DNA of 64,000 nt from an uncultured Gammaproteobacteria bacterium (GCA_903862645.1 CAIOZF010000128.1:1-64000); one strand, 5' to 3'. Positions 1 to 64,000 are shown, counted from the first letter of the stretch. Program-made: numbers and translations. The notes: generated by a model not told the origin, from the sequence alone.

Positions 1-1067
1 ACATCGAAGGGCACGCCAATGTCTGCCATCAAGCTGCGAGATGTTCGGCGAAGGTCATGGACTGTGAATGCCTCGAGGCCGTGTTTTAACTCATGCAGTG
101 CGCGCAAAGTTGTATCAGGGGATACGTGCGCAAAACGTTTTTGTTTGCTTTCCCTTCGTGCGGGGAAAACATAGTCGCTACCGCACGCTCTTACTTTCAG
201 CTCTTGCAGCCATTCAACCACTAGGGGCGACAACGCCAGTTCGCGTGATTCACCAGTCTTCACGCGTGTCCCTGGTATGCGCCATTTATTGCTTGAGAAA
301 TCAAACTCGTCCCAAGTGGCCCCGAACAGTTCCATTTTGCGACAGGCCAATGCCAGCAATAACATTACAGCCAATTCGTTATCCCGGCCGAATTTGGTAC
401 CTGCTTCTTTTATTGCAATTAAAAGCTTGGTTATCTCTGAGGTGCTTAGCGCGCGTGTTCGAGATTTCTCTTGCCCACCAGCATGCTCAAGCCTAATGCG
501 CTCTGCAGGATTACGGTCCACCATGCCCAGTGATTCGCCGTACGCAAACATGGCTTTTAAATATCGCAGTACATCATTTGCAATTGTGGGGCGTCCGCTG
601 GCGTTGATCTTTGCTAGTAGCCGCGTAATCTCAGCAGTGGTAATGACCTTGGTGTCGCTTTTACCTAAGGTTGGCAGTATGTCTCTTCTGAAGACCCGTT
701 CGGTGACCTCTGGATGCTTATGCCGCCTGCGCACGGTGTTGTTCAGCCAAAGATTGGCCAGCTGCCCAATGTTAGCGACTAATTTAGATTCGGCTTTCTT
801 CTGCTGTTTAACGGCAGCCACATCAATGACCTGGTGCACGTCTACTCGCTTTGCTGCAGCAATCTTGCGGGCCTCGGCCAATGAAAGGTCGGGGTATCTT
901 CCTAGTGTGAGCTCTTTCGACTTGCCAGCCATTCGGTAGCGAAGCGTCCAGCTAGCAGCGCCTTGTGCAGAAAGGGTGAAGGTCAGGCCCCCGCCATCGC
1001 TCTTGCCAGCGACACGCTTACCTTCACGCAGCCATGCTCTGAGTTGTATATCTGAGAGTTTGCCCAT
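1..1067 (-). CDS. Tyrosine recombinase / island integrase (3' end beyond window)
   Basis: The frame is open from an ATG at 1067 to the left edge (355 codons, no stop), so the C-terminus is missing. It begins MGKLSDIQLRAWLREGKR and continues into an arm-binding DUF4102-like domain (DGGGLTFTLSAQG, SWTLRYRMAGKSKELTLG, then YPDLSLAEARKIA). This is the N-terminal architecture of P4-type integrases. Further on are a SAM-like core-binding stretch and the start of the catalytic domain; HDLRRT near codon 337 matches the H-x-x-R box. The nucleophilic tyrosine should lie just outside the window. The gene sits immediately beyond the 3' end of yicC, a known attachment locus. Family assignment is firm; whether the element is intact cannot be seen. 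Confidence 0.92.
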   Translation of the reverse strand, partial: MGKLSDIQLRAWLREGKRVAGKSDGGGLTFTLSAQGAASWTLRYRMAGKSKELTLGRYPDLSLAEARKIAAAKRVDVHQVIDVAAVKQQKKAESKLVANIGQLANLWLNNTVRRRHKHPEVTERVFRRDILPTLGKSDTKVITTAEITRLLAKINASGRPTIANDVLRYLKAMFAYGESLGMVDRNPAERIRLEHAGGQEKSRTRALSTSEITKLLIAIKEAGTKFGRDNELAVMLLLALACRKMELFGATWDEFDFSSNKWRIPGTRVKTGESRELALSPLVVEWLQELKVRACGSDYVFPARRESKQKRFAHVSPDTTLRALHELKHGLEAFTVHDLRRTSRSLMADIGVPFD

Positions 1068-1190
1068 TTTGCGCCTTGTGTAGCTGGGAATGATTTCCAT
1101 GCTAGGCGAGCGTTCTAGCAACAAAGCTACGCATCTAGCTACACAGATACTACCGGACTGAGGTGGACGTCGTCAATCGGAGTGGTAATA

Positions 1191-1230
1191 TAACTTTATG
1201 ATATATATAACTTTACATCCATGTAAGGTT
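1191..1230. repeat. Short direct and inverted repeats at the island/yicC junction
   Basis: The AT-rich spacer between the integrase and yicC has two direct copies of TAACTTTA (1191-1198 and 1208-1215). It also has an imperfect inverted repeat, AACTTTACAT (1209-1218) against ATGTAAGGTT (1221-1230), with one mismatch in 10 and a 2-bp centre. Such repeats could be integrase arm or core sites or an operator for the integrase promoter; which one is inference. The rest of 1068-1253 shows no gene. Confidence 0.45.
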
Positions 1231-1253
1231 ACAACATGAGACTGCAAAAAACG

Positions 1254-2120
1254 CTACTCAATATTCTGAATCTGCTCCCGCATCTGCTCGATCAGCACCT
1301 TCAGGTCCACCGCATTCAGCGTCGTCTCCGCTACGATGGACTTGGAAGACAGCGTGTTGGCCTCGCGGTTGAGTTCCTGCATCAGGAAATCGAGGCGGCG
1401 GCCTGAGGGTTCGTCCAGACGCAGGACGCGCTCCACTTCGTTGAGGTGAGTCTCCAGGCGGTCCAGCTCTTCGTCGATGTCGCACTTCTGCGCGTAGACC
1501 ACGATCTCCTGTTCGAGGCGGGCCGGGTCGAGTTCGATCTTCAGGTCGGCGAGCCGCTCACGCAGCACCTGCTGCTGCCGGGCGAGGATCTCCGGCATGC
1601 GTACCCGCACGGTGTTGACGATCTCGCGCACGGCGTCGATGCGCTTGCTGATGAATCCCAACAACTCCTGGCCTTCGCGCCGGCGGGTGTGGATCAGGTC
1701 GGTGAGGGTTTCGTGGAAGAGGGCCAGAGCCTTCTCCTCCAGGTCTTCGGGCACGGCTGCGGATTCGCGCAGCACGCCGGGCCACTTGAGGATTTCCATA
1801 ACGGTGAGCGCGGGGCCACCACCGGTCAGGGACAGGATCTGCCCGCTGGCGTCATTAAGCCGGACCACGGCTTCTTCATCGATCTGCAGAGCGTTGTGGC
1901 CTTTGTCGTCGCATTCCAGCCGCAGCTGGCAGTCGACTTTGCCACGGGAGATATGTTTGCGTAGCGCGTCGCGGATGACGGGCTCCAGGCCGCGCAGGGC
2001 ATCGGGGAAGCGAAAGCCCGGCTCCAGATAGCGGTGGTTGACGGAGCGGATTTCCCAGACCAGAACTCCACGGCCACAGTTGGTTTGCTTGCGTGCGAAC
2101 GCGGTCATGCTTAACAACAT
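1254..2120 (-). CDS. yicC: YicC/YloC family endoribonuclease
   Basis: The 288-residue product starts MLLSMTAFARKQ, matching the conserved N-terminus of YicC. An ATG 45 bases upstream was rejected because it precedes the family start and lacks a ribosome site; the chosen start has AGGGAAAGG about 8 bases upstream. The family is an endoribonuclease linked in enterics to small-RNA decay. The C-terminal block (GRRLDFLMQELNREANTLSSKS) is intact, so an element inserted downstream has preserved or reconstituted the reading frame. It faces away from rph, its usual neighbour in gammaproteobacteria. Confidence 0.95.
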   Translation of the reverse strand: MLLSMTAFARKQTNCGRGVLVWEIRSVNHRYLEPGFRFPDALRGLEPVIRDALRKHISRGKVDCQLRLECDDKGHNALQIDEEAVVRLNDASGQILSLTGGGPALTVMEILKWPGVLRESAAVPEDLEEKALALFHETLTDLIHTRRREGQELLGFISKRIDAVREIVNTVRVRMPEILARQQQVLRERLADLKIELDPARLEQEIVVYAQKCDIDEELDRLETHLNEVERVLRLDEPSGRRLDFLMQELNREANTLSSKSIVAETTLNAVDLKVLIEQMREQIQNIE

Positions 2121-2265
2121 AGAGCAACCTTTCCCTAGACCTGCGATTTGTGTGGCTTTTAACATTGGCCCGTATGTTACCCCAATATCCGGTCACTGAC
2201 TCGCCATCCCCAGCCATATCAAGGATAATCGCGCCTCAATTCAAACGACGTTTTTGCGAGGCAGT

Positions 2266-2994
2266 ATGCAAGCCCAGATCAGACCAAGTCAGCGCCAGCC
2301 CGATCAGCTACGCGACATCCGTATTACCCGCCGCTATACCAAACATGCCGAAGGCTCTGTCCTTGTCGAATTCGGTGACACCAAGGTGATCTGCACCGCC
2401 AGCGTGGAGGAATCGGTTCCACGCTTTCTGAAAGGCAGTGGCACCGGCTGGGTTACGGCCGAGTACGGCATGCTGCCGCGCTCTACCGGTTCGCGCATGG
2501 ATCGTGAAGCGGTCAGTGGCAGGCAGGGCGGTCGCACGCTGGAAATTTCACGTCTGATCGGCCGTTCACTGCGCGCGGCGATGGACATGAAACTGCTGGG
2601 CGAGAACACCATCAAGATCGACTGTGATGTCATTCAGGCTGACGGTGGCACGCGCACTGCGTCCATTACCGGCGGCTGCGTCGCGCTGCATGACGCCATC
2701 ACTTTTCTGCTCAAGAGCGGCAAGCTCAAGAAGAACCCCATGAAGCAACTGATTGCTTCCGTGTCTGTGGGAATCTACAAGGGCGTGCCGGTGCTCGATC
2801 TGGATTATGCCGAGGATTCCAACGCCGAGACTGACATGAACGTGGTGATGACCGAGCGACTGCGTTTCATTGAGTTGCAGGGCACGGGTGAAGAGAATGA
2901 CTTCGACACCGCCGAGCTGCAGGCGATGATCGCTCTGGCTGAAAAGGGCATAGCCGAGTTGCTGATCAAGCAGCGCGAAGCATTGGGTCTGTAA
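2266..2994 (+). CDS. rph: Ribonuclease PH
   Basis: The 242-residue product removes 3' nucleotides after the CCA end of tRNA precursors using phosphate. It is highly similar to enterobacterial RNase PH throughout: [17 protein letters not shown] near the start, [51 protein letters not shown], and DMNVVMTE near the end. The ATG at 2266 has GCGAGG just upstream and is preferred to an in-frame TTG at 2254. It is followed by pyrE on the same strand 48 bases away, the conserved rph-pyrE pairing. Confidence 0.97.
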
Positions 2995-3010
2995 AACGAT
3001 TCAGCGTTTT
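2993..3010 (+). promoter_or_regulatory. Possible attenuator hairpin between rph and pyrE
   Basis: AAAACG (2993-2998) and CGTTTT (3005-3010) can pair around a 6-base loop, followed by one more T. The stem overlaps the rph stop codon. In E. coli a terminator in this interval couples pyrE expression to UTP level. Here the stem has only two G-C pairs, so it is weak; the assignment rests mainly on position. Confidence 0.3.
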
Positions 3011-3042
3011 TCAAACGTTAAACAACAGGAAGAGGTGTGGCC

Positions 3043-3690
3043 ATGCAGGATTTCCAGAAAGCGTTTATCGAGTTTGTCATTCGCCACGAGATTCTGCGCT
3101 TCGGCAGTTTTACGCTGAAGTCGGGCCGCACCAGCCCCTATTTCTTCAATGCCGGGCTGTTCAATACCGGCGAGGCTCTGTCCTTCATCGGCAACAGCTA
3201 TGCGGCTGCCATCGCACAATCCGGAGTCGACTACGATTTACTGTTCGGCCCGGCCTACAAGGGTATTCCACTGGTGTCTGTTACCGTGGCCGCGCTGGCT
3301 CAACAGCAAGGGATCAACAAACCCTACTGCTTCAACCGCAAAGAGGCCAAGGACCATGGTGAGGGCGGGCTGACGGTCGGCGCGCCGTTACAGGGCAGGG
3401 TGCTGATCGTCGATGATGTGATCACGGCGGGCACCGCTATACGCGAGGTGATGGAACTGCTGCAGCGCACGGGCGCTACTCCGGCCGGGATTGTGGTGGC
3501 ATTGGATCGCCAGGAGCGTGGCACCGGCAAACTGTCGGCGATTCAGGAAATCCGGGAACATTACGGTATTCCAGTGATCAGCATCATTGCGCTTGACCAG
3601 ATTATTGCTTATCTCGGGCGGCAGGCTGATCCCACGCTGGCCGGGCATCTGGCGGATGTGCAGCGCTATCGGGATCAGTACGGCGTGTAA
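3043..3690 (+). CDS. pyrE: Orotate phosphoribosyltransferase
   Basis: The 215-residue product converts orotate and PRPP to OMP in pyrimidine synthesis. It has [18 protein letters not shown] near the N-terminus, [12 protein letters not shown], the [14 protein letters not shown] loop, and the PRPP-binding signature [13 protein letters not shown]. Length matches the enteric enzyme (213). The ATG at 3043 has AGGAAGAGG about 7 bases upstream and fits better than the GTG at 3037. Cotranscription with rph is likely. Confidence 0.97.
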
Positions 3691-3704
3691 GATTCCGCTC
3701 GCAC

Positions 3705-4304
3705 TTACACAAACGGCGCCAGCATGTCTTTGGACAGATATTGCCACTGCTCTTCCCACTGCGTGGTGGGAAGTTTCTTGAACTCACTGCGCACGAACTG
3801 CATCAGCCGACCTTCGGCACTCGCCATCAGCAGATTCGCCATGATGGTAGGCGAGATCGCCGTCTTCAGATTCTCCCTGATCTGCGCTTCGCGGAGGATT
3901 TGCTTGATCTGCGCTTCCAGCCGGTCAAACAGCTGGCTGATGCGCAGCCGCAATCTCTCTGTTTCGCCCTGCAGAGCATCGCCAGTCATGAGGCGCGTCA
4001 TGCCAGGGTTCTTCTCCGCAAACGTCAGCAGCAGCGTCAGGATCTTCTCACAGCGGCGTGCGGCGGAAGGTTCGTCCTCCAGAATCCGGGTGATGCGGGT
4101 GAACAGCGTCTCTTCGATGAAGACGATGAGGCCCTCGAACATTTTGGCTTTGCTGGGGAAGTGCCGGTAGAGAGCCGCTTCCGAAACGCCAACTTCTCTG
4201 GCCAGCGCGGCAGTGGTGATCCGTTCGCCCGGGCCGGACTCCAGCATGCGGGCGATGGATTGCAGAATTTGTTCCTTGCGAGATGACCGTGTTTCTGAGG
4301 ACAT
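3705..4304 (-). CDS. slmA: Nucleoid occlusion factor SlmA (TetR family)
   Basis: The 199-residue protein has a TetR-type N-terminal helix-turn-helix ([24 protein letters not shown]) and SlmA-specific C-terminal segments: [18 protein letters not shown] and the closing [16 protein letters not shown]. SlmA binds chromosomal sites and blocks FtsZ assembly over unsegregated DNA. It is convergent with pyrE (14-base gap). In E. coli slmA lies between dut and pyrE; here its upstream neighbour is argB and dut is absent. Confidence 0.94.
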
Positions 4305-4351
4305 GATGGCGCTGAGTGTTCCTGAATCGATATTGCGTGAAATGACCGACC

Positions 4352-5326
<975 letters not shown>

Positions 5327-5376
5327 TCATCCGCCCAGTTCTCCGGCGGGACTAGAGTCTCTCGGTCCTCGGGTTA

Positions 5377-6789
5377 TCAGAAGTCGAATTCCAGCATGCT
5401 GTCGACCTGCCTTAGAAGCTCACGGAACATCATCTGGATGCTCAGCAGGGATTTGTGGCTGGTCGCCTCGAAGCGCAACAACAGCGCGGGGGTCGTGTTG
5501 GACGCCCGGATCAACCCCCACCCGTCCGCAAAATCGACGCGGATACCATCAAGGATGCTGACAGTTCCATGAGGAAAGCTGGCCAGCTTCTTGATCTTCT
5601 CCATGAGTTGAAACTTGTGTTCATCGCTGACCGCGATGCGCAGTTCGGGGGTGACTACGCTGCGGGGCAGCGCCCGCAACAGCGCTTCGGCGCTCTGTTC
5701 CTGACGGCTCAGCAACTCCAGAAAACGCGCAGCGACATAGAAGCCATCGTCATACCCATACCAGCGATCCTTGATGAAGACGTGCGCTGAAAACTCGGCT
5801 CCGACTACGGCACCGGTTTCCTGCATCTTCTGCTTCATGAAAGAGTGACCACTGCGGCTCATCACAGGCTGGCCGCCGCAATCCCGAATCAGCTTTGAGA
5901 GCAAGATACTGCACTTGACGTCGAAGACCACATTCGGATTGTCGTAGCGCGGCACGATGTCCTTGATCAGAAGCATCAACAGCCAATCGGTGTCTATGAC
6001 GTGGCCGGCATTGGTCACCAGAACCACCCTGTCACCGTCGCCGTCCAGGGCAATGCCAAGATCTGCGCCATGGGAGCGAACCTCCCGAACGAGATCCTGG
6101 GTATTGTCTGCCACAGTCGGGTCGGGATGATGGTTGGGGAAGCAGCCATGCATCTCGCAGTACAGGGGAATGACGTCACAGCCCAGCGCTTTGAACAATT
6201 CCGGCGCGATCACTCCGGGGACGGCATTGGCGCAATCGATTACGACCTTCAGTTTGCGTTGCAGACAGATGTCCTGACACAAGCGACTGATATAGGCGCT
6301 CTTGAAATCCATGCGCGAGAGTGAGCCCTGTCCCTGGATAAAGTTGCCAGTTTCTGCACGTTCGCGAATCTGCTGAATTTGTTCCGGGGTCAGGCAGGTG
6401 CGCTGGCGGATAATCTTGATGCCGTTGTAGTCCGGTGGGTTGTGGCTTGCCGTCAGCATCAGTCCGGAGCGCCATTCCGAGGTGTGTGCAGCGAAATAAA
6501 GTAGTGGTGTTGGAATGGTACCGAGGTCGATCACGTTGAGCCCAGTGGACAGTATTCCCTGCAGCAATGCCTCTCGAAGACTGGGACTGGACAACCGCCC
6601 ATCGGCTCCGAACAGAACAGTGTGTTCTCCGGCCTCCAGGGCCAGGCTTGCCATTGCCCTGCCGATAATTTCGATATTGGTGCTGTTGAGGGTGTCTCCG
6701 GCTATACCGCGAATGTCATAAGCTCTGAAAATCGTAGAAGGGACGGCCGGGGTCGATGTAGCTATTTCTATGCTGCGAAGCGGGCTCAT
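5377..6789 (-). CDS. algC: Phosphomannomutase/phosphoglucomutase (AlgC type)
   Basis: The 470-residue alpha-D-phosphohexomutase has all expected sites: FRAYDIRGI near the N-terminus, the phosphoserine loop LTASHNPPDYNGIK, metal-binding ALDGDGDRVV, and a C-terminal substrate loop (GWGLIRASNTTP). AlgC supplies mannose-1-P and glucose-1-P for LPS core and exopolysaccharide, which suits the LPS genes later in the window. The start is 5 bases after the coaBC stop, so the two are probably cotranscribed. In Pseudomonas dut sits between them. Confidence 0.94.
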   Translation of the reverse strand: MSPLRSIEIATSTPAVPSTIFRAYDIRGIAGDTLNSTNIEIIGRAMASLALEAGEHTVLFGADGRLSSPSLREALLQGILSTGLNVIDLGTIPTPLLYFAAHTSEWRSGLMLTASHNPPDYNGIKIIRQRTCLTPEQIQQIRERAETGNFIQGQGSLSRMDFKSAYISRLCQDICLQRKLKVVIDCANAVPGVIAPELFKALGCDVIPLYCEMHGCFPNHHPDPTVADNTQDLVREVRSHGADLGIALDGDGDRVVLVTNAGHVIDTDWLLMLLIKDIVPRYDNPNVVFDVKCSILLSKLIRDCGGQPVMSRSGHSFMKQKMQETGAVVGAEFSAHVFIKDRWYGYDDGFYVAARFLELLSRQEQSAEALLRALPRSVVTPELRIAVSDEHKFQLMEKIKKLASFPHGTVSILDGIRVDFADGWGLIRASNTTPALLLRFEATSHKSLLSIQMMFRELLRQVDSMLEFDF

Positions 6790-6794
6790 AGTGC

Positions 6795-7994
6795 TTATTT
6801 GCCCTCCGCAACATCGAAGCGCTGCCGTATCAGTTCTAGCATTTTCCTCGCTACCACCTGCTTACTGGCAGGGCCAAAGACCTCTCGTCCCTGCGAGAAT
6901 AGCGCTGTCGCCGTGATGCTATCGCTGCCGAGGGTGTCCCGGGCGTCGTTGGCAAAGAGAAGATCCAGTTTCTTGCGCCGAAGTTTTTCCAGGCCGTAGT
7001 CTTCGACACTCTCCGTTTCTGCAGCGAACCCTACTGTAAACGGGCGCTTGCTCAAGTTGGCGATGGTGCTGATGATGTCGGGGTTTTTAATCAGGGTCAG
7101 TTGCATGGTGTCGGCCGACTTCTTGATCTTCTGATCGGCGACATGCTCTGGGCGGTAGTCTGCGACGGCCGCGACTCCAATGAAAATATCGCATTGCTCG
7201 ATGTCCTGCAGACTCGCGGCCAGCATGTCGTCGGCGCTGATGACGTCAATACGCCGAACCCGTTCGGGTGTCCGCAGGGCGACCGCTCCACTGATCAGGG
7301 TAACCTGCGCACCTGCATTGGCTGCTTCGCTGGCCAGTGCGTAGGCCATCTTGCCGGAGCTGCGGTTGCTGATAAACCGCACAGGGTCGATTGCCTCCTG
7401 GGTCGGACCTGCCGTGATAGTGATATGCAGTCCCGCGAGGATGTCGCTCTCAAAAGTGGCGGCACTGAGCTCGAGCAACTCTTGCGGTTCAAGCATGCGT
7501 CCCAGGCCGACATCGCCACAGGCTTGTGCTCCGGCGGCCGGACCGAAGATCGCGATGCCGCGTGCTCGCAGAGTATCAAGATTGGTTTGAGTGGCCTGGT
7601 TGCTCCACATTGCCTGGTTCATCGCAGGAGCAATGGCCACCGGGGCCTTGCTGGCCAGAATAAGAGTGCTCAGGATATCGCCAGCCTGCCCGGCAACAAG
7701 TCTGGCCATAAAGTTGGCACTGGCAGGGGCAACGAGAATCAGGTCGGGCCAGCGGGCCAGCTCGATATGCCCCATGCCAGCCTCAGCATCGGCGTCCAGC
7801 AGGTCGGTATGAACACGATTGCCAGAGAGCGCCTGCAGAGTGAGCGGGGTGATGAATTCGGTGGCGGCCTGAGTCATGACGACGCGCACTTCGGCGCCCG
7901 CTTTGACCAGCAGCCGTGTCAGCTCGGCGCTCTTGTAGGCGGCGATACCCCCGGTGATGCCTAACAATACACGGCGCGTGCTGAGACTATTCAT
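6795..7994 (-). CDS. coaBC: Bifunctional phosphopantothenoylcysteine decarboxylase/synthetase
   Basis: The 399-residue protein carries out two steps of coenzyme A synthesis. The N-terminal flavoprotein (CoaC) has [13 protein letters not shown], the active-site His in [18 protein letters not shown], and the catalytic Cys in [11 protein letters not shown]. The C-terminal CoaB domain has [25 protein letters not shown]-like sequence and KIKKSADTM. It is divergent from radC. The 167-base spacer carries no other gene. Confidence 0.96.
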   Translation of the reverse strand: [399 protein letters not shown]

Positions 7995-8161
7995 GTTAGA
8001 GCCGACCTGCTCTGGTCCATCTGTCAGGGAAAGATAAGGCTGGAAAGACTAACAGCATGCCCTCATGGTTTCAAATTCGCCCGGTTTGCTGCTGTCCAGA
8101 CAGCGAGTTTGCAATTCTTTGCTATTATCAAATCAATACTGTGCGCAGCCAGGGAGGCATC

Positions 8162-8836
8162 ATGGGCATCAAGGATTGGCCGGAAAATGAACGGCCACGT
8201 GAAAAACTGTTGGGCTCCGGAGCTGCCGCACTCTCCGACGCAGAGCTGCTGGCGATATTCCTGCGCTCTGGAATCAAGGGCAAGACGGTGCTGGACGTCG
8301 CCCGGGATCTGTTGGTGCGCTTCGGAAGTCTGACGGGTATCCTTGCCGCCAGTGCAGAGGAGTTCTGTCTGCAGGATGGTCTCGGGCCGGCCAAATATGT
8401 GCAACTGCAGGCCATGCAGGAATTGTCACAGCGGCATCTGCGTGAACAGCTCGAAGGCCGGGATGTAATGACCAGCTCGGAGCTGACCCGTCAGTATCTG
8501 CGGGCCCGCCTAGGCAAGTACGAGCATGAGGTGTTTGCCTGTCTGTACTTGGACAATCAGCATCGAGTGGTGACGCTGGAGGAGTTGTTTTCAGGCACAA
8601 TTGACGGGGCGGCTGTGTACCCGCGCGAAGTAGTTAAGCGTTGCTTGCACAACAATGCCGCTGCAGTGATCTTTGCGCACAATCATCCGTCCGGCATTGC
8701 CGAGCCGAGTCAGGCAGACGTTTCCATTACCCAGCGTCTGAAGTCAGCTCTAAGTACCATAGATGTCAGGGTGTTGGATCATATTCTTGTAGGCGGTAAA
8801 GATGTCGTGTCCTTTGCGGAGAGGGGGCTGATATAG
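8162..8836 (+). CDS. radC: RadC family JAB/MPN domain protein
   Basis: The 224-residue protein starts [17 protein letters not shown], the usual RadC N-terminus, with GGGAGG a few bases upstream. A longer frame beginning at 8057 was rejected because its first 35 residues have no family counterpart. A helix-hairpin-helix region ([27 protein letters not shown]) precedes the JAB metalloprotease-like domain with the zinc motif HNHPSG near residue 175. The cellular role of RadC is unsettled. Location between coaBC and rpmB is conserved. Confidence 0.93.
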
Positions 8837-8865
8837 GCTCTGTGCAGGCGCGTACAGCTTTTGTG

Positions 8866-8894
8866 TTGCTATTGACAGGCCGTTTTGGTATAAA
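8866..8894 (+). promoter_or_regulatory. Probable sigma-70 promoter of rpmB-rpmG
   Basis: TTGCTA (8866-8871) and TATAAA (8889-8894) are separated by exactly 17 bases, about 100 bases before the rpmB start. A consensus TTGACA at 8872-8877 is only 11 bases from TATAAA and has no matching -10, so it is less likely to be the -35. The leader is long for a ribosomal protein gene and could hold translational control. Confidence 0.55.
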
Positions 8895-8992
8895 ACGCAG
8901 CTCTTTTTTTGGCAAGTTGGCAGCAAGACTCCGCTGGGCGTCACGCATAAGGCTTGCCGCCGATCATTCGGGTTATGTAACGAGGCAAGGCA

Positions 8993-9229
8993 ATGGCAAA
9001 CGTATGTATAGTAACCGGTAAAAAACCGCTTACAGGCAACAATATTTCTCACGCGAACAACAAAACCAAGCGCCGCTTTTCTCCCAACATCCATACGCAT
9101 CGCTTTTGGGTGGAGTCTGAAAATCGCTTTGTGAAACTTAAACTTTCCACAAAGGGCATGCGCATAATCGACAAGAATGGCATTGATGCCGTCCTGTCGG
9201 ACATTCGCGCCAACGGCGTAAAAATCTAA
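8993..9229 (+). CDS. rpmB: 50S ribosomal protein L28
   Basis: The 78-residue basic protein has the L28 signature: [14 protein letters not shown] at the N-terminus, [16 protein letters not shown] in the middle, and [15 protein letters not shown]. Length matches bacterial L28. A ribosome site (AGGCAAGG) lies just before the ATG. It is followed by rpmG, the conserved rpmB-rpmG operon, which ends at a strong terminator. Confidence 0.98.
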
Positions 9230-9273
9230 ATTTAAGACCCAAACCGGTATTCGGAATCAGGTGGTGAGCAGCA

Positions 9274-9429
9274 ATGCGCGATTTAATCAAACTGGTGTCT
9301 ACAGCCAACACTGGACATTTCTACACAACAGACAAGAACAAGCGCACGATGCCGGACAAGATGGAGATCAAGAAGTATGATCCCGTGGTCCGCAAACACG
9401 TGATCTATAAAGAAGCCAAGATCAAGTAA
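9274..9429 (+). CDS. rpmG: 50S ribosomal protein L33
   Basis: This 51-residue gene reads [17 protein letters not shown], then [20 protein letters not shown], and closes with [10 protein letters not shown]. It is the zinc-independent form of L33 because it has no cysteines. GGTGGTGAG about 6-14 bases upstream includes a ribosome-binding site. It is 44 bases after rpmB and precedes a terminator. Confidence 0.97.
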
Positions 9430-9544
9430 GATCTGCGGTTCCCTTTGTGGAGCCGAGGAATCTGAAGTACATCTGAAGTGACTCTGGTTTTTGCAGCTAA
9501 CTTGATTTGCAAATTTCCTGAATAGACCGCCCGCCTTGCCTAAG

Positions 9545-9583
9545 CGCCGGGGCTCTGATAACAGAGCCCCGGCGTTTGCTTTT
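9545..9583 (+). terminator. Rho-independent terminator after rpmB-rpmG
   Basis: A perfect 13-bp stem pairs CGCCGGGGCTCTG (9545-9557) with CAGAGCCCCGGCG (9562-9574) around an ATAA loop. It is followed by a T-rich tail (TTTGCTTTT). It lies about 115 bases after rpmG and before the opposing transposase gene. Confidence 0.9.
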
Positions 9584-9609
9584 ACGGAAGAATCACATCC
9601 CTGCCTGAC

Positions 9610-10584
9610 TCAGGCCAGCTTTTCCTTGCTCAGATCTTTGAGCAGTTTGCTGGTTACAGCGAGCATCTTGGCATTCTCGACAAATTCTTTCTTCAGTTTG
9701 CCGACCGTCGTGGAGACGGTGCCATAGCGCTTGAGTTTGAAAAGTTTGGCGATCGACTGCAATGTGACAGCGGAGAGTTCCTGACACAGATACATGGCCA
9801 CCCAGCGCGGGACATTCTTGGACCCCGGCCCTCTGGCAGCAGTATAGATACTGTCTTCGGTCACCTTGAACTGCTTTGCGACGGCCGCGATGATCAGTTT
9901 GCAGGATGGTCGCCATTTGGCATTGGCGCCACGTGAAACCCCTCGAATCTTGGTAGCCGCGCGTTTAGTCTTCGCACCGCTCTTGAATTTTTCGTCCCCC
10001 ATGATGGAAGACAGGTTTTTCTTGCCATAGAAGTGTGCCATCTTTTCGTCAACGCCAGCTGCTGTGTATTCGGCAAAACGAGCCACACGCTTTGCACCGG
10101 TAGCATCGATTTGCGCCAGCACATCCTCTCGTATCAGCCAGGCTGGAGCTTTCGCCGTGTTCACATAGGCGGGATAGCTTGACCACTGCCAGGTATCCAG
10201 CTCCGTCTTTTTAACTCCCAGATGAATATAGCGAGTCAGAGGCAGAAGGTAATTTTCCGGCTGAACCAGCACGGCCTTGTAACGGCCCTTGAAAAGAGAG
10301 CCTTCCGTTTTTTTCAGACGCTGATAATGCTGTGTGTAGAGTCCATCGATCTGGCGCATGAAGCGGCTCAGATTTGCCTCGGGAGTCTTGATCAGTAGAT
10401 GGTATTGGTCCTTGAGAAGGCAGTAGGCGTGCACCTCAACATTCAAGCGGAAGCAAGTTTCTTCCAGGCCCGCTAGGAAAGCCTCAAAGTATCGGGAGGA
10501 CGGGAAGATCCGCTGATTATCAAGTCCGATATTAAAAACGTGGTAATAGGCATCTGGGTATTCTATACGAAGCGGTCTGGCCAT
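9610..10584 (-). mobile_element. REP-associated tyrosine transposase (RAYT) with DnaA-IV-like C-terminus
   Basis: The 324-residue protein starts MARPLRIEYPDAYYHVFNIG, the RAYT/IS200-like Y1 signature. In the position of the usual N-H-F/Y-H metal site it reads KDQYHLLI, so the first His of the HUH pair is Gln. YIHL near residue 120 carries the presumed nucleophilic Tyr, but the usual NPVRAG after it is GVKKTE. Residues about 228-300 (AVAKQFKVTEDSIYTAARG, VPRWVAMYLCQELSAVTLQ) resemble the DnaA domain IV helix-turn-helix. No IS ends were found, which is normal for domesticated RAYTs. The 243-base upstream spacer has CTGACCC (10649-10655) and GGGTCAG (10807-10813) but no gene. REP-like sequences occur elsewhere in the window. 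Confidence 0.85.
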
Positions 10585-10827
10585 TGGTGTGCTTCCCGGG
10601 TCTTGTTTTTATTATGAATTAACTTGAAAAATCAGTATTGAATTAGAGCTGACCCTAATACGTGGAGGTACTGATATCTCAATTGGAAAGGGACGTCAAC
10701 CGGTATGAGGCGTGAGAAAAGAATACGGGACGAGATGTGTAAAGTTGTTATTTACTACTTATTCCACTGGAAGCTTATAGCGAGCACGGGCACCTTTACA
10801 AGGCGAGGGTCAGGTTCAGCAGCAGAT

Positions 10828-11787
10828 TCAAGGAGCTTCGGCGACAATGATGGCTCTTTTGGGTGCGGGCAATCCTTCCACAGTCATTGAGTGATCTTCC
10901 GGATTCAGGCTGTCTATCAAAGATTGGAAGCGCATCCAATCTGTTGTGCGTTGTTCTTCAGTGCAGGTGACGCTGACGTCGATGATTCGTATGTTCTTGT
11001 ACCCGCAGCGCCGTAACCAGTTCGTTGTGGTCGCGATGGATGGAATGAACCAGACGTTCGGCATACGACAGTAGCGGTCTCTGGGAGTCAGTGCATATCC
11101 TTCTGGGCCATCCACAACCAATGTCTCTAGAATCAGTTCACCTCCAGCACGCAGGCAGCCCTGCAATTGCAGTAAATGATCGATGGGGGAACGGCGGTGA
11201 TACAGCACCCCCATTGAAAAGACGGAATCGAAGCTTTGCATTTCTTCCGGCAGCTGTTCCAGGGTGGCAGGCAGAACGTATACCGGTACATCCGGCACGT
11301 AATGCTTGATTACACGAAACTGCATGGCATACGCAAGTTGTGGGTCGACCCCGATCGCCAGCCTTGCACCCTCGCCCGCCATCCGGAAACAGTGATAGCC
11401 ACTGCCGCAACCGACATCAAGAATGGTGCGTCCACGCAAAGGAGAGATCTGCCCGCGCAGTCGATCCCACTTCCAGTCAGAGTGCCACTCGGTATCGATG
11501 TGGACGCCGAACAAATCGAAGGGGCCTTTGCGCCATGGCATCAGCAGGCGCAGATTATCCTGCAGCGCCGTGAGTTGTTCGGGTGAGCCGTCTGCAGCGT
11601 CGCCGATACTGACAGCATTCAGCAGGTCCAATCGGCTGGGTTGTATAGCCGGCAGGCCGTTGAGCGCTCGTCGCCAGCGCGGCAGATCGCCGTTATTGCG
11701 ACTGTCAAACCAGGCCTCGGTGCTGAACGCCAGCAAGGATTCCATCGCAGTGCCCTGCGTCAGCTCACGAAGGTGTCGATAGCTCAT
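10828..11787 (-). CDS. cmoB: tRNA U34 carboxymethyltransferase
   Basis: The 319-residue enzyme transfers a carboxymethyl group from carboxy-SAM to 5-hydroxyuridine-34, giving the cmo5U wobble base. The SAM-type fold is visible (ILDVGCGSGYHCFRMAG near residue 125), with FDLFGVHIDTEWHSDWKWDR before it and VFSMGVLYHRRSPIDHL after. The start at 11787 forms an ATGA overlap with the cmoA stop and gives close to the E. coli length (323). Coupled translation with cmoA is expected. Confidence 0.96.
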   Translation of the reverse strand: MSYRHLRELTQGTAMESLLAFSTEAWFDSRNNGDLPRWRRALNGLPAIQPSRLDLLNAVSIGDAADGSPEQLTALQDNLRLLMPWRKGPFDLFGVHIDTEWHSDWKWDRLRGQISPLRGRTILDVGCGSGYHCFRMAGEGARLAIGVDPQLAYAMQFRVIKHYVPDVPVYVLPATLEQLPEEMQSFDSVFSMGVLYHRRSPIDHLLQLQGCLRAGGELILETLVVDGPEGYALTPRDRYCRMPNVWFIPSIATTTNWLRRCGYKNIRIIDVSVTCTEEQRTTDWMRFQSLIDSLNPEDHSMTVEGLPAPKRAIIVAEAP

Positions 11788-12524
11788 GGGATTTCTTTGA
11801 ATGCCACCATTGAGGCGAAATTGAAACACTGAAACCAAGTATCACAGCTGCGAAAACCGGCTTCGTGCATGCGTTGCTTGTGCGCTGCAATGGTCTCGGG
11901 GATCAGCACATTTTCAAGGGCGGAGCGTTTCTGGCTGATCTCCAGCTGAGAATAGCCCTGTGCCTGTTTGAACTGGTGGTACATGTCGATGAGAAGCTCA
12001 TTCAGATGGGTGTCCGCAAAGCGGATCTTCTCGGACAGGATCAGAATGCCACCGGGGCGCATTCCCTCGTAGATCCTGCGGATCAATCCCACTCGCCTCT
12101 CCGGGGCAATGAACTGCAGTGTGAAATTGAGCACAACGACGGATGCGTCGGTGATTTCAATGTCGTCGAGGTCTGCACAAATCAGCTCGACATTGGTTAT
12201 ATCCGGTTGAGTATCGAGAGCTGCTCTGAAGCGCTCGATCATCGCTGTCGAATTATCCACCGCGAGCAGTCGATAGTCTTTGTGGGAGATATGATGCGTC
12301 ATCGACAGGGCAGCACCGCCCAGCGAGCAGCCGAGGTCATAAATGCGGGAACCGGGGGTGCAATAACGGTCTGCGAGCATGCCGATCATGGAGATGATGG
12401 TGGCGTAGCCCGGCACGGAGCGGTTGATCATGTCGGCGAAGACATCTGCAACCTTTTCGTCAAAGACGAAGTCCTGCACGGGGCGCTCATTGGCGTAGAT
12501 TTGATCCTGCTTGGGCGCGTTCAT
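11784..12524 (-). CDS. cmoA: Carboxy-S-adenosyl-L-methionine synthase
   Basis: The 246-residue enzyme makes carboxy-SAM from SAM and prephenate for CmoB. It has the typical N-terminus (QDQIYANERPVQDFVFDEKVADVF), a nucleotide loop YDLGCSLGGA near residue 63, and VVLNFTLQFIAPERR. It is the first gene of cmoAB, with only 17 bases to the divergent YgjP-like gene. Promoters for the two must overlap or lie within coding sequence. Confidence 0.96.
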   Translation of the reverse strand: MNAPKQDQIYANERPVQDFVFDEKVADVFADMINRSVPGYATIISMIGMLADRYCTPGSRIYDLGCSLGGAALSMTHHISHKDYRLLAVDNSTAMIERFRAALDTQPDITNVELICADLDDIEITDASVVVLNFTLQFIAPERRVGLIRRIYEGMRPGGILILSEKIRFADTHLNELLIDMYHQFKQAQGYSQLEISQKRSALENVLIPETIAAHKQRMHEAGFRSCDTWFQCFNFASMVAFKEIP

Positions 12525-12541
12525 GATTCCTGAGGGAGGAC

Positions 12542-13327
12542 GTGCAGTTTCGCCCCGAAAAAGTTTTGCGTATTATGCGTCAATTCATGACACATTCAAA
12601 TCAGCATGCCTTTCAGACTCCAGAGGCCTCTAACCAGGGGGGTGCTTCTGTGCTGCCATATACTTACACAATCGTTCGTGCCAGACGCAAGACCATGGTC
12701 GTGCACGTCCGGCATGCGAGTGTGGAGGTGCGTGTGCCATTGTTCGTGAGTGATGCTCAGGTCAAAGACTTCGTAAACAGGCACTCACAATGGATACTGC
12801 GCAAGCTCGAACACAAGGCCGGCCAGGAGTCGCAGCGACTGGCACTCACCGATGGCGGCAGCATCTATTACAAGGCGAGGACGCTTACCGTTCGCTACAT
12901 CACTGACTCTAGGGATGATATCGTTATCACCGAGAGAGAGTTTCGCATTCATGGTCGACGCTTGAGTGAGGAGACTGCCGCACGAATACTGCAGCGCTGG
13001 TTGCTCACGCAAGCGCGTATACTGCTTCCAGGGCGAACTCAGGCCCTGGCAAATTACCTGCAGGTCGGCACAAGGCTGAAGGAAGTCGTGTTCCGGAAGA
13101 CTAAAACCAAGTGGGGGCATTGCACATCGTCGGGTCGAATTCAGTTCAACTGGCTGATCATGATGGCGCCAGATGCCGTTATCGACTACATGATCGCTCA
13201 TGAGGTCAGCCATCTGCTGCACATGAATCATTCCAAGCGCTTCTGGAATTTGGTGGAGTCGGTCTGCCCCGATTATCGAACCTACGTGAAGTGGCTGAAA
13301 AAACACGAACATCGGCTCTGGTTATAA
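12542..13327 (+). CDS. YgjP-like zinc metalloprotein (DUF45)
   Basis: The product of up to 261 residues has a C-terminal DUF45/YgjP domain: TKTKWGHCTSSGRIQFNW, then HEVSHLLHMNHSKRFW with the HExxH zinc motif and a downstream His, ending HEHRLWL. The family resembles WSS1/SprT-type peptidases; substrates are unknown. GTG at 12542 follows TGAGGGAGG and is the only start with a ribosome site. ATGs at 12575 and 12587 are in frame but lack one, so the first 15 residues are uncertain. Confidence 0.85.
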   Translation: MQFRPEKVLRIMRQFMTHSNQHAFQTPEASNQGGASVLPYTYTIVRARRKTMVVHVRHASVEVRVPLFVSDAQVKDFVNRHSQWILRKLEHKAGQESQRLALTDGGSIYYKARTLTVRYITDSRDDIVITEREFRIHGRRLSEETAARILQRWLLTQARILLPGRTQALANYLQVGTRLKEVVFRKTKTKWGHCTSSGRIQFNWLIMMAPDAVIDYMIAHEVSHLLHMNHSKRFWNLVESVCPDYRTYVKWLKKHEHRLWL

Positions 13328-13611
13328 CTCTCGTGTACCGGAGGTCTTAATAAGAGGCCGCGGGCTGCGGAGCTGAAATCAGTACTGATTGGGTAAAGCA
13401 AAAATCGAAGGAAATTTCTATGCCCGTGCCGCACGCCAGGAGCCTGGCCCCGAGTCTCTCGACCCTTCGGTTGGCCGCTGCTTGTCAGTCGTGGCCGATT
13501 CTTCATTCGGTTCTACATTTTCATAGTGGTACTGGCGGCACGGAGCACAGTCGGTACCGCCAGGACACCAACCAATGCACACGCCCAGAAAACAGGGGCC
13601 GGAGTCTAAGT

Positions 13612-14862
13612 ATGCGCAATCTGCTGATACTGCTGTTTTTGTTTGGCAACGCCGTGATCGTCAACGCCCAGGACCTTCCGCGCGCCACGCCGGAATCGGT
13701 CGGGATATCCAGCGCGGGGCTGGCACAAGTGACGGCGAATCTGCAAGGCCATATCGATGCCGGACACATTGCCGGTGCGGTTGCCGCGGTGCTGCGCGAT
13801 GGCAAACTTATCTATCTGGAAGCACTCGGTCAGCGGGACATCGAAACAACCAGCGCGATGCCCGATGACGCGCTATTTCGCATCTACTCCATGACGCGCC
13901 CTGTCACCAGTCTCGCCGCTATGATTCTATGGGAGGAGGGTAAGTTCCAACTGGATGATCCGATTTCCAAGTACCTGCCGCAATTCGCGGTACAGCGCGT
14001 GTTCATCAATCCGTCCGCACCTGACATGACACAGACGCGCGAGCGGGTGGGCGACATCACCGTGGCGGATCTGATGCGGCACACCTCGGGTCTCGGCAGC
14101 CGCAGTTCCGATATTTATGTCGCCGAGCAAGTGCGTCTGCGTTCCATTACAGTGGAACAGCTGGCGAATAATGCTGCGCGCGTGCCCCTGTTCGAAGATC
14201 CTGGCACGAGCTTCCGTTACGGCCTTTCGGCTTCAGTGCTCGGGCGGCTTGTGGAGGTGTGGTCCGGTATGCCCTACGATGAGTTCCTGCAGCAGCGCGT
14301 GTTCTCTCCCCTGGGCATGACAGACTCGGTTTTCTGGGCAGACCCGGCTCGTGTCGATCGCCTCGCTACTGTTTACAGGCCCTCGAGTGATGGCACGTTG
14401 AGCCCGCATGAAATGGAAGAGATTCCCTTCACCGAAAAAGTACCGCTCATTGAAGGAGGCGTGGGTCTGCTGTCTTCCACGCTAGACTTCGCCAAATTCT
14501 CGCAACTCTTTCTCAGTGGCGGCGAGCTGCATGGCCGGCGCATTCTGCAGCAGGAAACTGTCACGCTGATGATGCAGGACAGCATCGCCGCAGAGCTGCA
14601 ACCGATTGGAAGCTCAGGCTACATGGCCGCATCGGGATGGACGCTCGGGGGCTTTGCTTATGCACTTGATCCTGCGCGCTATGATCACACGGTCAGCCAG
14701 GGAGAAGTCTGGTGGGACGGTTCGGCAGGCACGCGCTTTTGGATCGACCCCCAACAAGGGATCGTCACGGTGATCATGGCGCAGATCTCGCCCGCCGACG
14801 GTGAAGGATTCCGCGAGGAATTCAAGAACGGTGTCTACGAGGCCATTGTCGAACGCCGCTGA
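13612..14862 (+). CDS. Secreted serine hydrolase, beta-lactamase/family VIII esterase fold
   Basis: The 416-residue protein starts with a signal peptide (MRNLLILLFLFGNAVIVNA, cleavage likely before QDLP); GGAG lies about 8 bases before the ATG. The longer upstream frame was rejected for lack of family similarity. Hallmarks are DLMRHTSGLGSR, the Tyr motif region FRYGLSASVLG, GVGLLSSTLDFAKF, and a C-terminal WDGSAGTRFWIDP. The nucleophile motif reads S-M-T-R instead of the usual S-x-x-K, so the general-base Lys is Arg. Substrate is unknown: ester, peptide and lactam hydrolysis are all represented in the superfamily. The 284 bases upstream contain no gene. Confidence 0.86.
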   Translation: MRNLLILLFLFGNAVIVNAQDLPRATPESVGISSAGLAQVTANLQGHIDAGHIAGAVAAVLRDGKLIYLEALGQRDIETTSAMPDDALFRIYSMTRPVTSLAAMILWEEGKFQLDDPISKYLPQFAVQRVFINPSAPDMTQTRERVGDITVADLMRHTSGLGSRSSDIYVAEQVRLRSITVEQLANNAARVPLFEDPGTSFRYGLSASVLGRLVEVWSGMPYDEFLQQRVFSPLGMTDSVFWADPARVDRLATVYRPSSDGTLSPHEMEEIPFTEKVPLIEGGVGLLSSTLDFAKFSQLFLSGGELHGRRILQQETVTLMMQDSIAAELQPIGSSGYMAASGWTLGGFAYALDPARYDHTVSQGEVWWDGSAGTRFWIDPQQGIVTVIMAQISPADGEGFREEFKNGVYEAIVERR

Positions 14863-14871
14863 TGAGCTCGT

Positions 14872-15612
14872 TTACTCCGACCGCACAAACATCAGGTCGT
14901 GTACCGCATGGCCGAGGCGCTGTCCGCGTTTCTCAAACTTCGTGAGCGGGCGCTCAGCGTCGGTGCTGTACTGCCCGGCACCGGCGGTATTGCTGTAACC
15001 CGGCGCCGCGCTCATCACTTCCATCATGTGTTCCGCATAGGGTACCCAATCGGTGGCCATATGCACACGTCCAGCGATTGCCAGCTTCTGTCGCACGAGT
15101 TGCATGAACTCGGGCTGCACCAGACGACGCTTGTTGTGTTTTTTCTTATGCCAGGGGTCCGGGAAAAATATCTGCACCGTGTTGAGAGTATTGTCAGAGA
15201 TGCAATGCTGCAGAATTTCCTTGGCGTCGTGACAGTAGATGCGCAGGTTTTGCAGAGAGAAGGCATCGATCTCATGGAGCAGGCGACCGACTCCGGGCCT
15301 ATGCACTTCCACGCCGATGAAGTTCTTGTCGGGATTGCTCCGCGCCATGTCCAGTAACGAATCGCCCATTCCGAAACCAATTTCCATCACCACCGGGGCC
15401 TGCCTGCCGAACAGTGCCGCGCAATCGAGCATGCCTTTGACGTCGTCGATGCCATACTTCTGCCAGTAATTGTCGAGCGCATGCTGCTGCGATGTGGTCA
15501 GGCGCCCGCCCCGGATGACGTAGCTGCGAATGGTTCTGAGATGTTCAACATCAGGGGCGACGGCGGTGCTGGAGGTGTCGGGTTGGTCGTGCGTAGCGGC
15601 TGTCGTAGTCAT
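14872..15612 (-). CDS. trmB: tRNA (guanine-N7)-methyltransferase
   Basis: The 246-residue enzyme forms m7G46 in tRNA. The SAM loop [17 protein letters not shown] (about 75-91), HRPGVGRLL, and the catalytic block [18 protein letters not shown] are all present. The N-terminal 25 residues are Thr/Ala-rich and variable in the family. The start overlaps the thiG stop by one base (TGATG), so it belongs to the thiS-thiG-trmB operon. Confidence 0.96.
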
Positions 15613-16400
15613 CAGAAAAAGGTACCGTCGATGGGAGATGACGCGCTGGCGTAAAGACGTCGTGGCATGCGTCCGGCGAGGAAGGCTTCACGGCCGCTCT
15701 CGACAGCTTTCTTCATGGCGGATGCCATCAGCACAGGATTGCGAGCCTCGGCGATGGCGGTATTCATCAGCACGCCGTGGCAGCCAAGTTCCATGGCAAT
15801 CGCTGCATCGGACGCCGTGCCGACGCCAGCGTCGACGATGATGGGCACGGTGGCATTCTCAAGAATCATGCGGATGTTGTAGGGGTTGCGAATGCCGAGG
15901 CCAGATCCGATGGGCGCACCCAGCGGCATCACCGCGACACAGCCCAGCTCTTCGAGGCGTTTGGCAATCAGCGGATCATCACTGGTGTAGACCATCACGT
16001 CGAAGCCGTCTTTCACCAGCTCTTCCGCGGCTATCAGAGTCTCGGTGACGTTAGGGTAAAGCGTCTTTTGGTCGCCGAGCACTTCGAGCTTCACCAGTTT
16101 GTGGCCGTCCAGCAGTTCGCGCGCCATGCGACAGGTGCGCACTGCATCGGCGGCGTTATAACAGCCAGCCGTGTTGGGCAATATGGTGTATTTCTTCGGG
16201 GAGATGATCTCCAGCAGGCTTGGCTCACCGGCGTGCTGGCCGAGGTTCACACGGCGAATGGCCACGGTAATCATCTCGGCACCGCTGGCGACGAGAGCAT
16301 CGAGATTCTGCTGGAAGCTCTGGTATTTGCCGCTGCCGACAATCAGGCGAGAGGTGTAGTCCCTGCCAGCGATACGAAAGGGAGTGTCATTGCTTGTCAT
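15612..16400 (-). CDS. thiG: Thiazole synthase
   Basis: The 262-residue TIM-barrel enzyme condenses deoxyxylulose-5-P, dehydroglycine and ThiS thiocarboxylate into the thiamine thiazole. Motifs are [13 protein letters not shown] (strand 1), [37 protein letters not shown] with the Schiff-base Lys, [10 protein letters not shown], and [29 protein letters not shown]. It is 66 bases after thiS. No TPP riboswitch was found upstream. Confidence 0.97.
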
Positions 16401-16466
16401 GGTTTGACCTGTTCACATTTGCTTCTGAAAACGTTTCACTCTGAAAGCTTTGGAGCGGGCACTGGT

Positions 16467-16667
16467 TCAGCCGCCGCCTATCGCATGGACGATTTCCACG
16501 CAATCGCCCTGCTGCAACCGCTGGGTAGCGTGCTGGCTGCGGGGGACGATGGATTGATTCAACTCCACGGCGACTTTGGCATCGCCCAGCGAGAGTGCCT
16601 GCAGCAGATTGATGAGAGTGGCATCCTCTGCCAACTCTACCTCGTCACCGTTGACGCTTACGCGCAT
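16467..16667 (-). CDS. thiS: Sulfur carrier protein ThiS
   Basis: The 66-residue ubiquitin-like protein begins MRVSVNGDEVELAED and ends HAIGGG, the Gly-Gly tail that is adenylated and thiocarboxylated for ThiG. The ATG at 16667 was chosen because the larger frame running upstream overlaps the DUF423 gene and has no family match there. The ribosome site is weak (AAGAGAAC). It lies 17 bases after the DUF423 gene and before thiG. Confidence 0.93.
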   Translation of the reverse strand: MRVSVNGDEVELAEDATLINLLQALSLGDAKVAVELNQSIVPRSQHATQRLQQGDCVEIVHAIGGG

Positions 16668-16684
16668 AAAGAAGTTCTCTTGGT

Positions 16685-17062
16685 TCAAGCCGGCAAACGC
16701 AGCATGGTCCAGGCCAGCAGCCCCCAGCCCGCCAGGAAGGCCGCGCCACCGATCGGCGTGATTGCGCCAAGCCAGCGGATGCCGGTCACGCTCAGCACAT
16801 AAAGGCTGCCCGAGAAGACGATGATGCCAGCCATGAACAGGTAGCCACTGATGCGAACTGCAGATTGGTTGGGGTAGTAGAGGGCAAGCAGGCCGACGCC
16901 GAACAGCGCCAGAGCGTGATACATGTGGTACTGCACGCCGGTCTGGAAAGTGTTGAGGAGTTCGGGCGTAACGATATTTTTCAGGCCATGAGCCGCGAAA
17001 GCACCCAGTGCCACGGCCAGGAAGCCATTGACGCTGGCCAGTACCAGAAACAGATTGTTCAT
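16685..17062 (-). CDS. DUF423 family membrane protein (YgdD-like)
   Basis: The 125-residue protein has four predicted membrane helices. The conserved opening reads VLASVNGFLAVALGAFAAHGL, followed by FQTGVQYHMYHALALFGVGL and GSLYVLSVTG. Function of the family is unknown. It is the first gene of a likely DUF423-thiS-thiG-trmB operon, an arrangement also seen in pseudomonads. Only 23 bases separate its start from the rpoH terminator, so its promoter must overlap the terminator or expression depends on readthrough. Confidence 0.9.
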   Translation of the reverse strand: MNNLFLVLASVNGFLAVALGAFAAHGLKNIVTPELLNTFQTGVQYHMYHALALFGVGLLALYYPNQSAVRISGYLFMAGIIVFSGSLYVLSVTGIRWLGAITPIGGAAFLAGWGLLAWTMLRLPA

Positions 17063-17085
17063 TGTGGATTCTCTCTATTAGAAAC

Positions 17086-17119
17086 AAAAAAGCCGCTCAA
17101 GTCTGCACTCAGCGGCTTT
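17086..17119 (-). terminator. Rho-independent terminator after rpoH
   Basis: On the minus strand AAAGCCGCT (17119-17111) pairs with AGCGGCTTT (17097-17089). The nine-base stem encloses a 13-base loop and runs into a T tract (the A-run at 17086-17090 on the plus strand). It is 27 bases beyond the rpoH stop. Confidence 0.85.
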
Positions 17120-17145
17120 CCGGATTCGAGCCTGACTCTCGCGGA

Positions 17146-18006
17146 TCAGGCCAGCATCATGCCTTTAACCTTATCCATCGCGTTCTTTTCCAGCTGACGA
17201 ATACGTTCAGCAGATACATTGTATTTGGCTGCCAGGTCATGCAGCGTCGCCTTGTCGTCGGCCAGCCAGCGGCTGCTGATGATGTCGCGGCTGCGGTCAT
17301 CCAGTTCGCTCATGGCCAGGTAGAGGCTGTTGTTCTTGGTCTCTTCCCACTCGGAGGCCTCAAGGGACTCTGCCATGTCAGAGGTGTCGTCCTCCAGGAA
17401 ATAGGCCGGAGACTTGTAGGCGACATCGTCATCGGCATCGGCATCGGCATCGAATGCCATGTCATAGGAGCTCATGCGACCTTCCATCTGACGGACGACC
17501 TTCGCGTCTACGCCCAGCTCGTCTGCCATTGCCTGCGCTTCATCATTGGTCAGCCAGCCGAGGGTCTTCTTGGCACTGCGCAGGTTGAAGAACAGTTTGC
17601 GCTGAGCCTTGGTGGTCGCAATCTTCACGATGCGCCAGTTGCGCAGGATGAATTCGTGCATTTCTGCCTTGATCCAGTGCACTGCAAAGGACACCAGACG
17701 CACACCTACCTCAGGATTGAAGCGCTTTACTGCTTTCATCAGCCCGACATTGCCTTCCTGAATCAGGTCGGCCTGGGACAGGCCATAGCCTGCATAGCTC
17801 TTGGCCAGATGCACCACGAAGCGAAGGTGCGCAAGCACCAGCTGCCGGGCGGCATCCACGTTGTTCTCATAATAATACTGATTCGCCAGTTCCTTTTCCT
17901 GCTCCGCAGTCAGCACAGCAATGCTGTTAACCGACGCGATATAAGCCGTCAAATCACGTCCCGGAACGATCGGGCCCATCACTTGTAAACTTCTTCCTAT
18001 ACTCAT
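17146..18006 (-). CDS. rpoH: RNA polymerase heat-shock sigma factor (sigma-32)
   Basis: The 286-residue sigma factor has region 2 ([56 protein letters not shown]). The RpoH box [13 protein letters not shown] is diagnostic and takes part in chaperone/FtsH control. Region 4 is at the C-terminus ([21 protein letters not shown]). An acidic DADADADDD run near residues 186-194 comes from a GGCATC-type hexamer repeat. It follows ftsX, the conserved order, with a 269-base spacer that probably holds its promoters. None was clear enough to mark. Confidence 0.97.
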
Positions 18007-18275
18007 ATTCAGCCTCTGGCATTCAATGTTACTGGTTGACCGGTACGCGCAGCCTGGATCAGCACTGCCACCCTTTCAAACTGTACAAATTCATTCTAGC
18101 ACTGGTTCTTTCTTTTAGGCTATCGGCTCCACTCCAGGGCACAGTCACGATACGGGCTCGCGAGTCACCTGAATGGAGACTGTTATTGCAGACTTCAAGT
18201 CCCGGCATGCACTGGAATGCAAAATAGCGCCAATTGCTTAAATCAATATTAACAACACAAGCTGTCAATATCTTG

Positions 18276-19244
18276 TCAGCGTGGCTCGATGGCTGACAAG
18301 TGCTGACGCACGGATATCCAAGCGCCCAGCCAGCCGAGCACAGCGCTGCCGCTCAGCAGCAACAGCCCCTGCAATACTGACAGGCCGTGCATGCTGTGCT
18401 GGTTGTCATAGAGCGAGAGCAGCGCAGCGAGTGGGCCACTCAACGCCCGCATGATCAGGGCCAGCAGCAGCCAGGCCAGCAAACCGCCGCCCAGCCCGTA
18501 CCAGAAACCCGTGTACAGAAAGGGGCGGGCCACATAGCTGTCGGTGCCGCCGACCAACTTGACCACCACGATTTCGGCGCGGCGCCCTTCGATGGCCAGT
18601 CGGATGGTATTGCCCACCACAAACAGCACGGCAAGTGATAGCACCAGCGTCAGTGCAGTGGACATGCGCTGGGCCAGTTCCAGGAAGCGCTGCAGCCGCG
18701 CGATCCACTCCAGATCCAGTTGCGCAGACTCCACCCCTGGCAGGCCATTGAGTTCATTCAACAAGGCGGCGCCCGAGTCTGCATCGACATTGCGCGGGGT
18801 CAGGACGATGGCGGCGGGGAGCGGGTTCTCTTCCAGGGCGTCCAGTACATCGCCGAGGCCGGAGAATTCGCGGAACTCCTCAGCTGCCTGCGCAGGCGAA
18901 ATATATTCTCCGGCGCTGATGTCGGAGCGCGAGAGCAGCTGCTCACTCAGGCTGCGGCCTTGCGCCTCTGGCAGCGTCTCGTCCAGATAGATCGTGATTC
19001 GGGAGGATTCGCTGACGCCCGCGCTGAGGATTTGCAGGTTGTTCATGGCCACAAACAAGGTGGTCGGCAGCAGCAGGGCGATCCCGATCACCGCGATGGT
19101 CATGGCCGAGGCGGCGGGCTCACTGCGCAGTTTCCTGATGCTCTGCAGAGCAATCGCGAGGTGACTCTGCCACAGAGACTTGAGCTTGTCCGATGTCGAA
19201 GCCTGGCTCTGGCGGGCGCCCGATGGAGCCTTGCGCTTGCTCAT
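18276..19244 (-). CDS. ftsX: Cell division membrane protein FtsX
   Basis: The 322-residue protein has the FtsX layout: a cytoplasmic N-terminus, a first helix (about 47-68, MTIAVIGIALLLPTTLFVAM), and an extracytoplasmic domain with LDALEENPLPAAIVLTPRN. Three C-terminal helices follow, with GNTIRLAIEGRRAEIVVVKLVGGT before the third. With FtsE it forms the divisome complex that controls murein hydrolase activation. The start overlaps the ftsE stop by 4 bases. Confidence 0.95.
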   Translation of the reverse strand: MSKRKAPSGARQSQASTSDKLKSLWQSHLAIALQSIRKLRSEPAASAMTIAVIGIALLLPTTLFVAMNNLQILSAGVSESSRITIYLDETLPEAQGRSLSEQLLSRSDISAGEYISPAQAAEEFREFSGLGDVLDALEENPLPAAIVLTPRNVDADSGAALLNELNGLPGVESAQLDLEWIARLQRFLELAQRMSTALTLVLSLAVLFVVGNTIRLAIEGRRAEIVVVKLVGGTDSYVARPFLYTGFWYGLGGGLLAWLLLALIMRALSGPLAALLSLYDNQHSMHGLSVLQGLLLLSGSAVLGWLGAWISVRQHLSAIEPR

Positions 19245-19966
19245 GTCGATGCCTCCGTCCCGCGATCCGTGCGCGCGTCGTGTGTCGCTGCCGATGGGAC
19301 ACGGTAGGTAGCGTCATTGATCAGCTGGCCATTGTGCAGGGTGAGAATACGGTGACTGAGCCGCGTGATAAGGGACAGGTCGTGACTGGCGATCAGCATG
19401 CTGACGCCGACCTGGTTGAACTGTTCGAGCAGATGCATGATCTCCGCGGCCAGCTCCGGGTCGAGGTTGCCGGTGGGTTCGTCCGCGAGCAGGATCTGCG
19501 GCCTGTTCACTACCGCTCGGGCAATGCCGATGCGCTGCTGCTCGCCACCGGAAAGCGCCATGGGATTCATCTTTTCCTGCTTCAGCAGGCCGACCTTGTC
19601 GAGTGCGGCTCGCACGCGTCGATCTGCTTCGTGCTTCGGGTAGCCCTCGATCTGCAGCGGCAACGCCACGTTGTCGAACACGGTGCGATCGAACAGCAGC
19701 TGATGGTCCTGAAAGACCACGCCGATACGGCGCCGATAAAAGGGAATTTGCTCGCGAGGCATGCGCGCAAGGTTTTTGCCATTGACGACGATCTCGCCCT
19801 GACTCGCCTTCTCCATCAGCATGATCAGCTTCAGCAGCGTGCTCTTCCCCGCGCCCGAGCGCCCAGTGAGAAAGGCCATTTCGCCTTCGCCCAGCTCGAA
19901 GCTCACCTGACTCAGCGCCTGGTGTCCGCCGGGATAACGCTTGCTGACATTGTCAAACCTGATCAT
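19241..19966 (-). CDS. ftsE: Cell division ATP-binding protein FtsE
   Basis: The 241-residue ABC ATPase has Walker [13 protein letters not shown]-loop QDHQLLF, signature [14 protein letters not shown], Walker [13 protein letters not shown], and the switch His in IASHDLS. It starts [18 protein letters not shown]. Partner of FtsX. It lies 12 bases after ftsY and overlaps ftsX. The C-terminal tail is slightly longer than in E. coli (222 residues). Confidence 0.96.
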
Positions 19967-19978
19967 GGCATAAATCCG

Positions 19979-21037
19979 TTACTCGTCGGTGAACAGGGCC
20001 TGGACGAACTGCTCCGCCTCGAATGGGCGCAGGTCATCGACTTTTTCTCCGACCCCGAGGAAACGGATCGGCAGTTTCAGCTCCTTGGCAATTGCGAACA
20101 CCATGCCGCCCTTGGCCGTGCCGTCCAGCTTGGTCAACGCGAGCCCGGTGACATTGACGGACTTGTGGAAGGTGCGAGCCTGGATGAGAGAGTTCTGCCC
20201 GGTGGTGGAATCCATCACCAGCAGGGTCTCGTTAGGTAGATTCGGGTCGAGCTTCTTGAGCACCCGCACAATTTTCTCCAGCTCCTGCATCAGGTTGTCC
20301 TTGGTGTGCAGACGCCCGGCGGTGTCGGCAATCAACACATCGGCACCGCGAGCGCAGGCAGACTGGTAGGCATCGAAGATCACCGAGGCGCTGTCGGAGC
20401 CGGTCGGCTGGGCAATGACGGGCACATGATTGCGCTCCCCCCAGACTTTGAGTTGTTCGACGGCCGCCGCGCGGAAGGTGTCACCGGCCGCCAGCACCAA
20501 CTTGTGTCCTTCGCCCTGCAGACGCTTGGCGAGCTTGCCGATAGTGGTGGTCTTGCCCGCACCGTTGACGCCGACGACAAGAATCACATAGGGCTTGTCG
20601 GACTTGCTGATGACGAGTGGCACTTCACAGGGGCGCAGCATGGCCGTGAGCTCAGCCTTGAGGCTGTCTAGCAGTGCCTGCGGATTGGCGAGTTGCTTGC
20701 GATCCAGCTTCTGGGTCAGCGCCTTGACGATGTGGTCGGTGGCCTCCAGCCCCATGTCGGCAGACAGCAGCTGGGTCTCGATGTCATCCAGCAGTGACTG
20801 GTCGATGGTTTTGCGGCCAAGGATCAGGCTGCTCAGGGAGTCCGTCAGTGCGCTGCGGGTCTTGCTGAGGCTCTGGCGCAGGCGAGCAAACAGCCCGAGC
20901 CTGGTCTCTTCTTCAGGGGCAGCGGAGATGGCTTCCCCCACAGCTGCATGGACGCTTGACTCCATGCCGGAAGCGTTGTCGCGCTGCTCTGGTGATGCAG
21001 AAGTGTCAGGTGATTTTTTCTTGAGAAAACTGAACAT
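19979..21037 (-). CDS. ftsY: Signal recognition particle receptor FtsY
   Basis: The 352-residue GTPase brings ribosome-nascent chain-SRP complexes to the membrane. A short acidic A domain (about 1-50) precedes the N domain and the G domain with GVNGAGKTTTIGKLA, DTFRAAAVEQL, ADTAGRLHTKDNLM, and TKLDGTAKGG. It begins the ftsY-ftsE-ftsX-rpoH group and is divergent from rsmD. Confidence 0.97.
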   Translation of the reverse strand: MFSFLKKKSPDTSASPEQRDNASGMESSVHAAVGEAISAAPEEETRLGLFARLRQSLSKTRSALTDSLSSLILGRKTIDQSLLDDIETQLLSADMGLEATDHIVKALTQKLDRKQLANPQALLDSLKAELTAMLRPCEVPLVISKSDKPYVILVVGVNGAGKTTTIGKLAKRLQGEGHKLVLAAGDTFRAAAVEQLKVWGERNHVPVIAQPTGSDSASVIFDAYQSACARGADVLIADTAGRLHTKDNLMQELEKIVRVLKKLDPNLPNETLLVMDSTTGQNSLIQARTFHKSVNVTGLALTKLDGTAKGGMVFAIAKELKLPIRFLGVGEKVDDLRPFEAEQFVQALFTDE

Positions 21038-21166
21038 GAGGTAACGTCTTCCGAGGCGCGCTGTCTAGGCTGGCCATGCTACCATTTCCCCCGTTCCATA
21101 AACAGAAACTCAGCCATGGCGCCATAAATCAGCAGTCCTGGCGCTTTGAGGCAGCAGAAACCGCGC

Positions 21167-21787
21167 ATGAAAAAAACCATCAGCAGACCGGGCAACAGCC
21201 TGCGAATCATCGCGGGCAAATGGCGCAGTCGCAAACTCAGTTTCCCTGATGTCACCGGCTTGCGCCCCACCGCCGACCGTGTTCGTGAAACCCTCTTCAA
21301 CTGGCTTCAAGACGCCATTCAAAGAGAGGACTGCCTCGATCTGTTTGCGGGCAGTGGCGCCTGTGGTATCGAGGCGCTCTCCCGGGGTGCGCGGCATGTC
21401 AGCTTTGTCGACAACTCATCAGTCGCCGTGCAGGCAATCCGCTCCAATCTGCAACTCCTTCAGGCCGAAGGATACGCCCTGATCTGTGACGACTCGCTGC
21501 GCTGGCTGGAAAGCGGAGGCAAAGCCGTGAGCAATCAGCCGCTGCCGGCGCAATACGGCTTGGTGTTCATCGATCCGCCCTTTGGCACCGAGTTGTTGGC
21601 AGGCAGCGCAAGGGCGCTGGAGCAGAGCGGGCTGTTGCGTGACGGCGCCCTGATCTATCTGGAGTGGGCACAGGACATTCCGTCAACCGGTATGCCGCGC
21701 GCATGGCAGCTGTTGAAATCCAAGCGTGCCGGCGCGGTGCACTTCTGCCTTTATCAGCGGCAGCCTGCTGCGGAGGTCGCATCGTGA
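21167..21787 (+). CDS. rsmD: 16S rRNA (guanine(966)-N2)-methyltransferase
   Basis: The 206-residue product begins MKKTISRPGNSLRIIAGKW and has GLRPTADRVRETLFNWL, the SAM loop CLDLFAGSGACGIEALSRGA, and a catalytic DPPF in VFIDPPFG. A TTG seven codons upstream is possible, but the ATG at 21167 fits the family. Divergent from ftsY as in other gammaproteobacteria, and overlapping the YheT-like gene by GTGA. Confidence 0.94.
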   Translation: MKKTISRPGNSLRIIAGKWRSRKLSFPDVTGLRPTADRVRETLFNWLQDAIQREDCLDLFAGSGACGIEALSRGARHVSFVDNSSVAVQAIRSNLQLLQAEGYALICDDSLRWLESGGKAVSNQPLPAQYGLVFIDPPFGTELLAGSARALEQSGLLRDGALIYLEWAQDIPSTGMPRAWQLLKSKRAGAVHFCLYQRQPAAEVAS

Positions 21788-22782
21788 GCGAACAGCACCC
21801 TGCAGTAAACCCGGATTTCACTTCTCCCTGGTGGTTACCCGACGGGCATTCACAGACCTTATGGCGGCGGTTTGTTTCCCATGCGCCGCTGCTGAGGCGA
21901 CGCCAGCGGGTGGAACTTGCCGACGGAGACTTCATCGATCTGGACTGGATGGAGGCCGCTCCTGTACCTGCCCTGCCGATCGTGTTTCTGCTCCATGGTC
22001 TCTGCGGCAGTTCGGCCTCGCCCTACATACTGTCGCTGCAACATCAGCTGCACTCTCACGGCTATACCAGTCTGGCGATGAACTTCCGGGGCTGCAGTGG
22101 CGAGATCAATCGCCTCGCCCGGGCCTACCACTCGGGCTGCACAGAGGACGTCGAGGAGTTGTACCAGACGTTGCGCGTACAGACGGGAGGACGGCCAATG
22201 GCGTTCGCCGGATTCTCGCTTGGAGGGAATGTGCTGTTGAAATGGTTGTCCGAGATCGGTCGGCGCGATGATGTGCTGCTTGGCGTAGCGGTCTCTGCGC
22301 CATTCTCGCTGGCGTTTTGTTCTGGCGCCATGAACAGCGGGTTGGGCAGGGCCTATGGGTCGTATTTCCGCCGCCGACTGGTGCGCGATGTTGAAGATAA
22401 GCGGGCTCACTTTCGTGCCAGCGCCCGTCACGACCAGCTGCAAAAACTGGAGGGGCTCGGCGATCTGCAGCGTCTGCGCACCCTCTGGGAGTTCGACGAT
22501 CAGGTGACGGCACCGCTGCATGGATTCAATGGCGCGGAACACTACTATTCAACCTGCAGCAGTGGCCCCGCGCTGCACGCTATTCAGACCCCGGTGCAGC
22601 TGATCCAGAGCGCCAACGACCCCATCATTCCCGCCGTGTCCTTGCCTCGGCCCGGTCAGCTGCCGGGGCATGTGCGCCTGCATCTGACCGGTTCAGGGGG
22701 CCACGTCGGCTTTACCTGCGCGGGGCAGCCGCTGTGGCTGGAGCAGCGCATCCTGGCTGCGATCAAGACCTGTCATGGGTAG
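21784..22782 (+). CDS. yheT: YheT-like alpha/beta hydrolase
   Basis: The 332-residue alpha/beta hydrolase of the YheT/EMB8 group opens with NPDFTSPWWLPDGHSQTLWRR. It has the oxyanion region FLLHGLCGSSASPY, NFRGCSGE, the nucleophile elbow FAGFSLGGNVLLK, ANDPIIP and GGHVGF with the catalytic His. The GTG at 21784 overlaps the rsmD stop and has GGAGG about 10 bases upstream. A longer upstream frame lies inside rsmD. Substrate unknown. Confidence 0.88.
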   Translation: MSEQHPAVNPDFTSPWWLPDGHSQTLWRRFVSHAPLLRRRQRVELADGDFIDLDWMEAAPVPALPIVFLLHGLCGSSASPYILSLQHQLHSHGYTSLAMNFRGCSGEINRLARAYHSGCTEDVEELYQTLRVQTGGRPMAFAGFSLGGNVLLKWLSEIGRRDDVLLGVAVSAPFSLAFCSGAMNSGLGRAYGSYFRRRLVRDVEDKRAHFRASARHDQLQKLEGLGDLQRLRTLWEFDDQVTAPLHGFNGAEHYYSTCSSGPALHAIQTPVQLIQSANDPIIPAVSLPRPGQLPGHVRLHLTGSGGHVGFTCAGQPLWLEQRILAAIKTCHG

Positions 22783-22854
22783 CCGCCCACAAATAGCCAC
22801 GACCAGCCAAAAAGAGTGCTGCATTGAGGTGCCGATGTCATTTGATTAGAATGA

Positions 22855-23412
<558 letters not shown>

Positions 23413-23435
23413 CGACTGGTCGAAAGTGCTGGACG

Positions 23436-24251
23436 TCAGTGTTGGCAGTGTGGACAGAACACCGTGCTGCGCTGGCCCAGGCGAATTTCCTTTAGTGCCC
23501 CTCCGCAGCTGGTGCAGGCCTCGCCCCCGCGCCCATAGACATGTAGCGATTGCTTGAAATAACCCGGCTTCCCGTCGCCCCCCACGAAGTCTCGCAGCGT
23601 CGTCCCGCCTTGGGCGATCGCGCGCCCGAGAATCTCCCTGATACACTGCGACAAGCGTTCATAGCGCTCTGCCGACACCCGTCCAGCAGCGCGATCCGGC
23701 CGTATTCCCGCCATGAACAACGCCTCGTTCGCATAGATATTGCCTACACCGACCACCACATGACTGTCCATGATGAACCCCTTCACCGGCGCTTTGCGCC
23801 CCCGTGAGGCAGCGAACAGCGTGTTGCCGTTGAACTCATCGGACAGCGGCTCCGGGCCCAGAGTCTTCAGCAGAGGATGTTCCAGCGGTGACTCCTTGAG
23901 CCACAGCATACAGCCGAAGCGGCGGGGATCCGAGTAACGCAGGATGGCACCGTTGCCGATGAGGATGTCGATGTGGTCGTGCTTGAGGGGTGTCGACTCT
24001 GCGGAGGTGACCCGCAGGCTGCCGGACATCCCCAGATGGACCAGCAGGCAGCCGTCGCCGGCGTACAGCAACAGGTACTTGCCGCGCCTTTCCACCCGCT
24101 CCACCCGGCGGCCGGGCAGCTCCAGCGCCAGCTGGGCAGGGACCGGCCAGCGTAATCGAGAATTGCGCACAACAACGGCCGTAACCTGTTGTCCAAGGAT
24201 GTGTGGGGCGATGCCCCGGCAGGTGGTTTCGACTTCGGGTAATTCTGGCAT
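23436..24251 (-). CDS. mutM: Formamidopyrimidine-DNA glycosylase
   Basis: The 271-residue base-excision enzyme starts [14 protein letters not shown], so the catalytic Pro-2 and Glu-3 are present after Met removal. [20 protein letters not shown], the DNA-intercalating region, [13 protein letters not shown], and a C-terminal four-cysteine zinc finger (CTSCGG ... FCPHCQ) complete it. It removes 8-oxoguanine and formamidopyrimidines. Confidence 0.97.
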
Positions 24252-24456
24252 GGTGGCTTGGTTCTACTTGAGTTGAAAGGGCAGTGCATGCGTGGTTTGG
24301 TACTTCAATTCGGCATTGTTTACAGTATCCGGAAGGCGGGTGTATAAGTGAAAGCGGACGCTGTAAATCAAGGTCTTTTGCAAGCCGATACTTAGCATTA
24401 ACAATAATAAAACACATACCCAGCCAGTATGTCCTCAGAAACTTCAGGATCAGCCC

Positions 24457-25962
24457 GTGAAACTCTCAGGTAATAGCAAGGCCATATTCCTCCTCGCTGC
24501 GTTGCTGCCAACGCTGCCCACTATTCATGCTCAACAATCCGACTCTCCGCAATCCGGGTCCGACCCCGTTTCGGTAGAAGAGGTCACAGCGGATCCTTCG
24601 CAGGTGGAGGCTCCTGGTACTGTCAGGCTGCTCTACTTCGAACGGCCGGTGGCGCTGGCGAGGGCTGATGAGAAGGCGCTGAATCTGACCGACATCGGTA
24701 CCGCGAGCATCGACTCCTCAGCGGAGCCGTCCGTGTTCGCCGATCTCGCCCCCGAGCAACAAGAGTACCTGCAAAGGCTCGCCGACATCGACGGGTATGA
24801 GCAGCTGCTGGAGCAACTCGAATACGAAGGAGGCGCCTGGAGCGCCCAGATTGCTGAAGAGCTCATCACGCTGGGCACATTGTTACAGGCCCAGGGCGAC
24901 TATCAGAAATCCACCGAAGTGTTTGACCGCGCGGTGCACGTCAACCGGGTGAACTTCGGCCTTTACAGTCCGGAGCAGATTCCGTTGGTGGAGCGCATCG
25001 TCGACAATCATCTCGCCTTAGGGCAGTGGAGCGAGGCGGACAAGCAACAACAGTACGCTTTTTATGTGCAGGTCAAAGCCTATGGCACCCGCGATCCGCG
25101 CATGGCATCCGTATATGAGGATCTAGCGCGCTGGAATATCACCAGCTTCTATCGGGGTGTCGACGATGATCCAACGGCTCGCCTTCTGGAGACGTACAGG
25201 CTCTTTCGCGCCGCCGCCAGCGTCGTGGCCTTCCATTTCGGGACCGAGGATCCGCGTTATGTGAATCTGCTGAAGGACGTCGCCGGAGCCTCTGACATGG
25301 TGACCCGCTTCAGTCCTGCAGGGACTCTGGAAACGACCCCGACCAATCCCAACATTCGCAGAGTGAGCGAGTTTATCGGCGTCCCGGCGGACCCGGTGCG
25401 GGTGCCCGGTGGTGGTAGCGAATCGGCGCTGCGCCGAATTGTCGATTTTTATGGCGACTCGGACAGGCCGGCGACCGAGGAAAATCTTATGCGGCGAGTG
25501 CAGGCGCTGGCCGAGCTGGGGGACTGGTACATGATGGAGCAGAGACGCCAGGCGGCGATCGATGTCTACTCAGAAGCATGGGATCTGCTGCTGACCTTGG
25601 AGGACGGTGCCGCCCGCGCGCAGGGGTATTTTGATCAGGTGGTCTTTCTGCCGACTTTTTCCCGCTTTGACGAAGAGCAGCGAGAAGCTTTTCAGGTGTC
25701 GCCCGACTACAATGCCAGGCAGGGCTATGTGGAGATCTCGTTCGATGTGTCGCAGTACGGCCGGCCATCCGATTTCACTGTGCTGGGCGTTGAGCCGCCG
25801 GGGATGGGGCGAGTCGACATGATGGCGGTCAACCACGTGCGGTCAATGACATTACGGCCAAAATTTCAGGCAGACACGGCGCTGGCCTCCTCGGCAGAGC
25901 GTTTCCGCGTTCCGTTCTGGTACAGAGAGGTCAAGCCGACAAGTGTGACAGCGAAGGAGTAA
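24457..25962 (+). CDS. Secreted TPR-like protein with TonB-C-like C-terminus
   Basis: The 501-residue protein begins with a GTG start and a signal peptide (MKLSGNSKAIFLLAALLPTL ... IHA, cleavage before QQSD); AGGA lies about 8 bases upstream. Helical repeat segments fill about 120-215 and 340-380 (EELITLGTLLQAQGDYQKSTEVFDR looks TPR-like). Residues about 420-490 (GYVEISFDVSQYGRPSDFTV, then VRSMTLRPKFQ) resemble a TonB C-terminal domain. A GGGTCCGACCC palindrome lies in the linker after the signal peptide. It is first in the envelope locus, 137 bases before the next gene. Function unknown; the TonB-C similarity fits the ExbB/ExbD-like proteins downstream. Confidence 0.75.
   Translation: MKLSGNSKAIFLLAALLPTLPTIHAQQSDSPQSGSDPVSVEEVTADPSQVEAPGTVRLLYFERPVALARADEKALNLTDIGTASIDSSAEPSVFADLAPEQQEYLQRLADIDGYEQLLEQLEYEGGAWSAQIAEELITLGTLLQAQGDYQKSTEVFDRAVHVNRVNFGLYSPEQIPLVERIVDNHLALGQWSEADKQQQYAFYVQVKAYGTRDPRMASVYEDLARWNITSFYRGVDDDPTARLLETYRLFRAAASVVAFHFGTEDPRYVNLLKDVAGASDMVTRFSPAGTLETTPTNPNIRRVSEFIGVPADPVRVPGGGSESALRRIVDFYGDSDRPATEENLMRRVQALAELGDWYMMEQRRQAAIDVYSEAWDLLLTLEDGAARAQGYFDQVVFLPTFSRFDEEQREAFQVSPDYNARQGYVEISFDVSQYGRPSDFTVLGVEPPGMGRVDMMAVNHVRSMTLRPKFQADTALASSAERFRVPFWYREVKPTSVTAKE
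24556..24566. repeat. GGGTCNGACCC palindrome inside a gene
   Basis: GGGTCCGACCC is in the linker after the signal peptide of the secreted TPR protein, in the frame giving Ser-Gly-Ser-Asp-Pro. Other copies are at 37479 and 49074, with variants at 49032 and 62070. Confidence 0.6.
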
Positions 25963-26099
25963 AAACGATTCTGGCGGAACGGAAAAAATATTGCCGGCGC
26001 CGGTCTTCTGCTGAGACAGCACAACCACCTGTTGAAACCGATCCCGACAGGTCTCATTATGGGCACAGCGATTAACTGCAAGACACGGGACCTTTCATC

Positions 26100-27107
26100 A
26101 TGAAGAATTCAACAGTCAGACATCTGTTTGTGGTCAGCGCTGCGGCATTGCTGCTGGCCGGCTGTGAGTCTGCCAGTCAGCAGTCTTCCCAGAGCTCCAT
26201 GCCTTCGTCGTCCTCGTCCTCGTCTTCGCCGAGCACGCCGTCGATTCCGTCTTCTTCCTCGCCCAGTTCCAGAAGCACGCCATCGTCGTCGAGCTCCAGC
26301 TCCAGCTCCAGCTCTACCCCGAGTTCGAGTCCAGGCAGCACCGCGTCGATTCCATCCACGCCGTCGCCTGCAGGGCGGGACTCCAGCCCTGGCAGCCAGT
26401 CCTCTTCCGGATCGCCGATGCCGGCAACTGCCGGTGGTGCGCAGCCATCTGGGAGCGCCAGGTCGCCAGCGGGCAGAACGGCGGGGTCAACGGGAACACA
26501 GTCGGCCGGCACTTCTGGGGCGCAGCCGGCAGGGGCTCAGGGTGCAGGGGCTCAGAGTGCAGGCGGGCAGCGTGATGGCACTGGTGGTCAGGCCGGCGTC
26601 AGTGGCAGTGTCAGTGCCGGAGGCAATTACAGTCTCGATACGCTCCCCGGCGGTCTGGGCGACACCGGCGCCGGTCCGATGACTACCCAGGAGCGCGCGG
26701 CCGTTCTAAACGGGGCTCTTAATCGCGGCTATGAAGAATTCGATGGTTTCATTCTCGAAGAACGCGCCCGCGCTCAGGCACAAGCCAATGCCGAACGCAA
26801 TGCTGGAGTTCCCGGCGCCGCCGGTGCCAGTGATGCCGGTGGCGCAGCGGGTGGCGGCGGTGGTCAGCAGGTCATCGTGACAGCGGCCCCCGGTGGTACG
26901 CCGTCCGCTCCCCAGGGAGCGGCGGGAGCCGGAGGCGGTTCGGGCGCAGATGAGCAGACTTTCCCGCCACCCGAGGACATTCCCAACGGTCGGGATGACG
27001 ACATCGTGGCCAGGCAACTGCGTGAAGCGGCGATGCGCGAGCCCGACCCGGAGCTGCGCGAAAAATTGTGGGATGAATATCGTAAGTACACTGGTACAGG
27101 CGTCTAA
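26100..27107 (+). CDS. Low-complexity Ser/Gly-rich lipoprotein
   Basis: The 335-residue protein has a lipobox LLLAGC (Cys-22) after a short hydrophobic stretch. It is followed by about 65 residues that are mostly Ser and Pro, then a Gly/Ala/Ser-rich stretch to about residue 190. Two more ordered segments follow: ERAAVLNGALNRGYEEFDGF and a charged C-terminus (DDDIVARQLREAAMREPDPE). It looks like an outer-membrane lipoprotein with a flexible tether, perhaps crossing the peptidoglycan. No family recognised. It stops 3 bases before the next lipoprotein gene and starts the tight operon. Confidence 0.8.
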   Translation: MKNSTVRHLFVVSAAALLLAGCESASQQSSQSSMPSSSSSSSSPSTPSIPSSSSPSSRSTPSSSSSSSSSSSTPSSSPGSTASIPSTPSPAGRDSSPGSQSSSGSPMPATAGGAQPSGSARSPAGRTAGSTGTQSAGTSGAQPAGAQGAGAQSAGGQRDGTGGQAGVSGSVSAGGNYSLDTLPGGLGDTGAGPMTTQERAAVLNGALNRGYEEFDGFILEERARAQAQANAERNAGVPGAAGASDAGGAAGGGGGQQVIVTAAPGGTPSAPQGAAGAGGGSGADEQTFPPPEDIPNGRDDDIVARQLREAAMREPDPELREKLWDEYRKYTGTGV

Positions 27108-27110
27108 ATC

Positions 27111-28322
27111 ATGTTGGCATCATCTATCCAAACCCCTATTCGCTTCGCGGCTGGCGCCAGAATCCTGCTGCTCTGTCTCATGGCGCCAGTGCTGCTGGCG
27201 TGCTCCACCACTTCGGTCAAATCTACCGAGTATGTGCAGGTCGTGCAGGACACCGCGCCCATGTCCGAAGATCTGTTGATGGATATCGGAATCAATGTTT
27301 TCGATCCGGGTATCGATGAGATCGACGAGGACGAGGAGGAGCGCGTCAGCCCCGAGATTCGCAACGCCGAGGCCCGCTATGCGCCATATCTGCTCGCGGA
27401 AACCCTGCAGCGCTCTGGCAATTGGGGCGTGGTGCGGGTGTTGCCGACCGAGACGACTACCATGGATGTCTACCTGCACGGGCAGATTCTGCAGTCCGAT
27501 GGCGAGGGCATGCGCATCAGCATTTCCGCCCGCGACTCCAGCGGCGCGATCTGGTACACCAAGGAATACGAGGAGCACATCAGCCAGTTCAACTACGAGC
27601 CTTCGCAGAGGCAAGCCAACGACCCGTTCCAGGTGATCTACAACAACATCGCCAACGACCTGCTCGCGTGGCGCAAGGCTAATCTGACGGAACAGCGAAC
27701 CCGGGCTATCCGCACCATTTCCGAGCTGCAGTTTGCCCGCAACTTCGCCCCCGAGCTGTTCGACCAATATCTGACCGTCGATTCCGGTGGCATCACGAGT
27801 GTCGTCAGGCTGCCGGCGGACAACGACCCAGCGCTGGTGCGCATCCTTGAGATCCGGCAGCGCGACAACCTGTTCGTCGACACGGTACAGGATTACTATG
27901 CCAACTATGCCCGACAGATGCGCGTGCCTTATGACTCATGGCGCCAGCAGAGTTACAGCGCCGTGCAGGAAGTCGAAAAGGCCGAGCGCTCTTCGCGCCG
28001 CCGTTTCATCGCCGGTACTGCCGCCATAGTCGGCGGCATCGCGGCTGCCACCAGCAGCAATGGGGCCGTGCAGACAGGAGCACTGGTCGGCGTGGGTGCC
28101 GGTGCCTACCTGATCAAGAGCGGGTTTGATCTGAATGCCGAGGCCCAGATTCACATTGCGGCGCTGCAGGAATTGGGAGAGTCTCTGGAGGCCGAGGTCG
28201 CGCCGAAGATGATCGATCTCGATGACCGTACCATCATGCTGACCGGCACCGTCGAGGAGCAGTACAGCCAGTGGCGGGAAATCCTGGTGGAAATGTACGA
28301 GGCTGAGGCAGGAAACCTTTAA
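27111..28322 (+). CDS. Lipoprotein with glycine-zipper-like segment
   Basis: The 403-residue protein has a signal peptide ending VLLAC (Cys-31). An acidic stretch, DEIDEDEEER, is near residue 70. The middle has a beta-rich segment (MDVYLHGQILQSDGEGMRIS) resembling periplasmic lipoproteins that bind partners. Near residues 305-345 a small-residue segment (GTAAIVGGIAAATSSNGAV, GALVGVGAGAYLIKSGFD) may be a membrane-active glycine-zipper hairpin. Family not recognised. Adjacent genes are 3 and 32 bases away, so it is part of the ExbB/VWA operon. Confidence 0.78.
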   Translation: MLASSIQTPIRFAAGARILLLCLMAPVLLACSTTSVKSTEYVQVVQDTAPMSEDLLMDIGINVFDPGIDEIDEDEEERVSPEIRNAEARYAPYLLAETLQRSGNWGVVRVLPTETTTMDVYLHGQILQSDGEGMRISISARDSSGAIWYTKEYEEHISQFNYEPSQRQANDPFQVIYNNIANDLLAWRKANLTEQRTRAIRTISELQFARNFAPELFDQYLTVDSGGITSVVRLPADNDPALVRILEIRQRDNLFVDTVQDYYANYARQMRVPYDSWRQQSYSAVQEVEKAERSSRRRFIAGTAAIVGGIAAATSSNGAVQTGALVGVGAGAYLIKSGFDLNAEAQIHIAALQELGESLEAEVAPKMIDLDDRTIMLTGTVEEQYSQWREILVEMYEAEAGNL

Positions 28323-28354
28323 TCTGGGCTTTATTGGAAGGTCGGCCGAGCGCT

Positions 28355-29929
28355 ATGTCAGACAAAGAACAATTGAATAATGCCGGGCGCGTCGATGCGG
28401 ATGCGGTCTATGTGGGCAAGGTCGACCCGGGCAAGGGCTTCGGTGTGCCCTGGCAGCCAGCCGTCAGCCCCGCTACTGCGAATCGTGGTCCGTCACCCGT
28501 GATCTGGGCAATGCTGGCCGTGTCAGCGTTGCTGGCGCTGGCAGTGATTTTTGTGCTGCCCGGGGTGGTGGAGCAGTACGAGCTGCCCTTTACCCCGCGC
28601 GCCGAAATTACTACCCCCGTTGTGCCTGCAGGCACCGCCGCTCCTGTCGGCAACCCCATCTCTCCCTTCGAGGAAGCACAGAAGGCCCGGCAGCGCGCCG
28701 AGGCCCAGGATATCCTCGCCAGCCTGCTGGATCGGCAGAGTGAGCTCGAACTGCTGATGGTCAGCACTTGGGCGCCTTATGCTTATCAGGCCGCCATTGA
28801 GTTTGCCCGGTTGGGTGACGAGGCTTACCGCACCCAGGATTTTGCGCAGGCCACTGATCAGTATCGCCAGAGTGATGCCGCGCTGGCAGCGCTGCTGGAT
28901 TCAGTCCCTGCGGTTTTCAGTGCCGCGCTCACGGCAGGCAATGCGGCACTGGATGCTGGCGATGCCACCCTGGCGAGCAACCAATTCACCCGTGCCCTAA
29001 CACTGCGCCCCCAGGATGCGGAAGCACAGTCCGGTCTGGCTCGTGCCGCGACGCTGGAGCAGGTGACGCAGCTGCTCGACGAGGCGGCAACGCTGATCGC
29101 AGGCGGAGAACTCTCTGGTGCTGAAACGCAATTGCAGCAGGCCATCGGCCTCGATCCGTTGCATCAGAGCGCCCGCGACCAGCTCGCCCAGGTCCGCAGC
29201 CAGCTCGCTGACAACAGTTTCACCGCCGTGATGTCCGAGGGTTTTGCCGCCCTGCAGTCCGGCAACTCCGATTCCGCTATCGCCGCCTTCGAGCGCGCAC
29301 TGGCAATGCGCCCCGGATCGCAACAGGCCCTGGAGGCCATCACCCAGACTCGTGACCAGCTCGCTGTCGACCAGATCACCGCGCATCAAAACAGCGCCAC
29401 GGCTTTGGAGGCAGAAGAGAAATGGGAGGCGGCCGTGGCGGAGTACGACGCGGCGCTGGCTATCGACCTTAATCTGGTCTTCGCCCAGCAGGGCAGAGAT
29501 TACGCCCAGAAGCGCCTGCAATTGGACCGGCTCCTGCAGAGTGCCATCGAGCAGCCTGCGCGCTTGGGTGATGCCGCCGTGCATGAACAGGCCGTGCAGG
29601 TGTTTTACACCGGCCGCAGCCTTGAGAATCCCGGCCCGCGCCTGCAGCAGCAACTGACTGCGGTCGAGACCCTGCTGGAGAAGGCACAGGTGCCCGCCGA
29701 AGTGCAGCTGGTGTCGGATAACCTAACCGAAGTGACGCTCTACCAGGTCGGTGTGTTGGGGCGTTTCGAGTCCCACGTACTGATGCTCAAGCCGGGGAAT
29801 TATGTGGCCGTTGGCACCCGCGCCGGGTATCGTGACGTGCGGGCGGAGTTCGAGGTGGGCTTCGATGGTCGCAGCACGCCCGTGACCATCACGTGTACCG
29901 AAGAAGTTGTAGCAGTCAACAGGCGCTGA
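28355..29929 (+). CDS. Membrane-anchored TPR protein with PEGA-like end
   Basis: The 524-residue protein has a cytoplasmic N-terminus of about 48 residues, one membrane helix (49-68, VIWAMLAVSALLALAVIFVL), and a long helical periplasmic part with TPR-like units (ALTAGNAALDAGDATLASN, EGFAALQSGNSDSAIAAFER, SATALEAEEKWEAAVAEYD). The last 70 residues (TLYQVGVLGRFESHVLML, KPGNYVAVGTRAGYRDV) resemble a PEGA domain. ATG at 28355 is preferred to a TTG 21 bases upstream. It probably works with the next protein, which shares the one-helix plus PEGA design and starts 4 bases later. Confidence 0.8.
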   Translation: MSDKEQLNNAGRVDADAVYVGKVDPGKGFGVPWQPAVSPATANRGPSPVIWAMLAVSALLALAVIFVLPGVVEQYELPFTPRAEITTPVVPAGTAAPVGNPISPFEEAQKARQRAEAQDILASLLDRQSELELLMVSTWAPYAYQAAIEFARLGDEAYRTQDFAQATDQYRQSDAALAALLDSVPAVFSAALTAGNAALDAGDATLASNQFTRALTLRPQDAEAQSGLARAATLEQVTQLLDEAATLIAGGELSGAETQLQQAIGLDPLHQSARDQLAQVRSQLADNSFTAVMSEGFAALQSGNSDSAIAAFERALAMRPGSQQALEAITQTRDQLAVDQITAHQNSATALEAEEKWEAAVAEYDAALAIDLNLVFAQQGRDYAQKRLQLDRLLQSAIEQPARLGDAAVHEQAVQVFYTGRSLENPGPRLQQQLTAVETLLEKAQVPAEVQLVSDNLTEVTLYQVGVLGRFESHVLMLKPGNYVAVGTRAGYRDVRAEFEVGFDGRSTPVTITCTEEVVAVNRR

Positions 29930-29933
29930 GTTC

Positions 29934-32039
29934 ATGCAGGAATATCGTCAAGACAGTGCCCGCCCGGAGGTCGCCAGCGATGTCGCCGACCCCATCGTTC
30001 CCATCGAGTTTTCGCCGCCCGATCCCGAGCAGAAGCGCGCCGGCCTGCGCTTGCGCTGGCCCCATGTGCTGGTGGCAGGCTTTCTCGCCATGGCCGGCGT
30101 GGCCAGCTGGTTCGTGCTCAGTGCTCGTTCTGTCTATGTCGAAGTGACGCCGCTGACGGCCAGCGTCGAAATCCAATCCGGGTTCTCCTTGCAGATCGGA
30201 CAGCGCTACCTGATGCTGCCCGGCGATTATCCGGTGCTGCTACGCCAGGAGGGCTACCACGATGCACAGGTGACCCTCGCCGTCGGCAGCGCTCAGGCCC
30301 AGAATCATCCGTTTGCACTGCGTGAGCTGCCCGGCATTGTCAGCGTTGAGGTGACCGGGGTCAGCGGCGGCCTCAGCGGTGCCATCGTGCAGCTCAATGG
30401 CAGCGAGATTGGTCGTACCCCCCTGCGCGACATGGCGATAGAGCCGGGCGAGTACACGCTGACCATCAATGTCGACCGCTACCTTCCCTACACTCAAAGC
30501 GTCCGAATCGATGGCCGCTCCACCCTCAATCCTTTCAGCGCGCAATTGCAGCAGGCCTGGGGTGAGTTCAGCTTCAGCACACAACCCGCCGGGGCGGAAG
30601 TGCTGGTCGATGGACAACTGCTGGGTACCACTCCTTATCGCGCCGAGATCCTGCAAGGCGACCATGAAGTCACTCTCAAGCTTGCCGGGCACAAGGCCTG
30701 GCAGGACACCCTGGAGGTCGCTGCCGGTCAAACCGCCGAGCTGCCCACGGTGGCACTGGAGCGCGCCGACGGCCTGGTGTTCATCCGCTCCCAGCCGAGC
30801 GGGGCGAACGTCACCATCAATGGCCAGTTCCGGGGTCAGACCCCCGTCGAGGTCGCGCTGCCACCAGGCCGCAGTCATGAGATATCTCTGTTCAAGAGTG
30901 GCTTCGACGCCACCAGCAGAACCATTGAGACCCGCCCCGACGAGGAGCAGGACATCACGGTGCCGTTGATTCCGATTACCTCCGTGGTCTCCATCATTGC
31001 CGAGCCTGCCGGTGCGCAGCTCTATGTCGACGGCGAGCTCAAGGGTGACGCCAACCAGACCCTGGAGCTCCTGGCGGCCAGTCAGATCATCGAGATTCGC
31101 CAGGAGGGCTATGTGCCCTACACCGGCGCCTTCACGTCGCGGCCAGGGCTGGAACAAGAGCTGCGCGTGACTCTGAAGTCCCTCGAAGAGGCGCGTCTGG
31201 AAGCCATTCGTCCTGTCATCACCACCGCAGCCGGCCAGTCCCTGACACTGCTCTATCCCGGGCAGTTCACCATGGGCGCCTCTCGCCGAGAGGCTGGGCG
31301 CCGTGCCAATGAGGACCTGCGTGAGGTACGTCTGGAGCGCCCCTTCTATCTGTCGCCGCACGAAGTGAGCAATGCCCAGTACAAGCAATTCAAGGCCGAC
31401 CATTCCTCGGGAGTGATCGAAGGCCGTACTCTCGATCTGGACAATCAACCGGTAGTACAGGTCGGCTGGCTTGACGCCGCGCTGTACTGCAACTGGCTGA
31501 GCGAGCGGGAAGGCTTGCCGCAGTTCTATCAGGTGCAGGACGGCCAGGTGACTGGCTTTGATCCGGAGGCCACCGGCTACCGCCTGCCTACCGAAGCGGA
31601 ATGGGAGTGGGCGGCTAGAACGGACGGTAATGGCAATACCCTGCGCTATCCCTGGGGTGATCAGCTGCCACCGCCTGCCGGGGCAGGCAATTTCGCCGAT
31701 GTTTCCGTCAGCCCGTTCATGGGCCAGTTCATCGTCGGCTATGACGATACCTTCCTCGGCACAGCCCCTGCAGGCCAGTTCCCTGTCAATAGCCGTGGCA
31801 TGTACGACATGGCCGGCAACGTCTCGGAGTGGGTGCATGATTTCTACGGGACGCTGCTTAGCCTGAGCAGCAACGTCGAGGTCGATCCCGCGGGTCCGCA
31901 GGCGGGGGCTTACCACACCATCAAGGGTTCGAGCTGGGCGCACAGCAGCATCACCGAGTTGCGGCTCTCTTACCGCGATTTCAGTGACACCGCGCGCAAC
32001 GATCTGGGCTTCCGGATCGCGCGTTATCTGGAGGAATGA
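29934..32039 (+). CDS. PEGA-repeat protein with formylglycine-generating-enzyme-like domain
   Basis: The 701-residue protein has one membrane helix (about 42-63), then four or five PEGA-like repeats to about residue 415; typical units are QPAGAEVLVDGQLLGTTPY and QPSGANVTINGQFRGQTPV. Residues about 438-701 form an FGE/SUMF1-type domain: GQFTMGASRREAGRR, RLPTEAEWEWAAR, YPWGDQ, GMYDMAGNVSEWVHDF, and final LGFRIARYL. The protein has one cysteine (ALYCNWL), so the copper-binding Cys pair of aerobic FGE is absent. A binding or structural role is more likely than sulfatase activation, and no sulfatase is nearby. Translationally coupled neighbours on both sides (4-base gaps). Confidence 0.86.
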   Translation: MQEYRQDSARPEVASDVADPIVPIEFSPPDPEQKRAGLRLRWPHVLVAGFLAMAGVASWFVLSARSVYVEVTPLTASVEIQSGFSLQIGQRYLMLPGDYPVLLRQEGYHDAQVTLAVGSAQAQNHPFALRELPGIVSVEVTGVSGGLSGAIVQLNGSEIGRTPLRDMAIEPGEYTLTINVDRYLPYTQSVRIDGRSTLNPFSAQLQQAWGEFSFSTQPAGAEVLVDGQLLGTTPYRAEILQGDHEVTLKLAGHKAWQDTLEVAAGQTAELPTVALERADGLVFIRSQPSGANVTINGQFRGQTPVEVALPPGRSHEISLFKSGFDATSRTIETRPDEEQDITVPLIPITSVVSIIAEPAGAQLYVDGELKGDANQTLELLAASQIIEIRQEGYVPYTGAFTSRPGLEQELRVTLKSLEEARLEAIRPVITTAAGQSLTLLYPGQFTMGASRREAGRRANEDLREVRLERPFYLSPHEVSNAQYKQFKADHSSGVIEGRTLDLDNQPVVQVGWLDAALYCNWLSEREGLPQFYQVQDGQVTGFDPEATGYRLPTEAEWEWAARTDGNGNTLRYPWGDQLPPPAGAGNFADVSVSPFMGQFIVGYDDTFLGTAPAGQFPVNSRGMYDMAGNVSEWVHDFYGTLLSLSSNVEVDPAGPQAGAYHTIKGSSWAHSSITELRLSYRDFSDTARNDLGFRIARYLEE

Positions 32040-32043
32040 AGCG

Positions 32044-32379
32044 ATGCAGCATAGACCGAGACTGATGTCATGGTTGGCAAGAGTGCTGGTGGGCGTGTTG
32101 ATCGGTGCAGCTCTGGTATTGACCGTGCAGGCCCAAACGACAGGCCAGCCGAACGATCAGGCCACTCCAGATACGGGCGCTGGCCAGCCAGCGGCTGACG
32201 CGCAGGATCAGGCTGTGGGCGCCGCGCCACAGGGGACAGCAGGTGCGGATGCTTCGGCAGCTGATCCGGATGCGGCTCCATTAGACGGCGAAGTGCCCAC
32301 TGGCACTTCCCCTGGCCGCTTCATCCCTCGCGAGCAGCTGTCCCAGGATCTGGGCGCCTCCTTTCCGGTGGATATCTAA
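32044..32379 (+). CDS. Small secreted Ala/Gln/Asp-rich protein
   Basis: The 111-residue protein has a signal peptide of about 30 residues (hydrophobic VLVGVLIGAALVLTVQA), then a low-complexity Ala/Gly/Asp/Gln region. A short more conserved-looking end follows (GRFIPREQLSQDLGASFPVDI). No family recognised. It sits 4 bases after the PEGA-FGE gene and 48 before the ExbB-like gene; a small periplasmic accessory is plausible. Confidence 0.65.
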   Translation: MQHRPRLMSWLARVLVGVLIGAALVLTVQAQTTGQPNDQATPDTGAGQPAADAQDQAVGAAPQGTAGADASAADPDAAPLDGEVPTGTSPGRFIPREQLSQDLGASFPVDI

Positions 32380-32427
32380 GCCACCGCTTCGACCAAAATA
32401 GTCACTAAAAACAGGCAAGGATCGAGC

Positions 32428-33243
32428 ATGAAACAGAACTACCTCTCCGAAATCATCTATCAGGTCTTCGCGCTAATCATCTGTGTGATCGTGGTGCATA
32501 CCGTCTATGTGGCTGTAGTTTTGCCCAACGCGGCTTTCATCCTGGAGCAGCAGGCGGCCATGCAGGCGGCGGACAGCAGCTATGTGGCGCCGCGCTCCCT
32601 GTACGTGATCCTCAGGGATATGGAGCAGGAGACCTGCATCATCCTGATGTTCTGGGCGCTGGCGATCATTGGCATGAAGACGCGCCGGGTGCTGCAGGAG
32701 CGATCGCTGCTGGACCGCGAGCTGTTACAGGTTTCCGAGGGGACCAGCATTCTGCCCGACGACGCACGCCAGTACGCCCGTCCGGTGCAGGCACTGCCCG
32801 AGCAGGAACGCGCCTTCCTGTTGCCGCGCGCGGTACTGGCCGGCCTGCATCGTTTCGGCACCACCCGCAGCATTCAGGACGCCTCCAACACTATTAAAGA
32901 CATCTGCAGTGGCGAGTCCGACCGTATGGAGAGCGAGCTGAGCATCATTCGCTACATCGCCTGGGCTATCCCGTCCATCGGCTTCATCGGCACCGTGCGC
33001 GGCATCGGCGCGGCGCTGAGCCAGGCCCACCAGGCCGTCACCGGCGACATCATGGGGGTGACGGTCAGTCTCGGCGTGGCTTTCAACTCCACCTTCGTCG
33101 CGCTGGTCACCAGCATGTTGCTGATGTTCCTGCTGCAGCAGTTGCTGCTGCTGCAGGACCGACTGGTGCTCGACACCCAGTCTTACTGTGATGAGCATAT
33201 CCTTCGTTATCTGCAGGTTCCGGACAAGGACGCACTGGCATGA
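32428..33243 (+). CDS. ExbB/TolQ/MotA-family proton channel subunit
   Basis: The 271-residue protein has membrane helices near 10-33 and 67-84. A conserved MotA/ExbB domain near 170-245 contains PSIGFIGTVRGIGAAL, GVTVSLGVAFNSTFVAL and a final hydrophobic helix LLMFLLQQLLLL. The GTVRGI and Thr-containing last helix match residues lining the proton path of ExbB/TolQ. Length is typical of ExbB-like proteins. It overlaps the next gene by ATGA. Its expected ExbD-type partners are the two VWA proteins encoded just downstream. Confidence 0.88.
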   Translation: MKQNYLSEIIYQVFALIICVIVVHTVYVAVVLPNAAFILEQQAAMQAADSSYVAPRSLYVILRDMEQETCIILMFWALAIIGMKTRRVLQERSLLDRELLQVSEGTSILPDDARQYARPVQALPEQERAFLLPRAVLAGLHRFGTTRSIQDASNTIKDICSGESDRMESELSIIRYIAWAIPSIGFIGTVRGIGAALSQAHQAVTGDIMGVTVSLGVAFNSTFVALVTSMLLMFLLQQLLLLQDRLVLDTQSYCDEHILRYLQVPDKDALA

Positions 33244-34595
33244 CACTGCGTGTCCTCGAATTCAACGATGCCGGCATTCGCGTCAGCGACGATAGCGGGG
33301 TGCTGCTCAGCAGCCCCGGTTATGCCCTGGTGAATGGCAAGCGCATCGAATTCGGCGAGCACGCTCGCAAGCAGAGCCGGTTGAATCCGCTCAACTGCTA
33401 CAACCAGTTCTGGCACAAACTTAATCTCGACCCCTTCGCGCGACCGGTGGCCCATTACCGCCACAACGCGGACATCGCCTTCTCGCATCTGCAGGATCTC
33501 GCCGCCGCGACCGAGCTGAAAGGTGACGTGCTGCTGGCAGTGCCGGGCAGCTTCTCACGTCAACAGCTGGCGATTCTGCTCGGACTCATCAAGCAGTGTT
33601 CGTTCCGCGCCGTCGGCATCGTCGACGCGGGTCTGGCCGCCGCCATTGATCAGACCCACAGCGACAGCGTGATTCACGCCGACCTGCAGTTGCATCAGGT
33701 CGTGCTCTCCAAACTGACGCGGCAGGGCGGCGAACTGGTGCGCGAGAGTGTCGTCCAGGTACCGGGCACCGGCTGGGTGAATCTCTCTGACAGCCTGCTG
33801 CAGCTCATGAACGGTGCCTTCATTCAGCAGGCGCGCTTCAACCCGCAGCATAATGCCGAGTCCGAACAGCTGCTGCTCGACGGGCTGCCGGGCTGGCTGC
33901 GCGACGACTCGCAAGCCCTCGCCGGCGGACAAAGCAGTGCCGCACCCGGAGCCGATGACGAGGAGGCGCGGCGCAACCTGCTGGTAAGCCTGCATCACAG
34001 CAACACCGTGCATCAGGCGCGTGTACCGCGCAGCAGCCTGCACACACGCCTGCAGCCGTTCTATCAGAAGATTCAGCGGCAGCTGGCCCTGCTCGACCCC
34101 GAGGGGAGCAGCCGTCTGCTCGCCTCCGATCGCCTGATGCATCTGCCCGGGTTCAACGAAGACTTCAGCCGGGAGCGCGGCCGCTTCAGCGCACTCGACG
34201 AGGGGGCCATCGGAGCCGCCTGTCTGCGCTACCACGAGGCCCTGCGCAGTGCGCCGGAGGCCGTGCACTTCGTCACGCGCCTGCGCACGTTTGGCACCCA
34301 GGACTCGCCCGTACAGCCGCATGCAGCAGCCCTGCCGCAACCCACCCATGTGCTGGGTGGTCATCGTGCCCGCCCGCTCGTCGATGGCCTGTCACTGGAG
34401 CGCCTGCTGGCGTCCGCATCCGGCGAAATCATCAGTGATGGAGTCCACTACTCCCTGCGCAACGCGAGTGCTGGCGTGCTGATCAACGGCAGCAGTGTGC
34501 GTCCTCTGCAGCGTCTGCAGATGGGGGATCGCATACAACTGGCCGATGGTAGTGCGAGTATTGAACTGATTCGGGTGCAGCATGGCGACGAATAA
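33240..34595 (+). CDS. Actin-fold (Hsp70-like) protein with FHA-like C-terminus
   Basis: The 451-residue cytoplasmic protein (no signal or membrane helix) opens MTLRVLEFNDAGIRVSDDSG, like a phosphate-1 loop of the actin/Hsp70 fold. It has VLLAVPGSFSRQQLAILLGL followed by VGIVDAGLAAAID, typical of YegD/PilM-like ATPases. The last 70 residues (SGEIISDGVHYSLRNASAGV, LINGSSVRPLQRLQMGDRI) look like an FHA domain in which binding residues are partly changed. It could assemble or regulate the channel complex from the cytoplasm. Both assignments are by pattern only. It overlaps its neighbours by 4 and 14 bases. Confidence 0.68.
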   Translation: MTLRVLEFNDAGIRVSDDSGVLLSSPGYALVNGKRIEFGEHARKQSRLNPLNCYNQFWHKLNLDPFARPVAHYRHNADIAFSHLQDLAAATELKGDVLLAVPGSFSRQQLAILLGLIKQCSFRAVGIVDAGLAAAIDQTHSDSVIHADLQLHQVVLSKLTRQGGELVRESVVQVPGTGWVNLSDSLLQLMNGAFIQQARFNPQHNAESEQLLLDGLPGWLRDDSQALAGGQSSAAPGADDEEARRNLLVSLHHSNTVHQARVPRSSLHTRLQPFYQKIQRQLALLDPEGSSRLLASDRLMHLPGFNEDFSRERGRFSALDEGAIGAACLRYHEALRSAPEAVHFVTRLRTFGTQDSPVQPHAAALPQPTHVLGGHRARPLVDGLSLERLLASASGEIISDGVHYSLRNASAGVLINGSSVRPLQRLQMGDRIQLADGSASIELIRVQHGDE

Positions 34596-35697
34596 GAACC
34601 GCAAGGCACAGGGCCGGGCCTTCAGCCCCATGAGTCTGTCGTTTCTAGACGTCATGTCCTGCGGCTTCGGCGCCGTCGTGCTGATCTTTCTGATCCTCGA
34701 TCACCAGATCTCCGAACGGCAGCAGAGCGTCGCCGGGGATCCGAACACGGTCACCGAGGTGCGGCTGCTGGAGGAGGAAATACTTGAAGGTCAGCAAAAC
34801 CTGGTGCAGGCAAGAAACACTCTCGACGAGGTCAGTCTGGAAGTGGTGACCGCGCAAGGGCTGGCCGAACGCATTCAGCAGGAGATCACCAGCTTCCTCG
34901 AACAGCTGGCCGATATGGAGAACAACACTCTCGCCAGCGAGGAGAGCCTCGAACAGCTGCGCGCCGACATCCGCTCCCTTGAAGAAGAGCTGCAGCGCCT
35001 GCAGGCCAGTGCCATCGAGGAGACCGGCACCAGTGCCCGCGCCTTCGTGGGAGATGGTGACCGGCAGTATCTGACCGGCATGTTTCTCGGGGGTAACCGC
35101 GTGCTGATCCTGATCGACACTTCCGCGAGCATGCTGGACGAGACACTGGTCAACATCATCCGTACCCGCAACATGTCCGAGGACAATCGCCGCACCGCCG
35201 AGAAATGGCAGCGCGCCGTGCGCACAGTGGAGTGGATCAGCAGCCAACTGCCGGTGGCCAGTCAATATCAGATCTACGGATTCAGCAGTGAGTACCAGGC
35301 TGCACTGACCGGCACCGAGGGCGACTGGCTGGAGGTAGCGGATCGTGACGAGCTCAATCGGAGTATCGAAGGGGTCAAGCGCTTCATACCGGACAAGGGC
35401 ACCAATCTGGCCAACATTTTTCAGGCGGCGGCCCAGATGTCACCGCCTCCCGACAACATTTATCTGATCACCGACGGGTTGCCGACGCTCTCCAACGACA
35501 ACTCGTCGGACACGCTGATCACGCCCGCCAAAAGGCTTGAACTTTTCGAGGAGGCGGTAGAGTATCTTCCTCAGCGCACCCCGGTAAACGTCATCCTGCT
35601 GCCCCTCGAAGGGGACCCCAGCGCCCCGGCGGCGTACTGGCAATTGGCACAGATCACCCGAGGCTCGTTCCTCAGTCCAGCGCGAGACTGGCCATAA
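34582..35697 (+). CDS. VWA protein with ExbD-like membrane helix (first copy)
   Basis: The 371-residue protein has a single N-terminal helix, SFLDVMSCGFGAVVLIFLIL (20-39), with Asp-23 at the start, as in ExbD/TolR/MotB where this Asp carries protons. Residues 60-145 are coiled coil (LRADIRSLEEELQRLQ). A VWA domain follows: MIDAS LILIDTSASM (Asp-179, Ser-181, Ser-183), the Thr in KGTNLANIF, and the Asp in YLITDGLPT. Predicted topology puts the VWA domain in the periplasm. It overlaps the upstream gene by 14 bases and the second VWA gene by one (TAATG). Confidence 0.85.
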   Translation: MATNKNRKAQGRAFSPMSLSFLDVMSCGFGAVVLIFLILDHQISERQQSVAGDPNTVTEVRLLEEEILEGQQNLVQARNTLDEVSLEVVTAQGLAERIQQEITSFLEQLADMENNTLASEESLEQLRADIRSLEEELQRLQASAIEETGTSARAFVGDGDRQYLTGMFLGGNRVLILIDTSASMLDETLVNIIRTRNMSEDNRRTAEKWQRAVRTVEWISSQLPVASQYQIYGFSSEYQAALTGTEGDWLEVADRDELNRSIEGVKRFIPDKGTNLANIFQAAAQMSPPPDNIYLITDGLPTLSNDNSSDTLITPAKRLELFEEAVEYLPQRTPVNVILLPLEGDPSAPAAYWQLAQITRGSFLSPARDWP

Positions 35698-36704
35698 TGC
35701 GTAGACGAATAGACGACTCAGCAGAATCCTCCGCCATGTCGTTCCTCGACGTGATTTCCTGTGGTTTCGGGGCGATGATTCTGTTGCTGCTGATCACCGA
35801 CATCGCGCCCTCTGTCACGCTGGAAACCAATCCGGTGCAGCAAGTCACACCGCCTATCACCGATCTGCAGCAGCAACTCTTCCAGATTCGCGGAGAGACC
35901 CAGGTCGTCAATCGCGATCTTAATGCCAAACGCGAACAACTCTCCGCGTTTCAGGACCGCATCGCCAATCTGCGCCGGGAACTATCGGCCATTCAGGGTG
36001 AATTCAACGCCTCCGACAGCATCGCGGAGGAACGAATCGAAGAGGCCGAACAGCTTGCGGCTGCCAAGCAGTCGCTGACCGATGAGCAGCAACGGCTGCT
36101 GGGCGAAGGTACTGCTCGCAAGAACAATCTAGTGGGCGGTATCCCGGTGGACAGCGAGTATATTATCTTCGTCATCGACACCTCGGGCAGTATGTTTCAG
36201 AACGCCTGGCCCAAACTGCTCGATGTCATCGTCGACATCCTCGATGTCTATCCCGAGGTGAAAGGTATCCAGGTCATGAACGACGAGGGTGATTACATGT
36301 TCGACTCTTTTCGCGGGCAATGGATTCCCGACACGCCAGCGCGTCGCCAGACGATTATCAGCACGCTGCGTAACTGGAGCCCGTTCAGTGACAGCAGCCC
36401 GGTGGAAGGTGTCACCGCAGCAATCAATACCTATTACGCTCCGGACAAGAAGATCAGCGTCTATGTCATGGGCGACGACTTCCAGCCGGGCGGCTCCATC
36501 ACCAACGTGATCGAGACCATAGACCGCCTTAATAGTGACGATGCGAATGGCAATCCGATGGTGCGTATACATGGTGTCGGTTTCCCGGTCATCTTCGCAC
36601 TGGAGCCGCGATATCATCAGAGTGTCTATCGTTATGCCAACCTGATGCGCGAACTGACCCAGCGCAACGGCGGCACGTTCGTAGGCCTGAACAGTTTCGA
36701 ATAA
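35697..36704 (+). CDS. VWA protein with ExbD-like membrane helix (second copy)
   Basis: The 335-residue paralogue of the preceding protein has helix SFLDVISCGFGAMILLLLI (15-33) with the matching Asp at 18, a coiled coil (about 55-135), then a VWA domain with IIFVIDTSGSM (MIDAS Asp-161, Ser-163, Ser-165), VEGVTAAI and VMGDDFQPG. The two VWA proteins diverge in their VWA parts but keep FLDV-SCGFGA nearly unchanged, consistent with a heterodimer inserted in an ExbB-like pentamer. It is the last gene of the tight operon; 95 bases follow before the next gene. Confidence 0.85.
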   Translation: MRRRIDDSAESSAMSFLDVISCGFGAMILLLLITDIAPSVTLETNPVQQVTPPITDLQQQLFQIRGETQVVNRDLNAKREQLSAFQDRIANLRRELSAIQGEFNASDSIAEERIEEAEQLAAAKQSLTDEQQRLLGEGTARKNNLVGGIPVDSEYIIFVIDTSGSMFQNAWPKLLDVIVDILDVYPEVKGIQVMNDEGDYMFDSFRGQWIPDTPARRQTIISTLRNWSPFSDSSPVEGVTAAINTYYAPDKKISVYVMGDDFQPGGSITNVIETIDRLNSDDANGNPMVRIHGVGFPVIFALEPRYHQSVYRYANLMRELTQRNGGTFVGLNSFE

Positions 36705-36799
36705 AGAATGCGAATTAGTCTGAAACATTCACAGTGGCGGCAGTCGTGACCTGCTAAGATCAGTTACAGTTATTTGTTGCAGATAGTCGGAGAAATGCA

Positions 36800-37423
36800 G
36801 TGATTCATCTGAACAGCCTGAAGATCTTCGGTGTTGCGTGCCTGGCGCTGCTGCTCAGTGCCTGCGGCGCGAACTCGGTCGTGGTGCAAGGGAGTTACCC
36901 GAGCCCCAATGTGCGCCCGATCCCGCTGACGCTGGGCGTGTATTTCGATGAGGAGTTGAAGGGTTTCAACTATATCGAGTACACCGAGACCGGCAAGGAA
37001 GAATATGTGGTGGCGAGCGGTCAGACACACATACAACTGTTTAACTCTCTGCTGCCTTCCATGTTTGCCCGAGTCGTCGTGCTCGATAGTCTTGAGGCCG
37101 CCGCAGGCGCTCAAGTCGATGCCGTGCTTGCCCCCAGCATCGAAGAGTTTCAGTTGGCACTCCCACAGAAGACCCGCCTGGATGCCTACGAGGTGTGGGT
37201 GAAATACAACATGCGGCTGCTGGCTCCCGATGGCGCTTACATTGCGGACTGGGTCGTGACTTCTTACGGCAAGACACCCACTGAGTCGTTGCGCTCGGTG
37301 GAGTCCGGAATCAATGACGCCACTGTCGGCGCACTGCGCGACCTGGCATCGAATTTTACGCTCAGCTTCAGGTCTGTCCCCGAAGTGAGCGAGTGGCTGG
37401 AGGCCAAAGGGGCCACCGACTGA
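36800..37423 (+). CDS. Lipoprotein, unknown family
   Basis: The 207-residue lipoprotein has lipobox LLSAC (Cys-22) and a GTG start with GGAG 7 bases upstream. The mature part is mixed alpha/beta with PIPLTLGVYFDEELKGF and YEVWVKYNMRLLAPDGAYI, a layout like small outer-membrane-associated lipoproteins of the LptE/DUF799 kind. No family is certain. It follows the second VWA gene on the same strand and precedes two more lipoprotein genes. Confidence 0.75.
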   Translation: MIHLNSLKIFGVACLALLLSACGANSVVVQGSYPSPNVRPIPLTLGVYFDEELKGFNYIEYTETGKEEYVVASGQTHIQLFNSLLPSMFARVVVLDSLEAAAGAQVDAVLAPSIEEFQLALPQKTRLDAYEVWVKYNMRLLAPDGAYIADWVVTSYGKTPTESLRSVESGINDATVGALRDLASNFTLSFRSVPEVSEWLEAKGATD

Positions 37424-37445
37424 ACACCGAGAGCAGGGGCTGGAT

Positions 37446-38150
37446 ATGACGTCCGCAAGACTTGCCATAGCAAAATCCGGGTCAGACCCGCGTAAGCGGT
37501 TAGATTTGTTGATATTGTTTGGGCTGCTGTCGCTTTTGTTGACGGCCTGCACCACTACGACTGTGGACGAATTCCGCCAGGGTGAAACCGGCATCGAGGC
37601 TCACCAGTCTATCGTCATCCTCGGCCGTCGCCAGGGCAGTACCTACGAGACACGCGAAGAGTTCGTAACCTGTGTCGGAGAGCGCGTGGCCCGTGGCACC
37701 GAGGCCATTCGTGTGATCCCCGAGAAAGAGTTCATCGATTCGCTGTTCCCCTGGTTCGAACCGCGCACCGCGCCACTGCGCACCAGCGACCTGCAGGTGT
37801 TGATGGAGGAACCGCTGGTCGCCCAGAAGATCAACGAGTACGGCATACGCTACATCGTCTGGGTCGATGGCCAGACCGAGACCACTAATCGCATGGGCTC
37901 CATATCCTGCGCGGTCGGCCCGGGCGGCGGTGGATGCTTCGGCTTCGGCTCCTGGGAAGACGATTCCAATTTCGATGCGCGAGTCTGGGACGTGTCCTCG
38001 TTCGCCTCCGTCGGCACCATCAGCACCGACGCCACGGGGCAGTCCTACCTGCCCGCAGTGGTGGTCCCCATTCCCTTGATTGCCCGTGTCGAAGCAAACG
38101 CCTGCAGCAGCCTTGCCACGCAGTTGCAGCAGTTCGTCAACGGCGGTTGA
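37446..38150 (+). CDS. Lipoprotein, unknown family, repeat-extended N-terminus
   Basis: The 234-residue lipoprotein has lipobox LLTAC (Cys-35). The n-region is unusually long because it contains KSGSDPRKR, encoded by a GGGTCAGACCC repeat; TTG codons just before the hydrophobic part could be alternative starts. The mature protein has FVTCVGERVARGTEAIRVI and EYGIRYIVWVDGQTE, plus a Gly/Cys patch (CAVGPGGGGCFGFGSWED). Several Cys suggest disulfides. Function unknown. It is 22 bases from the previous gene. Confidence 0.75.
   Translation: MTSARLAIAKSGSDPRKRLDLLILFGLLSLLLTACTTTTVDEFRQGETGIEAHQSIVILGRRQGSTYETREEFVTCVGERVARGTEAIRVIPEKEFIDSLFPWFEPRTAPLRTSDLQVLMEEPLVAQKINEYGIRYIVWVDGQTETTNRMGSISCAVGPGGGGCFGFGSWEDDSNFDARVWDVSSFASVGTISTDATGQSYLPAVVVPIPLIARVEANACSSLATQLQQFVNGG
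37479..37489. repeat. GGGTCNGACCC palindrome inside a gene
   Basis: GGGTCAGACCC is followed by GCGTAAG and reads Gly-Ser-Asp-Pro-Arg-Lys in the signal peptide n-region of the lipoprotein gene. The flank resembles the copy in waaC (GGGTCTGACCCACGTAAG). Confidence 0.6.
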
Positions 38151-38174
38151 AAGGCAGAATTACAGGTAAGAATC

Positions 38175-39647
38175 ATGAATCCTATTCCACACAGAATTGC
38201 CGTCACAGCACTGCTAATGACCGGCTCGATGCTGCTCACCTCCTGCGCCATCAACCCCGCCACAGGGCAAGGCAACATCGTGATGATGTCCGAGAAGCGC
38301 GAGCTGGAGATCGGCAAGGAAGAGCATGACAAGGTCATGCAAAGCAGCGCCGTCATGACCGACGAAGAGCTCACCAGCTATGTCAACGAAGTCGGCCAGC
38401 GCCTCGCTGCCGTCAGCCATCGCAGCGATCTTACCTACACCTTCACCGTCATCGACAGCCCCGAAATCAACGCCTTCGCGCTGCCCGGTGGTTATGTCTA
38501 CGTCAACCGCGGCCTGCTCGCCTACCTGAACACGGAAGCCGAACTCGCCGCCGTGCTGGGTCATGAGATTGGCCACATCACCGCCCGACATGCCGTGCAG
38601 CAGCAGTCCAGCGGCAAACTGGCCAGCATCGCTGCTGGCGTGGGCGGCATCGTCGCCGCCGTGGCGACAGGCAGTGGCTACATCGGCTCGCAGATCATGG
38701 ACGTGGGTTCACTGTGGGCGCAGGCCGGGCTCAGTGGCTTCGGCCGCGAGCACGAGCTGGAGGCCGACAGCCTCGGTGCCGAATATCTGCTGGCGGCCGG
38801 TTACGACCCGCAGGCCGTGATCCGCGTCGTCACCGTGCTCAAGAATCAGGAAGATTTCAACACCAAGGTCGCCAACCAGCAGCCAAGCTACCACGGTCTG
38901 TTCGCCACCCACCCGCGCAGCGATACCCGTCTGCAGGAAGCTGTGGCCAGCGTCGGCGCACTTCCGGCCTCTGAAGCTACGCTGGTCGACAATCAGAAAT
39001 TCCGCGAGAAGATGGACGGCCTCATCGTCGGCGAAAGCCAGGCGCTCACCGGCAGCGAGGCCCGCAACCGCTACTATCAGGAACTGCTGGGCTACACGAT
39101 GGTGTTTCCCGACGGCTGGACCATCGCGGAAACTCCCACCACCGTCTCCGCCGCTGGCGCCGAAGGTAACGCCGGGTTGCGTGTGGAAGTGCAGCGCATG
39201 CAGGAGAGTATCGAGCCGCGCCTGTTCATCCGCGACAAGCTCGGTATCGCCAATCTGCAGAAGACCGAGGACCTCAGTCAGTTCCGCCTGATCGGCTACA
39301 CTGGCGTCGCGAACACCAGCGGCACGGCGCAGCGCGTCGCGGTCATCTTCATGGGTCCGCGTGTCTTCATCTTCACCGGTGACATCAAGGACGCCACGAA
39401 GCAGGACGAACTGGACGAACAGCTGCTGGCCTCCATCCGCACCTTCCGCGCAATCCAGACCAACGAGCGTTTCTCCGGCAATGAAAGCCACATCCGCTGG
39501 GTGCAGGTCGGTGACGGCTTCAGCTTCCCCGCACTGGCGCGCATGAGCCCCATTGCCAATTACCCCGATGAAACGCTGAGGCTGCTTAATGGGTATTACC
39601 CGGCTGGTGATCCGAAGGCGGGGGAGTGGATCAAGATCGTCGAATAA
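38175..39647 (+). CDS. M48 family metalloprotease lipoprotein
   Basis: The 490-residue protein has lipobox LLTSC (Cys-24) and an M48 peptidase domain: NAFALPGGYVYVNRGLL, zinc motif HEIGHITARH (His-130, His-134), and third ligand in REHELEADSLGAEYL. It is similar to BepA/LoiP-type periplasmic proteases in outer-membrane quality control. The C-terminal 200 residues (YTMVFPDGWTIAETPTTVS) are a separate domain found in many such proteases. It is 24 bases after the previous lipoprotein, so it likely belongs to the envelope locus. Confidence 0.9.
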   Translation: MNPIPHRIAVTALLMTGSMLLTSCAINPATGQGNIVMMSEKRELEIGKEEHDKVMQSSAVMTDEELTSYVNEVGQRLAAVSHRSDLTYTFTVIDSPEINAFALPGGYVYVNRGLLAYLNTEAELAAVLGHEIGHITARHAVQQQSSGKLASIAAGVGGIVAAVATGSGYIGSQIMDVGSLWAQAGLSGFGREHELEADSLGAEYLLAAGYDPQAVIRVVTVLKNQEDFNTKVANQQPSYHGLFATHPRSDTRLQEAVASVGALPASEATLVDNQKFREKMDGLIVGESQALTGSEARNRYYQELLGYTMVFPDGWTIAETPTTVSAAGAEGNAGLRVEVQRMQESIEPRLFIRDKLGIANLQKTEDLSQFRLIGYTGVANTSGTAQRVAVIFMGPRVFIFTGDIKDATKQDELDEQLLASIRTFRAIQTNERFSGNESHIRWVQVGDGFSFPALARMSPIANYPDETLRLLNGYYPAGDPKAGEWIKIVE

Positions 39648-39666
39648 CCTGAAGAGCTCTTCCCGC

Positions 39667-39693
39667 CCTGTGGGAGCCTGCCTGCAGGCGATC
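39667..39693 (+). repeat. REP-like palindrome
   Basis: CCTGTGGGAGC is followed by a small hairpin (GCCTGC 39676-39681 against GCAGGC 39684-39689) and GATC. The layout matches Pseudomonas-type REP sequences and a second copy at 58431. It lies between the stops of the convergent M48 and uup genes. Confidence 0.65.
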
Positions 39694-39708
39694 AAAAGAG
39701 AGAAGGGG

Positions 39709-41640
39709 TTACTTCTGCAGTAACGCCTCCCACCGCGCATACATGGTTTCCAGTTGATTCTGAAACTTCGCCAGCTCGGCCAGCTTCGCATCAATCTTCT
39801 TTTGCTCCTCCGCGAAGAAGCCGTCGCCCGCTATCACCTGCTCCAGATCGGCGACTTTCTGTTCCAGTTTCTCGATATCTTTCGGCAGCAGGTCCAGCTC
39901 GCGCTTTTCGTTGCTGGTGAGGCTGCTAAGCTTGGGCTTCTCCCCAGGCTTGCTGACAGCGACCGGCGCAGCAGCAGCTTTGGCTTCCGCCTTGGCCTCC
40001 TTGGCTTCCTTCCCCTGGTCCGCGAAAGACACCAGTTTGCCGCCCTGATTCACCCAGTCCTGATAACCGCCGACGTATTCTTTCACCACGCCATTGCCTT
40101 CGAAGACGATGCTGCTGGTGACGACGTTGTCGAGGAAGCGCCGGTCATGGCTGACGAGCAGAATGGTGCCGCTGAATTCCAGCAGAATTTCCTCCAGCAG
40201 TTCCAACGTTTCCATGTCGAGGTCGTTAGTGGGTTCGTCGAGCACGATCAGGTTGGCCGGCTTGCTGAACAGCTTGGCGAGAATCAGACGATTCTGTTCA
40301 CCGCCCGAGAGTGACTTCACCGGCTGGCGCATGCGCGCGGGCACGAACAGGAAGTCCTGCAAATAGCTGATGACGTGGCGCTGCTTGCCGTTGATCTCGA
40401 TGAAATCGCGGCCTTCGCAAAGGTTGTCGATGATCGACTTGTCCAGCTCCAACTGATTGCGCAGCTGGTCGAAGTAAAGCAATTCGAGGTTGGTGCCGAT
40501 CTTGACCTCGCCCTCGTCCGGCAGCAGCGTGCCCAGCAGAATCTTCAGCAGCGTGGTCTTGCCGCAGCCATTGGCGCCGATGAAACCGATACGGTCGCCG
40601 CGCAGGATGCGGGTGGAGAAGTTGTTGATCAGCGGTGCTCCACCGAAGCCATGCGTGATCTTGGTGGCTTCGATAACAATCTTGCCTGAGGAGCTGGATT
40701 GCTCCAGCTCGAACTTGGCCTTGCCGCTGAGTTCGCGGCGTTCCTGCCGTTCGTAGCGCATCTGCTCCAGTGCACGCACGCGGCCCTCGTTGCGGGTACG
40801 GCGTGCCTTGATGCCGGTGCGAATCCAGCGCTCTTCCTCGGCCAGTTTCTTGTCGAACTCACTGTTGGCCTTGTCCTCCGCGTCCAGCTGCTGATCTCGG
40901 AACACCAGGAAGCTCTCGTAATCGTAGTCCCAGCAGCGTAGCCGGCCCCGATCCACTTCGATAATGCGATTGGTGATGCGCTGCAGGAACTGACGGTCGT
41001 GACTGATGACTAGCACGGCGCCGTTGAAGTTGTTGAGGTACTTCTCCAGCCATTCGATGGTGGGGATGTCCAGATGGTTGGTCGGTTCGTCGAGCAGCAG
41101 CATGTCCGGGTCGCACACCAGCGCGCGGCCGAGGGCAGCGCGGCGTCGGTTGCCACCGGAGAGGTTACCCATCAGGGAATCTGCGGGCAGCTTGAGGCTG
41201 TCAACCACGTTGTCGATGCGGTGCTGAAATGCCCAGCCGTCGCGCGCCTCGATCTGCCTCTGCAGCTCTGCCATTGCGTCCATCTGCCGGGGATCATTCC
41301 AGTCGATCTTGTCGGCGTCGGTGTGAGTCATCGCATGATAGCGCCGCAGCAGGTCGCCCAACTCGGCGAGACCGCTGGCGACGTAGTCATACACCGTCTC
41401 GTTACTGAGTTCGGGCAGGCTCTGGTCGAGGTAGGCGACGCGCAGGTCGCCCGCGCGCCAGAGCTCGCCGCTGTCGGGCAGGGCCTGGCCGCACAGTAGT
41501 TTCATGAAGGTGGATTTGCCGGCACCGTTCTGGCCGAGGATGCCGATGCGCTCGCCCTTATGAATGGTGAGGTCGACTCTGTCCAGCAGGGGTCTGTCGC
41601 CGTAAGCAAGTGACAGGTTCGAAAGTCTATAAAGCAGCAT
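39709..41640 (-). CDS. uup: ABC-F family ATPase Uup
   Basis: The 643-residue protein has two ABC domains in tandem: GQNGAGKSTFMKLL with LSGGNRRRAALGRAL and DEPTNHLD; then GANGCGKTTLLKIL with LSGGEQNRLILAKLF and DEPTNDLD. It ends with the Uup C-terminal coiled coil (LPKDIEKLEQKVADLEQVI). ABC-F proteins act on ribosomes or branched DNA; Uup is linked to precise transposon excision. The ATG at 41640 (MLLYRLSNLSLAYGD) matches family starts; an ATG 18 codons upstream does not. Confidence 0.94.
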   Translation of the reverse strand: MLLYRLSNLSLAYGDRPLLDRVDLTIHKGERIGILGQNGAGKSTFMKLLCGQALPDSGELWRAGDLRVAYLDQSLPELSNETVYDYVASGLAELGDLLRRYHAMTHTDADKIDWNDPRQMDAMAELQRQIEARDGWAFQHRIDNVVDSLKLPADSLMGNLSGGNRRRAALGRALVCDPDMLLLDEPTNHLDIPTIEWLEKYLNNFNGAVLVISHDRQFLQRITNRIIEVDRGRLRCWDYDYESFLVFRDQQLDAEDKANSEFDKKLAEEERWIRTGIKARRTRNEGRVRALEQMRYERQERRELSGKAKFELEQSSSSGKIVIEATKITHGFGGAPLINNFSTRILRGDRIGFIGANGCGKTTLLKILLGTLLPDEGEVKIGTNLELLYFDQLRNQLELDKSIIDNLCEGRDFIEINGKQRHVISYLQDFLFVPARMRQPVKSLSGGEQNRLILAKLFSKPANLIVLDEPTNDLDMETLELLEEILLEFSGTILLVSHDRRFLDNVVTSSIVFEGNGVVKEYVGGYQDWVNQGGKLVSFADQGKEAKEAKAEAKAAAAPVAVSKPGEKPKLSSLTSNEKRELDLLPKDIEKLEQKVADLEQVIAGDGFFAEEQKKIDAKLAELAKFQNQLETMYARWEALLQK

Positions 41641-41673
41641 AAAAATTTCCGGGTTGGTGCATTTGTGCCGATC

Positions 41674-41784
41674 GTTGCGTGGGCGGACCCTCACTCAGGA
41701 CACGCCCGTGAACCCATCCATGGGGGGCTCGATCGCGCCATCCATGGCGCTCAACGGTCCTGTGTGTGGGTCCGCCCACGCAAC
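41674..41784. repeat. Structured intergenic repeat, copy A
   Basis: Perfect 17-bp outer arms, GTTGCGTGGGCGGACCC (41674-41690) and its complement (41768-41784), enclose two smaller hairpins, CCCATCCATGGG and GCGCCATCCATGGCGC. An inner pair, CAGGAC (41696-41701) and GTCCTG (41757-41762), adds a further stem. The reverse complement aligns with copy B at 41907-42011. Together they fill the roughly 500-base uup to ATPase spacer, which holds no gene. Confidence 0.75.
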
Positions 41785-41906
41785 TATCTAGCTGTGTGCC
41801 GCGTCAGGAATGCCCTGACTTATTTGAGTCGGGCAGGGGGGCTGGTTCTTGGGTCAGGGAGTCTTTCCGTAATCAGCGGGCGGCGTACCACTGCAGGTAG
41901 AGCTGG

Positions 41907-42011
41907 GTCGAGGGGGGTGGGCCATGCCGGACCGTGTGCCGCCAGGGATGGCGGCACCGAGCCTACAGGGATGTATTCACGGCGTGTCCGGTGTGGCCCA
42001 CCCCCCTCGAC
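41907..42011. repeat. Structured intergenic repeat, copy B
   Basis: 26-bp outer arms (41907-41932 and 41986-42011) match at 24 of 26 positions. Inside is a 9-bp hairpin, GTGCCGCCA/TGGCGGCAC with loop GGGA (41936-41957), then CGAGCC and TTCACGGCGTGTCC. Blocks GGACCGT, GGATGGCG, CGAGCC and TTCACGG(G)CGTGTCC are shared with copy A in the opposite orientation. The outer arms of the two copies differ in sequence but both remain paired. Confidence 0.75.
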
Positions 42012-42138
42012 ACAGATCGGCATTCGAAGTGCGCGGCCGTTGTATTTAGTGCCGCGCAGTATAAACTTGTCGGCAGATAGATGACAGCTGCGATGACACC
42101 AGAGCAGAACCTGACATTGCAGGCGCAGGAGACAGACC

Positions 42139-43932
42139 ATGAGCCCCACACCTGGCTCCAGAAAAACGGAAAATGCGCCTGGAAGAATGGTGGACCTCCC
42201 CGGTTTCCTCCTTGACCTCGTCAAGTCTGGCCATATCACCCAGGCTGACTACAATCTCCTCCTCGACAAACGCCGCGACACCGGAGATTTCAAAAAGCCG
42301 CTGCTCGCCTGGATCGCTGATCAAAATCTTGTCGATCAACTGCCTCCCAATCGTGTGCTCGACATCGAGACGCTCGCGCGCTTTCTCGCCGAACAGGCCG
42401 GGCAGGAGTACTACCGGATTGATCCACTTAAAATCGATGTCGCCAAAGTCACGCAGGTGATGTCTTACGCGTTCACCCAACGTCATAACATTCTTGCCGT
42501 GGAAGTTGGTCCGCAGGAAGTGGTGATCGCCAGCGCCGAGCCGTGGGTAAATTCCTGGGAGAGTGATCTCGAACATGTGCTGCAGAGGCGCATCAAAAGG
42601 GTGGTCGCCAATCCGCTCGAGATGAAACGGCTAACGACGGAATTCTATAGTCTCGCCAATTCCATCAGCCTCGCGATCAGTGGTGGCAACAGGGCGGTGT
42701 CCGGACTCAGCAATCTGGAACAGATGCTGGAGCTGGGCAATATCAAGGACCCGGAGGCCAACGATCAGCACATCATCAGTATTGTCGACTGGCTGCTGCA
42801 GTATGCGTTTGATCAGCGCGCCAGCGACATTCACATCGAGCCGCGACGCGAGAAAGGGAATATAAGGTTCAGAATCGACGGCGTTCTCTACACTGTCTAC
42901 GCGCTGCCCATGCAGGTGATGAGCGCGGTGACAAGCCGTTTGAAAATTCTCGCACGCATGAACGTGGCGGAGAAGCGGCGTCCGCAGGATGGCAGGCTCA
43001 AGACCAAGAGCCCGAACGGGGACGAGGTCGAACTGCGGCTCTCGACCTTGCCGACGGCTTTCGGTGAAAAACTGGTGATGCGGATTTTCGATCCCGAGGT
43101 GCTGCTGCGCCCCTTCGAGAGTCTCGGGCTCGTGGGCGATGATCTTGCACGCTGGAAGAAGATGACCGGCTACAATCACGGCATCGTCATCATCACCGGA
43201 CCCACGGGCAGCGGCAAGACGACGACGCTGTACTCGACACTGAAATCATTGGCGACCGAAGAGGTGAATGTCTGCACCATCGAAGATCCGATCGAGATGG
43301 TGGAGCCGACGTTCAATCAGATGCAGGTGCAGGACAACATCGATCTCGACTTCGCTAGCGGTGTGAAGGCGCTACTGCGGCAGGACCCGGACATCATCAT
43401 GATCGGCGAGGTGCGTGATCTGCCGACCGCAGAGATGGCGATTCAATCAGCGCTCACCGGTCATCTAGTTTTCACGACGCTACACACCAATGATGCGCCC
43501 TCGGCGATTACGCGGCTGTTGGAGTTAGGCGTGGCACCTTACCTCATCAAGGCCACTGTAATTGGTGTCGTCGCGCAGCGACTTGTGCGCGTCTTGTGCC
43601 CGCATTGCAAGACCCACTCGGCGATTACTGATGAAGAGTGGAAGGTGCTGACCAGTCCATGGACGGTGCGCAAACCCAAGATAGTCGCCAGCAGCGTCGG
43701 TTGTTTGGAGTGTCGCCAGACCGGTTACAAGGGTCGGCAGGGCCTCTACGAAGTGATGCCGATGACAGAGACGCTGCAGCGCTGCATTGACGACAAGACC
43801 GATCTGCAGAAGCTGCGCCAGGAGGCGTTCAAGGAAGGCATGCGCAGTCTGCGCTTGAGTGGCGCGCAGAAGGTCGCGGCTGGCATAACCACGGTCTCCG
43901 AAGTGCTGCGTGTGACTCCGGATAAAATGTAA
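42139..43932 (+). CDS. PilB/GspE-type secretion ATPase, orphan
   Basis: The 597-residue protein has a MshEN-like N-terminal region (about 20-160) and a T2SS-E ATPase domain: ASDIHIEPR, Walker A ITGPTGSGKTTTLYS, the Asp box in TIEDPIE, RQDPDIIMIGEVRD, the His box in TGHLVFTTLHTNDA, and a four-Cys zinc module (CPHC ... CLECRQTGYKGRQG). It resembles type IV pilus or type II secretion assembly ATPases, but no pilin, secretin or inner-membrane partner is near. GGAGAC lies 8 bases before the ATG. It is 29 bases before glnE and may be cotranscribed. Confidence 0.9.
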   Translation: MSPTPGSRKTENAPGRMVDLPGFLLDLVKSGHITQADYNLLLDKRRDTGDFKKPLLAWIADQNLVDQLPPNRVLDIETLARFLAEQAGQEYYRIDPLKIDVAKVTQVMSYAFTQRHNILAVEVGPQEVVIASAEPWVNSWESDLEHVLQRRIKRVVANPLEMKRLTTEFYSLANSISLAISGGNRAVSGLSNLEQMLELGNIKDPEANDQHIISIVDWLLQYAFDQRASDIHIEPRREKGNIRFRIDGVLYTVYALPMQVMSAVTSRLKILARMNVAEKRRPQDGRLKTKSPNGDEVELRLSTLPTAFGEKLVMRIFDPEVLLRPFESLGLVGDDLARWKKMTGYNHGIVIITGPTGSGKTTTLYSTLKSLATEEVNVCTIEDPIEMVEPTFNQMQVQDNIDLDFASGVKALLRQDPDIIMIGEVRDLPTAEMAIQSALTGHLVFTTLHTNDAPSAITRLLELGVAPYLIKATVIGVVAQRLVRVLCPHCKTHSAITDEEWKVLTSPWTVRKPKIVASSVGCLECRQTGYKGRQGLYEVMPMTETLQRCIDDKTDLQKLRQEAFKEGMRSLRLSGAQKVAAGITTVSEVLRVTPDKM

Positions 43933-43961
43933 ATGTTTTGCCAGTTAGGGACAGCAACACG

Positions 43962-46943
43962 ATGTTAGAGGTAAGCAATCTACCGGCCGCCGTGAAAGCG
44001 ATTGTGGAGCGTTATTGGGAGCGCCTGCTCGACACCGAAAAAGGCATGCCGACCAACAGCGGTGAGAGCGAGAAGCTCAGCACGCTGATCGTCAACGATC
44101 CGGTCTTCGCCAGCGAGCTGTGTCGGGTGTGGTCGGCCAGTGATTATGCCGCCAATCTTTGCATCCAGCAGCCGGAAATGGTCGTCGCCCTCAAGCACAG
44201 TGGCGAGTTGGAGCGCAGCAACAAAAACGATTTCGTCGAAGAGCTGGCCGCGCGGCTGGAATTTCTTGCCACTGTTCCCGAGGCGGAGCAGGACGCCCAA
44301 CTCAAACAAACGCTGCGTCGCAATCACCAACGGCAGATGCTGCGCATCATCTGGCGCGATGTCTGTGCCAAGGCGGCGGTCGCCGAAATCTGTGCTGACA
44401 TCTCGGCGCTGGCCGATGCCGCGCTCGATCTCAGCCTGAACATTCTACATCAATGGTGCGCTGCCAAATGGGGCGAGCCTGTCAGTGCCATCAACGGCGC
44501 GGCCAGGAAAATCCCGCAACGCCTTGTCGTGATCGGCATGGGGAAGCTCGGTGCGTACGAGCTGAATCTTTCATCCGATATCGATCTGATCTTCGCTTAT
44601 CCAGAGGCCGGGGAGACGCTGGCAACGGACGGCAATGTCCTCGTCAATCAACAATTTTTCACGCGACTCGGGCAGCGTTTCATCGATGTGCTGGACACTG
44701 TGACCAGTGATGGTTTCGTGTTCCGCGTCGACATGCGACTGCGTCCGTATGGCAGCGAAGGTGCGCTGGTGTGCAGCTTCGACGCGATGGAAAATTATTA
44801 TCAGAGCCAGGGGCGCGACTGGGAGCGTTACGCGCTGATCAAGGCGCGCATCGTCGCAGGCGATCAGATCGCTGGCAAGGAACTGCTCAAGCGCCTGCGA
44901 CCGTTCGTGTATCGCCGCTATCTGGATTTCTCGGCCTTCGAAGCGCTGCGCAGCATGAAGATGCAGATCAACAAACAGGTACGCCGCAAAGGCCTTGGGC
45001 AGGACATCAAGCTCGGGCCAGGGGGCATTCGCGAAGTCGAATTCATCGTACAGGCGTTACAGCTGGTGCACGGTGGGCGCGATCTTCGTCTTCAAGAGCC
45101 GTCGCTTTACAAGGCGATGGTCGTGCTGGAAGAGAGCAAATATCTGCCCGTCGAGACCATAGACGAACTGCGCGAGGCCTACGAGTATCTGCGCAGTCTC
45201 GAACACAAGCTGCAGGGGCTGGCCAACAAGCAGACGCAGATCCTGGTGACCGCCGACATTGATCAGCAGCGCGTGGCGCTGGCCATGGGGTTCGTCGCTT
45301 GGTCGGAATTGATGGCCGGGCTGAATCGTCATCGCGCCGTAGTGAGTCGACATTTCGCGGCGGTGGTGCGTACCGACAATGAAGATCAGCCCTCGGCCCC
45401 CTCGCTGGAAGACAGCGACTGGGGCACGCTGTGGCGGCAGGAGACGAGTGTCGACGCCGCGCAGGAATTTCTGGCGGGGCACAAGTTTGAGGACGCCGAC
45501 CAGACTATCAAACTGCTCGATGACTTCCGCAAGGACAAGACCTTCCTGACGCTGCAGGGCGAAAGCCGTCTGCGCTTTGACAAGTTCATGCCGGTGCTGC
45601 TCAATGCCGTGGCGCAGGTTGATATGCCCAGCCTCGCCCTGACGCGGGTGATGACGCTGATCAGCGCCGTCAGCCGCCGCACTGCTTATCTGGTGCTGCT
45701 GCTGGAGAATCCCCACGCGCTGCATCAGGTGGTGCTGCTGTGCAAGGAAAGCCCGTTCGTGGCGGAGTTCCTGAGCAAGCATCCGGTGTTGCTGGACGAG
45801 CTGCTCGGTGGGATCGACCAGCCGCCCGTCAAGGCCGTGCTGCAGGAAGAGCTGGCGCAGCTGATCCTGCGCATCGACCCCGAGAATTTCGAAGAGCAGA
45901 TGGAGACGCTGCGCTATTTCAAGCTCTCGCACACGCTGCAGGTGGCGGCCGCGCAGATCACTGGCCGCCTGACCGTGATGAAGGTGAGCGACTATCTGAC
46001 CTTCACCGCCGAGGCCGTGCTCGAACAGGTGCTGGCGCTGTGCTGGACCTTCCTGATCCGCAAGCACGGCTTTCCGGTCAACCTCGAAGGCGCGCATGGG
46101 GACATGGACTTCATGGTGGTCGGTTACGGCAAGCTCGGCGGCCTCGAACTCAGCTACATCTCCGATCTCGATCTGGTATTCCTGCACGACGGTGCGCTGG
46201 ATCAGGACACGGTGGCGGTCGAGGGGCAGCGCAGCATCAACAGCCGCGAGTTCTACACGCGGCTGGCGCAGCGCATCATCATGATGCTCGGCACCTATAC
46301 TGTCTCCGGCAAGCTCTATGAAGTGGACATGCGGCTGCGGCCCTCCGGCGAATCCGGCCTGCTGGTCAGCTCCATGGAGGCTTTCGCCAGCTACGAGAAG
46401 GACGAGGCGTGGACCTGGGAGCACCAGGCTCTGGTGCGCGCTCGCGCCGTGGCCGGCAACAAGACCCTGCAGGCCCGTTTCGAGAAACTGCGCATCGCGA
46501 CGCTGAGTCGCCGCCGTGATTTGCCGATGCTGGCGGGAGAGGTGGTGGCGATGCGGCAGCGCATGCGCGACGAGTTCGCGAAGAAGCCGCACCACGAACG
46601 CGAGAAGGTCTCCTTCATCATCAAGCAGGGCCATGGCGGCATCGTCGACATCGAGTTTATCGTGCAGTTCCTTGCGCTGGCGTACGGAGCCGACCACAGC
46701 ACCTTGCTAACCTACCCGGACAACGTTCGTATTCTGGAGGCTGCCCGTGACACCGGGTTATTGACCGGCGAGCAGTTCCGCGTGCTGACCGACGCCTATC
46801 TCGCCCTACGCTCTGCACTGCATCACTTCGCGCTAGCCCATCAGGACGTAGCGGAATATCCAGCCGAGCTGAGCCAGTGTCAGGCGCAGGTCAGCCAGAT
46901 CTGGGACGCGGTTTTCCAGCCCTTTGTAAATAGGCCCGAATGA
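43962..46943 (+). CDS. glnE: Bifunctional glutamine synthetase adenylyltransferase/deadenylase
   Basis: The 993-residue enzyme adds or removes AMP on glutamine synthetase under PII control. It has two nucleotidyltransferase domains: N-terminal deadenylase with VIGMGKLGAYELNLSSDIDL, and C-terminal adenylylase with VVGYGKLGGLELSYISDLDL. The linker domain lies between. The ATG at 43962 fits better than the TTG at 43938, which is 6 bases after the upstream stop. It is followed by waaF 10 bases later, as in pseudomonads. Confidence 0.97.
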   Translation: MLEVSNLPAAVKAIVERYWERLLDTEKGMPTNSGESEKLSTLIVNDPVFASELCRVWSASDYAANLCIQQPEMVVALKHSGELERSNKNDFVEELAARLEFLATVPEAEQDAQLKQTLRRNHQRQMLRIIWRDVCAKAAVAEICADISALADAALDLSLNILHQWCAAKWGEPVSAINGAARKIPQRLVVIGMGKLGAYELNLSSDIDLIFAYPEAGETLATDGNVLVNQQFFTRLGQRFIDVLDTVTSDGFVFRVDMRLRPYGSEGALVCSFDAMENYYQSQGRDWERYALIKARIVAGDQIAGKELLKRLRPFVYRRYLDFSAFEALRSMKMQINKQVRRKGLGQDIKLGPGGIREVEFIVQALQLVHGGRDLRLQEPSLYKAMVVLEESKYLPVETIDELREAYEYLRSLEHKLQGLANKQTQILVTADIDQQRVALAMGFVAWSELMAGLNRHRAVVSRHFAAVVRTDNEDQPSAPSLEDSDWGTLWRQETSVDAAQEFLAGHKFEDADQTIKLLDDFRKDKTFLTLQGESRLRFDKFMPVLLNAVAQVDMPSLALTRVMTLISAVSRRTAYLVLLLENPHALHQVVLLCKESPFVAEFLSKHPVLLDELLGGIDQPPVKAVLQEELAQLILRIDPENFEEQMETLRYFKLSHTLQVAAAQITGRLTVMKVSDYLTFTAEAVLEQVLALCWTFLIRKHGFPVNLEGAHGDMDFMVVGYGKLGGLELSYISDLDLVFLHDGALDQDTVAVEGQRSINSREFYTRLAQRIIMMLGTYTVSGKLYEVDMRLRPSGESGLLVSSMEAFASYEKDEAWTWEHQALVRARAVAGNKTLQARFEKLRIATLSRRRDLPMLAGEVVAMRQRMRDEFAKKPHHEREKVSFIIKQGHGGIVDIEFIVQFLALAYGADHSTLLTYPDNVRILEAARDTGLLTGEQFRVLTDAYLALRSALHHFALAHQDVAEYPAELSQCQAQVSQIWDAVFQPFVNRPE

Positions 46944-46953
46944 AGAAGCCCGC

Positions 46954-48054
46954 ATGACGAAAAAGATACTGATAGTCGGCCCCTCGTGGGTAGGCGACAT
47001 GGTGATGGCGCAGGCACTGTTCATGACGCTGCAGGAGCAGGCGCTACAGAACGGACATCCGCTGCCCGTCATCGATGTGCTGGCCCCGGCCTGGAGCAAG
47101 CCGTTGCTGGCACGAATGCCGCAGGTGCGCCGTGCCGTCGAGATGCCGTTCAAACATGGTGAGCTGAACCTGGCCGGCCGTTACCGGGTCGGTCACCGCC
47201 TGCGCAAGGAGTGCTACGATCAGGTCATCGTGCTGCCCAATTCCTTCAAGTCCGCGCTGGCTGCGCTGTTCGTGCGGGCGCGGGTCCGCACCGGCTGGCG
47301 CGGCGAGGCGCGCGGCATGCTGCTCAATGACCTGCGAATCCTCGATGAACAGGCGCTGCCGTTGATGGTCCAGCGCTTCGTGGCACTGGGTTTGCCGAAT
47401 GGCGCGGCGTTGCCACATCCCCTGCCACGCCCGCGTCTAGTGACGGACCCGGCCTCGGTCGCCGCCGCCGTAGTCGCCCTGCAGCTGCCCATCCCCGGGA
47501 CCGAGCGGCAGGTGCTGGTCATCTGCCCCGGGGCCGAGTTCGGTGACGCCAAGCAATGGCCCGCCGAACACTATGCGAGCGTCAGCCAGCAGCAGATCGA
47601 CGCCGGCTGGCAGGTGTGGATTCTGGGGTCGGCGAAGGACTCCAGCATCGCCACCGCCATCCATGGATTGCTGACAGCGGCGGGGCAGGAGCACTGTCAC
47701 GATCTGACCGGCAGAACTTCGCTGGCGCAGGCCATCGATCTGATGTCGCTGGCGGCAGCCGTCATCAGCAACGACTCCGGACTCATGCATGTGGCAGCGG
47801 CCCTGGCGCGTCCGATTGTGGCGCTGTACGGCTCCACCTCCGCAGACTTCACTCCTCCGCTGGCAGATAACGTACAATTGCTCGCAATCGACATCGACTG
47901 TCGCCCCTGCTTCGAGCGCACCTGTCCGCTCAAGCACAAGCGCTGTCTGGTGGACCTGTCGCCACAACTCGCGTTTGCCGCCCTGCAGCAGGTGCTGGCG
48001 CAGGCTGGGACAATTACAGACGCAACAGACACCACAGGCGCTTCAGGCGCCTGA
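46954..48054 (+). CDS. waaF: ADP-heptose:LPS heptosyltransferase II
   Basis: The 366-residue GT-B enzyme adds the second heptose of the LPS inner core. It starts MTKKILIVGPSWVGDMVMAQ and has RYRVGHRLRKECYDQVIVLPNS, CPGAEFGDAKQWP, LAQAIDLMSLAAAVISNDSG with the donor-binding region, GSTSADFTPPL, and CRPCFERTCPLKHKRCL. It leads the waaF-waaC-waaG-waaP operon. Confidence 0.96.
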   Translation: MTKKILIVGPSWVGDMVMAQALFMTLQEQALQNGHPLPVIDVLAPAWSKPLLARMPQVRRAVEMPFKHGELNLAGRYRVGHRLRKECYDQVIVLPNSFKSALAALFVRARVRTGWRGEARGMLLNDLRILDEQALPLMVQRFVALGLPNGAALPHPLPRPRLVTDPASVAAAVVALQLPIPGTERQVLVICPGAEFGDAKQWPAEHYASVSQQQIDAGWQVWILGSAKDSSIATAIHGLLTAAGQEHCHDLTGRTSLAQAIDLMSLAAAVISNDSGLMHVAAALARPIVALYGSTSADFTPPLADNVQLLAIDIDCRPCFERTCPLKHKRCLVDLSPQLAFAALQQVLAQAGTITDATDTTGASGA

Positions 48055-48071
48055 GAGGAGAGCCACACACT

Positions 48072-49196
48072 TTGCGAGTCCTGATAGTGAAAGTCTCCTC
48101 CCTGGGAGACATCATCCACACGCTGCCCGCGGTGACGGACGCTAAAAGCGCCAACCGGCGCCTGCAGTTCGACTGGGTGGTGGAGGAAAATTTCGCCGAA
48201 GTGCCGTCGTGGCATCCGGCCGTGGATCGCGTGATTCCGGTGGCGCTGCGGCGCTGGCGCAAGAGCGTCATGAAGACATTCCGCAATGGCGAGTTCGCGG
48301 CCTTTCGCGAAGACCTCAAGCAGACCCACTATGACCTGGTGATCGACGCCCAGGGCCTCATCAAGAGCGGCATCATCAGCCGTCTGTCCAAAGGGCTGAC
48401 GGTCGGGCTGAGCAACAGCACCATCAAGGAACCGCTGGCGACCCTCTTTTACAACAAGATGTTTTCCGTGCCCCGCGACGAGCACGCTGTGGAGCGCGTG
48501 CGTGAACTGTTCTCCCGGGCGCTGAATTACAGCTATGAGCCGGGTAGCGTTGATACTATCGACTATGGACTGGATCTGCGACGAATCGGTCTAACCGATG
48601 CGAGCCGTGAGAGCGGACGGTTGATCTTCCTGCATGGCACCACCTGGCCCACCAAGCACTGGCCGCAGGCACACTGGCGCGAATTGGCCCGGCTGGCCGC
48701 GGCACGGGGCTATACAGTGCGCCTGCCCTGGGGCAATGAGGCGGAACGCCAGCGCGCCCTTGCTATTGCCGATGGACTCGCCGGAGTCGAAGTGTTGGAG
48801 CGTCAAACCCTTGCCGGCATGGCCCGGCAAATCGCGACCGCCGAGGGTGTGGTGGCAGTCGATACCGGCCTCGGCCATCTCGCCGCCGCACTCGCCACAC
48901 CCACGCTATCGCTCTACGGCCCCACCAACCCGGGGCTCGCCGGCACCTACGGCCGCCACCAGGCCCACCTCCCGTCCACCTTCGCCTGCGCCCCTTGCAT
49001 GAGCCGCATCTGCCGCTACGAACAAAAATTGGGGTCGGACCTGCCGAAACCCTTGCCGGGAGCGCCTCTCGGCGGGTCTGACCCACGTAAGTTGTTGGTT
49101 GAGCCGCCGTGCTACAGCACGCAGCCGCCCAGCCAGGTGCTTGCGGCGCTGGAGCAGGTGATGGGACGAAACGGCAGGAGCGTGATATTGCCATGA
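48072..49196 (+). CDS. waaC: LPS heptosyltransferase I with repeat-derived insertion
   Basis: The 374-residue enzyme adds the first heptose to Kdo. The TTG start follows GAGGAGAG by about 9 bases and gives MRVLIVKVSSLGDIIHTLPA. FLHGTTWPTKHWP, GVVAVDTGLGHLAAALATP and LYGPTNPGLAGTYG are typical. Between CAPCMSRICRY and VEPPCY, which are close together in relatives, lie about 20 extra residues (320-340), starting LGSDLPKPLPG and ending GGSDPRK, encoded by a 53-bp inverted repeat. The enzyme may still work because the insertion is in a C-terminal loop. The stop overlaps waaG by ATGA. Confidence 0.93.
   Translation: MRVLIVKVSSLGDIIHTLPAVTDAKSANRRLQFDWVVEENFAEVPSWHPAVDRVIPVALRRWRKSVMKTFRNGEFAAFREDLKQTHYDLVIDAQGLIKSGIISRLSKGLTVGLSNSTIKEPLATLFYNKMFSVPRDEHAVERVRELFSRALNYSYEPGSVDTIDYGLDLRRIGLTDASRESGRLIFLHGTTWPTKHWPQAHWRELARLAAARGYTVRLPWGNEAERQRALAIADGLAGVEVLERQTLAGMARQIATAEGVVAVDTGLGHLAAALATPTLSLYGPTNPGLAGTYGRHQAHLPSTFACAPCMSRICRYEQKLGSDLPKPLPGAPLGGSDPRKLLVEPPCYSTQPPSQVLAALEQVMGRNGRSVILP
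49032..49084. repeat. GGGTCNGACCC-type inverted repeat inside waaC
   Basis: Arms GGGTCGGACCTGCCGA (49032-49047) and TCGGCGGGTCTGACCC (49069-49084) are complementary at 14 of 16 positions. The left arm recurs exactly at 62070-62085 in sppA. The element is in frame and adds residues rather than breaking the gene. Confidence 0.75.
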
Positions 49197-50392
49197 CGCT
49201 GGCCTTCCTCATTTATTCCTACTTTCCGTACGGCGGCCAGCAGCGCGATTTCATGCGACTGGTCAGGGAGGGGTTGCGACGAGGACATCACATCACCGTT
49301 TACACCATGAAATGGCAGGGGGAACGGCCCGAGGGCGTGAGCATCGTCATCGTGCCGGTGAAAGCCTGGACTCGACACGGTCTCTATCGACGGTTCACGG
49401 CGGCGGTCAACACCTTGCTGCAGCGACAGACTCCGGATGGCGTCATCGGTTTCATCAAGATGCCCGGCCTTGATGTGTACCACGCCGCCGACCCCTGTTT
49501 TGCCGAACGTGCGCTGCACCAGCGCGCCTTCTATTACCGTTTCACCCCGCGCTACCGCCACTTCCGCGACTATGAGGAGGCGGTATTCGGCCCCGGTTCG
49601 CAGACTCAGGTGCTGCTCCTCTCGCCGCTGCAGCGCAGCCAGTTTGCCCGGCACTATCCCGGCTGCGAGCCGCGCCTGCATGACCTGCCGCCGGGCATCG
49701 AACGCGATCGTCAGGCGCCGGCCAACGCAGCGCAGATTCGTGCGCAGTTTCGTCACGAGTTTGGTCTAGGGGAAAAAGATCACGCCGTGCTGCAGATCGG
49801 CTCCGGCTTCGTGGTGAAGGGCGTGGATCGTTCGCTGCGGGCCATCGCCGCGTTGCCGCCAGAGGTGCGTCAGCGTGTGCGCTATTTCATAGTCGGGCAG
49901 GACAAGCCGTCGCATTTCCAGCGGCTGGCAGAGCGACTCGGCATCTCCACTCTGTGCACCTTCCTGGGAGGTCGCGACGATGTGCCGCGTTTCCTGCAGG
50001 GCAGCGATCTGCTGCTGCACCCTGCCTACAGTGAAAGTGCCGGTTATGTGCTGCTGGAGGCCACCATCGCCGGTCTGCCAGTGCTGACCACCGCCACCTG
50101 TGGTTATGCGTTTCACATCACGCGCGCGGGTTCTGGCGAGGTCTGTGAGTCGCCGTTCCAGCAGGAGGAACTGAACGCGCGTCTGTTGCACATGCTGACG
50201 ACCCCTGAAAGAGACAGCTGGCGCCGCAACGGCATTGAGTATGGCCACAGTGCCAATCTCTACAGCATGGCGGAGACGGCGCTCGACCTGATCGAATCCT
50301 CTCTCCATCCGCGTCTCTCCAAGAAAGTGAACGTGAACCTCAGCCCGAACAAGAGTACGACAGCCGCCGCCACCACCGGGAGAGCTTCATGA
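49193..50392 (+). CDS. waaG: LPS core glucosyltransferase I
   Basis: The 399-residue GT4 enzyme starts MTLAFLIYSYFPYGGQQRDF and has the expected VGFIKMPGLDVYHAADPCF-like segment, LHDLPPGIERDR, LQIGSGFVVKGVDRS in the donor domain, FLGGRDDVPRFLQGSDLLLHPAYSESAG, and LEATIAGLPVLTTATCGYA. It adds the first outer-core hexose to heptose II. The C-terminal 25 residues are a Thr/Ala/Lys-rich tail. Coupled to waaC (ATGA) and waaP (4-base overlap). Confidence 0.94.
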   Translation: MTLAFLIYSYFPYGGQQRDFMRLVREGLRRGHHITVYTMKWQGERPEGVSIVIVPVKAWTRHGLYRRFTAAVNTLLQRQTPDGVIGFIKMPGLDVYHAADPCFAERALHQRAFYYRFTPRYRHFRDYEEAVFGPGSQTQVLLLSPLQRSQFARHYPGCEPRLHDLPPGIERDRQAPANAAQIRAQFRHEFGLGEKDHAVLQIGSGFVVKGVDRSLRAIAALPPEVRQRVRYFIVGQDKPSHFQRLAERLGISTLCTFLGGRDDVPRFLQGSDLLLHPAYSESAGYVLLEATIAGLPVLTTATCGYAFHITRAGSGEVCESPFQQEELNARLLHMLTTPERDSWRRNGIEYGHSANLYSMAETALDLIESSLHPRLSKKVNVNLSPNKSTTAAATTGRAS

Positions 50393-51195
50393 CTCTGCAT
50401 CTGCGTAATGATTTCGCGACAGCCTGGCAAGGCAGTGACCCGTTCCAGAAAGCGGATGAATTGCAGGGCGTCGTCTATCGCAACGTCAAGGGTCGCCGGA
50501 CACTTCAGTTCGAGCAGGACGGCAGAAAATACTTTGCGAAGATTCATCATGGCGTCGGCTGGGGCGAGATCATCAAGAATCTGCTGACAATGCGCCTGCC
50601 GATTCTAGGTGCTCAGAATGAGTGGCGAGCGGTAGAGAGATTGCAGCAACTCGGGGTCGAGAGCATGACCGCAGTGGCCTGGGGCAGCCGAGGCTGGAAC
50701 CCCGCCCGCCGTCACTCCTTCATCATCACCGAGGCGCTGGAAAACACCGTCAGTCTCGAAGATTACTGCGCGCGATGGGCACAACAGAGTCCGCCATTTT
50801 CCATCAAGCTGCGCCTGCTAAGCGCACTGGCACGCATCAGCCGCACCGTACACGGCAATGGGATCTGTCATCGCGATTTTTACATCTGCCACTTTCTGTT
50901 GCATGAGAATGAACGGTTCAGCGCTGGCGAAATTCTCGTGCCCCGTCTGTCACTGATCGACCTGCATCGTGCGCTGATCAGCGACACGCTGCCGCAACGC
51001 TGGATAATCAAAGATGTCGCCGGGCTGTATTTTTCGGCGTTACACATCGGTCTGAACCACCATGATTTTCTGCGCTTCGTGAAAATCTACAGCGGCAAAT
51101 CCTTGCGCCAGGCGCTCAGTGAAGATGCTGCTTTCTGGACACAGGTGCAGGACAAGGCCCTGCGACTGGATAGAAAAATAAACGGAGCCGCATAG
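50389..51195 (+). CDS. waaP: LPS core heptose(I) kinase
   Basis: The 268-residue kinase-fold protein phosphorylates heptose I. Conserved parts are DPFQKADELQGVVYRNVKGR, the lysine in KYFAKIHHGVGWGEI, the catalytic loop ICHRDFYICHFLL, and SLIDLHRA. Length matches RfaP/WaaP (265-268). It overlaps waaG by 4 bases and is 3 bases before the double-kinase gene. Confidence 0.95.
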   Translation: MTLHLRNDFATAWQGSDPFQKADELQGVVYRNVKGRRTLQFEQDGRKYFAKIHHGVGWGEIIKNLLTMRLPILGAQNEWRAVERLQQLGVESMTAVAWGSRGWNPARRHSFIITEALENTVSLEDYCARWAQQSPPFSIKLRLLSALARISRTVHGNGICHRDFYICHFLLHENERFSAGEILVPRLSLIDLHRALISDTLPQRWIIKDVAGLYFSALHIGLNHHDFLRFVKIYSGKSLRQALSEDAAFWTQVQDKALRLDRKINGAA

Positions 51196-51198
51196 ACC

Positions 51199-52725
51199 AT
51201 GATGACGACACTCGATACCAGAACCTTGATGGCCAGTGGCCGGATGTTCCTGCCGACGGAGACCGACCCTGCGGTCCTGCTATGGCAACAAACCGAAGGC
51301 GAGGTGCAGCCGCTGGAACTGTTGAAGGTGTTCCGGGTGCTGCCTGAAAAGAGAGTCGTGGCGCTGGCCCGCTGGCAAGGGAAACTTGTGCTTGCCAAAT
51401 TGTTCTTCGCGCGCATGCGCTGGCAACAGCATCTGCAGCGGGAAATCGATGGTGTGGAGGCTATCGCAGCAGCGCGCATTGCGACTCCCGCCGTGCTCGC
51501 TTCCGGCGTCAGTGTGGATGGAGGCACTGGCATTTTGCTCTTGCACTATGTGCAGGACAGCGAAACGGTAGGGCGGCGCTGGGAGCGTGCCGCTGTGGTC
51601 GAGCGAGAGCACCTGTTGAGAAAAGTGGTGATGCTGATCGCCGAATGTCATGGCCGAGGTCTGCTGCAAAAAGACCTCCATCTCGATAACTTTTTGTTGC
51701 AGGAAGGGTTGTTGCAGGGTGGGTTGCTGCAGGACGACACGCTGTTCCTTCTCGATGCTGCCGCCGTATCGGTGCATACCGGCGCGCCAGATGGCGTCGA
51801 CAGTGTGCGCTCTCTGCAGAATCTCGCGCTGCTGTTCGCGCAGTTTCCCGTTCACAATGATACGCAGGTACCGGCCCTCTACGAACTCTATCGCAGCTTG
51901 CGTCCGCAGATGGAATTTAGCAGCGACCCCTGCATGTTCAGCGCACTGCTGCAGCAGAATCGTCTGGCGCGGCTGCGTGTGTTGCTCGACAAACTTTATC
52001 GCGAGACCAGTGCTCACATCTGTGAACAGCGGCGCGATCGCTTCGTTGTCTATAGACGCACACTGCAATCCGCACAGCTGCGCGAATTTCTGGACGGACC
52101 GGATGCATTCATTGCTCGTGGTCGTCTGCTCAAGAACGGCCACACCTCCACCGTGGCGCTGGTGCAGATCGATGGCAGGGACTACGTGCTCAAGCGCTAC
52201 AACATCAAAAATTTCTGGCATGGCCTGCGCCGCGCAGTGCTGCCAAGCCGTGCGGGGGTGAGCTGGCGCAATGCGCACATACTGGAGATGCTCGGTGTTG
52301 CGACACCGCAACCATTGCTGATGATGGAGCGCCGCATCGGTCCGCTGTGCCGTGAAGCCTATTTCCTGAGCGAGTTTGTGACGGGGGAGGATGTCTTGCG
52401 TTATCTGGCGAAAGAGCCTATAAATTCCGCCGCGTGGGAACGGGTGCTGGCACAGTTCAGCCAGCTCTTTCAGGTGATGTGCGACTACCACGTCGTGCAT
52501 GGTGATATGAAGGCCACCAATTTCATCAGCACTGCCGAAGCGCTGATTGTTCTGGATCTGGATGCCATGCGCAAAGTACCAGACAAGGAGCGTTTCAAAA
52601 ACGCTTTCGGTAAAGATCTACAACGCTTCATCGCCAACTGGCAGGATAAGCCCGAGTGCGCGGCACGAGTCCTTGCACTGGTGGAACAAACAGACAACCA
52701 CTTGAAAGGTACATCATGTCTCTGA
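51199..52725 (+). CDS. Tandem LPS kinase-like protein
   Basis: The 508-residue protein has two kinase-like halves. The N-terminal half has the loop LLQKDLHLDNFLL (Asp-159, Asn-164) and FLLDAAAV. The C-terminal half has the loop VVHGDMKATNFI (about 432-443) and VLDLDAM. Both therefore retain HxD-like and metal-binding Asp residues and might be active. A short internal repeat (LLQEGLLQGGLLQDD) extends the first half's catalytic loop region. P. aeruginosa also has long LPS kinase-like genes in this cluster (WapQ/InaA types); the exact phosphorylation site is unknown. The next gene starts within its last 10 bases. Confidence 0.82.
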   Translation: MMTTLDTRTLMASGRMFLPTETDPAVLLWQQTEGEVQPLELLKVFRVLPEKRVVALARWQGKLVLAKLFFARMRWQQHLQREIDGVEAIAAARIATPAVLASGVSVDGGTGILLLHYVQDSETVGRRWERAAVVEREHLLRKVVMLIAECHGRGLLQKDLHLDNFLLQEGLLQGGLLQDDTLFLLDAAAVSVHTGAPDGVDSVRSLQNLALLFAQFPVHNDTQVPALYELYRSLRPQMEFSSDPCMFSALLQQNRLARLRVLLDKLYRETSAHICEQRRDRFVVYRRTLQSAQLREFLDGPDAFIARGRLLKNGHTSTVALVQIDGRDYVLKRYNIKNFWHGLRRAVLPSRAGVSWRNAHILEMLGVATPQPLLMMERRIGPLCREAYFLSEFVTGEDVLRYLAKEPINSAAWERVLAQFSQLFQVMCDYHVVHGDMKATNFISTAEALIVLDLDAMRKVPDKERFKNAFGKDLQRFIANWQDKPECAARVLALVEQTDNHLKGTSCL

Positions 52726-54455
52726 TTACGCTGGGGCTCTCCGGGGCCCTTGGTTTTGACGCTGCTGCTGCTATCTATGTCGATGGAGAACTGGTGGCCG
52801 CTGTCGAAGAGGAGCGCATGATTCGCCGCAAGCATGCCCGTGACAGCATGCCGCTGGAATCGGCCATGTATTGCATTCGCTCCGCTGGCATCAAGCCACG
52901 CGATGTCAACACCGTCGCCATTTCCTACGCGCCGATCTCAATCTTCAGCCCGGCCCGCTGGCACTACGCGAAACGCTACTGGTATGCGCCAGACCGCGCC
53001 TTCGATGCCATCTTCAACGGTAACCGCCGCTATCGTCGCTACATTCACGAGGTCAAGGGGTTGCTCGACAAGCTGATGATCCCCTGGGACAAGGTCAAGC
53101 TCGTGCCCGTGCAGCATCAGCTTGCACATGCCAGCAATGCGTATCACATGAGTGGCTATACCGATAAGACTGCGATCCTCACCATCGATATGCGCGGCGA
53201 GTATGCGTCGATGTTCCTGGGCTATGGTGAAAACGGCCGCATCCACAAGATCAAGGAATTCTACGACCCCGATTCGCTCGCGCTTCTGTACGGAGCCATC
53301 TCTGACTATCTCGGCTTCGACTTGCTTGACGGTGACGCCAAGGTCATGGGCATGGCGACTTATGGCGACCCGGACAAATATGACCTCTCCAATCTGGCGA
53401 GGTTCGAGGGCGGCAAGTTCGCTATCGATACCCACTTGGTGGGCACGGTGGGGTTGCGTCGTTTCAAGGACCGCTCCCGTGGCCATTCCTTTGGCAAGGA
53501 CTTGATCACACAGCTGGGCCCACGTCGGGCTGGTGACCTGATTCAGGATCCGTATGTGCATTACGCTGCCAGCATTCAGAAGATTTACGAAGAAACGGCA
53601 GTCGCGTTGGTTACTCACTACCTCGGGGACATTCTCAAGGAGAGCGGGCGGCTGGTGTTTGCTGGCACCGGAGCCTTGAACGTCAAGCTCAACCAGAGAC
53701 TGGCAACTCTACCCATGGTCAAGAAGCTGTACGTGCCGCCGGCACCAGGTGATGCTGGGACGGCGATAGGCGCGGCGTCCTATGCCCTGTCGCAACAGAA
53801 TGTCGAGGTGCTCGGCAATAAGAATCCGTTCCTCGGGCCGCGCTTCACGACGGACCGCTGCATCCGCGCTTGCGAGCGCTGTCGTGACCGGCCGTTGTTT
53901 GAGGTGTTGGAGAATGCCCCCGCCAAGGCGGCCGAGCTGCTGGGCAAGGGCCAGCTGGTCGGTTGGTTTCAGGGGCGCATGGAGTTTGGTGCGCGTTCAC
54001 TCGGGCACCGCAGCATTCTCGGCAATCCTTCAACCAGCGGCATGGTCGAGAGCATCAATCAGAAGATCAAATTCCGGGAGCACTGGCGCTCCTTTTCGCC
54101 GAGCATAATCGATACGCTCGCGGAAGAAGTGTTGCAGGTGAAATATCCGGGTCACTACATGAGCCGGACTTACGATGTATCGGAGAAGTGGAAGAAGTTG
54201 TTGCCGGCCGTCGTTTATCAGGATGGCACCAGCCGCGCGCATGTGGTGACGAAGAAAGCCAACCCGCGCTACTACGAACTGCTGAAGGAATTCGAGAAGA
54301 TCAGCGGCTACGGCATCGTGCTCAACACCTCACTAAACCGCCCCGGCGAGGCGATGATCTGCTCGCCAGAGGATGCGCTAAACCTGTTCTTTGGCTCGGA
54401 TCTGGAATACCTGATCATGCAGGATGTTCTTGTCACCAAGCGCCCGGATGTTTGA
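52716..54455 (+). CDS. wapO: NodU/CmcH-family carbamoyltransferase (LPS core, WapO-like)
   Basis: The 579-residue protein starts MSLITLGLSGALGFDAAAA. It has an N-terminal ASKHA-type Kae1-like domain: VEEERMIRRKHARDSMP, HQLAHASNAYHMSGY, GDAKVMGMATYG and GTGALNVKLNQRLA. The C-terminal NodU/CmcH lobe has GWFQGRMEFGARSLGHRSIL and NTSLNRPGEAMICSPEDA. In P. aeruginosa the equivalent gene carbamoylates core heptose. The ATG is inside the end of the previous gene. Symbol assigned from context and family, so less certain than the function. Confidence 0.85.
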   Translation: MSLITLGLSGALGFDAAAAIYVDGELVAAVEEERMIRRKHARDSMPLESAMYCIRSAGIKPRDVNTVAISYAPISIFSPARWHYAKRYWYAPDRAFDAIFNGNRRYRRYIHEVKGLLDKLMIPWDKVKLVPVQHQLAHASNAYHMSGYTDKTAILTIDMRGEYASMFLGYGENGRIHKIKEFYDPDSLALLYGAISDYLGFDLLDGDAKVMGMATYGDPDKYDLSNLARFEGGKFAIDTHLVGTVGLRRFKDRSRGHSFGKDLITQLGPRRAGDLIQDPYVHYAASIQKIYEETAVALVTHYLGDILKESGRLVFAGTGALNVKLNQRLATLPMVKKLYVPPAPGDAGTAIGAASYALSQQNVEVLGNKNPFLGPRFTTDRCIRACERCRDRPLFEVLENAPAKAAELLGKGQLVGWFQGRMEFGARSLGHRSILGNPSTSGMVESINQKIKFREHWRSFSPSIIDTLAEEVLQVKYPGHYMSRTYDVSEKWKKLLPAVVYQDGTSRAHVVTKKANPRYYELLKEFEKISGYGIVLNTSLNRPGEAMICSPEDALNLFFGSDLEYLIMQDVLVTKRPDV

Positions 54456-54472
54456 TTGGGTAGCGTCTGCGG

Positions 54473-55981
54473 TTATTCCGCAGTCCGCCGATAAATCACA
54501 AACTCCGGCCGCCCTTGCGGCGGAAACGCCACCACCAGCTCCAGCAGATCGAACGCGCGCGCCTCGTCCACGTAGGACAGCACATCACGATCGGTGCTCA
54601 GTGCCAGCAGTGAATCATAGGGCGCATCGGTAATCGTCTCCATACCGATGTAACGCTCAACTCTGTCGTATGCCTCCACCCGTCCACTGTAATAAGCGAC
54701 ATAGTTGCTGTTGGTGATGACCAGTGCATCTTCTTCTGTGTTGTCGCGCAGCCAGCTGCTGGCTTGCTGCAGAAAATCCTTCGACTCACCAAAACTGAAA
54801 TGCGCGTCGATGAAGCAGAACAGGGCAAGAAATCCCAGCACCCCGCGGAACACTCTTGCGCGGATTGGCGCTCGCGTCTGCGCCAGTGCGCTGTCAATTA
54901 CAAATGGCACCATCAACAGCAACAATGTGCAGAACAGCAGGGTATAGCGCGTAGACATGAAGCGCGTAAGCAGCAGGAAGCCGAGCAGAATGGTGAAGGC
55001 GATCACCGCATAACTGAGTACCACACGCATGCTCGGATTTGTGAGCTCACAACTACGCTGGCGCAGACCATAGACCAGCACCAGCAGAGCCGGCACGCCG
55101 AATCCGGCGATCAGCTTGACCACCAGAATGGCTGCCAATCCGGCGGTCATGAACAACACGATGTTCTGGCCGGAAAAATTCGCCGCATATTCTCCGAACA
55201 CTGCCGTAGTCAGTGGTGAGGAGTCATCGCTGAGCGCTGTCCAAGCGTCCTGCAGAAACGGCAGATACACGGTGGCAGCGCGCTGCAGCAGCTGCAGCAC
55301 GTTGATGTCGATCAGCAACAGCGCCAGCACGCCCACTGTACCGAGCGCGACACAGATGGCCTCGGCCTTGAGCACCGCCAGCACTCGCATGCGCAGCGGT
55401 AATTCACGGAGCCAAAGGAGCGCCAGCGGAGCGGCGAACAGATACACCACGGCCTCGCTGCGGAACAGCATTGCCAGTGCCGTGCTCACCACGAATAGTG
55501 CAGCGTCCTGCAGACGCTGCCGCCTGCCGTAACGAATCAGGAACAACATCCCCGTCAGCAGCAGGGCGATGAAGCCGATATCGCGAATCAGGTAGTAGCG
55601 GTACTCGTTGAGGGAGGGAATGATCAGGATCGTGATCGCCGCCAGCAGTGCGATGCGTTTGTTGTTACGTACCTGCATCGCCAGAGAGACAAAGGCGTAT
55701 ACGAGCAACAAAAACAGCAAGGCGTTGACGACCTGCGCTGCCGTAAACATTTCCAGCCCCGTTAATTGCTGCAACATGCCGAACAGGATCGGGTAGGTCG
55801 CCGACGGCTGATACGCAAACGCGGCGGCAAGACCTTCGCTGAGAAAGATCTCGGCGGTGCGCACATACTCGAAGGCGTCGGGGTTGGGAATGGGGTTGAG
55901 CAGGGCGTTGAGAAGCGACAGCAACAAACTTGCCGCTGCCGCCCAGTAGCGGATATCGAGGTCACGCCACTGACGATTCAT
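54473..55981 (-). CDS. Multi-pass membrane protein, GT-C/ArnT-like
   Basis: The 502-residue protein has about 10 to 12 predicted helices. The first loop, LNPIPNPDAFEYVRTAEIFL, has an acidic pair in the place typical of GT-C lipid-linked sugar transferases. A soluble C-terminal part of about 110 residues (FLQQASSWLRDNTEEDALV) resembles periplasmic ends of such enzymes. It could modify LPS or a surface glycan. It is convergent with the carbamoyltransferase gene and overlapped by the acyltransferase stop, so it ends a three-gene unit with the antiporter and acyltransferase. Confidence 0.7.
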   Translation of the reverse strand: MNRQWRDLDIRYWAAAASLLLSLLNALLNPIPNPDAFEYVRTAEIFLSEGLAAAFAYQPSATYPILFGMLQQLTGLEMFTAAQVVNALLFLLLVYAFVSLAMQVRNNKRIALLAAITILIIPSLNEYRYYLIRDIGFIALLLTGMLFLIRYGRRQRLQDAALFVVSTALAMLFRSEAVVYLFAAPLALLWLRELPLRMRVLAVLKAEAICVALGTVGVLALLLIDINVLQLLQRAATVYLPFLQDAWTALSDDSSPLTTAVFGEYAANFSGQNIVLFMTAGLAAILVVKLIAGFGVPALLVLVYGLRQRSCELTNPSMRVVLSYAVIAFTILLGFLLLTRFMSTRYTLLFCTLLLLMVPFVIDSALAQTRAPIRARVFRGVLGFLALFCFIDAHFSFGESKDFLQQASSWLRDNTEEDALVITNSNYVAYYSGRVEAYDRVERYIGMETITDAPYDSLLALSTDRDVLSYVDEARAFDLLELVVAFPPQGRPEFVIYRRTAE

Positions 55982-56928
55982 GGACGTACTCTTCTTTTGT
56001 TATAAGGGCTGGCTGTCTTGCCCTCGACCTGAGTTTTGAAGCGTTTATGCAACCACAGATATTGCTCGGGATGCTGGCGTACTGCGGTTTCGATGACGCT
56101 GTTGATGCGGATGGCATCTGTGGTGTCATCGCCGCTTGGGTAATCCTGCAGTGGTGCACTGAAGTCCAGATGATAGCCTGAGTTCTCCACATTGCGGTAA
56201 TGACTGAAGAAGATCACCGCAGAATGGTTGAATGAGGCAAAACGGTTGGTGGCGGTAATCGTCGCAGCCGGCACGCCAAAGAAGGGCACAAACACTGAGT
56301 GCCTGGGACCGTAGTCCTGATCCGGTGCATACCACACGGTGTACCCCTGCTGCAGCCTGCGCAGCGCCTGTCGCACATCGCCGCGGTCAATCACGGCGCC
56401 ATAGAGACGTTGTCGGGCGCGGAACATGAGTGTTTCGAACAGAGGATTTTTGTGGGGCCGATAGGTGACATCCATCTTGTGGAACAGGCTCAGCAGACTG
56501 CCTGCAAACTCCAGCGTCGTGAAATGGGCGCACACCAGCAATATGCCTTTGCCATCCCGTGCTGCCGCATCCAGATTCTCCAGTCCGCTCACCGTGACGC
56601 GCCTGCGGAAATCTTCCGGGTGGCGGCACCAGGCCATTCCCACTTCCATCACGCCGATGCCATTGGAAATGAATGTCTCCTGCACCAGCCGTGCCTGTGC
56701 ATTCTCGTCGAGTTCCGGGAAGCACAGTGCGATGTTGGTCTTGCAGATGCGGCGTCGATCCCGAGCGAATTTGTAGATCAACCAACCGACTCCCTGGCCG
56801 ATGCGCATCTGCACGGCGAAAGGCAAGTGCGCGGCCAGCCAGATCACCCCGAAGCCCAGCCAGGTGGGCCAGTAACGAGGCGCGAGGAAGTCGCTCAGGT
56901 GCTCGGATTTTTTCGATTTCTTGGTCAC
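55978..56928 (-). CDS. Lipid A late acyltransferase (LpxL/LpxM family)
   Basis: The 316-residue protein has an N-terminal membrane helix (WLGFGVIWLAAHLPFAV) and the acyltransferase motif CAHFTTLEFAG (H-x4-E), then VTYRPHKNPLFETLM, DRGDVRQALRRL, WYAPDQDYGP and the C-terminal YLWLHKRFKT. It adds a secondary acyl chain to Kdo-lipid A. LpxL versus LpxM cannot be decided by eye. Start and stop overlap both neighbours by 4 bases. Confidence 0.92.
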   Translation of the reverse strand: MTKKSKKSEHLSDFLAPRYWPTWLGFGVIWLAAHLPFAVQMRIGQGVGWLIYKFARDRRRICKTNIALCFPELDENAQARLVQETFISNGIGVMEVGMAWCRHPEDFRRRVTVSGLENLDAAARDGKGILLVCAHFTTLEFAGSLLSLFHKMDVTYRPHKNPLFETLMFRARQRLYGAVIDRGDVRQALRRLQQGYTVWYAPDQDYGPRHSVFVPFFGVPAATITATNRFASFNHSAVIFFSHYRNVENSGYHLDFSAPLQDYPSGDDTTDAIRINSVIETAVRQHPEQYLWLHKRFKTQVEGKTASPYNKRRVRP

Positions 56929-58355
56929 AAAGTGCGCTCCTGAGTCGGCATCGGCACTGTTGCCGGTTCGTCTTCGAAGCCGCGCTTGCGCATGACCAGA
57001 TGCAGCAGCGGTGTGGTAGCAAAAGTGGTTACCAGCGCCATGATCACCAGCATCGTGAAGAGGCGGGGGGAGATGACGCCCATCTCCAGGCCGAGGTTCA
57101 GTACGATCAGCTCCATCAGCCCGCGCGTGTTCATGAGGATGCCGATGATGCTGGACTCGCGCAGGCTCAGGCCGACGAAGCGTCCGGCAATGAAGGACCC
57201 GCCGAACTTGCCCGCCGTGGCCACCGCAATGATGGCGAGGCAGGCGAGCCAGTCTGTCGCCCCACTGAGCAGCCCGACCTCGGTGCGCATGCTCGTGTAG
57301 GCGAAGAAGCTCGGCAACAGCAGTACGATGACGATGTCTTCCATGCGCGTGCGAATCTGCTGCGCCAATCGCCCGTCGTGCTGCATGACGGCACCGAGCA
57401 GGAACGCGCCGAACAGAGCGTGAATGCCGATGAATTCAGTCGCCGCCCCTGCCAGCAACAGCGCTACGAACACCAGCCCCAACACGCCTTGTGACAATGG
57501 CTCGGGGTTGCGCTCCTCGCGTGCCGCGAGCTGACGCAGAAGTGGCCGCGCTATCCAGAACATTGATGCGACGAAGGCGCCGGAGAGCACGATCGTCCAC
57601 GCCACGCCCGACACCTTGGCCGTGGCGACACCCGCGACGAACGCCAGCAGCACCCATGCGGTTGCATCGCCCACTGCCGCGCTCGACAGTGCTAGCCCGC
57701 CGAGACGGGTGCGCTGCGCCCGGAAATCGCTGAGGATGCGCGCCAGCACGGGGAAGGCGGTGACGGACATCGCCACGCCGATGAACAGCGAGAAGACGGT
57801 GAAGTCTACGTCCTGCGCCGCGTACAGCGGGTAAAGCCCCAGCGCCAGCAGCGCGCCGAGCAGGAAAGGCGTGATGATGCTGGCGTGGGCGATGATGACA
57901 GTCGCCTGCCCGTGCTTGCGCGCCGCCTTCATGTCCAGCTCGAGCCCCACCAGAAACATGAACAGCACCACGCCGACTTTGGCAATCATGCCGACAAAGG
58001 GCGCGGCATCAGGGAGCAGCACGAATGCCTGCAGCGTCGGTGACACCGTGCCGAGCAGCGAAGGCCCGAGCGCGAGACCGGCGAAGATCTCTCCGATCAC
58101 CGGTGGCTGGCGCAGAAAGCGTCGAAACAATACGCCCATCGCCCGGGCCACCAAAGTGATCAACGCGAGCGCGAGCAGGACCTCGGCCAGCGGGTCGGTG
58201 ACGATCCATTCGGAGCGTACAACGCTGGTCGCAGCGGGCGCACTCGCCACGAGGTCTGCGCCAGCTGCGCGGATGAGCAGGTAACCGCCGATGGCGGCAA
58301 TCAACATGGCGATGTAGGCGACGAGGACGCCAAAGCGTTTGGGTGGAACAGGCAT
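56925..58355 (-). CDS. CPA2 cation:proton antiporter (KefB/GerN-like)
   Basis: The 476-residue protein has about 12 to 13 helices. It shows the Na+/H+ exchanger fold: GEIFAGLALGPSLLG, MFLVGLELDMKAARKHG, SVTAFPVLARIL, GDATAWVLLAF and LFGAFLLGAVMQHDGRL, then FVGLSLRESSIIGILMNTRG. No cytoplasmic TrkA-N domain is present. The C-terminal acidic tail may be regulatory. It is translationally coupled to the acyltransferase, an unusual partnership. Confidence 0.9.
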   Translation of the reverse strand: MPVPPKRFGVLVAYIAMLIAAIGGYLLIRAAGADLVASAPAATSVVRSEWIVTDPLAEVLLALALITLVARAMGVLFRRFLRQPPVIGEIFAGLALGPSLLGTVSPTLQAFVLLPDAAPFVGMIAKVGVVLFMFLVGLELDMKAARKHGQATVIIAHASIITPFLLGALLALGLYPLYAAQDVDFTVFSLFIGVAMSVTAFPVLARILSDFRAQRTRLGGLALSSAAVGDATAWVLLAFVAGVATAKVSGVAWTIVLSGAFVASMFWIARPLLRQLAAREERNPEPLSQGVLGLVFVALLLAGAATEFIGIHALFGAFLLGAVMQHDGRLAQQIRTRMEDIVIVLLLPSFFAYTSMRTEVGLLSGATDWLACLAIIAVATAGKFGGSFIAGRFVGLSLRESSIIGILMNTRGLMELIVLNLGLEMGVISPRLFTMLVIMALVTTFATTPLLHLVMRKRGFEDEPATVPMPTQERTL

Positions 58356-58430
58356 AGACCGCGGACTCCTTCAGGTTGGCGCATTGTAATGTCTTGTCGG
58401 GAAGAATTTCAGGCTATTTCTGCGTCGCCC

Positions 58431-58456
58431 CCTGTGGGAGCTTGGCCTGCAAGCGA
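58431..58456 (+). repeat. REP-like palindrome
   Basis: CCTGTGGGAGC is followed by hairpin GCTTG (58440-58444) and CAAGC (58450-58454) and GA. It shares the CCTGTGGGAGC...CCTGCA.GCGA pattern with 39667-39693. It borders the broken channel gene. Confidence 0.65.
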
Positions 58457-58476
58457 AGGTTTGGAGGTGTACTAAC

Positions 58477-58752
58477 TTAAACACTCGCTCGCAGAGCCGA
58501 GAGTAGGATATCTGGAGAGTCCATAATAAAGGTTGCAACCACACCTTTTGCAGAAAGCCGCGTCGGCCTCGTGTGTCGCGAGTTCGCAGCCCTGGCATGT
58601 TCTGGCGATTCGAGCAGGCGCATCCTGACCGCGATCACGCTGATGGCAATCAATGAAATCAGGATGACGTCGAAAAGTTTCCCGGCCAGTGTCTCATAAC
58701 CAAAAATTATTTCGTGGAGCTTGGACTTTAGCGTGTTGTCGGCGGAATCCAT
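58477..58752 (-). pseudogene. Truncated voltage-gated ion channel (N-terminal remnant)
   Basis: The 91-codon frame starts MDSADNTLKSKLHEIIFGYE and TLAGKLFDVILISLIAISV. This closely matches the start of ion-transport family channels (a Kv-like protein whose first helix follows LHEIIFGT-T-AGKLFD). After about residue 43 similarity ends and an unrelated Arg/Ser-rich tail follows; the selectivity filter and other helices are absent. A REP-like sequence lies just beyond. Best read as a decayed gene. Confidence 0.7.
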
Positions 58753-58889
58753 GATTGGGTCTGGCCTGTTGGGAAATTCTGGGCTGACGGGAGTCTATTT
58801 ACGCGGGGCTTAAATGCAAGGGCATTTGGGTGGGTTGGGCGCAGCTTGTAGTTCTTGATCCATAGCATGCGTGGTAGGTCCTGAGAAGC

Positions 58890-59228
58890 TCAGTGGCTGA
58901 CGATCTGATTGAAACCGTCGATGATGGTGGTGAGCTCTTCTGGATCGATGCGACCGATTCGATCACCTATGCGCTCCACGGAGAGCGTGCGGATCTGGCT
59001 GATCTTGATCCATGAAGTCACAGGCAGGGAGCCGCTTTCAAGCCGATACGTCAATGGAAAACCTGCCTTCTGTGGCTGGCTGGTGATCGCCATGGCGACG
59101 ACTGTTCCCGAGCGTTGATTGAAAATGTCGTGGCTCAAGATCAGCACCGTGCGTCGGCCAGCCTGCTCATTGCCTCGCACTGGGTTCAAATCGCCCCAGC
59201 GGATTTCGCCTCTCAGTATTCCGGCCAC
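58890..59228 (-). CDS. PemK/MazF-type toxin (mRNA interferase)
   Basis: The 112-residue protein starts with ILRGEIRWGDLNPVRGNEQ, where the conserved Arg is in the first strand. RTVLILSHDIFNQRSGTVVA, ITSQPQKAGFPL, and WIKISQIRTLSVERIG match MazF/PemK. The family cleaves RNA at short sequence motifs. Its start is inside the antitoxin gene (16-base overlap), the usual coupling. Confidence 0.92.
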   Translation of the reverse strand: MAGILRGEIRWGDLNPVRGNEQAGRRTVLILSHDIFNQRSGTVVAMAITSQPQKAGFPLTYRLESGSLPVTSWIKISQIRTLSVERIGDRIGRIDPEELTTIIDGFNQIVSH

Positions 59229-59455
59229 TCAGCCAATCCCTCCTGCAGGTCTTCTTCCGCCAAAGCCTGCTCATACGCGGGATCAAGCTTGGCGCATTCC
59301 TGCGCCAGCAGGTTCCGGTTCAGGCGCTCCAACTTTTCGGTGATCGCTTCCTGAATGGCGCGACTGCGGCTGGGGAACATTTGATTCCTCACTAATGCAT
59401 CGATTTCTTCCAATACTCTGGAATCCAGGCTGATGGCTATCTTGCTGCTGCTCAT
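59213..59455 (-). CDS. Ribbon-helix-helix antitoxin of the PemK/MazF pair
   Basis: The 80-residue protein starts MSSSKIAISLDSRVLEEIDA, an N-terminal RHH DNA-binding domain (LVRNQMFPSRSRAIQEAITEKL). It has an acidic C-terminal tail (EEDLQEGLAEWPEY) suited to binding the toxin. GGAGAG lies about 5 bases before the ATG; a frame beginning 19 codons upstream was rejected. A palindromic operator is just upstream. Confidence 0.9.
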   Translation of the reverse strand: MSSSKIAISLDSRVLEEIDALVRNQMFPSRSRAIQEAITEKLERLNRNLLAQECAKLDPAYEQALAEEDLQEGLAEWPEY

Positions 59456-59467
59456 AGGGCTCTCCTT

Positions 59468-59488
59468 GGTATGATTTTTGGTCATACC
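59468..59488. promoter_or_regulatory. Likely toxin-antitoxin operator palindrome
   Basis: GGTATGA (59468-59474) and TCATACC (59482-59488) form a perfect inverted repeat with a 7-base centre, 12 bases before the antitoxin ATG. This is the expected place for RHH antitoxin autorepression. It also lies about 77 bases before hldE on the other strand. Confidence 0.6.
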
Positions 59489-59564
59489 GGGGGTGGCTGT
59501 CAAGATCCCCAACCGCCTGTGCTATGATCGCCGCCTGAATTTTCGGACTTCTCAGGACTGTGTG

Positions 59565-60986
59565 ATGAAACTGGACATGCCCCCTTTTCAGCAGGCGCGA
59601 GTGCTCGTGGTTGGCGATGTGATGCTGGATCGGTACTGGCACGGCAAGGCCACGCGGATCTCCCCGGAGGCTCCGGTGCCCGTGGTGCGCGTCGCCAATC
59701 GCGAGGATCGGCCGGGCGGTGCAGGCAACGTGGCGCTGAATATCGCGGCACTCGGCGCAGCGGCGTCGCTGGTGGGCATCGTCGGTGCCGACGAGGCGGG
59801 CGAGGAGTTGCATTCGCGTTTGAAGGCTGCCGGAGTGCTGTGTGACTTCGCGGTGTGCGGCGCGGCGCCGACCATCACCAAGCTGCGTGTGATTGCTCAG
59901 CATCAGCAGCTGCTTCGTCTGGACTTCGAACAGGATTTTGGTGCCGAGGCAGTGGCTTCGCTGGAGGCGCGAGCGGTGGCGCTGCTGGGCGGTGCTCAGG
60001 TGCTGGTGTTGTCGGACTACAACAAGGGCGCACTGCTCAACACCCGTGAACTGATCGCCGCCGCGCGCGCCCGCGGCATCCCTGTGGTGGCTGACCCCAA
60101 GGGCTCCGATTTCAGCAAGTATCACGGTGCCACCGTGATTACGCCCAATCTCAACGAGTTCGAAGCCATTGTCGGCAAATGCCGCAGCGAGGAAGAGCTC
60201 TCCGCCCGTGGTCTGAAGCTGATGTCCGAGCTGGACCTGGAGGCGTTGCTGATCACCCGCGGTGAGCACGGCATGACGCTACTGCGCCCTGGGCATCCCG
60301 AACTGCACATGCCAACCCGGGCGCAGGAAGTGTTCGATGTCACTGGCGCCGGGGACACTGTGGTCGCCGTGTTGGCAGCGTCGCTGGCAGCCGGGCATTC
60401 GCTCGACGACGGTACCGCGCTGGCCAATCTGGCTGCCGGGCTCGCAGTGGGCAAGCTGGGCACCGCTGCCATCAGCGGCCCGGAGCTGCGCCGTGCGATT
60501 CAGCGCGAGGAAGGCTCCGGACGTGGCGTGATGACAGCCGAGCAGCTGTTGCTGGCGGTCGAGGATGCCCGTGCTCACGGCGAGAAGGTGGTGTTCACCA
60601 ATGGCTGCTTCGACATCATTCACGCGGGCCACGTCGGCTATCTGGCCGAGGCGCGCAAGCTGGGCCAGCGCCTGATCGTGGCGATCAACGACGATGCCTC
60701 GGTCAAGCGCCTGAAGGGCTCGGGGCGTCCCATCAATCCTGTCGAGCGGCGCATGGCGGTGCTGGCTGGATTGGAAGCAGTGGACTGGGTCGTCGCGTTT
60801 GCCGATGACACCCCGGAAGCGCTGCTGCGTCTGCTCAGGCCCGATATTCTGGTGAAGGGCGGCGACTACAGCATTGAGCAAGTGGTGGGTGGAGAATACG
60901 TGCTCGGTTATGGCGGCGAGGTGCATGTGCTGGCGTTTCTGGACAATTGCTCCACCTCGGCGATTGTCGAGAAGCTCAAGGGCTAA
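59565..60986 (+). CDS. hldE: Bifunctional heptose 7-phosphate kinase / heptose 1-phosphate adenylyltransferase
   Basis: The 473-residue protein makes ADP-heptose, the donor used by WaaC and WaaF. The N-terminal ribokinase-like domain has VLVVGDVMLDRYWHG, RPGGAGNVALNIAALG and DVTGAGDTVVAVLAASLAAG. The C-terminal nucleotidyltransferase has VFTNGCFDIIHAGHVGYLAEA (HxGH). ATG at 59565 with AGGA 7 bases upstream is preferred over longer frames, which would run through the toxin-antitoxin operator. Confidence 0.96.
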   Translation: MKLDMPPFQQARVLVVGDVMLDRYWHGKATRISPEAPVPVVRVANREDRPGGAGNVALNIAALGAAASLVGIVGADEAGEELHSRLKAAGVLCDFAVCGAAPTITKLRVIAQHQQLLRLDFEQDFGAEAVASLEARAVALLGGAQVLVLSDYNKGALLNTRELIAAARARGIPVVADPKGSDFSKYHGATVITPNLNEFEAIVGKCRSEEELSARGLKLMSELDLEALLITRGEHGMTLLRPGHPELHMPTRAQEVFDVTGAGDTVVAVLAASLAAGHSLDDGTALANLAAGLAVGKLGTAAISGPELRRAIQREEGSGRGVMTAEQLLLAVEDARAHGEKVVFTNGCFDIIHAGHVGYLAEARKLGQRLIVAINDDASVKRLKGSGRPINPVERRMAVLAGLEAVDWVVAFADDTPEALLRLLRPDILVKGGDYSIEQVVGGEYVLGYGGEVHVLAFLDNCSTSAIVEKLKG

Positions 60987-61133
60987 AGCGTTAGCTGTGG
61001 CTTCTGTGGCTTAAAGTCGCTGCCACTTCTATACTTCTTTGTGTAAGTTCCCGTTTGCATACAGCTTGGATCTCCCCCACAGGGGCCGCGGCCTGCAGCC
61101 GCCATGCCCCATGATCACGGAATCGACTATCCC

Positions 61134-62954
61134 ATGTCCCAGCCACCTCTGCTTGGCCGCTTCTTTCGAATTCTTGGCCGTTCCATCGACGCACTGCGCA
61201 CCTTTTTCGGTCGTTTGCTGTTCGTGTTTGTCCTCGTCATCGTGCTGGTGTTGCTCTTTGGCGGCTCGACGCCGCTGCAGGTGCCGGACGGCGGGCTGGT
61301 GGTCATCAATCCGCGAGGCCCGGTGGTGGAACAGCCCGGTGAAGTGGACCCCGCGACGCTGCTGCTCGGTTCTGGGGAACTGAATACCACGCCGCTGCGC
61401 GACATCACCGAGACGCTCAAACGGGCAGCCGAGGATGAGCGCATCACCGGAGTCGTACTCAACCTCGGGGAGATGACCAGCATCAGCCCGGCCAACCTGG
61501 AGACGGTCGGCGCGGCGCTGCAGACCTTCAAGGAGAGCGGTAAATCCCTCATCGCCCACGGCGATTATTACGATCAGGCCCAGTACCTGCTGGCGTCCTA
61601 TGCCGACACCGTGATCCTGCACCCGATGGGGCAGGTGCTGCTGCCTGGTTATGGTGGCAGTCAGCTGTTCTACAACGAGTTGCTCGACAAGCTCGGCGTC
61701 AACGTCCAAATCTTTCGCGTCGGTACGTACAAGGCGGCCGTGGAGCCCTTCGAGCGCAACAATATGTCCGACGAATCGCGCGCCAACAGTCAGCAGCTGG
61801 TGGACGAACTGTGGCAGCGCTACCTGACTCAGGTGGCGCAGAACCGCGGGCTTAGCGAACAGTTGCTGCGCAGCTATACCAACGACTTTGGCGATCACCT
61901 GCGCGCGTCCGATGGTGACACGGCGGCGACGGCGCTGGAACATGGCCTGGTCGACGAGCTGCTCAGCCGTCCGCAGTTACGCAATCACTTGCGGGAGCTG
62001 GCCGGGGGCAGCGAAGGCGATGCGGCGGCCGGCACTATCGAGTTTCAGCAGTACCTTGCCTTGACCAGCGGGTCGGACCTGCCGAGAGAGAACGAAATCG
62101 GGGTGATTGTCGCCGAGGGCACCATTGATGTTGGTGATCAGCCACGCGGGGTGGTCGGCGCCGATTCGCTGGCGGCGCTGATCCGGGAGGCGCGCCGTGA
62201 CGACAACGTGAAGGCTGTGGTGCTGCGCATCGACTCACCTGGCGGTTCCGCCATGGCTTCCGAATTGATCCGGCAAGAGCTGGACCTGCTGCAGACGAGC
62301 GGCAAGCCACTGGTGGTCTCCATGGGTGGCACGGCCGCCTCTGGCGGCTACTGGATCGCCGCGATGGCGGACGAGATCTGGGCCTCGCCCGCAACGATCA
62401 CGGGCTCTATCGGCATCTTCGGCATGATCCCCACCTTCGAGGGCAGCCTGGCCTCCATCGGCGTTTATGCCGACGGCGTGAGCACCACTCCATTGACGCG
62501 CGCTGACCCCTTCACCGGTATCAGCGAACCGCTGGCGGCGGTGTTTCAAGCCACGGTCGAAGATGGTTACCGGCGCTTCCTCAGGCTGGTCGCCGAGGGG
62601 CGTGGCATGACGGAAGAGCAGGTGGATGCTGTCGGCCAGGGCCAGGTCTGGAGTGGGACACAGGCGCAGCAGTATGGGCTGGTCGATTATCTTGGCGATT
62701 TGGACGATGCTATCGAGGCGGCTGCTCGGCTGGCCGAGGTCAACGACTACCGGATGCGTTACATCGAGACGCCGATGTCGCCAGGCGAGATGTTGTTGCA
62801 AGGAATGGCGCAGAACATCGGCGCGGTGGCGCTGGGGAACGTGTCATTGGGCGGCTGGCAGCGCATGTTCTCCGATCTCGCGGCGCTGCGCCTCAACGAT
62901 CCGCTGAACCTCTACACCCTCTGCGAATTCTGCTTAAATTTGGGGTCAGAGTAA
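61134..62954 (+). CDS. sppA: Signal peptide peptidase SppA, 67K type
   Basis: The 606-residue inner-membrane serine protease degrades cleaved signal peptides. One membrane helix (about 24-44) is followed by two SppA halves: the N-terminal half with the general-base Lys in VGTYKAAVEPF and the C-terminal half with SPGGSAMASELI and nucleophile Ser in GGTAASGGYWIA. The linker contains GSDLPRE from a GGGTC-type repeat. The last residues, NLGSE, and the stop lie within a 51-bp perfect palindrome. An ATG 10 codons upstream (61104) is an alternative start. Confidence 0.93.
   Translation: MSQPPLLGRFFRILGRSIDALRTFFGRLLFVFVLVIVLVLLFGGSTPLQVPDGGLVVINPRGPVVEQPGEVDPATLLLGSGELNTTPLRDITETLKRAAEDERITGVVLNLGEMTSISPANLETVGAALQTFKESGKSLIAHGDYYDQAQYLLASYADTVILHPMGQVLLPGYGGSQLFYNELLDKLGVNVQIFRVGTYKAAVEPFERNNMSDESRANSQQLVDELWQRYLTQVAQNRGLSEQLLRSYTNDFGDHLRASDGDTAATALEHGLVDELLSRPQLRNHLRELAGGSEGDAAAGTIEFQQYLALTSGSDLPRENEIGVIVAEGTIDVGDQPRGVVGADSLAALIREARRDDNVKAVVLRIDSPGGSAMASELIRQELDLLQTSGKPLVVSMGGTAASGGYWIAAMADEIWASPATITGSIGIFGMIPTFEGSLASIGVYADGVSTTPLTRADPFTGISEPLAAVFQATVEDGYRRFLRLVAEGRGMTEEQVDAVGQGQVWSGTQAQQYGLVDYLGDLDDAIEAAARLAEVNDYRMRYIETPMSPGEMLLQGMAQNIGAVALGNVSLGGWQRMFSDLAALRLNDPLNLYTLCEFCLNLGSE
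62070..62085. repeat. GGGTCGGACCTGCCGA repeat inside sppA
   Basis: The exact 16-base word occurs also at 49032-49047 in waaC. It encodes Gly-Ser-Asp-Leu-Pro-Arg in the linker between the two SppA halves. Confidence 0.6.
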
Positions 62955-62988
62955 AAATACAGTCTGTATTTTTACTCTGACCCCAAAT
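62938..62988. repeat. 51-bp perfect palindrome over the sppA stop codon
   Basis: 25-bp arms (62938-62962 and 62964-62988) are fully complementary around one central T. Each arm holds GGGGTCAGAGTAAAAATAC or its complement. The sppA stop TAA is at 62952-62954. It can act as a terminator for both sppA and the opposing reductase gene, and resembles RAYT/REP-type elements. It is followed by two tandem GACCCCAAATCTC units (62979-62991, 62992-63004) and a third GACCCC. Confidence 0.9.
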
Positions 62989-63020
62989 CTCGACCCCAAA
63001 TCTCGCTGACCCCGCAGGGG

Positions 63021-63830
63021 TTAGCAGGCTGCAGCAACTGCCGCCTCGACGTTTTGCCGCAGGTGGACCGGGTTGATGGTGCCGACGATGATCGCGTTGA
63101 CGCCCGGCTTACTGAAGATGAACTCCATGTTCGCCTTGACTGGGTCTGCGCCGCTGCTCAGTGCATGCCCGCTGTTTAACGCCTTCTTGATCAACACGCC
63201 CTTGCCTCGCGCATACGCTAGATCAATCACCTCGCCATCCTCCGTCGCGCCGGGGTGGTAGGTCACCATCACCACATCGCTCCCCTCCACCGCCAGCCGT
63301 CCACCGGCCACCGTCTTGGTGGACATGCCGAAGGCGCGGATCAGTCCCTCTTCTCTACAGCGCGTCAGCGCCTCGAAGCAGTCCGTCCGCAGGATGATGT
63401 CCTCATCGTTTCCGTCCGAGTGCACCAGCACCAGGTCGAGATAATTGGTGCGCAGGCGCTGCGCGCTGCGCTCGATGCTGCGTCGCACATGGGCGGCGCT
63501 GAAGTTGAAGAACGACTTGCCGTCCACGAACTCCTCACCTGCCTTCGAGCAGATCACCCAGTCCTGACGGTTTGTCAGCAGCTGGCCTAGGCGCTCCTCG
63601 CTGCTGCCGTAGGCGGGTGCCGTGTCGATGAGGTTGATGCCCAGTTCGCGGGACAGGCTCAGCAGCTCGCGCACCTGCTGGTCGTCTGGCAGTGCAAAGC
63701 CGGCCGGGTATTTGACGCCTTCGTTTCGGCCGATCTTCACCGTGCCGAGGCCTAGGCAGGAGACACTCATGCCCGTCGCGCCGAGGAGACGGCGTGGCAG
63801 TGCAAGCGGTTGCGGTGCGTGGGATGCCAT
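63021..63830 (-). CDS. Aldo/keto reductase
   Basis: The 269-residue TIM-barrel oxidoreductase has LGATGMSVSCLGLGTVKIGRNEG at the start. The catalytic Asp is in GINLIDTAPAYGSSEERLGQLL, the Lys in WVICSKAGEEF, YLDLVLVHSDG carries the His, and VNAIIVGTINPVHLRQNVEA is the NADPH-binding end. ATG at 63830 fits the family start; frames extending upstream do not. Substrate unknown. The gene ends next to the 51-bp palindrome. Confidence 0.9.
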   Translation of the reverse strand: MASHAPQPLALPRRLLGATGMSVSCLGLGTVKIGRNEGVKYPAGFALPDDQQVRELLSLSRELGINLIDTAPAYGSSEERLGQLLTNRQDWVICSKAGEEFVDGKSFFNFSAAHVRRSIERSAQRLRTNYLDLVLVHSDGNDEDIILRTDCFEALTRCREEGLIRAFGMSTKTVAGGRLAVEGSDVVMVTYHPGATEDGEVIDLAYARGKGVLIKKALNSGHALSSGADPVKANMEFIFSKPGVNAIIVGTINPVHLRQNVEAAVAAAC

Positions 63831-63834
63831 GCCG

Positions 63835-64000
63835 TCAGGCTCCTGTGAAGAGGTGCTCCCAGCGCGGCTGTGCCACTTCCGGGAAATCGAAACAGCTGGA
63901 GAGTGTTGTTGAATCTTCGGCATTGGCAGCAGGTGCAGCCTGCGGTTGCACCTGCTGCCGGTCCAACTCATCGCACACGCTGTCGGAGAGATCGGGCGTC
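63835..64000 (-). CDS. 3' end of an unidentified gene (runs off right edge)
   Basis: A frame open from the right edge ends with TGA at 63837-63835, 4 bases before the reductase start. The last 54 codons include DELDRQQVQPQAAPAANAED and close CFDFPEVAQPRWEHLFTGA. The tight spacing and coding-like composition suggest a real upstream cistron. Too short to assign. Confidence 0.55.
   Translation of the reverse strand, partial: TPDLSDSVCDELDRQQVQPQAAPAANAEDSTTLSSCFDFPEVAQPRWEHLFTGA

Follow-up and report, generated by a model that had tools for sequence, protein, structure and literature searches.

Does a tightly packed run of envelope genes in an uncultured gammaproteobacterium encode a proton-driven machine of its own, and if so, what would that machine act on? 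Of the proton-driven motors that act in the periplasm or at the outer membrane, few have, to our knowledge, been characterised. The locus considered here lies in a window of 64,000 nucleotides (the whole stretch of DNA that was analysed, GCA_903862645.1 CAIOZF010000128.1:1-64000), and an earlier note on this DNA had described it as thirteen genes with a closely packed core. The open reading frames and the distances between them bear this out: thirteen of them, here called A to M, lie between 24457 and 39647, all on the plus strand (Table 1), and from B to J (26100-36704) neighbours either overlap or are at most 48 bases apart, the gaps being 3, 11 (32 if D starts at the ATG at 28355), 4 (with the ATG of F at 32044), 48, -4, -14 and -1 bases. 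The likely starts are 28355 for D, which has an alternative TTG start at 28334, and 32044 for F. Most of the domains named in the earlier note are also recovered by Pfam, which gives MotA_ExbB for G, VWA_2 for I, four PEGA repeats and an FGE-sulfatase domain for E, TPR for A and D, and M48 for M. The TonB-C-like end proposed for A reaches 14.1 bits against a cut-off of 27.1, and the PEGA part of D is seen by eye but not reached by Pfam.

Table 1 Open reading frames of the locus, with positions counted from the first letter of the window
Gene	Positions	Strand	Reading
A	24457..25962	+	Secreted protein with TPR; weak support for a TonB-C-like end; found at the locus in most lineages but not all
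B	26100..27107	+	Ser-rich predicted lipoprotein, lipobox LAGC-E; C-terminal part conserved; in minimal set
C	27111..28322	+	Predicted outer-membrane lipoprotein; TolB-N/PelC/CsgG/FlgT-like alpha/beta domain, long helical hairpin, small C-terminal domain; in minimal set
D	28355..29929	+	One TM helix after a cytoplasmic N-tail; TPR repeats in the periplasm; end PEGA-like by eye
E	29934..32039	+	Cytoplasmic N-tail, one TM helix, four PEGA, FGE/SUMF1-fold domain without catalytic cysteines
F	32044..32379	+	Small secreted low-complexity protein; conservation poor
G	32428..33243	+	ExbB/TolQ-like channel subunit; four predicted TM helices; T189/T222 = TolQ T145/T178
H	33240..34595	+	Hsp70-NBD-fold protein of the cytoplasm that lacks the usual ATP motifs, with an FHA-like domain fused to it; missing in some deep lineages
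I	34582..35697	+	Putative first axle subunit; D23 invariant in the N-terminal TM helix, then a coiled-coil stalk and a VWA head, MIDAS residues intact
J	35697..36704	+	Putative second axle subunit and paralogue of I; D18 invariant in the TM helix, then a coiled coil and a VWA-type head
K	36800..37423	+	Predicted outer-membrane lipoprotein; limited to some lineages
L	37446..38150	+	Predicted outer-membrane lipoprotein; limited to some lineages
M	38175..39647	+	M48-family protease, predicted lipoprotein; limited to some lineages

The case for a motor begins with G, which matches MotA_ExbB (PF01618) at a Pfam E-value of 1.5e-12 and whose four helices are predicted by hydropathy. The C-terminal half of G can be aligned gap-free to solved TolQ, in a weak match (E 0.06) that places T189 on T145 and T222 on T178, which we take to be, in TolQ numbering, two residues of importance. 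Position 189 is Thr in 121 of 121 G sequences, as is position 222 in 122 of 122. In I and J, a transmembrane aspartate is invariant (D23 in 128 of 128 and D18 in 125 of 125 sequences, respectively), carried by a helix of the pattern FLDVxSCGFGA that follows a short N-terminus and whose placement is like that of the PLIDVVFLLLIFF helix in the ExbD proteins of the same genome. I matches VWA_2 (Pfam E 2.7e-9), and a search of solved structures by sequence with I returned no match at E 0.01. J had been called a second VWA protein; it has no Pfam VWA match, its sole Pfam matches being of the coiled-coil kind, but its profile and that of I match across 311 columns (hhalign probability 99.5) and its DxSxS motif is intact, which rules out a non-VWA coiled-coil protein. 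I and J are tandem paralogues, and in both the VWA-site DxSxS and the later Asp are near-invariant.

No ExbD/TolR domain (PF02472) was found in I or J, or anywhere on the contig that carries them (C128), and elsewhere the genome holds four other MotA_ExbB genes, four ExbD/TolR genes and one TolB gene, which together support well the claim that this is a separate machine of the proton-motive type. In MotAB, ExbBD and TolQR, proton transfer has been tied to a ring of Thr residues and a transmembrane Asp (PMC10666116). Given the transmembrane Asp of I and J, the Thr pair of G and the lack of ExbD/TolR at the locus, I and J appear to fill the ExbD/TolR position, and the best reading of their sequences makes them the motor's axle, of ExbD/TolR type; since they are an unlike pair of paralogues, a heterodimeric I:J axle is suggested. 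The idea that the VWA proteins deliver the force of the channel is thus recast, the invariant Asp making I and J the probable axle itself.

A core of this kind has been predicted before. The TPH-vWA motors proposed in 2025 consist of a TolQ-like gene and a heterologous vWA pair, are predicted to be PMF-driven, have no tolR or exbD and carry a TolR-like transpore helix with a conserved Asp; they are found mostly in Proteobacteria and Verrucomicrobia, and AlphaFold 3 independently led to the same core model (Mol Biol Evol msaf138, PMC12204202). Judged by the published description, the present locus has the same traits, namely a tolQ-like gene beside a vWA pair, no tolR or exbD and a transmembrane Asp, and the likeness to the Idiomarina proteins of that family is likewise one of description. 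Since the core had been predicted, the claim of the earlier note that no described system has this composition is partly overtaken. It may still stand for the extended composition: the main text of PMC12204202 makes no mention of PEGA, FGE or an Hsp70/FHA protein and describes neither B-C-D-E as a set nor H, nor the folds of these C and H proteins, nor the lineage pattern, and beyond that paper we found no literature description of the wider cluster. What is added here is the minimal set B-C-D-E-G-I-J, the fold of the C domain, the fold of H and its fusion to an FHA-like domain, and protein E with its PEGA repeats and cysteine-less FGE domain.

The cluster is real and strongly conserved. A scan of named genomes confirmed at least 545 places, the best 80 of which include Pseudohongiella, OM182, Halieaceae, Microbulbifer, Luminiphilus and Chromatocurvus. 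Among the 57 loci of named species with enough flank to be fully covered, the order A to M is identical in 47, and six more keep the order B to M and lack only A; this conservation of gene order is far beyond chance. Thirty-nine of 57 relatives have a match of the I type, and these include all genomes sampled from the same family (with a weak match in G006, which is incomplete); twenty loci from these relatives mostly have the same gene order, with G, C, B and M inverted around D-E-F-H-I-J in two loci of one genus (L039, L040). The expectation that the ExbB-like and VWA genes travel together was confirmed as well: strong I and strong G matches fall in the same 31 of 369 genomes sampled from the class (lists compared by eye), and their neighbourhoods are conserved. 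C is present in 27 of the 369 genomes, 26 of them in common with I, a co-occurrence with odds of 8e-34 when kinship is ignored; C went undetected in five genomes with strong I and G, of which three are fragmented and two 99-100% complete.

Two apparent exceptions were set aside. One genome (G240) has C and no match to I or G, and its C and D are fragmented, which marks a decayed locus; in this copy (L184:8373-11174) the fragments lie beside repeated transposase-like ORFs, with no motor genes. In one genus (L037, L038, L045) A to E are missing at the locus, and the loss of B to E as a counter-example was ruled out by an intact B-C-D-E block elsewhere in the genome, both halves being kept. In one genome of this genus (G022) the block lies about 33 kb away on the same contig. 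Intact B-C-D-E blocks apart from F-M are seen in one genus at L206:2573-9059 and L207:2418-8901, a natural split into two transcription units.

In distant lineages, among them a family from another class of the phylum, B-C-D-E-G-I-J are kept and H, K, L and M are missing at the locus, which indicates that the conserved unit is these seven genes and that the presence of H and of K-L-M varies from lineage to lineage. No H lies between G and I in L131, L157-L159, L166-L168 and L177-L181. No relatives of I were found on plasmids or viral contigs, and thus nothing points to a mobile or phage system.

We think it fairly probable that this cluster, conserved in marine gammaproteobacteria, builds a proton-driven motor of the 5:2 type in the inner membrane, with a VWA-bearing I:J axle whose two unlike adhesion-type arms act on outer-membrane lipoproteins. 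In the arrangement that we infer, G would form a TolQ/ExbB-like pentameric ring into which one I and one J insert their N-terminal helices as a heterodimeric axle, with D23 and D18 as its putative proton-binding residues; protons passing these residues and T189 and T222 of the ring would turn ring and axle against each other, and the coiled coils of I and J would carry the motion into the periplasm. There the VWA heads might grip partners through their metal (MIDAS) sites, the candidates being D (TPR) and E (PEGA/pseudo-FGE) at the inner membrane and the lipoproteins B and C at the outer membrane, joined in some lineages by K, L and M. Contacts of I and J with B to E would be expected in such an arrangement; operon neighbours need not touch. 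Where H is present, it may connect or regulate the machine from the cytoplasm without use of ATP. Most probably such a machine would do mechanical work on a complex of outer-membrane lipoproteins, comparable to that of Tol-Pal but separate from it; upkeep of the outer membrane or of peptidoglycan, as the earlier note suggested, is a candidate role.

With Tol-Pal itself the locus shares a TolQ-like ring, a transmembrane Asp in the axle, a protein with a TolB-N-like domain and a TPR protein, whereas the TolR domain, TolA, the TolB propeller and Pal are absent from it by Pfam; MotA_ExbB, ExbD/TolR and TolB genes stand together on another contig of the same genome (C45), the only place where TolB_N was found. 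ExbBD-TonB has in common with it an ExbB-like channel and an ExbD-like axle helix, but here VWA heads replace the ExbD fold and there is no clear TonB.

The nature of E and H bears on a different account, according to which the cluster is a surface-motility or adhesion engine like Agl/Glt of Myxococcus or Gld of Flavobacterium, in which the motor moves or exposes outer-membrane adhesins and the VWA heads and the pseudo-FGE protein belong to the moving train. The partners of AglR are two MotB-like subunits, AglQ and AglS (PMC9389320), and the Agl/Glt system thus resembles the locus in having one MotA-like subunit and two different MotB/TolR-like ones, but the periplasmic domains of AglQ and AglS are TolR-like, not VWA, and no Glt genes were recognised here. 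The T9SS/gliding system GldKLMN likewise pairs a 5:2 motor operon with an FGE-fold partner protein, and the FGE domain of E matches the GldK model (NCBIfam TIGR03525) at 114.5 bits. This is, however, far under the cut-off of 350; E is a TM-anchored protein with PEGA repeats, there is no GldL or GldM match at the locus, and the PvdO, SenA, GldJ and EgtB models also match, so that the score reflects the common FGE fold. An identity of E with GldK was rejected on this score, and activity as an FGE was rejected because the catalytic cysteine pair is absent, with no cysteine in the C-terminal FGE stretch of 18 out of 18 sequences; an FGE domain without these cysteines suggests a putative binding module.

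The presence of an actin-fold protein would also suit an engine of this type. The structure model of H (pLDDT 92.8) has the fold of the Hsp70 nucleotide-binding domain (Z 28.9 over 318 residues, rmsd 3.1), and its C-terminus scores 14.0 bits against the FHA model of Pfam (cut-off 20.7), with the family profile matching the EmbR FHA region at E 1.5e-4; the original call of an actin-fold/FHA-like protein is refined by this to an Hsp70-type actin fold with a probable FHA-like domain at the C-terminus. Yet the phosphate-1 DLGTT and phosphate-2 DLGGGT motifs are absent from H, where conserved ELND and DIQLHQ stand instead. With the Gly-rich phosphate motifs replaced, ATP hydrolysis by H is unlikely, and a protein with an Hsp70-like fold and no ATP motifs is, by sequence, not an MreB-type filament. 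Nor was any surface adhesin, GldM-like or Glt-like gene recognised in the locus, and we consider an engine for motility or adhesion unlikely.

On the outer-membrane side, lipobox-type signals are found on B, C, K, L and M; in B the pattern missed the lipobox in 8 of 17 sequences. Under the Lol rule, the residue that follows the lipobox cysteine (position +2) governs sorting to the outer membrane. It is not Asp in the proteins of the window, nor in the alignments of C, K and L, which predicts an outer-membrane location for the five lipoproteins. The structure model of C was built from 28 sequences (pLDDT 75), and for its residues 40-195 most of the top rows are envelope lipoproteins or periplasmic proteins of the same fold. 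The alpha/beta domain matches FlgT (Z 8.8), PelC (Z 8.1, rmsd 2.7 over 121 residues), CsgG (Z 7.7) and TolB-N (Z 6.4), all with moderate Z values (6 to 9), as well as PqiC-type structures, and TolB-N is the top Foldseek match (E 1.3e-3). TolB and FlgT are members of envelope systems that work with 5:2 motors. Searching solved structures by sequence with C and K gave chance-level matches only. A kinship of K and L with C is not supported either, since their profile matches are confined to the signal peptide and the residues that directly follow it. The genome of the window also carries a second, divergent copy of C (L183:9149-10351, G000:C85), which adjoins a secreted ORF of 238 aa in a stretch where no motor genes were recognised.

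PelC and CsgG, both of them outer-membrane export lipoproteins, are among the best structure matches of C, and one could therefore speculate that the motor powers the export or assembly of an outer-membrane lipoprotein, polysaccharide or amyloid-like product, with C as a PelC/CsgG-like ring. M, an M48 protease, would be in keeping with this, the M48 family having known roles in envelope quality control. The conserved set nevertheless holds no outer-membrane barrel, glycosyltransferase or recognisable cargo gene, and the pore-forming strands of CsgG have no demonstrated counterpart in C; we regard such a role as quite improbable. That G, I and J constitute a signalling or gating channel, not a force generator, whose ion flow senses the state of the envelope and is reported to H through its FHA-like domain would agree with the predicted cytoplasmic location of H, its FHA-like domain and its lack of ATP motifs, and with the FHA-type and PP2C-type genes that adjoin distantly related ExbB-like genes elsewhere, but is very improbable, as several lineages keep B-C-D-E-G-I-J without H and the long stalks and lipoprotein partners better fit a transfer of force. 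The motor acting on outer-membrane lipoproteins is thus the reading that we prefer, weakened as it is by the weak match of G to TolQ, the moderate fold match of C, the five genomes with I and G in which C went undetected, and the absence of H, K, L and M from deep lineages.

Several related ExbB-like loci were seen in passing. At L195:4078-10443, and similarly in L196 and L197, a related ExbB-like gene occurs with a protein that, read from its sequence, is of the FHA type; a PP2C-like ORF comes next in L195 and L197, and L195 further encodes a trypsin-like protease that is secreted and a protein whose helix is of the motor type (SALDLFASALGAF). This set resembles a further uncharacterised motor system, one that includes parts for phospho-signalling. 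At L186:9016-11383 a PP2C-like ORF adjoins a zinc-ribbon-type ORF and a helix protein (SALDLFASAMGAF) that has a weak match to the I profile (35 bits), and the same stretch has an ExbB-like match (G146:C1:15898-16350). A 629-aa ORF with an ExbB-like match adjoins a short protein with a motor-type helix (INLVGIPFVDMLISMIGA) at L199:5-3719. Finally, at L201:3783-10046 a weak ExbB-like gene and two single-helix membrane proteins lie directly beside DNA methyltransferase-like ORFs, possibly a defence-type locus.

We would go further only tentatively, and rate it as somewhat short of an even chance that an obligate heterodimeric VWA axle, a dedicated B-C-D-E relay to the outer membrane and a gating Hsp70-fold/FHA pseudo-ATPase in the cytoplasm together make up a distinct class of machine, with a job outside those of Tol, Ton, Mot, Gld and Agl. 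Many gammaproteobacterial families, and one family of another class, keep the gene set. The unlike putative axle subunits I and J would offer a natural test of asymmetric 5:2 motors, the conserved B-C-D-E are concrete candidates for the partners on which the VWA heads would pull, and H, with an Hsp70 fold and no ATP motifs, suggests that such a motor may be sensed or gated from the cytoplasm.
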